From Candidatus Coatesiibacteriota bacterium (GTDB lineage: Bacteria > RBG-13-66-14 > B26-G2 > WVWN01 > G020348885): 34,049 nucleotides of DNA. Of the stretch, positions 1-34,049 are shown piece after piece (the stretch's first letter is position 1; each line of letters opens with the position of its first letter). The stretch is taken from positions 1,340,040 through 1,374,088 of the forward strand of contig CP070755.1 in the NCBI GenBank assembly GCA_020348885.1, in the 5' to 3' direction. The notes under the pieces were generated by a model. That model saw only the letters and a list, made by a program, of their open reading frames with translations. It had not been told where the DNA came from and ran no database searches. Both the position numbers and the translations under genes were made by a program.

Positions 1-674
1 AGTAGACCGACCATTTGACCGGTTTGGAGAAAAGGATAATAATCGGCGGCCATAACCGCCGTTACGCCGGCGGCTACGTTCGCGCCGTAGCGTTCGTGTG
101 CGAAAGCAACCCAGATCTCCGGGTAGGTACTACCCGAAAGGCAAACTACGAGGTGGATATCGTCGTAGTTTTCAACGCCTTTCATAATGGGGTACTCGTC
201 CACTGGCGTCCCGTAGTAGTCCGCCGGGAAAACTTGCCTTATGTTCTCGCCCATTGAGAGCATAACTATCTGACCGCCGACGCTGTACCCGAGGAAGATG
301 TAATCTTCGCCGTATTCGGCGCCCATCATCTCGGCCGCGTTGTTCGATACTTCCAGGGCCAGGCCGGGTCCGCCGGGATGCAAACAAGTTATGATTACCG
401 GGATATCAAGTCTGAAACAATGGATGAGTATCGCTTCGGCCATGGGCGAGAGCTCCGGCTGAGTCGATGGGTCGTAGTCAACCGATAGCAAGACCGGCTT
501 TTTCGGGTCTTCCTTCGCGCCTTCTTCTATGAAGTCGTACACGCGTTCGACCGGCGGCGATTCGGTTACGCCCAGCCCCAAGGGGACGATGAACGGTACG
601 ACCACCGCGGCGCCGACGATTATGAAAATGATGCGCCGGTCCATCCCCAGGAACTTATTCAGCAGCTTTATCAA
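1..674 (-). CDS. Membrane-anchored protein, second copy of module gene C (C2), partial
   Basis: The gene is cut by the left edge of the window, so only about 224 N-terminal residues are visible. I chose a TTG start at 674 because a good ribosome binding site (GGAGGT, 681-686) lies 6 bases upstream and because this start aligns with the N-terminus of the paralogue at 6911-7768. The chain begins with a short basic stretch (DRRIIF), then one membrane segment at about residues 14-33. A Rossmann-like alpha/beta domain follows, predicted to lie outside the membrane by the positive-inside rule. Segments shared with the paralogue include a DYDP motif, GEDY..LGY, an IR..FPAD motif, YPIM..V.NYDDI and PFLQT.Q..GL. 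It follows gene B2 by 40 bases in the same operon. The function is unknown and I recognise no named family. A C-terminal membrane helix, as in the paralogue, would lie beyond the window. Confidence 0.8.
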   Translation of the reverse strand, partial: MIKLLNKFLGMDRRIIFIIVGAAVVVPFIVPLGLGVTESPPVERVYDFIEEGAKEDPKKPVLLSVDYDPSTQPELSPMAEAILIHCFRLDIPVIITCLHPGGPGLALEVSNNAAEMMGAEYGEDYIFLGYSVGGQIVMLSMGENIRQVFPADYYGTPVDEYPIMKGVENYDDIHLVVCLSGSTYPEIWVAFAHERYGANVAAGVTAVMAADYYPFLQTGQMVGL

Positions 675-714
675 AACGACACCTCCGGTTGTTGGAACCG
701 GTGAATCGAAACCG

Positions 715-1419
715 TTATTCGGTACCGCCGAGCCAGGACCGCTCGATACCCAGGATTATCTTCAGCGCCATGGACATCGCGCCGAGACCGACGCCGATCA
801 TTATACCCCGTTTCGCGGCCATGTTCGGATATTCAAGAATCCATTCGGCCAGGTCCGGTAACCATTGGCCGACAATACCTTCCAGGGGTACCCGCCCGAG
901 CATAACGATTATAGCGGCGATGAGGAGGAGAAACGCCTCAAGGCTCCTGGCCCGGAACGTTCGGAAACTGGCCGATACGATGAAGAACGCGAGGAGCGAG
1001 AACATAGTTGCTTGCATCGGTATCTGTATGTAGCTGAAGAGCCACATAAAACCGCTTCCCAAGTCGATGCCCGAGTTAAAGAACGTGAACAGGAAGTCTC
1101 CGAAGAAACCCTCGGCCATCCGTTCCTGGCCGAGAATCAACCGGCCCAGAATGCCGGCCATACCGGTAACGATGGACATCGCGAGACCTATAAGAGCCAC
1201 GATACTGTAGCCCCATCCCTCTCGTTTGAACCGGACTTTATAAGAGTGGACCTTTATAAGCGAGCCTATTCCGAGGAGCATTGCGAACGTCAGGACGATG
1301 ATGAGCCACCGGAGCATATATTGGTACAGGGTAATCGAGAACTGGTGGGGTACGAAGAACTGGACCGCCATCAACGCACCCATAATGAAGCATATGAACA
1401 GCGGGACTTCCCTTCTCAT
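715..1419 (-). CDS. Polytopic membrane protein, second copy of module gene B (B2)
   Basis: This is a 234-residue integral membrane protein with about six hydrophobic segments and no catalytic motif that I recognise. It is clearly paralogous to the protein at 7800-8435. Both start with MRRE(V/I)P, share PMQATMFSLLAFF followed by SAS(F/Y)R.FRAR.LEA, then AAIIVMLG.VPL, and end with LGIERS.LG. The second copy has about 20 extra residues in the middle (near residues 90-115), between two membrane segments. Start: ATG preceded by GGAGGT with ideal spacing. It lies 60 bases after A2 and 40 bases before C2. The near-invariant FRAR...LEA block is a cytosolic-looking loop between helices and is the likeliest contact site with partner subunits (inference). 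Function unknown. Confidence 0.88.
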   Translation of the reverse strand: MRREVPLFICFIMGALMAVQFFVPHQFSITLYQYMLRWLIIVLTFAMLLGIGSLIKVHSYKVRFKREGWGYSIVALIGLAMSIVTGMAGILGRLILGQERMAEGFFGDFLFTFFNSGIDLGSGFMWLFSYIQIPMQATMFSLLAFFIVSASFRTFRARSLEAFLLLIAAIIVMLGRVPLEGIVGQWLPDLAEWILEYPNMAAKRGIMIGVGLGAMSMALKIILGIERSWLGGTE

Positions 1420-1479
1420 ATTAAACCTCCGGTAAAGCCGAAATATCGCGAGTCAGGATCTTCCGTATTATCAGACGCT

Positions 1480-2631
1480 TTACGACACGGTCTCGAACAG
1501 CCTGGCGAACCACGTCGTATCTACTTCTCCAAGACCTGTAAGCGCGATTAAAATGGCACCGACGATAAGTATCACCAATATAACCGCTTTGGCCCAGTCC
1601 TGGCCTTTAAGGCTCCCGAGCATTAGCGGGTCCCGGCCCAGGTACGCGGTCGCGGCGTAAAGCTCCTCGCCCATCAGCGTATAGTCACAGGCCGTGATGA
1701 AGAACGGGAACTGGGTAACCCTGTCGGTCCCGGCTATCTGGATGGCGCCGGTTTGCGCCCCGGTCTCGGCCAGGATGAGCGACTCGGCGTAGAAAGCGCC
1801 CATGTAGAAGTTGGTCGCTGGACGTTCCCGGAGCATTATCCCGTCGACGGCGGCTACATATCCGAACTGGGAGTCGGTTACGTAGAAGACCGAGTCCTCT
1901 TCGAAAGCGTCCGGCCGACCGACCTCAGTATAAGCTTCGCGGACCATCTCCTTTTCGACCATCATTACGATAGGGTCGCGGCAGGGAACGATGAGCGGCG
2001 TCTCGTATTCGGCGGTCTTCCGGGCCACTTTCGCCAGGATGGTCATCGCCGCGATGGTCGCGATATCGGACGCGTCGCCGAGGCCGGAAACGAAGAGAAT
2101 CGGCTTGCCCATCTCGGTGGCGCGGCCGATGGCCTCGTCCACGGCCTCGAGACCCGCGATTTTACGGACGAACAGCTCCTTGCCACCGCGAGCCATCGAT
2201 ATGAAAACCAGAACCAACACGACGAACGATACGACGCCTACCAGAACGTTAAGGCGGTTGAAGTTGAACCACTCGCCGGTGGGACGGCCGGCCCCCTCGC
2301 CGACCGCTGTCGTTTTCCCGTCGGCCAGGTTGGCGACGACGCGATACGAGTAATCGGCGTTAGGTGTAAGCCCCGTATCTTCAAGGAACGTTTCGTCGCC
2401 CTTTACGGTAGTCAACGGCGTATACTTGCCGGTCTCCGGGTCCAACCTTTCGATCGCGAACGAATCCACCTTCACACCCGCGGGCGCCGGCCACGCGACG
2501 ACTACACCGCCGCCGGAGTCGTTGGGCGCGTCCATTACCGTAACCGCCGAGACTTCCGTATCGATCTCTTGGCAACCCGATATTAGTAACGCTCCCGTTA
2601 TAACTACGCAGATAACGACCAGTTTTCTCAT
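1480..2631 (-). CDS. FN3-containing lipoprotein with conserved cytosolic domain, second copy of module gene A (A2)
   Basis: The protein has 383 residues from the ATG at 2631; a GTG three bases upstream sits too close to the ribosome binding site (AAGGAG). The N-terminus is a lipoprotein signal with lipobox LISGC. A fibronectin type III-like domain follows (about residues 25-118), with the usual W.AP...V..F.IER and Y.Y.V..NL strands. Next come a membrane segment (about 127-146), a conserved domain of about 190 residues and a C-terminal membrane helix. Signatures shared with the paralogue at 8543-9736 are GRATEMGK, QFGYVA.VDGIM, FYAESLILAETG, QIAGT, ACDYTL.GEEL.AA.AYL and GSL.GQDW. The conserved domain resembles what I remember as DUF6754 (not verified). 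By topology the FN3 domain is outside and the conserved domain is in the cytosol. It is followed 60 bases later by B2. Function unknown. Confidence 0.88.
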   Translation of the reverse strand: MRKLVVICVVITGALLISGCQEIDTEVSAVTVMDAPNDSGGGVVVAWPAPAGVKVDSFAIERLDPETGKYTPLTTVKGDETFLEDTGLTPNADYSYRVVANLADGKTTAVGEGAGRPTGEWFNFNRLNVLVGVVSFVVLVLVFISMARGGKELFVRKIAGLEAVDEAIGRATEMGKPILFVSGLGDASDIATIAAMTILAKVARKTAEYETPLIVPCRDPIVMMVEKEMVREAYTEVGRPDAFEEDSVFYVTDSQFGYVAAVDGIMLRERPATNFYMGAFYAESLILAETGAQTGAIQIAGTDRVTQFPFFITACDYTLMGEELYAATAYLGRDPLMLGSLKGQDWAKAVILVILIVGAILIALTGLGEVDTTWFARLFETVS

Positions 2632-2671
2632 CACTACTCCTTACGATGGGCGGGGATATCCAGTTGAACGG

Positions 2672-3799
2672 CTAACCAGCCTCTATTATCTCGACATTGG
2701 CCCGGGGGATAACCTCCTCGGCGCCGTCGTCGAACTTGACGCCGAGAACCCGTACCTTCGCTTCGCTCTCAAGTATCTGTAACTCCACCGGCAGGGACGT
2801 TACTTCGCCGAGTTTCCCGAAAAACGGTTCCCGGATGGCACGTACGCGGGTACCGATTTCCAAGTTCGAGCCTTCCTCGCCTGCGCCGGCGGCGAGCTTG
2901 CCTTTCTCGGTGTGGGGAACGATAATCTCCGGCCGGATCACGCCAGCCCGTATCTGGGTCGCCCCGTTTATCGACGCCTGCAGGCCTTCCCGAGCTTTAA
3001 GGAGGTTAAAAGTAGCCTCGGCCATGGCCATATCCCCGAAACCCTCGGTGATTACGAGCGTAACGCCCAGGTTCTCGTGGCCGGTTATCGCGACGCCCAG
3101 GTCGAATCCCAGGAAACTCTTCAGGTCCCAGTCGTGGAACCCGCCGACTATAACGCCTTTCACACCCAACTGTATAGCTTTTTTTAGCGCGGCGGCCGTA
3201 ACGAGGCTCCCGCCAACGATTATCTTACCGGCGCACTCCTCCGTAATGTCCTCGTCGGCCAGGACACGTTCGGAGCTGTCCGTTACGACGGCGATTTCTC
3301 CCTGGGTCTCGCCGCCAATCCCGAAGATACCCTGGATAAACGTTCCGGTCGTCTCGACGGTTACGCCCTCTTTCCCATGGACTTCGACTACCTTCCCGTC
3401 GACGTACGCGTCCATCACCACAGGGTTCGGCGGCTCCCGGACGATAATTTGCCCCGTAATTGACGAGACCGTCTCGATACTACCCTTCACGGGCGATATA
3501 GCCCGGGAACTATACAGGCCGAAGAACTGCTTCATCTCGGCGATGACTTCGCCCTCTTCGACGGCGTCGCCCTCTTGCTTCACCATAAACTTCGGTACTT
3601 CCTCGGGCGGGAGCCCCAGACTGTTGGCGACGTTCACCGTCTCGACGTTACCGGGAAGGAACGTCCGGGCGACGATATCTTCGGCCTTAACCGTGTCCCC
3701 TTTTTTAACGAGTACCTCGCCGGCAAGCGGAAGTATCCGTTCCTTGCGGATTATCGTCTTCCCGAGTACTTTCAATCCCGGCGTATAAGCGTGAGCCAT
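2672..3799 (-). CDS. Soluble protein with sandwich-hybrid-like and KOW-like domains (module gene G)
   Basis: This 375-residue protein has no signal peptide or membrane segment. The N-terminal third looks like lipoyl/barrel-sandwich-hybrid folds: repeated turns such as VKKGDTVKAEDIVAR (31-45), GDAVEEGEVIAEM (78-89) and SPVKGSIETVSS..GQIIVR (102-121). There is no MKM-type lysine for lipoylation. Residues about 190-260 form an alternating alpha/beta stretch with GVKGVIVGGFHDWDL and ITEGFGDMAMAEA. The C-terminus (about 313-373) matches a KOW-type beta barrel: IGTRVRAIREPFFGKLGEV, then V.FDDG.E.VIPRANVEII. It starts 28 bases after the MutL-like gene and ends 37 bases before A2, which places it in the cytosolic core of the operon. 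I do not recognise a named family. A role as an adaptor between ATPase and membrane module is inference only. Confidence 0.85.
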   Translation of the reverse strand: MAHAYTPGLKVLGKTIIRKERILPLAGEVLVKKGDTVKAEDIVARTFLPGNVETVNVANSLGLPPEEVPKFMVKQEGDAVEEGEVIAEMKQFFGLYSSRAISPVKGSIETVSSITGQIIVREPPNPVVMDAYVDGKVVEVHGKEGVTVETTGTFIQGIFGIGGETQGEIAVVTDSSERVLADEDITEECAGKIIVGGSLVTAAALKKAIQLGVKGVIVGGFHDWDLKSFLGFDLGVAITGHENLGVTLVITEGFGDMAMAEATFNLLKAREGLQASINGATQIRAGVIRPEIIVPHTEKGKLAAGAGEEGSNLEIGTRVRAIREPFFGKLGEVTSLPVELQILESEAKVRVLGVKFDDGAEEVIPRANVEIIEAG

Positions 3800-3827
3800 A
3801 TGTTAAATACTCCTATACCTGCGAACG

Positions 3828-5639
3828 TTAAAACACCTTCGGATATATATCCAGGTTCTGGAGCCAGCCAGTTATAGCGTTAACCCGCTTCGTTTCGTCT
3901 TCCGGTATCTGGAACGGGCGGCCGCGGCAGTCGAGTACTACGCCTACCACGCCGCCTTCCAGCGTAACTTCGCGCGCGTCGCCCTTCCCGGCGCCCAGGT
4001 CGAAACCGCGGGCCGGGTCGAGCTTCGCGCGGACCTTCTCGCCTACGGGCAGCGGCAGGAGCCGCATCTCCCCTAATTTGACGTCCTCAGAGATATGCCC
4101 CAACCCCGGGAAGTCCGCCTCTATATGCAGGCAGTTACTCCCCTCTTTCCCGGAACCTACCGGCGCGACGCACGACCCCAGGCGGACCAGACAGTCCCGG
4201 TCGAACACCTGCGTCGCGGCTTTCGGCATCACCTTCGAGAGCACGCCGAGCTGGGGCATCATAAATATCGAGTCGACCGCCAGGAAGGTTACGCATTCGG
4301 GCATGAACCCGTCGATGAGCATCAGGCCGGCTTGGGCACGCCTAGGCGCGTGGCTCAGCGCGCCGCCGGAGCCGACGAGCATATCGAGGTTCATCATGTT
4401 CACGAGAGTTCCACCGGTCGCGGTCTGGGCGAACGCGTCGGAAATCGTTCGCTGCTGCTGGATGCCCTTAAGCCCGACGGCCAGGGATTTATGCTGCTCG
4501 AACGCCAGGCGAAGGGCTTCCCGGGCGATGGCCTGCTCCACGATGAGGTCCTCGAGCGTCTGCGGAATCGTCGTGGGCCGGATCATCTTATTACGGACGC
4601 GGTCACGGATCGCGCGTTCGTCCACCGAGAAAGGTACCCAGCGCATTATGTTGGGGAGCCCCGTCTCGGCGACCACGTTGGATACGGAGTAACTCATCCC
4701 CAGGTTCGCCGAGACGGTCCGGTTGAAGACGCCGCCGAAAACGCTGAAAACGTCGGTGGTGGCGCCGCCTATATCTACGCCGATGGCCTCTATACCGTAC
4801 GTGCTGGCGATGGTCTGGATTATTTCACCGACGGCCCCGGGCGTGGGCATAATAGGTTCGTCGGTCCACTCCATCAATTTGGAGTAACCGGGCGCCTGGG
4901 CCATAACGTGTTCCATAAAGAGATTATGTATCTCATGGCGGGCGGGCCCGAGGTTTTCGCGTTCGAGGACGGGGCGGATGTTGTCGACTACGTAGAGGTC
5001 GGTTTTCGCTTCGAGGCTGCCTTTAACGTTCCCGCGGGCGTCTTTGTTCCCGGCGTAAATTACCGGGAGGTCATAACCGGACCCGAACCGGGGTTTCGGG
5101 TCCGCGGCGCCGATAAGCTCGGCCAGCTCTACGACGTGGCTGATAGTACCGCCGTCGATACCGCCGGATAGTAGTATCATGTCCGGGCGGAGACGGCGTA
5201 TCGCTTCTATCTTCTCATGGCCAAGCCGCCCGTCATTGGACGCAAGAACATCCATTACGATAGCGCCTGCGCCCAGAGCCGCGCGTTGGGCCGATTCGCC
5301 AGTCATCGATTTGACGACGCCGGCGACCATCATCTGGAGGCCGCCGCCCGCCGATGATGTCGATAGATAAACGTCTGTCCCGCCTTTAATACCTTTCCCC
5401 GAGTGAAGTACTTTGACCTTTTTTAACAGCGTTCGTCCGGAGAGTTCCTCGACCTCGCCGACCGCGTTGAGAACGCCCCGGGTTACGTCTTCGGCCGGCT
5501 TTTCGACGGTGGTGGGCGCCTCGCCCCGGACCTTCAGGCGGTATTCTTCCCCCTCCTTCTCTATCAGTATCGCCTTGGTCGTCGTGCTACCGCAGTCGGT
5601 GGCGAGTATCGTCTTGACGTGGGAGTAGTCTTGAGCCAT
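3828..5639 (-). CDS. MutL/GlmL-type ASKHA-fold ATPase (module gene F)
   Basis: This 603-residue protein is clearly in the MutL/GlmL family, named for a protein encoded beside coenzyme B12-dependent glutamate mutase. The actin/Hsp70/sugar-kinase (ASKHA) nucleotide motifs are all present: phosphate-1 loop TDCGSTTTKA (14-23), LLSGGIDGGT (156-165), phosphate-2 loop GVDIGGATTDVF (287-298) and the adenosine-site glycine run LVGSGGALSHAP (421-432). Known GlmL proteins are about 460 residues as I remember them. This one has roughly 130 extra C-terminal residues, a beta-rich region containing KLDPARGFDLGAG and VLDCRGRPFQIPED. No glutamate mutase S or E subunit and no B12 protein is visible nearby, so a role in that enzyme is doubtful. 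The ATG directly abuts the stop codon of gene E, which suggests translational coupling. It is probably the energy-using core of the membrane system in this operon (inference). Confidence 0.9.
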   Translation of the reverse strand: MAQDYSHVKTILATDCGSTTTKAILIEKEGEEYRLKVRGEAPTTVEKPAEDVTRGVLNAVGEVEELSGRTLLKKVKVLHSGKGIKGGTDVYLSTSSAGGGLQMMVAGVVKSMTGESAQRAALGAGAIVMDVLASNDGRLGHEKIEAIRRLRPDMILLSGGIDGGTISHVVELAELIGAADPKPRFGSGYDLPVIYAGNKDARGNVKGSLEAKTDLYVVDNIRPVLERENLGPARHEIHNLFMEHVMAQAPGYSKLMEWTDEPIMPTPGAVGEIIQTIASTYGIEAIGVDIGGATTDVFSVFGGVFNRTVSANLGMSYSVSNVVAETGLPNIMRWVPFSVDERAIRDRVRNKMIRPTTIPQTLEDLIVEQAIAREALRLAFEQHKSLAVGLKGIQQQRTISDAFAQTATGGTLVNMMNLDMLVGSGGALSHAPRRAQAGLMLIDGFMPECVTFLAVDSIFMMPQLGVLSKVMPKAATQVFDRDCLVRLGSCVAPVGSGKEGSNCLHIEADFPGLGHISEDVKLGEMRLLPLPVGEKVRAKLDPARGFDLGAGKGDAREVTLEGGVVGVVLDCRGRPFQIPEDETKRVNAITGWLQNLDIYPKVF

Positions 5640-6011
5640 TTACTTTCCCCTGCGAGCTCTCTTCCGCTCGCGACGTTCTTGCTTCTTTTCCTTCAGTCCG
5701 CGTCGGAAATCGGCGTCGTAAGCCTCGATCTTCCGAAGTAGTAGTTCGACGTTTTCTCGGTGCTCGAGGGCAAGCCGGACTTCGTTATATTGCCCGAAAT
5801 CGAATATAGACCTGACTATCGGGTCGAAGAAGACCATTACCTGGCTGCCGACGAACGAGAGCGGCTTCATCGTCTCGAGGAAAAAAATAGCCGGCGCGGC
5901 CAGGTTCCTGTCCACGACGGCCCGGGCGATTTTCTCGACCAACTCGTCGCGCCGCTCGTCTGGCAGCTCGAACTCTTCAAAGTGTGACGATTGGCTTCCC
6001 CGGAAATCCAA
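5640..6011 (-). CDS. Small helical protein with basic tail (module gene E)
   Basis: This 123-residue protein has no signal peptide. The middle (about residues 34-75) contains a moderately hydrophobic stretch with AIFFLETMKPLSFVGSQVM and FFDPIVRSIFDFG, possibly a membrane-surface or re-entrant helix. It is followed by a helical segment rich in charged residues and a very basic tail (LKEKKQERRERKRARRGK). The start is TTG at 6011; the nearest Shine-Dalgarno-like stretch (GCGGAG) is about 12 bases upstream, so the start is less certain than its neighbours. The stop codon touches the ATG of the MutL-like ATPase with no gap. That layout and the amphipathic character suggest a small partner or membrane tether for the ATPase (inference). 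I do not recognise a named family. Confidence 0.75.
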   Translation of the reverse strand: MDFRGSQSSHFEEFELPDERRDELVEKIARAVVDRNLAAPAIFFLETMKPLSFVGSQVMVFFDPIVRSIFDFGQYNEVRLALEHRENVELLLRKIEAYDADFRRGLKEKKQERRERKRARRGK

Positions 6012-6094
6012 AGTACGCCGAAACTCCGCTTCCTGTTTACTTTTTTCGCTTGGAAACCCCGCCGAGTTTTAATAATCGGTAGGGCATACATCGG

Positions 6095-6883
6095 TCACGC
6101 CAGCCCCAAAAACCCTAAAGTTCCTATTATCCAATCGTTTATTAGGAACTCGATCCGTCCGATCAGAAGCGATATACGCGCCATAACGGTAAACCCGAAC
6201 GCGGCGCCGAACGATACCATCAGGAACCATATCCCGACTCTCGCGGTACCGCCGAGTACACCTTTATGCTCTTTGGAAAAGTAGAAGTATATCAACGCGG
6301 TAACAACGCCTACTATGAGAACCGTATTGGCGATAGACGCGCCTATATCGACGGCGCCGCCGGTTATCACGACCGGTGGGATAATCGTACCCTGAATCTG
6401 GGCGATGCAGTTAGCTTGCATATACACGATAAACGAAAGCCCGGCCCCGAGACCCACCGAATAAGCGATGCCGTAACGCGACACCCACGTCAACTTGGGG
6501 ATGAAGCGGAACAGCATCGTTATTCCCAAGAGGCCGGCGAAAACGCGCAGAAGGTCCCACGTAAACCTTGCGTTGAGGGCAAGTTCGGCGAAAGCCCCGC
6601 CAAACACGGGTCTCGCGGTCGTACACGTGATATTCAGCGGTTGTAAGATCGGTTGGAAGATGTACCACCGCAGGAAGTCCAACGGGTCGAACCCGATAAG
6701 GACGACGAACAGGTTCGGCACCATGAAGTTGTGGTAGTTATACGCCAGCCAATAACCGGCGGAAATCCCAACGAATAGATACTCGGCGACTTTGTAGAAG
6801 GGGTTGTCTTTATACAGGAACGAATATATGAACAGCGTAAGTAGCGCCGCTATCCATATGCCGAACAAGGTTGAAACGTCCAC
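6095..6883 (-). CDS. Polytopic membrane protein (module gene D)
   Basis: This 262-residue integral membrane protein has about seven or eight hydrophobic segments. The N-terminal signature is NPFYKVAEYLFVGISAGYWL (26-45) followed by NYHNFMVPNL. Another conserved-looking segment is KLTWVSRYGIAYSVGLGAGL near the middle. The start is GTG at 6883, 7 bases after GGAGG. It lies between C1 and E, and unlike A, B and C it has no second copy in the visible window. There is no transporter motif that I can name. Being single-copy, it may be the fixed membrane core with which the duplicated A-B-C subunits assemble (inference). Confidence 0.85.
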   Translation of the reverse strand: MDVSTLFGIWIAALLTLFIYSFLYKDNPFYKVAEYLFVGISAGYWLAYNYHNFMVPNLFVVLIGFDPLDFLRWYIFQPILQPLNITCTTARPVFGGAFAELALNARFTWDLLRVFAGLLGITMLFRFIPKLTWVSRYGIAYSVGLGAGLSFIVYMQANCIAQIQGTIIPPVVITGGAVDIGASIANTVLIVGVVTALIYFYFSKEHKGVLGGTARVGIWFLMVSFGAAFGFTVMARISLLIGRIEFLINDWIIGTLGFLGLA

Positions 6884-6910
6884 GTAGAACCCTCCTGGAA
6901 TCCGTGCGTA

Positions 6911-7768
6911 CTACTCCAACGTCGTAGATTTGGTTTCCAGTTCCTCGCTGCGTTCCTTCCGGAGAATAAAGAAGGACAGATTCGCGAAAAGTATAAACAC
7001 GATTATGACGACGTGCGCCACCGACTGGGCGTCCATACGTACGGTCGCTTCGCCGGGGGTTTCGAGTAAGCTTTCGTATTCGGCCGCGCCTTTCAATCCC
7101 GACAACAGGCCGAGTAGCTGCTCGGTCTGTAGGTACGGGAAGAACTGGGGCGCCGATACGCCGGTGCACCCGCCGGCGACCGGTACGTGATACTGGGCTT
7201 GGGCGATAAGTACCCACGCCGGAATCCCAGGGTCGCCGGCCGAAAGGGACATTACGAAGTCGATATCGTCATAGTTGTAAACGTTATCCATTATGGGGAA
7301 CTCGGAGATGTCGCGGCGCTCCAGATCCGCCGGAAACGCCTCCCGGATGGACGAGCCCATCAGTTTAATCAGGATGGCGCCCCCCGGCTTGTACCCGAGG
7401 TTTACGTAGTCCTCGCCGTAGGTTACGTCGAACTCGGGCGTAACGATCGACAGAGCGTCGATAGCCATGGACGCACCCTGCGGCCACAACGCAATGATTA
7501 CGACCTTATGGCCTTTCGCGAAACACTGCCTGAGCATAGCCAAAGCCATAGGGTGGACTTCAGGCGCGCTGGCCGGGTCGTAGTCGAACGACATCAGAAC
7601 GGTTGAACCCGCCGGTAGTTCGTCGACGAATCTATAGACGTTTTCTACGTGGTCCGTCGTTTTCACCGGTAAACCCATAGGCATGAGAAGCGGAAGGATT
7701 ATAGCGAGACAGATAAAGACGAATATTATCCGTCTGTCGATATTGGCCAGCCACCTGATTAAACGCAT
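6911..7768 (-). CDS. Membrane-anchored protein with large extracytoplasmic domain, first copy of module gene C (C1)
   Basis: This is the complete copy, 285 residues. Order: short basic N-terminus (MRLIRWLANIDRR), membrane segment about 14-33, a Rossmann-like alpha/beta domain (about 40-245), a C-terminal membrane segment (about 252-269) and a short charged cytosolic tail. The large domain should face outwards by the positive-inside rule. It contains SFDYDPASAPE (60-70), GEDYVNLGY (118-126), FPADLE (145-150) and FFPYLQTEQLLGLLSG (209-224). The pattern of the first half resembles a nucleotide or small-ligand binding fold, but I see no catalytic signature. ATG start with GGAGG upstream. It is 31 bases after B1 and 27 before D, in the operon. 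The truncated paralogue at the left window edge has the same layout. Function unknown. Confidence 0.87.
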   Translation of the reverse strand: MRLIRWLANIDRRIIFVFICLAIILPLLMPMGLPVKTTDHVENVYRFVDELPAGSTVLMSFDYDPASAPEVHPMALAMLRQCFAKGHKVVIIALWPQGASMAIDALSIVTPEFDVTYGEDYVNLGYKPGGAILIKLMGSSIREAFPADLERRDISEFPIMDNVYNYDDIDFVMSLSAGDPGIPAWVLIAQAQYHVPVAGGCTGVSAPQFFPYLQTEQLLGLLSGLKGAAEYESLLETPGEATVRMDAQSVAHVVIIVFILFANLSFFILRKERSEELETKSTTLE

Positions 7769-7799
7769 CTATTAAAACCTCCGAGAAACGGTATCCGGC

Positions 7800-8435
7800 C
7801 TATTCTTCGCCCAGGTAGGACCGCTCTATACCGAGCAGTATCCTGAGCGAAGCCGATACTACGCCCAGGGCGGCGGCGATCATAATCGCCCGCTGGCCCG
7901 CGGTGTTGCCGACGTCCATAATCCAATCTTTCCACGCGTCGAATTGAAGATACCACGGTACCCAATCGGGTATCCATGCGGTACCGAGGGGCACTTGCCC
8001 GAGCATTACTATTATCGCCGCGAGGAGCAGGAGGGTAGCTTCTAAATTGCGGGCCCGGAAAGCTCTGTACGAAGCCGAAGCCACGAAAAAAGCAAGCAAC
8101 GAGAACATAGTTGCTTGCATAGGATACATACAGTTATAGAACAACCAATAAAAAATGGTCCCTTCTTGGATGCCCAAAAGGATACCGATGCCACCCATAC
8201 CGATAACCATAATAATAAGCGGGAAACTATACGGCCAGTCTTCTTGTTTTAACCTTATCTTGAAGTAGTTAACGCGCAGTAGGTTAAATATACCCACGAT
8301 TATCGCGAAGGCGATTACGACCAAAAACCAGTTGTTCAATCGCTCCGTCACCGGCTCCAGTACGGGGATAAAGAAGTCGAGTATCAGGAGCAGTCCGGCC
8401 ACGAAAGCGAGTACCATCGGAATTTCTCGTCGCAT
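7800..8435 (-). CDS. Polytopic membrane protein, first copy of module gene B (B1)
   Basis: This 211-residue membrane protein has about six hydrophobic segments and is paralogous to the protein at 715-1419. The conserved core covers PMQATMFSLLAFFVASASYR, AFRARNLEATLLLLAAII and VMLGQVPL. The C-terminus keeps RAIMI..ALG..SASLRILLGIERS. Start ATG with a GGGGGA ribosome site. A 107-base gap containing two hairpins separates it from the upstream gene A1, the longest spacer in the operon. C1 follows after 31 bases. No enzymatic motif is visible, so it is probably a structural or channel-like subunit (inference). Confidence 0.88.
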   Translation of the reverse strand: MRREIPMVLAFVAGLLLILDFFIPVLEPVTERLNNWFLVVIAFAIIVGIFNLLRVNYFKIRLKQEDWPYSFPLIIMVIGMGGIGILLGIQEGTIFYWLFYNCMYPMQATMFSLLAFFVASASYRAFRARNLEATLLLLAAIIVMLGQVPLGTAWIPDWVPWYLQFDAWKDWIMDVGNTAGQRAIMIAAALGVVSASLRILLGIERSYLGEE

Positions 8436-8542
8436 ACTACTTCCCCCTCGAAAGGGTCGTACAAGAACTCGGGGTTACTATCGTACGCGGCGTTTACGCC
8501 ACTCGTACACAGACCGTCGCCGGGCGCGGCGACGGCAATATC
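8436..8542 (-). promoter_or_regulatory. Intercistronic spacer with two hairpins between A1 and B1
   Basis: This is the longest gap in the operon. One hairpin has arms CCGTCGCC (8514-8521) and GGCGACGG (8528-8535), 8 base pairs around a 6-base loop, just downstream of the A1 stop. A second has arms GTACG (8483-8487) and CGTAC (8504-8508) enclosing GGCG-TTTA-CGCC. Neither is followed by a run of T on the minus strand, so they are unlikely to be strong terminators. They may stabilise or process the mRNA so that A1 is expressed at a different level from the downstream genes (inference). Confidence 0.45.
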
Positions 8543-9736
8543 TTACCGTACTATAAACCACCTCGAAATATCCAACGAGTATCCGGCTACAGTCAAGCCT
8601 AACTGGTCTACGACCGCTAGAACCGCGCCCAATAATATAAATAACAGGATGATAACCTTACCCCAGTCCTGCCCCACGAGGCTTCCCAATAGACGCGGCT
8701 CCCGGGACAGATACGCGGACGCCGCGAAGAGTTCCTCGCCTATCAGTGTATAGTCGCACGCCGCGATGAAGAACGGAAGCTGCGACGGCATCGCCGTACC
8801 GGCTATCTGTATCGCGCCGACCGAATGGCCGGTTTCGGCTAGAATGAGCGATTCGGCGTAGAACGTACCCAAGTAGAAGCAGGCCGCCGGTCGCTCGCGG
8901 ATCATAATCCCGTCGACGCCGGCGACGTAGCCGAACTGGTCGTCGGTCAGGTATCGGATGTTCCCCTGCTTGTACGCGTCCGGGCGCCCGGCCTCCAAGT
9001 AGGACTCCTTTACGACCTCCTGCGCCGTGGACATGACCAGCGACCTTGAACAAGGTACCAACAGGTCGGCGTCGTATTCGGCTACCATCGTCGCTATCCG
9101 CCCGAGTATCGTTACCGAAGCGATGGTCTGGATGTCGTCTATCTCGCCGATACCCGGAACGTAGAGTACGGATTTGCCCATCTCGGTGGCCCGTCCGACG
9201 GCTTCCTGAACGGCTTCGAGACCGCCGATACGCCGGATGAACAGCTTTTTCCCGGCGCGGGCTTGGGTGATGTAATATAGGACTAACGCTGAAAGGATAA
9301 TAGACGCGATTAAAATATTGACACGCCGTAAGTTAAACAGCTGCCAACTCGCGACAACCGGCCCGGCGGCCGCGCTCTCGCCGGTAATACCTCCGGCTAC
9401 GGTCCTAACCTTGTAGTAATACTCGACGCCGTTCGAAACGTTCTCGTCAACGTAAGTATACGCTTCGTTACCCGATACCGCTTCGAATATCTCTTCGAAG
9501 GGGCCTTCAGGCGACTCGCCCCGAAGTAGAACGTACTTGTCGACGTCGAGGGTTTCGTTCGTCTCTCCCGGGGCCGGCTCCCAGTTTATGTTTATAGAAC
9601 CGCCGGAGTCGAATTCCGTATCGCTCGCCGTGAGGTTTTGGGCGAGCACGTCGCTTTGAGCGCCGGCCCCGACCGCGGCGAGCGGCGTGACGAAGAAAAC
9701 TGACACTAATATTATCTTAAGAAAACGGCCGGTCAT
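8543..9736 (-). CDS. FN3-containing membrane protein with conserved cytosolic domain, first copy of module gene A (A1)
   Basis: This 397-residue protein is the first gene of the operon. Order: a signal sequence (about 1-26) without a lipobox cysteine, an FN3-like domain (about 30-128), a membrane segment (about 140-157), a conserved domain (about 165-358) and a C-terminal membrane segment (about 361-385). The conserved domain carries GRATEMGK (181-188), PGIGEIDDIQTIAS (194-207), DQFGYVAGVDGIM (266-278), FYAESLILAETG (292-303), ACDYTLIGEELFAAS (326-340) and GSLVGQDWGK (351-360). The C-terminal half is the best conserved against its paralogue at 1480-2631, while the FN3 domains have diverged. 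The paralogue is lipid-anchored whereas this copy seems to have an ordinary signal. It may belong to the family I recall as DUF6754 (unverified). Function unknown. Confidence 0.88.
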   Translation of the reverse strand: MTGRFLKIILVSVFFVTPLAAVGAGAQSDVLAQNLTASDTEFDSGGSININWEPAPGETNETLDVDKYVLLRGESPEGPFEEIFEAVSGNEAYTYVDENVSNGVEYYYKVRTVAGGITGESAAAGPVVASWQLFNLRRVNILIASIILSALVLYYITQARAGKKLFIRRIGGLEAVQEAVGRATEMGKSVLYVPGIGEIDDIQTIASVTILGRIATMVAEYDADLLVPCSRSLVMSTAQEVVKESYLEAGRPDAYKQGNIRYLTDDQFGYVAGVDGIMIRERPAACFYLGTFYAESLILAETGHSVGAIQIAGTAMPSQLPFFIAACDYTLIGEELFAASAYLSREPRLLGSLVGQDWGKVIILLFILLGAVLAVVDQLGLTVAGYSLDISRWFIVR

Positions 9737-9772
9737 ATCGCGGCTCCGTATTAAAAGAGGCGAAACGGATAT

Positions 9773-9877
9773 ATTATATCGTCCACCCCGCGCTATCCGG
9801 CGGGGCGGCGCTGGGTTCGAATCGGTGGTGCGCTGGATATTTTAACGAAGGTTATCACGCCCAAATACCCGTGTCAA
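9773..9877 (-). promoter_or_regulatory. Putative promoter and leader of the minus-strand membrane operon
   Basis: Read on the minus strand, TTGACA (9872-9877) is a perfect -35 box, separated by 17 bases from a weaker -10, TAACCT (9849-9854). The resulting leader of about 105 bases contains a 6-base-pair hairpin (arms 9786-9791 and 9800-9805, CCCCGC/GCGGGG). A second possible -10, TATAAT (9773-9778), lies closer to the A1 start but has no recognisable -35. Which one is used cannot be told from the sequence. Confidence 0.5.
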
Positions 9878-9946
9878 GGCATAAAAAAAAAGCCGCTATC
9901 GTTCGCTGTAACGGGCGCGTCGGCCGTGTAAGTCGGCCGTTTTACC

Positions 9947-9974
9947 TTGATAGTTACGCCTTTTACGTTATAAT
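9947..9974 (+). promoter_or_regulatory. Sigma70-type promoter for the DUF1385-prfA operon
   Basis: The -35 box TTGATA (9947-9952) and a perfect -10 box TATAAT (9969-9974) are separated by 16 bases, about 55 bases upstream of the predicted start of the DUF1385 gene. A small inverted repeat of CGGCCG (9921-9939) precedes it. It is arranged back to back with the promoter of the membrane operon. Confidence 0.65.
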
Positions 9975-10030
9975 CAGGATCAGGCCGTCGCGGCGGTCTC
10001 GGTGCAACAACGCGGCGGAGCCGAATAGTA

Positions 10031-11008
10031 TTGAACATCGTATCTGTTTTAAAAACTATGGTATCTACTCCCGGATACTTCATCGGCGGACAGGCTGTTA
10101 TAGAAGGCGTTATGTTCCGTTCGCCGTCGGCGTACGCCGTAGCCGTACGGAAACCTGACGGTACGATCGAAGAGAAGAGCGAAATAAAACACTCTATAAC
10201 GAAGCGAGTGCCCTGGAAATGGCCGTTTTTACGGGGTGTAGCCACGCTCTTCGAAACATTGTCGCTTGGCGTTAAAACCCTCGAGTACTCGGCGGAAGTC
10301 GCGGTGCCCGAAGAAGAGCGAGAAAAAGCGCGTAACAAAGGCAAGAATAAAACGGCGTCCCGCTTCCAAATGACCCTAACGATTCTATTCGCTCTGGCGA
10401 TGGGGTTGTTCTTGTTCGTAGGTATCCCTTACCTGGTTACGAGCTTGCTCAAAGGCCCGTTGGGAATAGCTGGCGAAAGCCACGTGCTCTTCCATGTCAT
10501 CGACGGCGCCCTACGGATAACGATGTTCCTGCTCTACCTTATCGTGATATCCGCGATGAAAGACGTAAGGCGGCTTTTCGCGTATCACGGCGCCGAACAC
10601 AAGGTCATTAATACGTACGAACACAACGTCGTCCCAACGCTCGAGTCAACGCGCAAGTTCAGCCGCTTTCACCCGCGCTGTGGGACTTCCTTCATCGTCG
10701 TATTACTAATCGTCTTGATAATCATCCACTCGATAACATTCCTATTCGTACCGGAGAACTTCAGTTATATACTCAAGTTCGTTATCAGGTTGGTCTTATT
10801 GGTACCGATAGCCGGAGTCGCGTACGAACTCATACGCCTAGGAAGCAAACTCCCGGATAACCCGGTCGTCAACTTCTTTCTACTACCCGGCATATTGACC
10901 CAGTTCTTCACGACCCGCGAACCGACCGACGATATGATCGAGGTGTCGCTCACTTCGTTCGACCGGGTGCAAGAGCTGGAAAGCGAAGCGACGTCACGTA
11001 TCGATTAG
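10031..11008 (+). CDS. DUF1385 family membrane protein (YqhQ-like)
   Basis: This 325-residue protein matches the DUF1385/YqhQ family. It begins with the family's YFIGGQAVIEGVMFRSP (residues 16-32), continues with PFLRG, and carries the signature AYHGAEHKVI.TYEH near residue 195 followed by FSRFHPRCGTSF. Hydrophobic segments follow each signature. The function of the family is unknown as far as I know. The TTG start at 10031 has a distant GGCGGAG site; an ATG eight codons downstream (10055) is an alternative. It lies 66 bases upstream of prfA. DUF1385 next to prfA-prmC is an arrangement I recall from Clostridia and relatives. Confidence 0.9.
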   Translation: MNIVSVLKTMVSTPGYFIGGQAVIEGVMFRSPSAYAVAVRKPDGTIEEKSEIKHSITKRVPWKWPFLRGVATLFETLSLGVKTLEYSAEVAVPEEEREKARNKGKNKTASRFQMTLTILFALAMGLFLFVGIPYLVTSLLKGPLGIAGESHVLFHVIDGALRITMFLLYLIVISAMKDVRRLFAYHGAEHKVINTYEHNVVPTLESTRKFSRFHPRCGTSFIVVLLIVLIIIHSITFLFVPENFSYILKFVIRLVLLVPIAGVAYELIRLGSKLPDNPVVNFFLLPGILTQFFTTREPTDDMIEVSLTSFDRVQELESEATSRID

Positions 11009-11074
11009 CGGCGCGCCTTCCGGTTCGCGGGTTGTTGGGCACCCGGCTTTAACTGTTTAAACTATAGTGGAAGT

Positions 11075-12151
11075 ATGAAAGAAATCCTGGAAAGAATAGA
11101 AGCCCTCCGGGGCGAATACGACGAAATCGGTCGCGCTATGTCCGACCCGGCGACGGCGTCGGATCGCCGCCGTATGGCCGAGTTGGGGCGACGCTACAAC
11201 GAACTCGAGGAAATCATATCGGCGGGCGATCGTCTGCGAGCGGTCGTAGAGGAAAAAGAAGGGACGGAACCGCTTCTCCACGACGGCGACCACGAAGTTC
11301 GCGAGATGGCCCGCGAAGAGGTGGAGCGACTCTTGGCGGAAGAAACGCGGCTGGCCGACGAGATACGAGCTTTACTCCTTCCCAAAGACCCGAACGACTC
11401 CCGGAGCGTCATAATGGAGATACGCGCCGGGACCGGCGGCGACGAGTCGGCGTTATTCGCAGCCGACCTGTTCAGAATGTATAACGGGTACGCCGAGTCC
11501 CGCAAGTGGAAGGTGGACGTAATGAACTCGGCGCCCACCGAAATCGGCGGGTTCAAGGAAGTCGTTTTCGGAATAGACGGCGAAGGGGCTTACAGCCGCC
11601 TGAAGTACGAGTCGGGCGTACACCGTGTCCAGCGCGTTCCCGAAACCGAAAGCCAGGGCCGCATACACACTTCCGCGGCTACCGTCGCGGTTTTGCCCGA
11701 GGCCGACGAACTTGAGGTCGAGATAAACGGCGAAGACATAGAGATGGACGTCTTCCGCTCGAGCGGCCCCGGCGGCCAGAGCGTCAATACCACCGACTCC
11801 GCGGTCCGCCTGACACACAAACCTACCGGCATCGTCGTAACGTGTCAGGACGAGCGTTCGCAACACAAAAACCGGGCGAAAGCGATGCGTATCCTCCAGG
11901 CGCGCATACTCCAGATGACGCAGGAGGCCGCCGAAGCGGAACGGGCCGAGGAACGCCGGTCGATGGTAGGCTCCGGCGACCGCAGCGAACGTATCCGGAC
12001 CTACAACTTCCCCCAGGGCCGCATATCGGACCACCGCATCAACCTGACCTTATACAACCTAAAAGACTTCTTGGCGGGCGAGTTGGATGAGGTAATAGAC
12101 GCGCTGGCCGACGCCGAGAGGGAAGAGAGCCTAGCCGCGTCGGGGGTTTAA
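11075..12151 (+). CDS. prfA: Peptide chain release factor 1
   Basis: The protein has 358 residues, the usual length for RF1. It releases the finished protein from the ribosome at UAA and UAG codons. The codon-recognition tripeptide is PET within [17 protein letters not shown] (the PxT form that marks RF1 rather than the SPF of RF2). The peptidyl-tRNA hydrolysis motif GGQ sits in [17 protein letters not shown] near residue 232; its glutamine is the target of the methyltransferase encoded next. The C-terminal [14 protein letters not shown] and DHRI segments are also typical. The stop codon lies 2 bases before the GTG of prmC, so the two are very probably translationally coupled. Confidence 0.97.
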
Positions 12152-12153
12152 GC

Positions 12154-13014
12154 GTGACGGTCGGCGAATTTATTGCGGTGGCCGAGAAAACCCTCGCCGA
12201 AGCCGGCGTACAATCCCCCCGAGCCGATGCGGAAACGATGACCGCTGCGATACTGAACGTACGGCGGTCGGATTTGTTTTTACGGTCAGGGGACGAACTA
12301 CCGCGGCCGGAAGCGGAGAAGCTACGCGCCCGGGTAGAACGCCGGGCTGGCCGGGAGCCGCTTCAATTGATTCTCGGCTACGCGCCGTTCCTGGGGCTTG
12401 AAGTCGCTATCGAACCGGGCGTATTCGTCCCGAGGCCCGAGACAGAAGGTTTGGCCGAGCTTTGCGTTGAGCTGGCCGGTGGGATGCCGAACCCTACCCT
12501 AGTCGAAGCTTGCGCGGGGACGGCGGCTTTATCGTTGGCGTTTCTCCGCGAACGCCCGGACGCGGAAGTCCTAGCGGTCGAGCGGGACACGGCGGCTGTC
12601 GCTTGTGCCGCCAGGACCGCAAGACGATACGGTCTCGACTTAAAGTTGGTACGCGGCAACCTGCTAGAGCCGCTGGTCCGCGGCAAGCTGGAAGGGACCG
12701 TTGATATAGTAGTCGCTAACCCGCCGTATATCCGTTCGGGCGATGTCGATTCACTTCCGCCGGAGGTCCGGGACTGGGAGCCGAGGGAGGCGCTGGACGG
12801 CGGGCCCGACGGACTCGACTACTACCCGCCGCTGACCCGGGTGGCCGCTTCGCTCCTCGCGCCCGGCGGTTGGCTCGCGTTCGAGGTGGGGGACGGCGCG
12901 GCAATGGCGGTCGTCGGTATTATCGAACTTTACGGCGGTTTCGAAATGCCGGCGACGGCACGAGATTTAAGTGGCGTAGAACGCTACTTTTACGCGCGAA
13001 AAGGCTCGAACTGA
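12154..13014 (+). CDS. prmC: Release factor glutamine N5-methyltransferase
   Basis: This 286-residue protein is PrmC/HemK, which methylates the GGQ glutamine of release factors using S-adenosylmethionine. It has the N-terminal helical domain (1-75), the linker REPLQLILGYAPFLGL, the family's VPRPETE (92-97) and the catalytic NPPY (189-192). The motif I region is odd: where the family normally has a DxGxGSG-type loop it reads VEACAGTAALSLA (117-129), so the acid and the glycine pattern are changed, although an acidic residue at the end of strand 2 (VERD) remains. Given its place directly after prfA it is probably still functional, but SAM binding should not be assumed. GTG start at 12154. Confidence 0.94.
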   Translation: MTVGEFIAVAEKTLAEAGVQSPRADAETMTAAILNVRRSDLFLRSGDELPRPEAEKLRARVERRAGREPLQLILGYAPFLGLEVAIEPGVFVPRPETEGLAELCVELAGGMPNPTLVEACAGTAALSLAFLRERPDAEVLAVERDTAAVACAARTARRYGLDLKLVRGNLLEPLVRGKLEGTVDIVVANPPYIRSGDVDSLPPEVRDWEPREALDGGPDGLDYYPPLTRVAASLLAPGGWLAFEVGDGAAMAVVGIIELYGGFEMPATARDLSGVERYFYARKGSN

Positions 13015-13029
13015 ACCGGAGGTTAAGCG

Positions 13030-15549
13030 GTGTGCCCGCATAGAGGGTTATCGCTTAGGACCCTGACGCTTACCTTCTTACTATTTTCTACTGCCGCCCT
13101 TCTGGGTTGCGGCGGGGGTTCCGGCCTGGAGAAGATAAACCCCTACACCCAGTTCCGGGGCGTCACCTTCGCCGACGACTTCCGGGTCTGGGCGGTCGGT
13201 TATCTCGAGAAAGTGCCGCGTGACGCCAAGTACGAATCGAGTAATTACATCTTCGACGACGGCCGCGTTCGCCTTTTCGCGGCCCGGGGCGAGACCGAGT
13301 GCTTCCATCTAGTCGTCGGCGCCGACTTCGGCAACCTGGACGACGTGGAAGTCGAGTTCGGCGAGTTTGCGGGGCCGGGCGGCGCGGTTATCCCCGCCGA
13401 AAACGTCTCCCTTTACTTTGAGTACTACGTTACCCTTCAAAACCCCAGCGACGCGTACGGTTGGGCCGGCGAAGTCGCCGACCCCCTCATCCCCCTGTCG
13501 GACGAATTCGACCTGGCGCGAGCGACCTGCCAACCTATCTTTGTACGCATCGAGGTGCCCGAGGACGCGGTGCCCGGGACTTATACGGCCGACGCCGTAG
13601 TATCCGCTAAAGGCGCCGGTTCGCAGACGGTAACCGTCGAGTTGGAGGTTTTTAACTTCACGTTAACGGAACATTTGCCGCCGGTTTTCGCGGTCGTCGA
13701 CCCGCGCATCGTCGGTCCGTGGCATGGTCTGGACCCGCTGAACGACGATACTACAGGCATCGCGAAAGAATACGAGGATTTGCTTGTCTCCCGGGGCGTT
13801 ACGCCGCTTCTATTCTCGTACCCGGGTTTGGCGAACACGAAATCCGCCGCGTCGGCCGCCGGCGAATGGGCCAAGCGGGTGTCGAAAACCGCCGAACGGA
13901 ACGGTTTACCGGCGCTGGTCATACCGCTGAGCGCTTCGGCCGACGGGTCCGCCCCCGAAATCTCCGCCGCTAACGAGGATTACCGACGATTAATGGGAGC
14001 TCTGGAAGCTAAAAACGTCGAGATTCCGCCGGACGTTTACTTGTGGTGTTCCTTCGACGGCGGAAGCGCTCAACCGTTCGTCGACGGAACCGCCGCTAAG
14101 TGGTGGCACGGTCTGGCAGAAGCGTCGGGGACGTGGGAAGGATCGCCAGCGGTTATGGCCGTTGCGTCGCCGCTCCGGGCCGCGACGCCGGCGCTGGAGT
14201 TGAAAGGGGCCGTCAGCGCCTGGGTCGCGCCGCTTCCCGACATAGCTCTGGACCCGGACCGCTTCTACCACCTTCCCGAGAGCGAACACGCTTTCTTAAA
14301 CTTAACATCGGCGGGCGCCGACGTCATCGACGCGCGGGGAGCCGTCGCTGTCCTGACGGCCTGGTACGGTTTCATAGCGGACTGCAAGGGTATGGTGGTA
14401 CCGCCGCCGGACCCGGAGTTGTTCGCGCCTACGAACCCGTGGCTCGACGACCCGATGGTGGCCGACGGGCGGTACTTCGGAAACGGCATGGCCGCCCTAT
14501 TCTACCCGGGCGGGCCGGTGGACAGCAAAGAACCGATATCGTCGCTGCGGTTGGAGCTGCTTCAACAAGCGGCCGAGGAATGGGCGTACCTGAGGATGCT
14601 GGAGGAGAAGCAGGGGCCCGAGTACGTCGTCGAGCGGCTTTACTCGAAGTTGCCCTTGGGAAAACCCATCCGCGGTTTATCGCAGAGGGACATCACGGCG
14701 TCGGAAATATTCGACGTACGTCGATCGGCGGCCGAGGAACTCGCCGGCGGCAAGCGCGTCGGCGCCCCGGTTACTACGTCTGGCGTTGTAACCGACCGCA
14801 AGGGGAAAGCCATCCCCGGGGTTTGGATCGGCGACGCCGAGTTCGGGATGTATACGGACACCACGGGACATTTCGAGTTAAATAACGCCGCGGCGTCCGG
14901 CGGATACCTGACGGTCCTAAGGTCGGGTTACCAATTCGACGAGATACCGGCCGGCGGTTCCGGGGTCCGCGTCGGATTGTACAGGGGGCTCCAGGGCATC
15001 ACGAAGGCGTACGATTTCGAGATGGGGATAAACCCCGCCTATTGGATGACCGGCGAGGAAGAGGACGCCCTGATGGTCGCCGAGGAAAGCGAGTTCGTGT
15101 ACGAGGGCGGCCGGTCGGTCGAGATCGAATTCCCGACCGGGCGCTGGAGCCGGGTCGTCAATCTGTATCCCAAGGAGCGTTCCCTAGACGATTACCACCG
15201 AATCGAAACGGCGATATACAACCCGAACGACTTCGCCGTGGATGTTTACCTTATCCTGCTCGACGATATCGACCTGGATATCGAGGACCAATATCTGCAC
15301 CCGATTTCGCTCAGGCCTAAGAGTTGGACTAATGTCAGCTTGAGGACGCGCGACATCGAGAAGGTCCATCGGTACGAGTTCGGCCGCTCGCCCGGCGGAA
15401 AATATCATATAGTTCGCAGCTACGACCTCGACTTGAGCGACGTCATCGGCTTCGGTATCGGTTGTAACGGTCTTTCCGAATACGGAGCGCCGGAAGGCGG
15501 TTCGTTTAAGATATACCTGGACGACGTCTTTGTCCTGAAGTTTATGTAA
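13030..15549 (+). CDS. Large multidomain lipoprotein, DUF4091/GH123-like
   Basis: This 839-residue protein starts at a GTG and has a lipoprotein signal with lipobox ALLGC (Cys27). Residues about 55-215 resemble the N-terminal beta-sandwich of DUF4091/glycoside hydrolase 123-like proteins (GETECFHLVV, then PIFVRIEVPEDAVPGTYTADA). A TIM-barrel-like middle (about 216-540) ends in the helix RLELLQQAAEEWAYLRMLEE typical of that group. I do not find the Asp-Glu-Pro motif I expect at the active site; the equivalent area near residue 335 reads YLWCSFDGGSAQP, so hydrolase activity is uncertain. Next is a carboxypeptidase-regulatory-like domain (about 580-640, SGVVTDRKGKAIPGV and YTDTTGHFEL). A C-terminal carbohydrate-binding-like beta-sandwich follows (about 657-839), ending in YLDDVFVLKF. 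It is probably a surface protein that binds glycans. It sits between prmC (15-base gap) and rdgB (10-base gap). Confidence 0.82.
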   Translation: MCPHRGLSLRTLTLTFLLFSTAALLGCGGGSGLEKINPYTQFRGVTFADDFRVWAVGYLEKVPRDAKYESSNYIFDDGRVRLFAARGETECFHLVVGADFGNLDDVEVEFGEFAGPGGAVIPAENVSLYFEYYVTLQNPSDAYGWAGEVADPLIPLSDEFDLARATCQPIFVRIEVPEDAVPGTYTADAVVSAKGAGSQTVTVELEVFNFTLTEHLPPVFAVVDPRIVGPWHGLDPLNDDTTGIAKEYEDLLVSRGVTPLLFSYPGLANTKSAASAAGEWAKRVSKTAERNGLPALVIPLSASADGSAPEISAANEDYRRLMGALEAKNVEIPPDVYLWCSFDGGSAQPFVDGTAAKWWHGLAEASGTWEGSPAVMAVASPLRAATPALELKGAVSAWVAPLPDIALDPDRFYHLPESEHAFLNLTSAGADVIDARGAVAVLTAWYGFIADCKGMVVPPPDPELFAPTNPWLDDPMVADGRYFGNGMAALFYPGGPVDSKEPISSLRLELLQQAAEEWAYLRMLEEKQGPEYVVERLYSKLPLGKPIRGLSQRDITASEIFDVRRSAAEELAGGKRVGAPVTTSGVVTDRKGKAIPGVWIGDAEFGMYTDTTGHFELNNAAASGGYLTVLRSGYQFDEIPAGGSGVRVGLYRGLQGITKAYDFEMGINPAYWMTGEEEDALMVAEESEFVYEGGRSVEIEFPTGRWSRVVNLYPKERSLDDYHRIETAIYNPNDFAVDVYLILLDDIDLDIEDQYLHPISLRPKSWTNVSLRTRDIEKVHRYEFGRSPGGKYHIVRSYDLDLSDVIGFGIGCNGLSEYGAPEGGSFKIYLDDVFVLKFM

Positions 15550-15559
15550 CTACTCGACG

Positions 15560-16198
15560 ATGCGAATAATCCTCGCTACGAACAACGAGAACAAAGTAGC
15601 CGAGATCAGTGCGATACTCGACGCGTTCGGGATAACCGTCGAGGGCGCCGCGTCCGCCGGGGGAATGCCGGAAGTAGAGGAGGACGGGGTCACCTTCGCC
15701 GAGAACGCGCTCGCGAAGGCCCGCGCCGGCGCTCGCAACTTCGGTGAACCGGCCTTGGCCGACGACAGCGGTTTGGAGATTCCGGCGCTCGACGGGCGGC
15801 CCGGCGTATACTCGGCCCGTTATGCCGGGCCCAGCTGTTCGTACGCCGACAACAACCGCAAACTTCTGGGCGAAATGACTGACTTGGAGGGGGATAAACG
15901 CCGGGGTCGCTTCGTGTGCTCGGCGGCTCTCGCGTTCCCCGACGGACAGGAGTACGTCGTCGAGGGGGAGCTTTTCGGGACGATAACGACCGAACCGAGG
16001 GGCTCCGGCGGTTTCGGTTACGACCCGGTTTTCGTGCCAGACGGCCGCGGCCGGACCCTCGCCGAGATGAACTCCGAAGAGAAAAACGATATTAGCCACC
16101 GGCGCCGGGCCTTCGAGAAAATGGCCGGCGTACTGCGGAATCTGGCCGCGAGCGGCGCGATCGAATCGCTGGCGGAGGGCGAAAAACCGCCTGTTTAA
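15560..16198 (+). CDS. rdgB: dITP/XTP pyrophosphatase, RdgB/HAM1 family
   Basis: This 212-residue protein hydrolyses non-canonical purine triphosphates (ITP, dITP, XTP) to monophosphates and so keeps them out of nucleic acids. The family pattern is clear: ATNNENKVAEI at the N-terminus, TFAENALAKARA, then ADDSGLEIPALDGRPGVYSARYAG with the metal-binding Asp residues, later GSGGFGYDPVFVPDG and the C-terminal ISHRRRAF. Length is normal. There is no strong ribosome binding site before the ATG; translation may depend on coupling to the lipoprotein gene 10 bases upstream. Confidence 0.96.
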   Translation: MRIILATNNENKVAEISAILDAFGITVEGAASAGGMPEVEEDGVTFAENALAKARAGARNFGEPALADDSGLEIPALDGRPGVYSARYAGPSCSYADNNRKLLGEMTDLEGDKRRGRFVCSAALAFPDGQEYVVEGELFGTITTEPRGSGGFGYDPVFVPDGRGRTLAEMNSEEKNDISHRRRAFEKMAGVLRNLAASGAIESLAEGEKPPV

Positions 16199-16236
16199 AG
16201 CGGTGATTGAACCGCCGCTACGAGCGGTGATTGAAC
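16199..16236 (+). repeat. Pair of 14-base direct repeats
   Basis: AGCGGTGATTGAAC occurs exactly at 16199-16212 and 16223-16236, a 24-base period, in the 89-base gap before the nucleotidyltransferase gene. Only two copies exist. A TACAAT (16239-16244) follows directly, so the repeat could be an operator beside a promoter, or a chance small duplication. Confidence 0.5.
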
Positions 16237-16287
16237 GGTACAATATAGAGCCGCGGCTTTATTCGGGGCGAACTTGTAGGAGGATCT

Positions 16288-17262
16288 ATGAAAGCGATAA
16301 TACCGGTGGCCGGAATGGGGACACGTCTCCGTCCACACACCCACACGGTACCGAAGGCGTTGCTCCACGTCGCCGGCAAGACGATAATCGAGCACATCCT
16401 GGACGAGGTGATGGCCGTCGAACCGACGGAAATAATTTTCGTCGTCGGGCACCTGGGCGGTATGATCGAAGAATACATTAAACCGGTCGTGGACGTACCG
16501 ACCCACTTCGTAACCCAGAAGGAAACCCTCGGCATCGCCCACGCTATATATCAAGGAAAGGAATATATAGACGAGTCGCCGCTCCTCATAGTACTCGGCG
16601 ATACCATCTTCACGGCGGACCTGAAAGGAGTCGCCGAACGGGGCGTATCGGCCGTGGGCGTACGTACCGTCGAGGACCCCAGCCGCTTCGGCGTCGTCGT
16701 CGTAGACGGCGACCGCATCTTAAAATTGGTGGAGAAACCCAAAGATCCGATTTCGCTGTTGGCCATCGCTGGCGTGTATTACATTTCCGACCCGCCGCTT
16801 CTATTGAGTTCGATCGAGTACCTATTCGAGAACGACATCAGGACCAAAGGCGAGTTCCAGCTTACCGACGCGCTCCAAGCGATGCTCGACCGGGAGCACG
16901 AGATGCAGACCTTCTCTATCTCCGGCTGGTACGACTGCGGGACGCCCGAGGCCCTGCTCGAGACCAACCGTACGCTTCTCGCTAAGTTCGACGGCCACAC
17001 GCCCCGGCCCGGCGCGATTATCATCCCACCCGTCTGGATCGACGAGAGCGCCGCGATACAAAACTCGATAGTGGGCCCGAACGTGTCGGTGGCCGCCGGT
17101 TCCATAGTCAAAGACTCGATAATCTCGGATTGCATAGTCAGCGAGTACGCTGTAATCGAGAAGATTATCCTCGACTCGAGTATAATCGGCGATAAATCAC
17201 GCGTCGTCGGGCGCCCGTCGAGCGTTAACGTAGGCGACTCGTCCGAGCTGGAGTTGAAGTAG
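16288..17262 (+). CDS. Sugar-1-phosphate nucleotidyltransferase with left-handed beta-helix tail
   Basis: The 324-residue protein has the nucleotidyltransferase signature GMGTRLRPHTHTVPKALL (residues 9-26) that binds the NTP, a VLGDTIF segment with the metal-binding Asp, EDPSRFGVVV, LVEKP and the sugar-site sequence GWYDCGTPEALLETN. The last 80 or so residues form hexapeptide-type repeats (DESAAIQNSIVGPNVSV, then SIISDCIVSEYAVI) of a left-handed beta-helix, as in the longer RmlA- and GlmU-like enzymes. It probably makes a nucleotide sugar (dTDP- or UDP-glucose or a relative) for cell-surface glycans; the exact substrate cannot be told. An AGGAGG site (16278-16283) sets the ATG. The creatininase-family gene follows after 4 bases. 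Confidence 0.92.
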   Translation: MKAIIPVAGMGTRLRPHTHTVPKALLHVAGKTIIEHILDEVMAVEPTEIIFVVGHLGGMIEEYIKPVVDVPTHFVTQKETLGIAHAIYQGKEYIDESPLLIVLGDTIFTADLKGVAERGVSAVGVRTVEDPSRFGVVVVDGDRILKLVEKPKDPISLLAIAGVYYISDPPLLLSSIEYLFENDIRTKGEFQLTDALQAMLDREHEMQTFSISGWYDCGTPEALLETNRTLLAKFDGHTPRPGAIIIPPVWIDESAAIQNSIVGPNVSVAAGSIVKDSIISDCIVSEYAVIEKIILDSSIIGDKSRVVGRPSSVNVGDSSELELK

Positions 17263-17266
17263 TCAA

Positions 17267-17983
17267 ATGCGTATAGACCGTTTAACCTGGCCCGACGTCG
17301 CCGAGTACCTTAAGCGCGATAACCGGTTGATACTGCCGGTCGGCAGCGTCGAACAGCACGGGCCGGCCGTCGCGACAGGTATCGACTACATCGTCCCGAC
17401 GGCGGTGGCCGAAAGGGCCGGCGAAAAAGCGGGCGTAATGGTCGCGCCGCCGCTTACGTACGGTATGTCGCTCCACCACACGGCCTTCGCCGGGACGCTG
17501 AGCTTGCGCCCGACCGTTTACCTGTCAATGGTAATAGATTTATTCGCGTTCGCGTACCACCAGGGCTTTCGGCGGATACTGGTGCTGAACGGCCACGGCG
17601 GAAACGTCCCGACGCTGAAGGCCGCCGCGGGGCAGGCATCATATGAACTGGAAGGCGTCCGCATTTACATTCGTAGTTATTATGAGCTGCCGTCGGCGGT
17701 GGAGATAATCGAGGAGGAGCTTGGCCCGGGCGAGGGTTCCCACGCTACGCCGTCGGAGGTTTCGATGCTCATGTACATCGAGCCTGAGTTGGTGGGCGAC
17801 CTGTCGGCCCACGAGAAGAGCGAAGCGGGGCTGATAACGTGGCACCCGGCGCCGTCGGATATGGAACAGTACTACCCTCGGGGCCCCGTCGGCGCCGACC
17901 CGGACCTGGCGTCGCCGGAACTGGGCGAAAGGCTCTTCGACGCGGCCGTGGCCGACGTCGTGGAGATACTGGGGAAGATGTAG
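17267..17983 (+). CDS. Creatininase-family metal-dependent amidohydrolase
   Basis: This 238-residue protein belongs to the creatininase family (creatininase, FAPy deformylase, MftE-like peptidase). Recognisable parts are LPVGSVEQHGP (23-33) with the metal ligands Glu29 and His31, Asp40, the AFAGTLSLRP block, LVLNGHGGN (105-113) with His110, and GSHATPSEVS (157-166). The usual EQHGPHLPL segment reads EQHGPAVAT, so the second His-Leu-Pro is missing; this may alter substrate choice. Creatinine is unlikely to be the substrate in this setting. It is the last gene of the operon, followed by a strong terminator hairpin, and is probably translated together with the nucleotidyltransferase. Confidence 0.88.
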   Translation: MRIDRLTWPDVAEYLKRDNRLILPVGSVEQHGPAVATGIDYIVPTAVAERAGEKAGVMVAPPLTYGMSLHHTAFAGTLSLRPTVYLSMVIDLFAFAYHQGFRRILVLNGHGGNVPTLKAAAGQASYELEGVRIYIRSYYELPSAVEIIEEELGPGEGSHATPSEVSMLMYIEPELVGDLSAHEKSEAGLITWHPAPSDMEQYYPRGPVGADPDLASPELGERLFDAAVADVVEILGKM

Positions 17984-18012
17984 GGGCCGGTCGAAAGACC
18001 GGCCCGTTTATA
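17984..18012 (+). terminator. Intrinsic terminator after the creatininase-family gene
   Basis: A perfect 9-base-pair stem (GGGCCGGTC 17984-17992 with GACCGGCCC 17997-18005) closed by a GAAA tetraloop begins at the stop codon of the creatininase gene. The T run (GTTTATA) is short. It separates this operon from glnA, which converges from the other strand. Confidence 0.75.
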
Positions 18013-18033
18013 CGGTATTGTGTTACGTCGAAA

Positions 18034-19356
18034 TTACAACCGCGCCAAATACTCGTCCAGTTCCCAGTCGGTTACCTGGACCCGGTAGCGGTCCCATTCG
18101 ATCCATTTGTTCTCAATTAAATTCTTATATACGTGAACGCCCAGGGCAGCACGTAGGAATTTCGAATTCTCGGCTTTCTGTATGGCCTCGACCAAGCTCC
18201 CTGGCAGGTGCTTTATCTTCCGCTTGCGCCGCTGGGAGAAGGACATCTCGTAAACGTTCTCCTCCACCGGCGCCGGCGCGTCCAGCCCGTCGGCAACGCC
18301 TTCCAGTCCGGCGGCCAATATCACCGCGAACGCAAGATACGGGTTACAGGCCGGATCCGGACTCCTTAGCTCCAGACGGGTGGCTTCTTCTTTCCCCGGT
18401 TTATACGTCGGCACCCTGACCATATCGGACCGGTTCCGCCGGGCCCAGGTGATGTATACCGGCGCTTCGAACCCGGGGACGAGCCGTTTGTAGCTGTTCA
18501 CCCACTGGTTCGTGACGATGCAGAACTCGGGCGCCCGGCGCATCACGCCGGCCAGGAACGAGCGGCATACGTCGCTGAGATCGTCGTCGGTCCCCCCGTT
18601 GAAGAACGCGTTACCCCCGTCGCCGAATAGCGACATATTGATATGCATCCCGGAGCCGTTCTCGTCGGCGAAGGGCTTCGGCATAAAGGTCGCGTACGCC
18701 CCGTTCTTGAACGCGATTTCCTTGACCGCCAGCTTATAGGTCATCAGGATGTCGGCCATCGTGAGGGCTTCGGCGTAGCGCAGGTCTATCTCGTGCTGGC
18801 TCGACGCGACCTCGTGGTGCATGTACTCGACCTCGATCCCCATCGCCTCGAGGGCGTCGGCGGTCTGGAGCCTGAGGTCGATGGCTTCGTCCCGGGGTAT
18901 CAGGTCGAAGTATCCGCCGCGGTCCAGTACTTCCGCGGCGCCTTCCTTCAGGTAGAAGAACTCGGCTTCGGGACCGACGTATAAGGTGTAGCCCTGGTCC
19001 TTAGCAGCGGCCAGATTTCGCTTCAGGATGTACCGGGGGTCGCCTTCGAACGGATCGCCAGCCGGCGTCAACACGTCGGCGAACATCCGGGCTACGCGCC
19101 GTTCCGGCGGGTGCCACGGCAGTATAGCGTACGTATCCGGGTCCGGGACCGCGACCATGTCGCTTTCATCAATACGGGTAAAACCCTCAATACTTGAGCC
19201 GTCGAAGCCCAGCCCTTCCGCGAACGCGACGTCGAGCCTTTTAGCCGGAACCGTAAAACTCTTCAGGAAACCGAGAATATCTACGAACCACAGTTCGGCG
19301 TACTTGACTCCGTCGTCGGCACAGCATTTTAAGATGTTTTCCGGGTTATTGCCCAA
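18034..19356 (-). CDS. glnA: Glutamine synthetase, type I
   Basis: The enzyme joins ammonia to glutamate using ATP. The sequence has GFDGSSIEGF near the N-terminus, the metal/glutamate-site EAEFFYL, HHEVASSQHEIDL, KPFADENGSGMH, NSYKRLVPGFEAPVY and the RLELRSPDPACNPYLA block. At 440 residues and with NVYEMS followed by a short C-terminus, it looks like the alpha subtype of GSI, so control by adenylylation is doubtful. I start it at the TTG at 19356 because AAGGAG lies 5 bases upstream; an in-frame TTG at 19371 overlaps that ribosome site. The gene for a secreted propeller protein ends 20 bases upstream, so the two may share a transcript. Confidence 0.95.
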   Translation of the reverse strand: MGNNPENILKCCADDGVKYAELWFVDILGFLKSFTVPAKRLDVAFAEGLGFDGSSIEGFTRIDESDMVAVPDPDTYAILPWHPPERRVARMFADVLTPAGDPFEGDPRYILKRNLAAAKDQGYTLYVGPEAEFFYLKEGAAEVLDRGGYFDLIPRDEAIDLRLQTADALEAMGIEVEYMHHEVASSQHEIDLRYAEALTMADILMTYKLAVKEIAFKNGAYATFMPKPFADENGSGMHINMSLFGDGGNAFFNGGTDDDLSDVCRSFLAGVMRRAPEFCIVTNQWVNSYKRLVPGFEAPVYITWARRNRSDMVRVPTYKPGKEEATRLELRSPDPACNPYLAFAVILAAGLEGVADGLDAPAPVEENVYEMSFSQRRKRKIKHLPGSLVEAIQKAENSKFLRAALGVHVYKNLIENKWIEWDRYRVQVTDWELDEYLARL

Positions 19357-19376
19357 CGTTGCTCCTTCCAAGTATG

Positions 19377-20273
19377 TTAATAGAACGCGACTTTGATGCG
19401 ACCGAGGCTGGCCGGCGCAATAAACGTGTCGTCTTCGGTTACGTATATATCGAGATAACCTACGCCGCCGGGTCGGTCGGAGGCGAAGTAGAGCACCGAC
19501 GCGTCGGGCGTCGGGTAGCAGTGGATTTCATTATGAACCGTGTTGACCGACTCGCCGAGATTGACGGGTTCGTCCCAGTTCGAACCGGAACCGGCGGATT
19601 CGTAGATATCGTACCCGCCGTAACCGCCGCCTACAAGAGAAGCGTAGAATAATCGGTCCATCGTATCGGGCAGCGACGGGTACCTGTCGTCGGCGCCCGA
19701 GTTAACCGTCGGGCCCAGGTTGACGGGCTCCTGCCAGACCCCGCCAAGGTTCTCGGTTACCCAAAGGTCGTCGCCGCCGGAACCGCCGGGCCGGTTCGAC
19801 GCGAAGAAGAGCCACAGACCGTCTGCGGTTACGAACGGCGTTACCTCCTTGTATTCAGTGTTGACCGGCGGGCCGACGTTTACCGGTGCGTCCCAGTCGC
19901 CGCCGCGCTCGGAGACGTAGAGGTCGAAGTCGCCGTAACCGGCTGGCCGGGCGGATGCGAAGTAGAGCTCCGTTCCGTCGGCGTTCAAGGCGCAGGAAAT
20001 GTCGTAATCCGCCGTGTTGATTACGTCTCCCAGGTTTATCGGGCCGCCCCAGCCGTCGCCTTCGCTCTGCAAGACCCAAAGGTCGTGGAGGCCGAAGCCG
20101 CCGGCCCTGTCCGACGTCAGGTAAAGTTCGCTCGCGTCGGCGCTTATGCACGGATGTCCGTCGTAGCCGGGGCCGTTGACCGGCTCGCCGAGGTTCACGG
20201 GCGGCGTCCACGCCGATACTGTTAATACGGAACACGCGAATATAACTGTTATCGCTAACGCGTCGGAATGCAT
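19377..20273 (-). CDS. Secreted PD40-type beta-propeller protein
   Basis: The 298-residue protein has a short signal peptide (about 1-20, ending SVSAW-like) and then about five repeats of roughly 48 residues. Each has the WD40-like/PD40 pattern LYFAS.RPGG.G..DLWV followed by W..PVNLG..VN (for instance LYLTSDRAGG, LYFASARPAG, LFFASNRPGG, LYFASDRPGG). Such TolB- and OmpA-associated propellers bind partners at the envelope. There is no peptidoglycan-binding or membrane domain here. It has no clear ribosome binding site; a stop codon five codons upstream limits the start. glnA follows after 20 bases. Confidence 0.88.
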   Translation of the reverse strand: MHSDALAITVIFACSVLTVSAWTPPVNLGEPVNGPGYDGHPCISADASELYLTSDRAGGFGLHDLWVLQSEGDGWGGPINLGDVINTADYDISCALNADGTELYFASARPAGYGDFDLYVSERGGDWDAPVNVGPPVNTEYKEVTPFVTADGLWLFFASNRPGGSGGDDLWVTENLGGVWQEPVNLGPTVNSGADDRYPSLPDTMDRLFYASLVGGGYGGYDIYESAGSGSNWDEPVNLGESVNTVHNEIHCYPTPDASVLYFASDRPGGVGYLDIYVTEDDTFIAPASLGRIKVAFY

Positions 20274-20452
20274 CGTCGACTGTTGTTATTCAAACGCCTA
20301 TCGGCCAGGATTGTACCAAAAGGCGTACGCGATTTCATTTTAAAACGACTCGCAGACCGAGTTTCGTATCGTTACTCAAAACCCTTGCTTTTTAAGAAGC
20401 GCGATGTTAAGGTCGCGTCCCTTTTCGGAAAAACGTTTAACGCCGGCAAAAG

Positions 20453-20458
20453 AGGAGG
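20453..20458 (+). promoter_or_regulatory. Ribosome binding site of the FBP aldolase/phosphatase gene
   Basis: AGGAGG ends 10 bases before the ATG at 20469, a slightly long spacing, and fixes the start. The 195-base gap upstream (20274-20468) holds no convincing promoter hexamers that I can identify. Confidence 0.6.
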
Positions 20459-20468
20459 CAAATAAACG

Positions 20469-21578
20469 ATGGGAAAGATAACCTTAAGCGTAATTAAAGC
20501 CGACATAGGCGGGTACGTGGGCCACTCGGCGATGCACCCGGACCTGCCGGCCAAAGCCGACGAGATGCTCGGCAAGGCCAAGAAGGACGGACTACTCATA
20601 GACTATAGTATAATTTCCTGCGGCGACGACCTCGATCTGGTGATGACCCACACGAAGGGCGAAGACAACGAAGAGATACACGGTCTTTCGTGGAATATCT
20701 TCGAGGCCTGTACCGAGGTCGCGAAAAAGCTACACCTGTACGGCGCGGGCCAGGACCTACTTGCCGACGCGTTCTCCGGCAACGTCAAGGGGATGGGCCC
20801 GGGCGTCGCCGAGGCCGTGTTCGAGGAGCGGAAGAGCGAGACGATTCTCGTCTTCGCCGGCGACAAGTGCGCGCCGGGCGCGTGGAACCTGCCGCTCTAT
20901 CGGATGTTCGCCGACCCGTTCAACACCGCCGGGCTGGTAATAGACCCGAACATGCACGACGGGTTCTGGTTCGAGGTCTTCGATATCCACAATGAGCGGC
21001 GCGTCTTCTTCGATTCGCCGAAGGAGATGTATGACCTGCTCGTCTTCGTCGGTTCGCCGGATCACTTCCTTATAAAGGGAATTTATCGCAAGAACGAAGA
21101 CGGCTCCCGCGGCGAGATATGCGCGTCAAGCTCCACCCAGAAGCTGGCGCTCATCGCCGGGAAGTACGTGGGCAAGGACGACCCGGTAATGATAGTAAGG
21201 AGCCAGTCGGGGCTTCCGGCAGTCGGCGAGGTCCTCGAGCCGTTCGCGTTCGCCCACACGACCAGCGGGTTTATGCGCGGGTCACATATGGGGCCGTTGA
21301 TGCCGGTGAGCTTCGAGGACGCGACGCCGACGCGCTTCGACGGCCCGCCGCGGGTCATCTGCGCCGGGTACCAGCTGGCCGACGGGATGTTCGTCGGGCC
21401 GCGTGATATGTTTACCGACATCAGCTTCGACAACTCGCGCCAGATGGCGCTGGACGTCGCCGACTATCTAAGGCGCCACGGTCCCTTCGAGCCGCACCGG
21501 CTCCCGTACGTCGAGATGGAGTACACGACGATGCCCAACGTCGAGAAGAAGCTGCAGGACCGCTGGGAAAAGTTGTAA
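20469..21578 (+). CDS. fbp: Fructose-1,6-bisphosphate aldolase/phosphatase (bifunctional, archaeal type)
   Basis: This 369-residue protein belongs to the bifunctional FBP aldolase/phosphatase family known from archaea and some deep-branching bacteria. It condenses triose phosphates to fructose-1,6-bisphosphate and then removes the 1-phosphate, making gluconeogenesis one-way. Visible active-site features are SVIKADIGGYVGH (7-19) with Asp12 and His19, CGDDLDLVMTH (51-61) with the magnesium-binding Asp53/Asp54, FAGDKCAPGAWN (129-140), and YVGKDDPV (233-240), in which Lys236 is the expected Schiff-base lysine and Tyr233 its partner. HTTSGFMRGSHMGPLMPV is also typical. Length is normal. It stands alone between a divergent gene and a bidirectional terminator. 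No other sugar-metabolism genes are in view. Confidence 0.95.
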   Translation: MGKITLSVIKADIGGYVGHSAMHPDLPAKADEMLGKAKKDGLLIDYSIISCGDDLDLVMTHTKGEDNEEIHGLSWNIFEACTEVAKKLHLYGAGQDLLADAFSGNVKGMGPGVAEAVFEERKSETILVFAGDKCAPGAWNLPLYRMFADPFNTAGLVIDPNMHDGFWFEVFDIHNERRVFFDSPKEMYDLLVFVGSPDHFLIKGIYRKNEDGSRGEICASSSTQKLALIAGKYVGKDDPVMIVRSQSGLPAVGEVLEPFAFAHTTSGFMRGSHMGPLMPVSFEDATPTRFDGPPRVICAGYQLADGMFVGPRDMFTDISFDNSRQMALDVADYLRRHGPFEPHRLPYVEMEYTTMPNVEKKLQDRWEKL

Positions 21579-21596
21579 TAAATCTTCGAAGTTAGT

Positions 21597-21624
21597 AAAA
21601 AGCCCCCTCGAGAGAGGGGGCTTT
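21597..21624. terminator. Bidirectional intrinsic terminator
   Basis: A 9-base-pair stem (AGCCCCCTC 21601-21609 with GAGGGGGCT 21614-21622) with a GAGA loop, flanked by an A run on one side and T residues on the other. It serves the FBP aldolase/phosphatase gene from the left and the convergent lipoprotein gene from the right. Confidence 0.85.
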
Positions 21625-21646
21625 CGCTTCGATATGCGGTAACGGA

Positions 21647-22741
21647 CTACTCTGCTTTCGCCACTTCCCCCGCTTCCGGCACCCCCACATCCATTGCCCA
21701 GCAATATAACCTCGGCGTGCCGCGGACGCCTATGTCGGCGACCTCGGAGACTCGGGCTCCGTCGAATTCGACGGCCGTAACCCGGTCCGACGACAAGCCC
21801 CAACCGACCAACACCGCCGCGGCGCTCCCGTCGGGGGCGCCCACTAGGGACCTGGGGCGCGCGTCCTCGATCGTCGCCAGGGGGACGTAGAACCCGCCGT
21901 CGAGCGCGAATAGCTCTAAATCGACGGCGTCGTCCAGCTCGTCCGTTCCGTCTGCCGGCTCAGCAATTACAAAAGTATCGCCGGCCGGCGCGAGGTATGT
22001 CCCGTAGGCCACCCTCGGCGTCAGCCGGTACGTCACCCGGCCGTCGTAGTCCATTACCCCGAAGTAGACGAACCCGTCGCCCTCGTTCTCGAAGAAGACC
22101 AATCCGTCGGCCGCGGCGCCGACCAGGTGCACCTCGGGTTCGAAGACCTCGACCGTGGCCGCCCGCGAGTCGGCGACGCTGTAGCGGTAGAGTACCGACC
22201 GGTTCTGAAGCGGGCCTTCCGGCGGCTCCGCGCCGGTCGGTTCGGTCGTCGCCCGGTAGCCCTGGTGCGTCATCATGAAGACGTAAGCGCCGTCCCGCGA
22301 ACAGACGACCTCGCCGTCGCTCTCGTACTGGACGTGGAGGAGTGGCGCGCTTATCTCGTACTTACGCTTATCGCCTTTCTCGATACGGTAAAGGTAGTAA
22401 TCCCGCGGCGGGCGGTCGAGGTAGTACTTCCCCTCGCTACCACATGCGTAAAACACGTCGCCCGACGGGTCGGCGGCGACCGAGTCGAAGTAGTACTCGT
22501 CGCCCGAGTAGATATCGATTTGGGTTCTGGACGCCAGGTCCAAAGCGAAGAGGGTCTGCTCGAACTCCTCGTCGTCCCGGTCCAGATACTGGGTACCGCA
22601 GACGAGCTTGCCGTTTCGCGGTCCGGCGTAACCCTCGTCCACGAACTCGACCTCGCCGGCTTCCCGGTGTCCGGAGCAGGCAAGTACGATAACCAACACG
22701 AAAGCCGATACTACGCTCCACAGTAACGCTTTCTTACCCAT
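21647..22741 (-). CDS. Lipoprotein with beta-propeller-like repeats, function unknown
   Basis: The protein has 364 residues from the ATG at 22741, which has AAGGGG 8 bases upstream; an in-frame GTG at 22750 lies too close to that site. The signal ends in a lipobox VLACSG. The rest is beta-rich with repeated four-strand-like units (LFALDLASRTQIDIY, VAADPSGDVFYACGS, LYRIEKGDKRKYEI, VCSRDGAYVFMMT, LYRYSVADSRAATVEVF), consistent with a six- or seven-bladed propeller. I find no enzymatic motif. It begins 14 bases after the rarA stop and is probably co-transcribed with it. It has the same style as the lipoprotein at 31307-32575, but no obvious close sequence match. Confidence 0.82.
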   Translation of the reverse strand: MGKKALLWSVVSAFVLVIVLACSGHREAGEVEFVDEGYAGPRNGKLVCGTQYLDRDDEEFEQTLFALDLASRTQIDIYSGDEYYFDSVAADPSGDVFYACGSEGKYYLDRPPRDYYLYRIEKGDKRKYEISAPLLHVQYESDGEVVCSRDGAYVFMMTHQGYRATTEPTGAEPPEGPLQNRSVLYRYSVADSRAATVEVFEPEVHLVGAAADGLVFFENEGDGFVYFGVMDYDGRVTYRLTPRVAYGTYLAPAGDTFVIAEPADGTDELDDAVDLELFALDGGFYVPLATIEDARPRSLVGAPDGSAAAVLVGWGLSSDRVTAVEFDGARVSEVADIGVRGTPRLYCWAMDVGVPEAGEVAKAE

Positions 22742-22755
22742 AGGCGACACCCCTT

Positions 22756-24078
22756 TTAGCCGCCGTTTGTGGACGCCTTCTGCTTAAACTCCTCGACGGT
22801 CTTTAAGAATTCCTTAACCTTGGCTTCGTACCCTCGGTCGCCGGGCTCGTAGAAGCGGACCGGCGGCCCTGGTACGTACTCCTGTTCGATCCAACCTCCC
22901 GGATACGAGTGTGGGTACTTGTAGCCCGGGTCTTCCTCCTCGCCGGGCAGGCGGACGTTCTTCAAGTGGACCGGGATCGGGCGCCGCGGCCCCTCCTCGA
23001 CTTCTTTCCGCGCCGCCATAATCGCCGTAATCGAGCTGTTAGACTTGGGCGCGGTCGCGCAATAAATGGTCGCTTCGGCCAGAATTATCTGAACCTCGGG
23101 CATCCCTATTACTTCGGCGGCCTTGAACGCCGCGTCGGCCACCAGAAGCGCCTGCGGGTCCGCCAACCCCACGTCCTCTGCCGCCAGGATGAACAATCGC
23201 CGGGCGATGAACCGGGGGTCCTCGCCGCCGACGAGCATCCGGGCGAGCCAGTAGAGGGCCGCGTCCGGGTCCGAGCCGCGGACCGACTTAATATAGGCCG
23301 AGATGGTCTCGTAGTGTCCCTCCTCGTCCCGGTCGTAGCCCACGTCGGTCGCGCCAGCCGCCTCTGCGGCGGCGTCCACGGTTATCGTTCCCCCGGGACC
23401 GACGAGTAATGCGCTCGCCTCCAGCGCCGAAAGGGCGCGTCGGGCGTCGCCGGCGGCCTGCCGTACTATAAACGCTTCCGCTTCGGGCTCAAGCGTTAAA
23501 TCCGCCGCGCCCAGACCGTCGTCTTCGTCGGTTAAGGCGCGCCCGACGAGAACGCCGATTTCCTCGTCGCTCAGTTCGCGGAGCCGTACGACCCGAGACC
23601 GTGACCGAAGCGCCGGCGTCAGGGCGAAGTACGGGTTGTGGACCGTTGCGCCTATGAATATGAAAAGTCCTTCCTCGACGTGGGGGAGAAGGCCATCCTG
23701 CTGGGTCTTGTTGAAGCGGTGTATCTCGTCGACGAAGAGGAGCGTCCTACGCCCTTCACCGTCGCGGCGGTCCCGCGCGCGTTTGACGACCTCCTTGAGC
23801 TCGGGCAGGCCGTCCATCACTGCGTTGAGGGCCTCGAAGTACGCGCCGGTCATATTACTTACTATGAAAGCTATTGTCGTCTTCCCGGTACCCGGCGGCC
23901 CGTAGAGGACCAGGGACTGGAGTCGGTCGGCTTCGATCGCGCGGCGTAGGTAAGTCCCCGGGCCCAACACCTCTTCCTGACCGACGAAATCGTCCAGGGT
24001 CCGCGGGCGCATACGGACGGCCAGCGGCCTCGCGCCCAGGCTCTTCTCGGTGAACAATCCTTTGTCGGTTTTGGCCAT
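22756..24078 (-). CDS. rarA: Replication-associated recombination protein A (AAA+ ATPase)
   Basis: This 440-residue protein is RarA/MgsA, a clamp-loader-like AAA+ ATPase that acts at stalled replication forks. It has RPRTLDDFVGQEEVLGPG, Walker A GPPGTGKTTIA (about 60-70), Walker B LLFVDEIHRFNKTQQD, the GATVHNPYFALTPAL.SRSR sensor region and the C-terminal domain signatures KSVRGSDPDAALYWLARM and RRLFILAAEDVGLADPQAL. There is no ribosome binding site before the ATG. A sigma70-like promoter (24093-24121) would start the RNA only about 8 bases upstream, so the message may be nearly leaderless. It follows a 6S RNA gene, an arrangement I recall from other bacteria. Confidence 0.96.
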   Translation of the reverse strand: MAKTDKGLFTEKSLGARPLAVRMRPRTLDDFVGQEEVLGPGTYLRRAIEADRLQSLVLYGPPGTGKTTIAFIVSNMTGAYFEALNAVMDGLPELKEVVKRARDRRDGEGRRTLLFVDEIHRFNKTQQDGLLPHVEEGLFIFIGATVHNPYFALTPALRSRSRVVRLRELSDEEIGVLVGRALTDEDDGLGAADLTLEPEAEAFIVRQAAGDARRALSALEASALLVGPGGTITVDAAAEAAGATDVGYDRDEEGHYETISAYIKSVRGSDPDAALYWLARMLVGGEDPRFIARRLFILAAEDVGLADPQALLVADAAFKAAEVIGMPEVQIILAEATIYCATAPKSNSSITAIMAARKEVEEGPRRPIPVHLKNVRLPGEEEDPGYKYPHSYPGGWIEQEYVPGPPVRFYEPGDRGYEAKVKEFLKTVEEFKQKASTNGG

Positions 24079-24092
24079 CGTGCCTACGAACG

Positions 24093-24121
24093 ATACTACC
24101 GTCGCTACGGAGAAAAATCAA
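24093..24121 (-). promoter_or_regulatory. Putative promoter of rarA
   Basis: On the minus strand TTGATT (24116-24121) and TAGTAT (24093-24098) are spaced by exactly 17 bases. The predicted RNA start (about 24086) is only around 8 bases before the rarA ATG, which itself lacks a Shine-Dalgarno sequence. Confidence 0.5.
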
Positions 24122-24144
24122 GCATCGCGTAAAAACGCGTAAAA

Positions 24145-24174
24145 GAAAAACCGGAGCCTCAGCGCCCCGGTTTT
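24145..24174 (-). terminator. Intrinsic terminator of the 6S RNA gene
   Basis: Read on the minus strand, a stem AAAACCGGGGC/GCTCCGGTTTTT with a short loop is followed by a T run. It lies just beyond the predicted 3' end of the 6S RNA and before the rarA promoter. Confidence 0.75.
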
Positions 24175-24178
24175 CGAA

Positions 24179-24348
24179 GGTCCCGCGTAGGTCGTGTGGA
24201 GACCGGTATATGAACTTCACATTAAAGTGGGTGCTCTAGCCGTGGTTTCGGTCCTTAGCCTCGCGGCACGACTTACGCCCGGAGTTCAAGCTCCCTATGT
24301 GTGGTCGTTAGAACAATACTTCGCGTCTCCATCACGCGCCCCGCAGGC
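24179..24348 (-). ncRNA. ssrS: 6S RNA (RNA polymerase regulator)
   Basis: A free-standing transcription unit with its own promoter and terminator gives an RNA of about 170 bases with 6S architecture. The two ends pair into a long interrupted closing stem: CCTGCG, GGG, CGTG and GGAGAC on the 5' side with GTCTCC, CACG, CCT and CGCGGG on the 3' side. Inside is a large bubble, with a small hairpin (CAC-TTTAAT-GTG) on its 3' side. The terminal arm is closed by GGG/CCC and GCTT/GAGC pairs, then GTCGTG/CACGGC. 6S RNA mimics an open promoter and holds sigma70 RNA polymerase in slow growth. Its place directly upstream of rarA supports the call, as I recall the same order elsewhere. I identified it from folding by hand, without a covariance model. 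Exact ends are estimates. Confidence 0.72.
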
Positions 24349-24354
24349 AAGCGT

Positions 24355-24383
24355 ATTCTAGCAGAAAACCGACCCGTTGACAA
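24355..24383 (-). promoter_or_regulatory. Sigma70 promoter of the 6S RNA gene
   Basis: On the minus strand TTGTCA (24378-24383) and TAGAAT (24355-24360) are separated by 17 bases, close to consensus. Transcription should begin near 24348, exactly where the closing stem of the RNA starts. Confidence 0.7.
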
Positions 24384-24390
24384 GGGCGAT

Positions 24391-24556
24391 TCGGAAATAA
24401 CGTCGAACGCGACTAGGAGGGCATTACCCGTCGGGCGCGATTGTCACCCCCGTACTTACGCTTATGGCGACCGGAAACTCAATATAAAAGGCAGAGAATT
24501 CGAATGGGGAAATGGTACGGCTTACCCTCCCGGGTCGTGGACCTTCCTAGCTTTCC
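24391..24556. other. Intergenic stretch without identified features
   Basis: Together with the 6S RNA unit this makes a 478-base gap between rarA and the flavin reductase gene. In this part I see no gene on either strand with coding character, no tRNA and no clear terminator for the upstream gene; only a weak ACCC-GGGA-GGGT hairpin (about 24525-24540). Confidence 0.5.
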
Positions 24557-25096
24557 CTACAACTCGAAGTTAGCGTAACCGTCCGAGCCCAGCGACAGCA
24601 TCTTCCGGTAGTGAACCGTATATATGTGGTGTTCCTTTCCGGGCGTAGCGTGCTGCGCGAGGACGTCGGCGATATATATCGTGTGGTCGCCGGCCTCGAC
24701 CGAGTTCACGACCCGGCACTCGAACGCCACCGTACACCCGCTGATGAGCGGCGGTTTCACTTCCTTCGACGGAACGGCTTCAAAACCCGTCTCCTCGAAT
24801 TTATCCACGTCCCGCCCCGACATCTTACCGCAGAGCCACGCGCCTTCCGCCTGGTCCTCGGCGGGGAAGCAAAGCGTGAACTCGCCCAGGTGCTCCAGGC
24901 AGTCGTGGGAGTGGCGCGGCGGCGCTACGGCAATAGTCAGCATAGGTGGGTCCCAGGAACAGAACGACCACCAGCCCAACCCGATTATGTTGGGCTTCCC
25001 GTCGGGCGAGAGCGTTACGCCCAGCGCGTACGCGTACGGCGACGCAAGGGTTATCGCGTCGTTCCAATCGAGTTCTTTCATTTGAGCTTCAACCAT
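24557..25096 (-). CDS. Flavin reductase-like (FMN-binding split-barrel) protein
   Basis: The 179-residue protein matches the flavin reductase-like domain. It has the N-terminal SPYAYALGVTLSPDGKPN and IGLGWWSFCSWDPPMLTIAV, in which the family binds FMN, then EFTLCFPAEDQ, KFEETGFEAVPS, and the C-terminal GDHTIYIADVLAQH and YRKMLSLG. The family includes FMN reductases and proteins of unknown activity. It is the third gene after the two saccharopine-pathway genes (27-base gap), but there is no obvious need for a flavin enzyme in that pathway, so its task is open. An in-frame ATG five codons in (25081) is an alternative start; neither has a good ribosome site. Confidence 0.9.
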   Translation of the reverse strand: MVEAQMKELDWNDAITLASPYAYALGVTLSPDGKPNIIGLGWWSFCSWDPPMLTIAVAPPRHSHDCLEHLGEFTLCFPAEDQAEGAWLCGKMSGRDVDKFEETGFEAVPSKEVKPPLISGCTVAFECRVVNSVEAGDHTIYIADVLAQHATPGKEHHIYTVHYRKMLSLGSDGYANFEL

Positions 25097-25123
25097 TGGA
25101 TGTGTCTTTCGGTTAATACGCGT

Positions 25124-26434
25124 TTATGAATCCTCTTCCCTCTCCATGCACTTGATACCTAATTTCGTCAACTCCGTAAGAATCGGTTCGTATATGTCGG
25201 CGCTTACCGGAACCGAGACACCCGGCCGCGTGATAACGCCCTCCAGTATCATCCGGGCGCCTATGGCCGCCGGCAGGCTGACGGTCCGGGCCATCGCCGA
25301 GTCGCCGTCGGGGATGCCGTAGTCGATGAGGGTGGACGTTATCCTTTTCTTGCCGTCGGGGCGTTCGGCGATGAATTCGTGGGTCAGGACTATCATATCC
25401 CGCTCGCCCGGCCTGTACGGCATCTTCTCGTTCATCAACGCGGCGAGAACCTCCAGCGAACTACCTTTCTCGACGCGAACCGGCTCGTCCGAGAACAACC
25501 CGAGCCACTCGAGGCGCCCCATTATCGCGTCGTCTGCGGCAATGCCGAGCTTCGCGGCCGCGTCGGCCTTCAACTCGCCCGTGCCGCCGACGTACGAACG
25601 CGTGTAATCCGCCAGAGTCATTCCGGCGAAGTCCCGTTCTTCTTTGTCGAAAAACCCCAAATCCGCGATGGCTTTCAACGTCGGGCACCACCCCACGTTC
25701 CGGTACGTACCCCGGAACATCGTATCGGTTTCGGGAATGCCGTACGTCTCTATGTACGGAACCGAGTCACGGTTCGCATAACCCTCGAACTCACCCAGCC
25801 CCTCAACGGTCAACATCTTATAATGGTCGAAGAGTTCCGCTCCCGGTATCTCGACGATTTCCCCGCCCTCTTTGAAGCGCGCGTCGTTGGTTCCGGCCAG
25901 CATTACCCCTATCGGGCTCCACGAAAACTTGTAGCCGAACGGGTTGTCGTTGGCCTCAGGCGCAGGAAGACCGCCGCAGTACGAACGGAACGCCTTGATT
26001 TGGCCGCGGCGCCCGTGGACCGCGTCTATTATCTTCATCGCGGACATATGGTCTATGCCCGGGTCCAGGCCGATTTCGTTCAAGAGGACCACGCCGGCGT
26101 CCTTCGCCGGTCCGTCCAATGCCCCCATCTCCGGGCTTACGTACGACGTCGAGACGAAGTGCTTCGCGTGCTTAATACAGAGTCCCGCGACTTTTACGTG
26201 GAACGTGTACGGTACCAGGCTTATCACCAGGTCCGATTCGGCTATCAGATGCTCCAGCGCAACGCCGTCCTTGACGTTCAGCTCCAGGGCCGTACCATTA
26301 GGGTGGTCGCCGACGAGCGCCTCGGCCTTGCTCACGGTCCGGCTCGCGACCGTCAGCTCGAAGCCCTTATCGAGTAAATAATCCACCAGCGGCCTAGTAA
26401 CCAACCCGGCCCCCAGCACGAGTACTTTTTTCAT
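25124..26434 (-). CDS. Saccharopine dehydrogenase (glutamate-forming), LYS9/AASS C-terminal type
   Basis: This 436-residue NAD(P)-dependent enzyme splits saccharopine into aminoadipate semialdehyde and glutamate. It starts with a Rossmann dinucleotide site (VLVLGAGLVTRPLVDYL) and carries ISLVPYTFHVKVA, TSYVSPEM, NEIGLDPGIDHM, YCGGLPAPEANDNPFGYKF followed by SWSP, and EGYANRDSVPY. The sequence closely follows, from memory, the SDH half of animal and plant bifunctional aminoadipate semialdehyde synthase. Its ATG overlaps the stop of the preceding reductase gene by 4 bases (ATGA), which makes coupling very likely. In that pair the direction may be lysine breakdown. No aminoadipate semialdehyde dehydrogenase is in the window to complete the route. 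Confidence 0.93.
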   Translation of the reverse strand: MKKVLVLGAGLVTRPLVDYLLDKGFELTVASRTVSKAEALVGDHPNGTALELNVKDGVALEHLIAESDLVISLVPYTFHVKVAGLCIKHAKHFVSTSYVSPEMGALDGPAKDAGVVLLNEIGLDPGIDHMSAMKIIDAVHGRRGQIKAFRSYCGGLPAPEANDNPFGYKFSWSPIGVMLAGTNDARFKEGGEIVEIPGAELFDHYKMLTVEGLGEFEGYANRDSVPYIETYGIPETDTMFRGTYRNVGWCPTLKAIADLGFFDKEERDFAGMTLADYTRSYVGGTGELKADAAAKLGIAADDAIMGRLEWLGLFSDEPVRVEKGSSLEVLAALMNEKMPYRPGERDMIVLTHEFIAERPDGKKRITSTLIDYGIPDGDSAMARTVSLPAAIGARMILEGVITRPGVSVPVSADIYEPILTELTKLGIKCMEREEDS

Positions 26435-27795
26435 TCGGATTTCCTCCGTTTTATGTCTTCGCGTTCGTCTATTTCCTCCAGCACGTCGATTAAATACTCA
26501 AACTTCTCGGTTAACGCCCCCCGATGAGCCAGTACTGCCCGTTTTATCGGCGGCGGCAACTCAAGCTCGCTGAAGGGGACGTTATAATCGGCCCGCGCTA
26601 TCGCCGGAACGTAAGGCTCCAACATAGCGCCGAAATGTTCGGACGCCTCGCGGGGTATCTCGGCCGGCAACGTATCCACGGCGAGGATAACCGGCCCCTC
26701 ACCTTCGAAGCCGTCGGCCGTTTCCCCGGTCATCGGATTATAGACGAATACGGGGTCGCCCGGCGTAGTTATTTTAACGGTCGCCTCGACGGCGCCTTCG
26801 ACGTCGCAACTAATGTCGCCGACCACTTTAAGCCGAGTCTTGGCCGGGAAGTTTTCTTCCAGATACTCCTTCGTCACCAACCGCGGGTACCGGGCGTCCC
26901 AGTAAACGCAGTTTACGAGTATGTTGAGGTGGGGTAGGTACTTTTCGAAATCGGGTTCGTATTTTTCCGGGTGGTCGTAGTAGTCCTGGAGTTCGAACTC
27001 GTCGCCGACGACCGCAGGCCGGACCATGTGCCGTTCTTCGAAAACGACTTTGTAAACGGTTTTGCCGGGGTAGTCGGTTCTACTCATCAGCTCGCCGAGG
27101 TCGTCCGGCGCGACGGGCGTAACGGGAAGGTAGTCAAGCACTTCCTGCGCGCCCCGGGACACGTTCCCGTAACCGGCGAAACCTATTACGAGCGGGCGCA
27201 ACCGTTCCGGCAGGCGCTCCGTTTTTATTCTTCCGCCGACCGTCTTGACGGCGGTTTTAATCTCGTCCAGATTATCGTAATCGCACGCGGGTTTTATCTC
27301 GCCGAAGGGGTTCTCGACGCCCTCCCACTCCAGGCGCCGCCCGAAAGCCCATAGCGTATCAACCATCCCGGCGAGGCCTGCGTGGCGCCCAAAGAAAATA
27401 ATCCGGCGCCCCTTGTCGTCGGTAACCAGTTCGTAATCTATAACCGTACAGCCGTAGTCAAGGAGCCGCCGCAACATGGGCATATTGTAAGCTTGCCCTT
27501 TGATGACGTGGGCGAAGAACATGTAGGTTTGCCCGGGTTGTATGAAATCGACGGGTAGCTCTTTGACGGCGAAGACCGCGTCGCAATCCTTTAAATCTTC
27601 CCGCACGGTCGCGCCGGCGGACTCGTATTCTCCGGCGGTATATACGCGAATCTCCGACGGCTGGACGACCACTTCCACGTCGAAGTCCTCGATAAGGTCC
27701 CTCACGTGTTCAGGCGTCAGAGGGACGCGCCGCTCCCAGACGTTCTTATCCTCTCGCCTGATGCCTATTATCGGTTTCATCCTTCGAGGCGGCAT
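26431..27795 (-). CDS. Lysine-ketoglutarate reductase (saccharopine-forming), AASS N-terminal type
   Basis: The 454-residue protein has the alanine dehydrogenase/transhydrogenase-like N-terminal fold with IGIRREDKNVWERRVPLTPEH (about 8-28), AVKELPVD, YMFFAHVIKGQAYNMPML, VIDYELVTDDKGRRIIFFG and HAGLAGMVDTLWAFG. The central segment VIGFAGYGNVSRGAQEVLDYLP is the dinucleotide site. These match, from memory, the LKR half of eukaryotic LKR/SDH better than the yeast-type LYS1. The enzyme would condense lysine and 2-oxoglutarate to saccharopine. Together with the overlapping downstream gene it reconstitutes the fused eukaryotic enzyme as two chains. The start has no good ribosome site; an ATG at 27780 is an alternative. 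The YebC-family gene ends 125 bases upstream. Confidence 0.88.
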   Translation of the reverse strand: MPPRRMKPIIGIRREDKNVWERRVPLTPEHVRDLIEDFDVEVVVQPSEIRVYTAGEYESAGATVREDLKDCDAVFAVKELPVDFIQPGQTYMFFAHVIKGQAYNMPMLRRLLDYGCTVIDYELVTDDKGRRIIFFGRHAGLAGMVDTLWAFGRRLEWEGVENPFGEIKPACDYDNLDEIKTAVKTVGGRIKTERLPERLRPLVIGFAGYGNVSRGAQEVLDYLPVTPVAPDDLGELMSRTDYPGKTVYKVVFEERHMVRPAVVGDEFELQDYYDHPEKYEPDFEKYLPHLNILVNCVYWDARYPRLVTKEYLEENFPAKTRLKVVGDISCDVEGAVEATVKITTPGDPVFVYNPMTGETADGFEGEGPVILAVDTLPAEIPREASEHFGAMLEPYVPAIARADYNVPFSELELPPPIKRAVLAHRGALTEKFEYLIDVLEEIDEREDIKRRKSE

Positions 27796-27920
27796 TGAAA
27801 GGATTTACGGCCACCCGGCCGACGGGCGCGTATTATGCGAACGGAGGGAGCGGTTTTCAAGGGGAAATCGCGCAGTAACCGGCGGGCGAACGCAATAACG
27901 TAGCACCCGTAATTCTAACT

Positions 27921-28676
27921 TTACGTAGTCGCGGCCAGCTCCTCGATTACATCCGGTTGTATGTCGAAGTTGGCAAAGACTTTCTGGACGTCCTCGTGGT
28001 CTTCTAGTTCGTCCAATAAGAAAAAGAGTTTTCTCGCGTCGTCGCCAGCGACTTCCACCGAGCTTTTCGCAATCAGCGACACCTCGGAAAGCGTCGGCGT
28101 AATCCCCCTCCGCTCCAGCTCATCGGTAACAGAACTCAGCGACTCGACTGGGGTGTAAACTTCGTACGCGTCGCCGCCGACCTTTATATCGTCCGCGCCG
28201 GCGTCCACGACGATGTCGAACAACGCATCCTCCTCGATGACTTCTTTTTCGATTATTATTAGACCCCGGCGGTCGAACATCCACATAACAGAACCGACCT
28301 CGCCAAGGCGCCCGGCGCGCTTTTCCAAGATATGGCGAAGCTCCGGCGTCGTCCGGTTCTTATTGTCGGTCATTGCTTCGATACATATCGCAACGCCGCC
28401 GGGGCCGTAGGCTTCGTAAACGGCTTCTTCGTAATGCACGCCCTCGATATCGCCGGTACCCTTCTTTATCGCCCGTTCTATATTTTCCTGGGGCATATTG
28501 GCGGCCTTCGCTTGCTGCACCGCTAATCTGAGCCGGGGGTTTGTGTTCGGGTCGCCGCCGCCCAACCGGGCGGCTATGGTAATCTCCTTCGCGATTTTCC
28601 CGAAGACCTGTCCCCGTTTGGCGTCCTCTTTCGCCTTCTTGCGTTTTATCTGAGCCCACTTCGAATGACCTGCCAT
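27921..28676 (-). CDS. yebC: YebC/PmpR/TACO1-family protein
   Basis: The 251-residue protein starts at 28676 with MAGHSKWAQIKRKKAKEDAKRG, the family's hallmark, and has GGDPNTNPRLRLAVQQAKA.NMP, IERAIKKGTGD, EEAVYEAYGPGG, TDNKNRTTPELRHI and LGEVGSVMWMFDRRG. A longer in-frame reading to 28745 is rejected because GGAGGTG sits just before the ATG at 28676. Bacterial members have been described as transcription regulators and, more recently as I recall, as factors that help ribosomes through proline-rich stretches. It is transcribed away from mreB, with 188 bases between the two start codons. Confidence 0.95.
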   Translation of the reverse strand: MAGHSKWAQIKRKKAKEDAKRGQVFGKIAKEITIAARLGGGDPNTNPRLRLAVQQAKAANMPQENIERAIKKGTGDIEGVHYEEAVYEAYGPGGVAICIEAMTDNKNRTTPELRHILEKRAGRLGEVGSVMWMFDRRGLIIIEKEVIEEDALFDIVVDAGADDIKVGGDAYEVYTPVESLSSVTDELERRGITPTLSEVSLIAKSSVEVAGDDARKLFFLLDELEDHEDVQKVFANFDIQPDVIEELAATT

Positions 28677-28795
28677 ATACCACCTCCGCGAACGGCGAAC
28701 CTCCCCGGTTAAAAAATATATCACGGTTGCCCCGGCGTCAAGCATTAACGTTCATCTTTCGCCGAAAAAAACGTAAATGGTTGCCGAATAAAGAC

Positions 28796-28824
28796 TTGCC
28801 GCCGGAATACGCTTATGATAACAT
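28796..28824 (+). promoter_or_regulatory. Possible promoter of mreB
   Basis: TTGCCG (28796-28801), 17 bases, then TAACAT (28819-28824), about 40 bases upstream of the mreB start. An overlapping TATGAT (28814-28819) could be the -10 instead. Both are weak matches. Confidence 0.35.
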
Positions 28825-28867
28825 CCGAGAACTGAGTGATTATTCTAGAAAGGCGTAAAAGGAATTG

Positions 28868-29899
28868 TTGCGGAAGCTGAAGTTCCTGCCGAGGGTCGCG
28901 CCCGATATGGCAATAGACCTGGGAACCGCCAACACGCTGGTTTACGTGCGGGGCCAAGGCAGAGTGTTGAACGAACCGTCCGACGTAGCGGTTCGGAATA
29001 ACGACCGCGAGTTAATCGCGGTAGGCGCGTCGGCGAAGGAAATGCTCGGGAAAACGCCCGGGACTATCGAAACGGTCCGGCCGATGAAGGACGGCGTAAT
29101 CGCCGACTTCGGATACGCCGAAGAGATGATAAAGTACTTCATCCGAGCGGCCCGCGGCCGACGCGGTTTCTTCAAACCCAGGGTCGCGATCTGTGTCCCA
29201 ACGGGCATAACCGACGTGGAGAAACGCGCCGTCCGCGACTCGGCAGCCCACGCCGGCGCGCGCGAAGTGATACTGGTCGAAGAGCCGGTAGCCGCGGCTA
29301 TAGGCGTCGGGCTCCCCATCAACGACCCGGTCGGTAACATGGTCGTGGACGTGGGCGGCGGTACCACCGAAGTCGCCGTGCTGTCTTATGGCGGTATAGT
29401 TACGAAGACGTCGATCCGTATCGGCGGCGACGAAGTGGACGAAGCGATAGACAACTACCTTAAAAAGGCTTACAATTTAATAGTCGGAGAATTAACCGCC
29501 GAAACGATAAAGATGGAAATATGTTCGGCCTTCCCCCTAGACGAAGAACAGACTATGACTATTAAAGGTCGGGACATAGTCGTTGGTATCCCGAAAACCT
29601 TGAAAGTTACTTCCAAGGAAATGCGCGAAGCCATCCGCGAACCGGTCTCAACAATTATCGGAGCGGTCATAAGCACTCTCGAACGGACGCCGCCGGAGCT
29701 GGCCGCCGACATCATAGAAAACGGCGTAATAATGGCCGGCGGAGGGTCGTTACTAAAAGGTCTAGATCAGGCGTTTTCAAAAGCCACCAACCTATCGTTC
29801 CGGGTAGCGGAAAACGCCATGACCTGTATAGTGCTGGGGACCGGCAAGATATTGGAAGAACCGGAACAGTTCGCGAACGTCATATTACCGAGTAACTAA
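28868..29899 (+). CDS. mreB: Rod shape-determining protein MreB
   Basis: The 343-residue actin-like protein polymerises under the membrane and guides cell-wall synthesis. It has phosphate-1 AIDLGTANTLVYV, RPMKDGVIADF, VAICVPTGITDVEKRAV, EEPVAAAIGVGLP, phosphate-2 VVDVGGGTTEVAVLSYGGIV and the adenosine site NGVIMAGGGSLLKGLD. Length is typical. The start is one of two consecutive TTG codons (28865 or 28868); I prefer the second, since AAAGG ends 5 bases before it. mreC and mreD are not downstream: the gene ends in a hairpin and then a convergent acetyltransferase. Its presence implies a rod-shaped or elongated cell. Confidence 0.96.
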   Translation: MRKLKFLPRVAPDMAIDLGTANTLVYVRGQGRVLNEPSDVAVRNNDRELIAVGASAKEMLGKTPGTIETVRPMKDGVIADFGYAEEMIKYFIRAARGRRGFFKPRVAICVPTGITDVEKRAVRDSAAHAGAREVILVEEPVAAAIGVGLPINDPVGNMVVDVGGGTTEVAVLSYGGIVTKTSIRIGGDEVDEAIDNYLKKAYNLIVGELTAETIKMEICSAFPLDEEQTMTIKGRDIVVGIPKTLKVTSKEMREAIREPVSTIIGAVISTLERTPPELAADIIENGVIMAGGGSLLKGLDQAFSKATNLSFRVAENAMTCIVLGTGKILEEPEQFANVILPSN

Positions 29900-29936
29900 C
29901 CGCCGTTTGATACTGTTTCCTGACGTATAAAATAAC

Positions 29937-29968
29937 GGACGCGGCTTTTCTGCCGCGTCCGGCGTTTA
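29937..29968. terminator. Terminator hairpin between mreB and the GNAT gene
   Basis: A perfect 9-base-pair stem (GGACGCGGC 29937-29945, GCCGCGTCC 29952-29960) with a TTTTCT loop lies between two convergent genes. T-rich bases follow on both strands, though neither run is perfect. Confidence 0.65.
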
Positions 29969-29993
29969 TATACAGGGAACCGCCTCAGAGGTT

Positions 29994-31154
29994 TTATTCC
30001 TGCGGATTTATCTCCGCCAACCGTAAATCGTAAAGCCGGTATGTCTTATACCTTTCGCCGCCCAACATTTCCATAGTCCGGTTCATAACGTCGTTCGTTT
30101 CGAGAACCCAGCCCGTTTCGCACCGGTCGTAACCCTTACGGTCACCCTCTTCTATCGTTTTCAAATAGAATAGAGAATCAAAACCCTTCCCGCGATATTC
30201 TTCGAGGACACCCATAGCCACTACGCGAAGCGTTTTTATTCTCTTCTTACCGAGAAGCCAGACGAGCCAACCGAAGGGAAACATCCGGCCGTTCATACGC
30301 CGAAGGGTTTCGCACACGTCCGGTAGCGAAAGCGAAAACCCTATCGGTTCGCCGTCTTTCTCGGCGAAAAAAACGATGTTCGGGTCGGCTATCTGCTTCA
30401 AACCCCTCGCCATATGATCGAACTCGGCGTCGGTCATCGGTACGAAGCCCCAGTTCTTTTCCCATATCCGGTTGTATAGTTTTTTTACCTTGGCGATTTC
30501 GCCGTCCATGTCCTTCATATTCACCTTACGCAACTTAATCCCGTAACGTTTTGGAACGAGTTCGGCCACTCTTACCAATTTCTCCGGAATCCCATCATAC
30601 GTATAATCGTAAGTTTCGCGTTTAATCTCGTACGCGTAGAGGTCCATCGCCTTCCGAAAACCGAACCGTTCTATAAAGTCAACGTAATACTCCGGATTAT
30701 AAGTCATAAAAATGACCGGCGGCATTTCGAAACCTTCGACCAACAGCCCCACTTCCTCGTTCGTGGAAAAATTCGCCGGCCCCCGGAGCGTATCCATCCC
30801 GCGCGCTTGCACCCAATCGCGCGCCGTAGCGAGCAAAACCTCGGCCGCTCCATAATCTTCTATAACCTCGAAAAAACCGAAGAACCCTGTATTCTCGGCG
30901 TGGAACTCGTTATGACGGTAGTTAATTATCCCAGCGACCGTACCTATCACCTCCGAACCTCGTTTCGCGAGGAAGAGTTCCACTTCCGCGTGCTCGTAAA
31001 ACGGGTTTTTCTTTGGGTCGAAAAAGGCCTTCCGTTCGAAGATTAATGGCGGTACCCAGTTCGGATCGTTTTTATAAACCCTCCACGGGAATTTAATAAA
31101 CTCCCTCAACTCACGTTTCGACTTAACGGGTACGACGACAATGGATTCAGCCAT
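29994..31154 (-). CDS. GNAT-family N-acetyltransferase-like protein
   Basis: The 386-residue protein starts at the ATG at 31154, 5 bases after GGGAG; nine extra codons upstream to 31181 are unlikely. The N-terminal part has KFPWRVYKNDPNWVPPL, typical of a group of long GNAT-like proteins of unknown substrate. The segment VLEEYRGKGFDSLFYL near residue 325 fits the acetyl-CoA-binding loop, followed by GWVLETNDVMNRTMEMLG. RGPANFSTNEEVGLLVEGFE is also characteristic. The substrate cannot be inferred. The gene stands alone between a terminator hairpin (from the lipoprotein gene upstream) and the mreB terminator. Its codon usage looks like the rest of the window. Confidence 0.85.
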   Translation of the reverse strand: MAESIVVVPVKSKRELREFIKFPWRVYKNDPNWVPPLIFERKAFFDPKKNPFYEHAEVELFLAKRGSEVIGTVAGIINYRHNEFHAENTGFFGFFEVIEDYGAAEVLLATARDWVQARGMDTLRGPANFSTNEEVGLLVEGFEMPPVIFMTYNPEYYVDFIERFGFRKAMDLYAYEIKRETYDYTYDGIPEKLVRVAELVPKRYGIKLRKVNMKDMDGEIAKVKKLYNRIWEKNWGFVPMTDAEFDHMARGLKQIADPNIVFFAEKDGEPIGFSLSLPDVCETLRRMNGRMFPFGWLVWLLGKKRIKTLRVVAMGVLEEYRGKGFDSLFYLKTIEEGDRKGYDRCETGWVLETNDVMNRTMEMLGGERYKTYRLYDLRLAEINPQE

Positions 31155-31211
31155 AGTATCTCCCGAGTGGGCCGCCGGCACTTCCCTTTAATGCCCCTTT
31201 TGTTTAACCTA

Positions 31212-31240
31212 CTTGTAAGCTATCTCAGCTTTTATTTCAA
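31212..31240 (-). promoter_or_regulatory. Possible promoter of the GNAT gene
   Basis: On the minus strand TTGAAA (31235-31240), 17 bases, then TACAAG (31212-31217), immediately downstream of the terminator of the preceding gene and about 58 bases before the GNAT start. Confidence 0.4.
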
Positions 31241-31243
31241 TAG

Positions 31244-31266
31244 AAAAACCCGGTCGGGGGACCGGG
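31244..31266 (-). terminator. Intrinsic terminator of the discoidin-like lipoprotein gene
   Basis: On the minus strand a 7-base-pair stem CCCGGTC/GACCGGG (31249-31266) with a CCCC loop is followed by five T residues (31244-31248). It lies 40 bases after the stop codon at 31307. Confidence 0.8.
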
Positions 31267-31306
31267 TGGTTAGTTCCGGATACCAACGGTTATACGCTTA
31301 CCCGCG

Positions 31307-32575
31307 TCAGTACACCTGGACTTCGTTTATAACGCAATAAACTCCCGCGTCGTCCGGCGCGGGGCCGACCGTGAGGACAATCCATTCTACGGGTTCAATG
31401 CTACGCCTTTCGCCGACGGCTACGGGGGAAGTACCGTCGAAAGCCAATTCCACGGCCGTACCGTCGCTTAATTCGGCGGTAACCACCGCCGGCCTGCCAT
31501 GGTTCACCCGACCGCCCCTCCCGGTCGCCGGGTCACTGTATATCTTCAAACCGCGGACCGGCCGCGGCCGCGCGAAATCTATTTTCACGGTACGGTCTAT
31601 CAAACTACCGTCGGTCTCGACAATCCACGCGGTCCCTAAATCACCGTCCATTACGTTACCGGGAGCATTATCGCCAGCTGAAGGCCCGCCGTCCGCGGGT
31701 TCCGGCTCCGCGACGGAATAGACAGGTACGCTGCCCCGGGCTTTTAAATCTAGTATGCGGGTATTAAACAACGGTTCGGGACTTACCGCGTCGACTGGCG
31801 TTTCAATCTCCTCACCGTCCGCTTCAGTAAACCGGATTTCGTCAGAGGTTTTCTCGCCAATAATAGCAAAAGCCCGATCATTCTCTATGTAGTACTCGTC
31901 GAACCTTACACCGTTTATTACCGACAACGTCTCATTCCCCTCTTCGGAGAAGTAATAAATGTCGGATTCGTACTTGCCCGTATCGACCACGGCATACGCG
32001 GAATCCTGTTCGGGCGCCGGGAACAAGGACACATTGTACCCGGGTAGCGGTGGCGACATCGCGACGGGTTCCGCGTCCGGTAGCCCGTACGCCATTAACC
32101 TTACTTGGTTCTCGCCGTAGTAAACGTAAGAGAATACAAGTCCGCCGTCGGCGTTGACGAAGTACGGTTTCATAAGCTCTTTATCGAACTCGCCGTAGTC
32201 CTCAGGCGCGGCGCCAAGATTAAAGGTGGTCACGCGCTTTACCTCGATTCGACCGCCCGACTCGACGGCGAAGTAAACGTAATCGGGGTTAGCCGCGAGC
32301 GGAAAAACTTTCTCGCCGACGCTTGGTTCATATATTACCCTTTCGATCCCGTGTTCGACGACCGTTATCTTCCCGGTCGGGCTTTCGGCGAAAACTACTT
32401 CGGGCCCGTTATAATATAGAACGCCGTCTTCAGCGAAAATTATACGTTCTTGCCGTTCCGGCTCTGCCAGTGTTTCTGGGTTCGGCTGTTTACCGCCGCC
32501 GCAACCATAATAAGCGATAAACGTTACGGAACACAACAACACTGATATAAAGTAGGCTTTTCGTTTAGTCCGCAA
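31307..32575 (-). CDS. Lipoprotein with beta-propeller-like body and discoidin-like C-terminal domain
   Basis: The 422-residue protein begins at a TTG (32575) with AAAGGG 8 bases upstream. The signal ends in a lipobox (YYGCGG), giving a lipid-anchored mature protein. Residues about 45-280 are beta-rich with irregular repeats of the type YVYFAVESGGRIEVKRV and GGLVFSYVYYGENQVRLMAY, like a propeller. The last 140 residues look like a discoidin/F5/8-type C domain: NAPGNVMDGDLGTAWIVE, KIDFARPRPVRGLKIYSD, ending in VINEVQVY. That fold commonly binds glycans. No enzyme motif is visible. It has its own terminator. PhzF lies upstream, 100 bases away. A cell-surface role is inferred from anchor and domain. 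Confidence 0.82.
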   Translation of the reverse strand: MRTKRKAYFISVLLCSVTFIAYYGCGGGKQPNPETLAEPERQERIIFAEDGVLYYNGPEVVFAESPTGKITVVEHGIERVIYEPSVGEKVFPLAANPDYVYFAVESGGRIEVKRVTTFNLGAAPEDYGEFDKELMKPYFVNADGGLVFSYVYYGENQVRLMAYGLPDAEPVAMSPPLPGYNVSLFPAPEQDSAYAVVDTGKYESDIYYFSEEGNETLSVINGVRFDEYYIENDRAFAIIGEKTSDEIRFTEADGEEIETPVDAVSPEPLFNTRILDLKARGSVPVYSVAEPEPADGGPSAGDNAPGNVMDGDLGTAWIVETDGSLIDRTVKIDFARPRPVRGLKIYSDPATGRGGRVNHGRPAVVTAELSDGTAVELAFDGTSPVAVGERRSIEPVEWIVLTVGPAPDDAGVYCVINEVQVY

Positions 32576-32675
32576 AAGAACGCCCTTTTGCCAAGTAACC
32601 TTTTCGACTGTTTTATAGCATACTGATCGCTAAAAGTCCAGCGAATAACGGCCGAAAACCGCTTCGGCTCCGCTA

Positions 32676-33524
32676 CTACAGTATTAACTCGCCCCTCAAG
32701 ACGGTTACCGCTTCACCTATTAAATTTACCCTGTCCTCGCCGACGAGCCGGACCGTCAATTCGCCGCCGCGGGCGGAAGCCTGATAAGCACGCATTTCGT
32801 TTCTGCCCAACCGCTCGGCCCAGAACGGCGCCAGAACGGTATGGGCAACGCCCGTAACAGGATCTTCCGGGACGCCAACGGCCGGGGCGAAAAACCGCGA
32901 CACGAATTCATATCCGTCGCCACTTTCGGACGTCACGATAACTCCGTGGGGAACGCGGCCGATCTTTGCGTCTTCCAGCTTAGCGAAATCCGGCTCTACG
33001 GCTTTTACTTCCTCGGAAGTTTCAAAACGTATTATCGTATTGTTCGTCTTAGCGCAATAAGCCGCTTCCGCGAAACCGGGAATACCCAGCGCGTCTAAAA
33101 GCTCTCCGGGCGGGTCAAAAGGTTCGGGCGCGCCCCGGGGGAAGTCCAGGCGTATCCCCCCGTTTTCCCTTATTGCTTTTAGCTCACCGCTCAAAGTATC
33201 GTAAAGTAGTTCGTCGCTTTCTACTCCGACCTCGTTGAACAGCACGTGGGACGCCGCAATCGTGCCGTGACCACACAACGGAACCTCGCAAGCGGGCGTA
33301 AACCAGCGAAGCCTGTACCGTCCGGCCCCCGCCGGGTCGTCGACCGTTCCGGCCGAGATGAACGCCGTCTCGGAGTGCTTCATCTCTGCGGCGATTATTT
33401 GCATTTGCCCGTCGGACAGCCCGTCCGCCCAAAGGCAAACGCCCGCCGGGTTCCCGCGGAACGGTTCAGCGGTGAACGCGTCCACTACGAAAATCCGCAA
33501 TCCGCTTGTGTCATTACTTCTCAT
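32676..33524 (-). CDS. PhzF-family isomerase-like protein
   Basis: The 282-residue protein belongs to the PhzF family (diaminopimelate-epimerase fold; the founding member isomerises an intermediate in phenazine synthesis). It has VDAFTAEPFRGNPAGV (14-29), the catalytic Glu52 in HSETAFI, RWFTPACEVPLCGHGT.AASHVLF, and EDPVTGVAHTVLAPFW near the C-terminus. Most bacterial members do not make phenazines and no phenazine genes are near, so the substrate is unknown. It starts 9 bases after the stop of the small secreted protein gene and is probably co-transcribed with it. Confidence 0.92.
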   Translation of the reverse strand: MRSNDTSGLRIFVVDAFTAEPFRGNPAGVCLWADGLSDGQMQIIAAEMKHSETAFISAGTVDDPAGAGRYRLRWFTPACEVPLCGHGTIAASHVLFNEVGVESDELLYDTLSGELKAIRENGGIRLDFPRGAPEPFDPPGELLDALGIPGFAEAAYCAKTNNTIIRFETSEEVKAVEPDFAKLEDAKIGRVPHGVIVTSESGDGYEFVSRFFAPAVGVPEDPVTGVAHTVLAPFWAERLGRNEMRAYQASARGGELTVRLVGEDRVNLIGEAVTVLRGELIL

Positions 33525-33533
33525 AAAAACCCC

Positions 33534-34016
33534 TTACTTCCACCCGTTCGCTCTCGCGACTTCGTCGTTAAAATCGTCCAATTCAACCCAACGGTCGTCA
33601 AGCTCGTCAGCGAAAGCCGAGAGGTCGATCACCCCGTTTTCGACCCGGGCGACGGCCCAAAGCGTATTCCATCGGTAATACGGTTCGTAGTAATCGCCTT
33701 TATCGGCGCAGAAAAGGCAGTACTCCTTTCCGTTTCTGAATATGAAATACTCCGGGTCCGGGTCTCCTGCCAAGCTTGGCGCCATATACTTCCGCATTAT
33801 CTTAGTTTCACCTACTGCGGTACCTTTAATACACTCTCCGACGTAAGCAGTGGCGAGTTCGCCACTCTCGCCGGATACAACCCTCACGATAACGATAACT
33901 TCAGCGGCGCCAGCGGCTTCCGCAAGCGTCGGGACCGGATACTCTATCCATTCTACGGCGGATACGTTAGAAACAACAACGAAAACCAATGCCATATAAG
34001 GTATCTTCGCAGTCAT
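33534..34016 (-). CDS. Small secreted protein, function unknown
   Basis: The 160-residue protein has a signal peptide (about 1-20, VVSNVSAVEW near the cleavage site). The mature part contains LAEAAGAAEVIVIVRVVSGE and AYVGECIKGTAVG, then FIFRNGKEYCLFCADKGD. This strand pattern reminds me of secreted OB/NTR-like domains (an ...V.E.lKG...G pattern followed by a G..Y.LF strand), but I cannot name a family. Two cysteines lie close together in the EYCLFC segment and a third in GECIKG. No ribosome site is evident at the ATG. The gene precedes phzF by 9 bases. Nothing else is seen between 34017 and the window end. Confidence 0.72.
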   Translation of the reverse strand: MTAKIPYMALVFVVVSNVSAVEWIEYPVPTLAEAAGAAEVIVIVRVVSGESGELATAYVGECIKGTAVGETKIMRKYMAPSLAGDPDPEYFIFRNGKEYCLFCADKGDYYEPYYRWNTLWAVARVENGVIDLSAFADELDDRWVELDDFNDEVARANGWK

Positions 34017-34049
34017 TCGTTAACATCCGGCGCAGTAGTACCCCCTATA

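Follow-up and report, generated by a model that had tools for sequence, protein, structure and literature searches.

The locus at the beginning of the window (the whole stretch of 34,049 nucleotides of Candidatus Coatesiibacteriota DNA analyzed here) raises the question of whether its genes encode a membrane system that has not been described before. The first-pass annotation had proposed such a system, with two related membrane sub-assemblies and one ATPase module. Its account of the gene layout was borne out by the ORF positions, as the minus strand carries ten ORFs, ordered A2-B2-C2-G-E-F-D-A1-B1-C1 and separated by gaps of 0-107 bases (Table 1). Moreover, A, B and C each occur twice in the same order, and all the motifs quoted as common to the copies were found in both. 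These are true homologous triplets, with identities of 47% between A1 and A2 (E 3e-116), 42% between B1 and B2 (E 7e-48), and 41% between C1 and C2 (E 2e-54).

Table 1. Genes of the locus in the window; topologies and folds are predicted.
Gene	Position	Strand	Description
A2	8543..9736	-	Signal peptide, FN3 outside, TM, DUF6754 inside (Rossmann/DHS-like), TM; type I module
B2	7800..8435	-	Polytopic membrane protein, without described family; type I module
C2	6911..7768	-	TM, extracytoplasmic Rossmann-like domain, TM; without described family; type I module
G of module A2-B2-C2	6095..6883	-	Polytopic membrane protein; completes the repeating unit as its fourth gene
E	5640..6011	-	Small charged protein; immediately upstream of F
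F	3828..5639	-	GlmL/MutL-family ATPase, dedicated subfamily; PF13941 415 bits
D	2672..3799	-	N-terminal part of barrel-sandwich type; C-terminus possibly KOW/SH3-like; presumed F partner
A1	1480..2634	-	Architecture of A2; type II module; PF20539 403 bits
B1	715..1419	-	B2-like; type II module; 42% identical to B2
C1	3..674	-	C2-like; type II module; truncated at the window edge by the 100-N scaffold gap

The repeating unit, however, is not the three-gene module first described, as in relatives it comprises four genes, A-B-C-G, and the gene order in close relatives is A-B-C-G-E-F-(x)-D-A-B-C-G. G appears single only on account of a 100-N scaffold gap (L004:13901-14000) at the start of the window, which cuts off the second copy; a single G is thereby ruled out as a biological fact. 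The missing end was found at ~G000:C1:2137964-2140275 of the same draft genome, beside another 100-N gap. It carries part of a C gene and a G of type II, together with the gene found after G in a relative from the same order. This displaced G is 66% identical to the module II G of that relative, as opposed to 47% to its module I G. A MutL gene flanked by two modules is true of the order of bacteria to which the window belongs; in many other lineages, E-F-D lies ahead of one to three ABCG units or is separate from them.

That the two sub-assemblies are related is upheld by phylogenetic trees, in which the modules are ancient position-specific paralogues: A2 falls in the type I clade and A1 in the type II clade, and both types already existed before the window's class and Zixibacteria diverged. 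A recent lineage-specific duplication was rejected (AU test, p=3.6e-5). Moreover, trees built gene by gene agree with this for A, B and G, and mostly for C, indicating that the four genes have evolved as a unit. Clusters hold one to three ABCG units and, where there are several, these are of distinct ancient types, so that they probably perform different jobs side by side. The explanation that we put forward, and hold to be about evenly balanced as a whole, is that the locus encodes a so far undescribed complex in the inner membrane of diderm bacteria, composed of ABCG sub-assemblies and an E-F-D ATPase cassette.

We then focused on the cassette. F belongs to the MutL family of Pfam (PF13941, cut-off 27 bits), and shares with GlmL, the methylaspartate mutase accessory protein, a complete Pfam domain and both phosphate-binding motifs of actin/Hsp70-type ATPases, DCGSTTTK and D.GG.TTD, which are present in 24 of 24 aligned homologues (mean column identity of the alignment, 71%). 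Nevertheless, F is not GlmL, as it scores 228.4 bits against an equivalog cut-off of 475 (NCBIfam) and no glutamate-mutase E subunit (PF06368) was matched over cut-off in 41 genomes; F also extends approximately 120 residues C-terminally past the Pfam match, and co-occurs with D and the membrane unit instead. These observations bear on the strongest of the alternatives, namely that F and D work as a GlmL- or BcrAD-like activase that uses ATP, ABCG being a membrane enzyme whose cofactor they reload. Related ATPases service cofactor enzymes, F matches GlmL-type NCBIfam models, and the predicted folds of A and C are of a cofactor type, all of which would suit an activase; but both the score of F and the missing mutase subunit speak against it, as does the lack of any consistent match to B12-binding or radical-enzyme families in A, B, C or G, and we regard it as unlikely. 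Glycine-cleavage genes lie immediately upstream of E-F-D in several lineages, which would also fit an activase, but they are about equally common in genomes with and without the system; as most genomes carry them regardless, this link was not used as evidence. E matched no family above cut-off in Pfam or NCBIfam, and a homologue of it precedes F in 17 of the 33 F genes in the loci read.

Turning to the membrane unit, A1 and A2 clearly belong to DUF6754 (PF20539), scoring 403 and 408 bits against a cut-off of 27. This family has no assigned function and no paper on it was found; the present analysis describes the membrane unit and the ATPase cassette that go with it. An FN3 match was weak in Pfam, and the fold search backed this domain with a Z of 12.5. 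K/R charge bias averaged over families agrees with the topology first predicted for A, FN3 outside and the conserved domain inside; the same K/R counts place the main domain of C outside, also as first predicted. In the AlphaFold model of A (pLDDT 89 for A2), the DUF6754 domain (residues 169-345) is predicted to resemble Sir2 (1s7g; Z 11.7, rmsd 3.4, 142 aligned), of the DHS-like NAD/FAD-binding type, a likeness of fold that shows no function, and one from searches dominated by FN3 matches, in which the DUF6754 domain is therefore under-tested. The sirtuin motifs GAGxS and GxPDFR were found in none of 66 A proteins and a dinucleotide motif near the first strand in only 3 of 66 domains. Conservation extends across the whole domain without concentrating at strand ends, a pattern that does not point to a ligand pocket in A.

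The model of C (pLDDT 96.1 for C2) has its best fold matches in TrkA/KtrA RCK domains and the CODH/ACS epsilon subunit, tied at VIA Z 9.1, a value that barely exceeds the level expected for a common fold arrangement. Its conserved residues cluster at the C-terminal ends of strands (p=3e-4), and a dinucleotide motif near the first strand occurs in only 1 of 78 sequences. Unlike Sir2 and CODH epsilon, A and C are membrane-anchored, and no sequence relation to either was detectable. Likewise, homology between A and C is unsupported by profile comparison, which gave no signal (probabilities of 4.3% and 0.8%); that both models have six strands and helices in the same order before the last TM helix is suggestive only. 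B2 matched no Pfam or NCBIfam family above cut-off, B and G both carry conserved charged residues (R124, R127, R182, E204 and R205 are near-invariant in B alignment A7), and neither has RnfA/E/D/G, Nqr membrane or ion-channel pore families among its listed Pfam matches. A sensor or gated channel, in which RCK-like domains control B and G, would be in keeping with the structural matches of C and with these charged residues, and several units per genome would fit several ligands. However, CODH epsilon matches C equally well at this marginal Z, the C domain is predicted outside the membrane, unlike RCK domains, it has no dinucleotide motif after strand 1, and no channel pore family was matched in B or G; this reading seems to us slightly less probable than the activase.

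D follows F in 28 of 33 F genes, lies immediately ahead of A in 28 cases, and is fused to F in one relative (L127). Part of its first ~115 residues resembles the N-terminal barrel-sandwich domain of RnfC/NqrA: at E<=0.1, members of the D family matched RnfC_N (18 of 29, best E 1.2e-6), Biotin_lipoyl (21 of 29), NQRA_N (7 of 29) and KOW (4 of 29). Such matches, along with the resemblance of A and C to NAD/FAD-type Rossmann folds, could point to a distant counterpart of the Rnf or NQR redox complexes, in which D would be an RnfC/NqrA-like subunit and A and C would bind nucleotides or flavins. Yet the likeness is limited to the barrel-sandwich part, the D protein of the window is below cut-off for both models (17.7 vs 25.6 bits for RnfC_N, 17.5 vs 25 for NQRA_N), and the remainder of D and all partner subunits differ. 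In addition, no Rnf or Nqr membrane family was seen in B or G, the dinucleotide motif is rare in A and C, the predicted position of C is one where NAD(H) is not expected, and the ATPase would be left unexplained, which makes a redox complex improbable, somewhat more so than a channel.

Gene order and co-occurrence proved to be kept across phyla. B, C and G follow A in 87 of 91 assessable A genes (80 loci, about a dozen phyla). In a set of 41 genomes, C, D and G are found in an identical 21, with none of the set in the other 20; A is present in 20 of these 21 and absent elsewhere, the lone miss being a 75%-complete genome. F is present in 19 of the positive genomes and in no others; it is missing from G006 (91% complete) and G020 (100% complete), indicating that the ATPase may be dispensable, or replaced there. 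Among 27 genomes of other phyla (one per family), an identical seven contain A, C, D and G (p=1.1e-6 for each pair), and in the window's own phylum the system was found in 13 of 14 genomes, the exception being incomplete. The idea that the genes merely sit together, in a conserved operon whose membrane proteins act independently and with F and D serving other clients, would account for genomes with D or F apart from ABCG and for F paralogues without adjoining ABCG (L126 and L127), but strict gene order, co-occurrence across unrelated phyla and the joint duplication of A, B, C and G leave it the least credible of all.

Returning to the inner-membrane complex, we judge it quite probable that these parts build a dedicated complex. 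Each A-B-C-G unit would form one membrane sub-assembly, with B and G as its membrane part, the FN3 domain of A and the Rossmann-like domain of C outside, the latter with a probable ligand pocket, and the Rossmann-like DUF6754 domain of A inside. E-F-D would be the cytosolic ATPase cassette. That F acts on the membrane complex through D is slightly favored: it would do so on the cytosolic A domains, bringing about assembly, activation or a reset of the membrane part, energy presumably flowing in that direction. Most likely, the complex would use ATP to move or assemble, across the inner membrane, something recognized by C outside, although transport or envelope assembly, rather than an enzymatic, redox or sensing role, is only tentatively proposed. 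With a little more confidence, though still short of evenly balanced, we suggest an unprecedented trans-envelope machine that runs on ATP. Its GlmL-like ATPase would act with a barrel-sandwich adaptor to drive between one and three divergent assemblies of four subunits each, whose Rossmann-like domains resemble each other but lie on either side of the inner membrane. About a dozen phyla of diderms, for the most part uncultured, would share this machine as a core trait.

As to novelty, searches of Pfam, NCBIfam and PDB sequences for known secretion or transport ATPase systems matched only the DUF6754, MutL, FN3 and barrel-sandwich parts, in agreement with the first-pass claim that no characterized system corresponds, though a distant relation to such systems may exist. 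As far as gene order, co-occurrence, duplication and these searches go, the proposal of an undescribed membrane system with two related sub-assemblies and one ATPase module is upheld, but not the composition of the unit or the single G. The literature search returned no paper naming DUF6754 or PF13941 and none on the topic; no described system or paper was found for the gene set, most of whose families are without a Pfam entry. There is a broad survey of uncharacterized families in uncultivated taxa (PMC10849945), in which the present families may figure as unknowns.

Flanking genes outside the set gave no hint of a substrate in the loci read. At the sensitivity used, the system was found neither in 14 control genomes nor on plasmids, and a search of viral contigs, sensitive to close relatives only, gave no match; a mobile or viral origin was therefore not retained. 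Further hosts of this seven-gene system include Zixibacteria, WOR-3/Stahlbacteria, Latescibacteria, Fermentibacteria, Cloacimonadota, Gemmatimonadota, Poribacteria and Planctomycetes, among others, and, if it is a membrane complex, the system would belong to the basics of envelope biology in these groups. Among the Planctomycetes, one relative lies in the genus Gimesia, suggesting that a host in culture and open to genetics can be found.

All ten open reading frames are minus-strand genes, and their order and intergenic distances (0-107 bases) are as given by the first-pass annotation, which had read them as an A-B-C triplet occurring twice around single D, E, F and G genes in an undescribed membrane system. 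The proposed kinship of the two triplets also held, with identities of 47% for A, 42% for B and 41% for C (E-values from 3e-116 to 7e-48). The only Pfam families recognised were DUF6754 plus a weak FN3 in A, and MutL in F; family searches returned nothing above the cut-off for B, C, E and G, while the barrel-sandwich matches of D were all sub-threshold.

Relatives of A were scanned in one genome per species, at least 580 being confirmed, and 80 of these loci were read. In them, downstream sequence is long enough for 91 A genes, 87 of which have B, C and G next in order, and the three-gene unit with a single G has to be replaced by A-B-C-G, a 100-N gap lying at window position 1. Two to four A copies occur in 28 loci. 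D comes after 28 of the 33 F genes, and in 28 cases A is immediately downstream of D. Three genomes of the window's order (G001-G003) have the arrangement A-B-C-G-E-F-(one gene)-D-A-B-C-G; that of G004 is inverted. As labelled, the organisms are Zixibacteria, Coatesbacteria, WOR-3/Stahlbacteria, Latescibacteria, Fermentibacteria, Cloacimonadota, Gemmatimonadota, Poribacteria, Eisenbacteria, Edwardsbacteria, Caldithrix, Planctomycetes and one deltaproteobacterial bin.

The expectation that the set would keep its order and co-occur across phyla was likewise largely borne out. C, D and G are present in the same 21 of 41 genomes, together with A in 20 (the exception being a 75%-complete genome) and F in 19 (absent from G006 and G020), and none of these five was found in the remaining 20. 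Beyond the phylum, with 27 genomes from as many families, seven carry all of A, C, D and G, and the other 20 have none of the four (p=1.1e-6 per pair); A is carried by 13 of 14 genomes of the window's phylum, and no member of the set was found in 14 control genomes. In the tree of concatenated units, these cluster by type first and by organism second, and in a set of 29 units, a constraint placing all those of the window's class in a single clade lowers the log-likelihood by 158 (p-AU 3.6e-5). Single-gene trees of A, B and G give matching groups, as does C with one exception; therefore, A, B, C and G travelled together, and the duplication predates the compared lineages.

The window's genome is a 2.6-Mb draft whose contigs are joined through 100-N gaps, one of them terminating exactly at window position 1. 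A third C copy (a fragment) followed by G adjoins another such gap. This G is closer to the module II G of an order-mate (66% identity) than to the module I G of the same genome (47%), and the next gene is related to that directly after the order-mate's module II G (E 7e-18; 31% identical across 226 residues). Over 528 bases, the DNA of the C fragment is 85% identical to C1, which points to a possible mixture of strains in the assembly. Most probably, the true C-G continuation came from a sibling strain and was placed elsewhere, although it may also be a recent extra copy.

In the model of C (pLDDT 96), a Rossmann-like domain of six strands lies between one TM helix and another, long one at the C-terminus; its best structural matches, to RCK domains and to the CODH/ACS epsilon subunit, are near background (Z about 9). 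Rossmann-like folds bind ligands just after strands, where residues conserved in at least 90% of C proteins occupy 16 of 54 positions, versus 12 of 147 elsewhere (p=3e-4); the invariant R12, H252 and N263 lie within or beside membrane helices. The model of A (pLDDT 89) confirmed FN3 (Z 12.5), and in it the fold of the DUF6754 domain resembles that of a sirtuin (Z 11.7 over 142 residues), but none of 66 A proteins contains the sirtuin motifs. From K/R counts near TM helices, FN3 and the domain of C are predicted outside, and DUF6754 inside.

Both ATPase phosphate motifs are present in all 24 F homologues. D is predicted to open with barrel-sandwich folds and may have a KOW/SH3-like C-terminus, and in G009 F-type and D-type domains are fused in one ORF. 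What the computation shows is the gene set with its order, co-occurrence, age and ATPase motifs; the folds and the membrane topology are predicted. We infer that ABCG, F and D form an inner-membrane complex serviced by ATP: F would act via D upon ABCG at its cytosolic face, and C would sense or handle something outside. The coupling of energy, and a role in transport or assembly, are likewise inferred. The system may instead be an activase serving a membrane enzyme, a redox complex, or a gated channel or sensor, or the genes may form a mere neighbourhood. F belongs to a known ATPase family; novelty is claimed for the assembled system, on the ground that the libraries searched gave no match to it, and a literature search found no papers naming DUF6754 or PF13941.

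In several unrelated lineages, genes for the glycine-cleavage P-protein are found immediately upstream of E-F-D or no more than about 20 kb away. In WOR-3 and Fermentibacteria loci, ExbB/ExbD/TonB genes are found a few kb downstream of ABCG, as is a large outer-membrane-like protein of the CarboxypepD type.

Coordinates of the features (L, locus; G, genome, G000 being the window's; C after a colon, contig)
Feature	Location	Remark
Divergent neighbour cluster	window 10031-13014	DUF1385, release factor 1, PrmC-type methyltransferase; ordinary housekeeping
100-N scaffold joins interrupting the operon	L005:9776-9875; L004:13901-14000	the latter ends at window position 1
C fragment and G outside the window	~G000:C1:2138766-2140275	
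Gene after the G outside the window	L005:7465-8184	
Gene after order-mate module II G	L117:404-1099	
Three additional tandem C genes	L131:4263-6968	after A-B-C-G cluster
Additional F-D pair, fused	L127:8078-11191	G009, within phylum; 1037 residues
Additional F-D pair, adjacent	L128:3-3113	relative within phylum
Second, divergent F-type ATPase	L126:7733-9835 (G000:C1, about 897.7-899.8 kb)	700 aa; no adjoining D or ABCG
Glycine-cleavage P-protein near E-F-D	L062, L066, L103, L081, L127; G017:C55, G029:C46	
ExbB/ExbD/TonB and CarboxypepD-type neighbours	L048, L057, L058, L059, L063, L093
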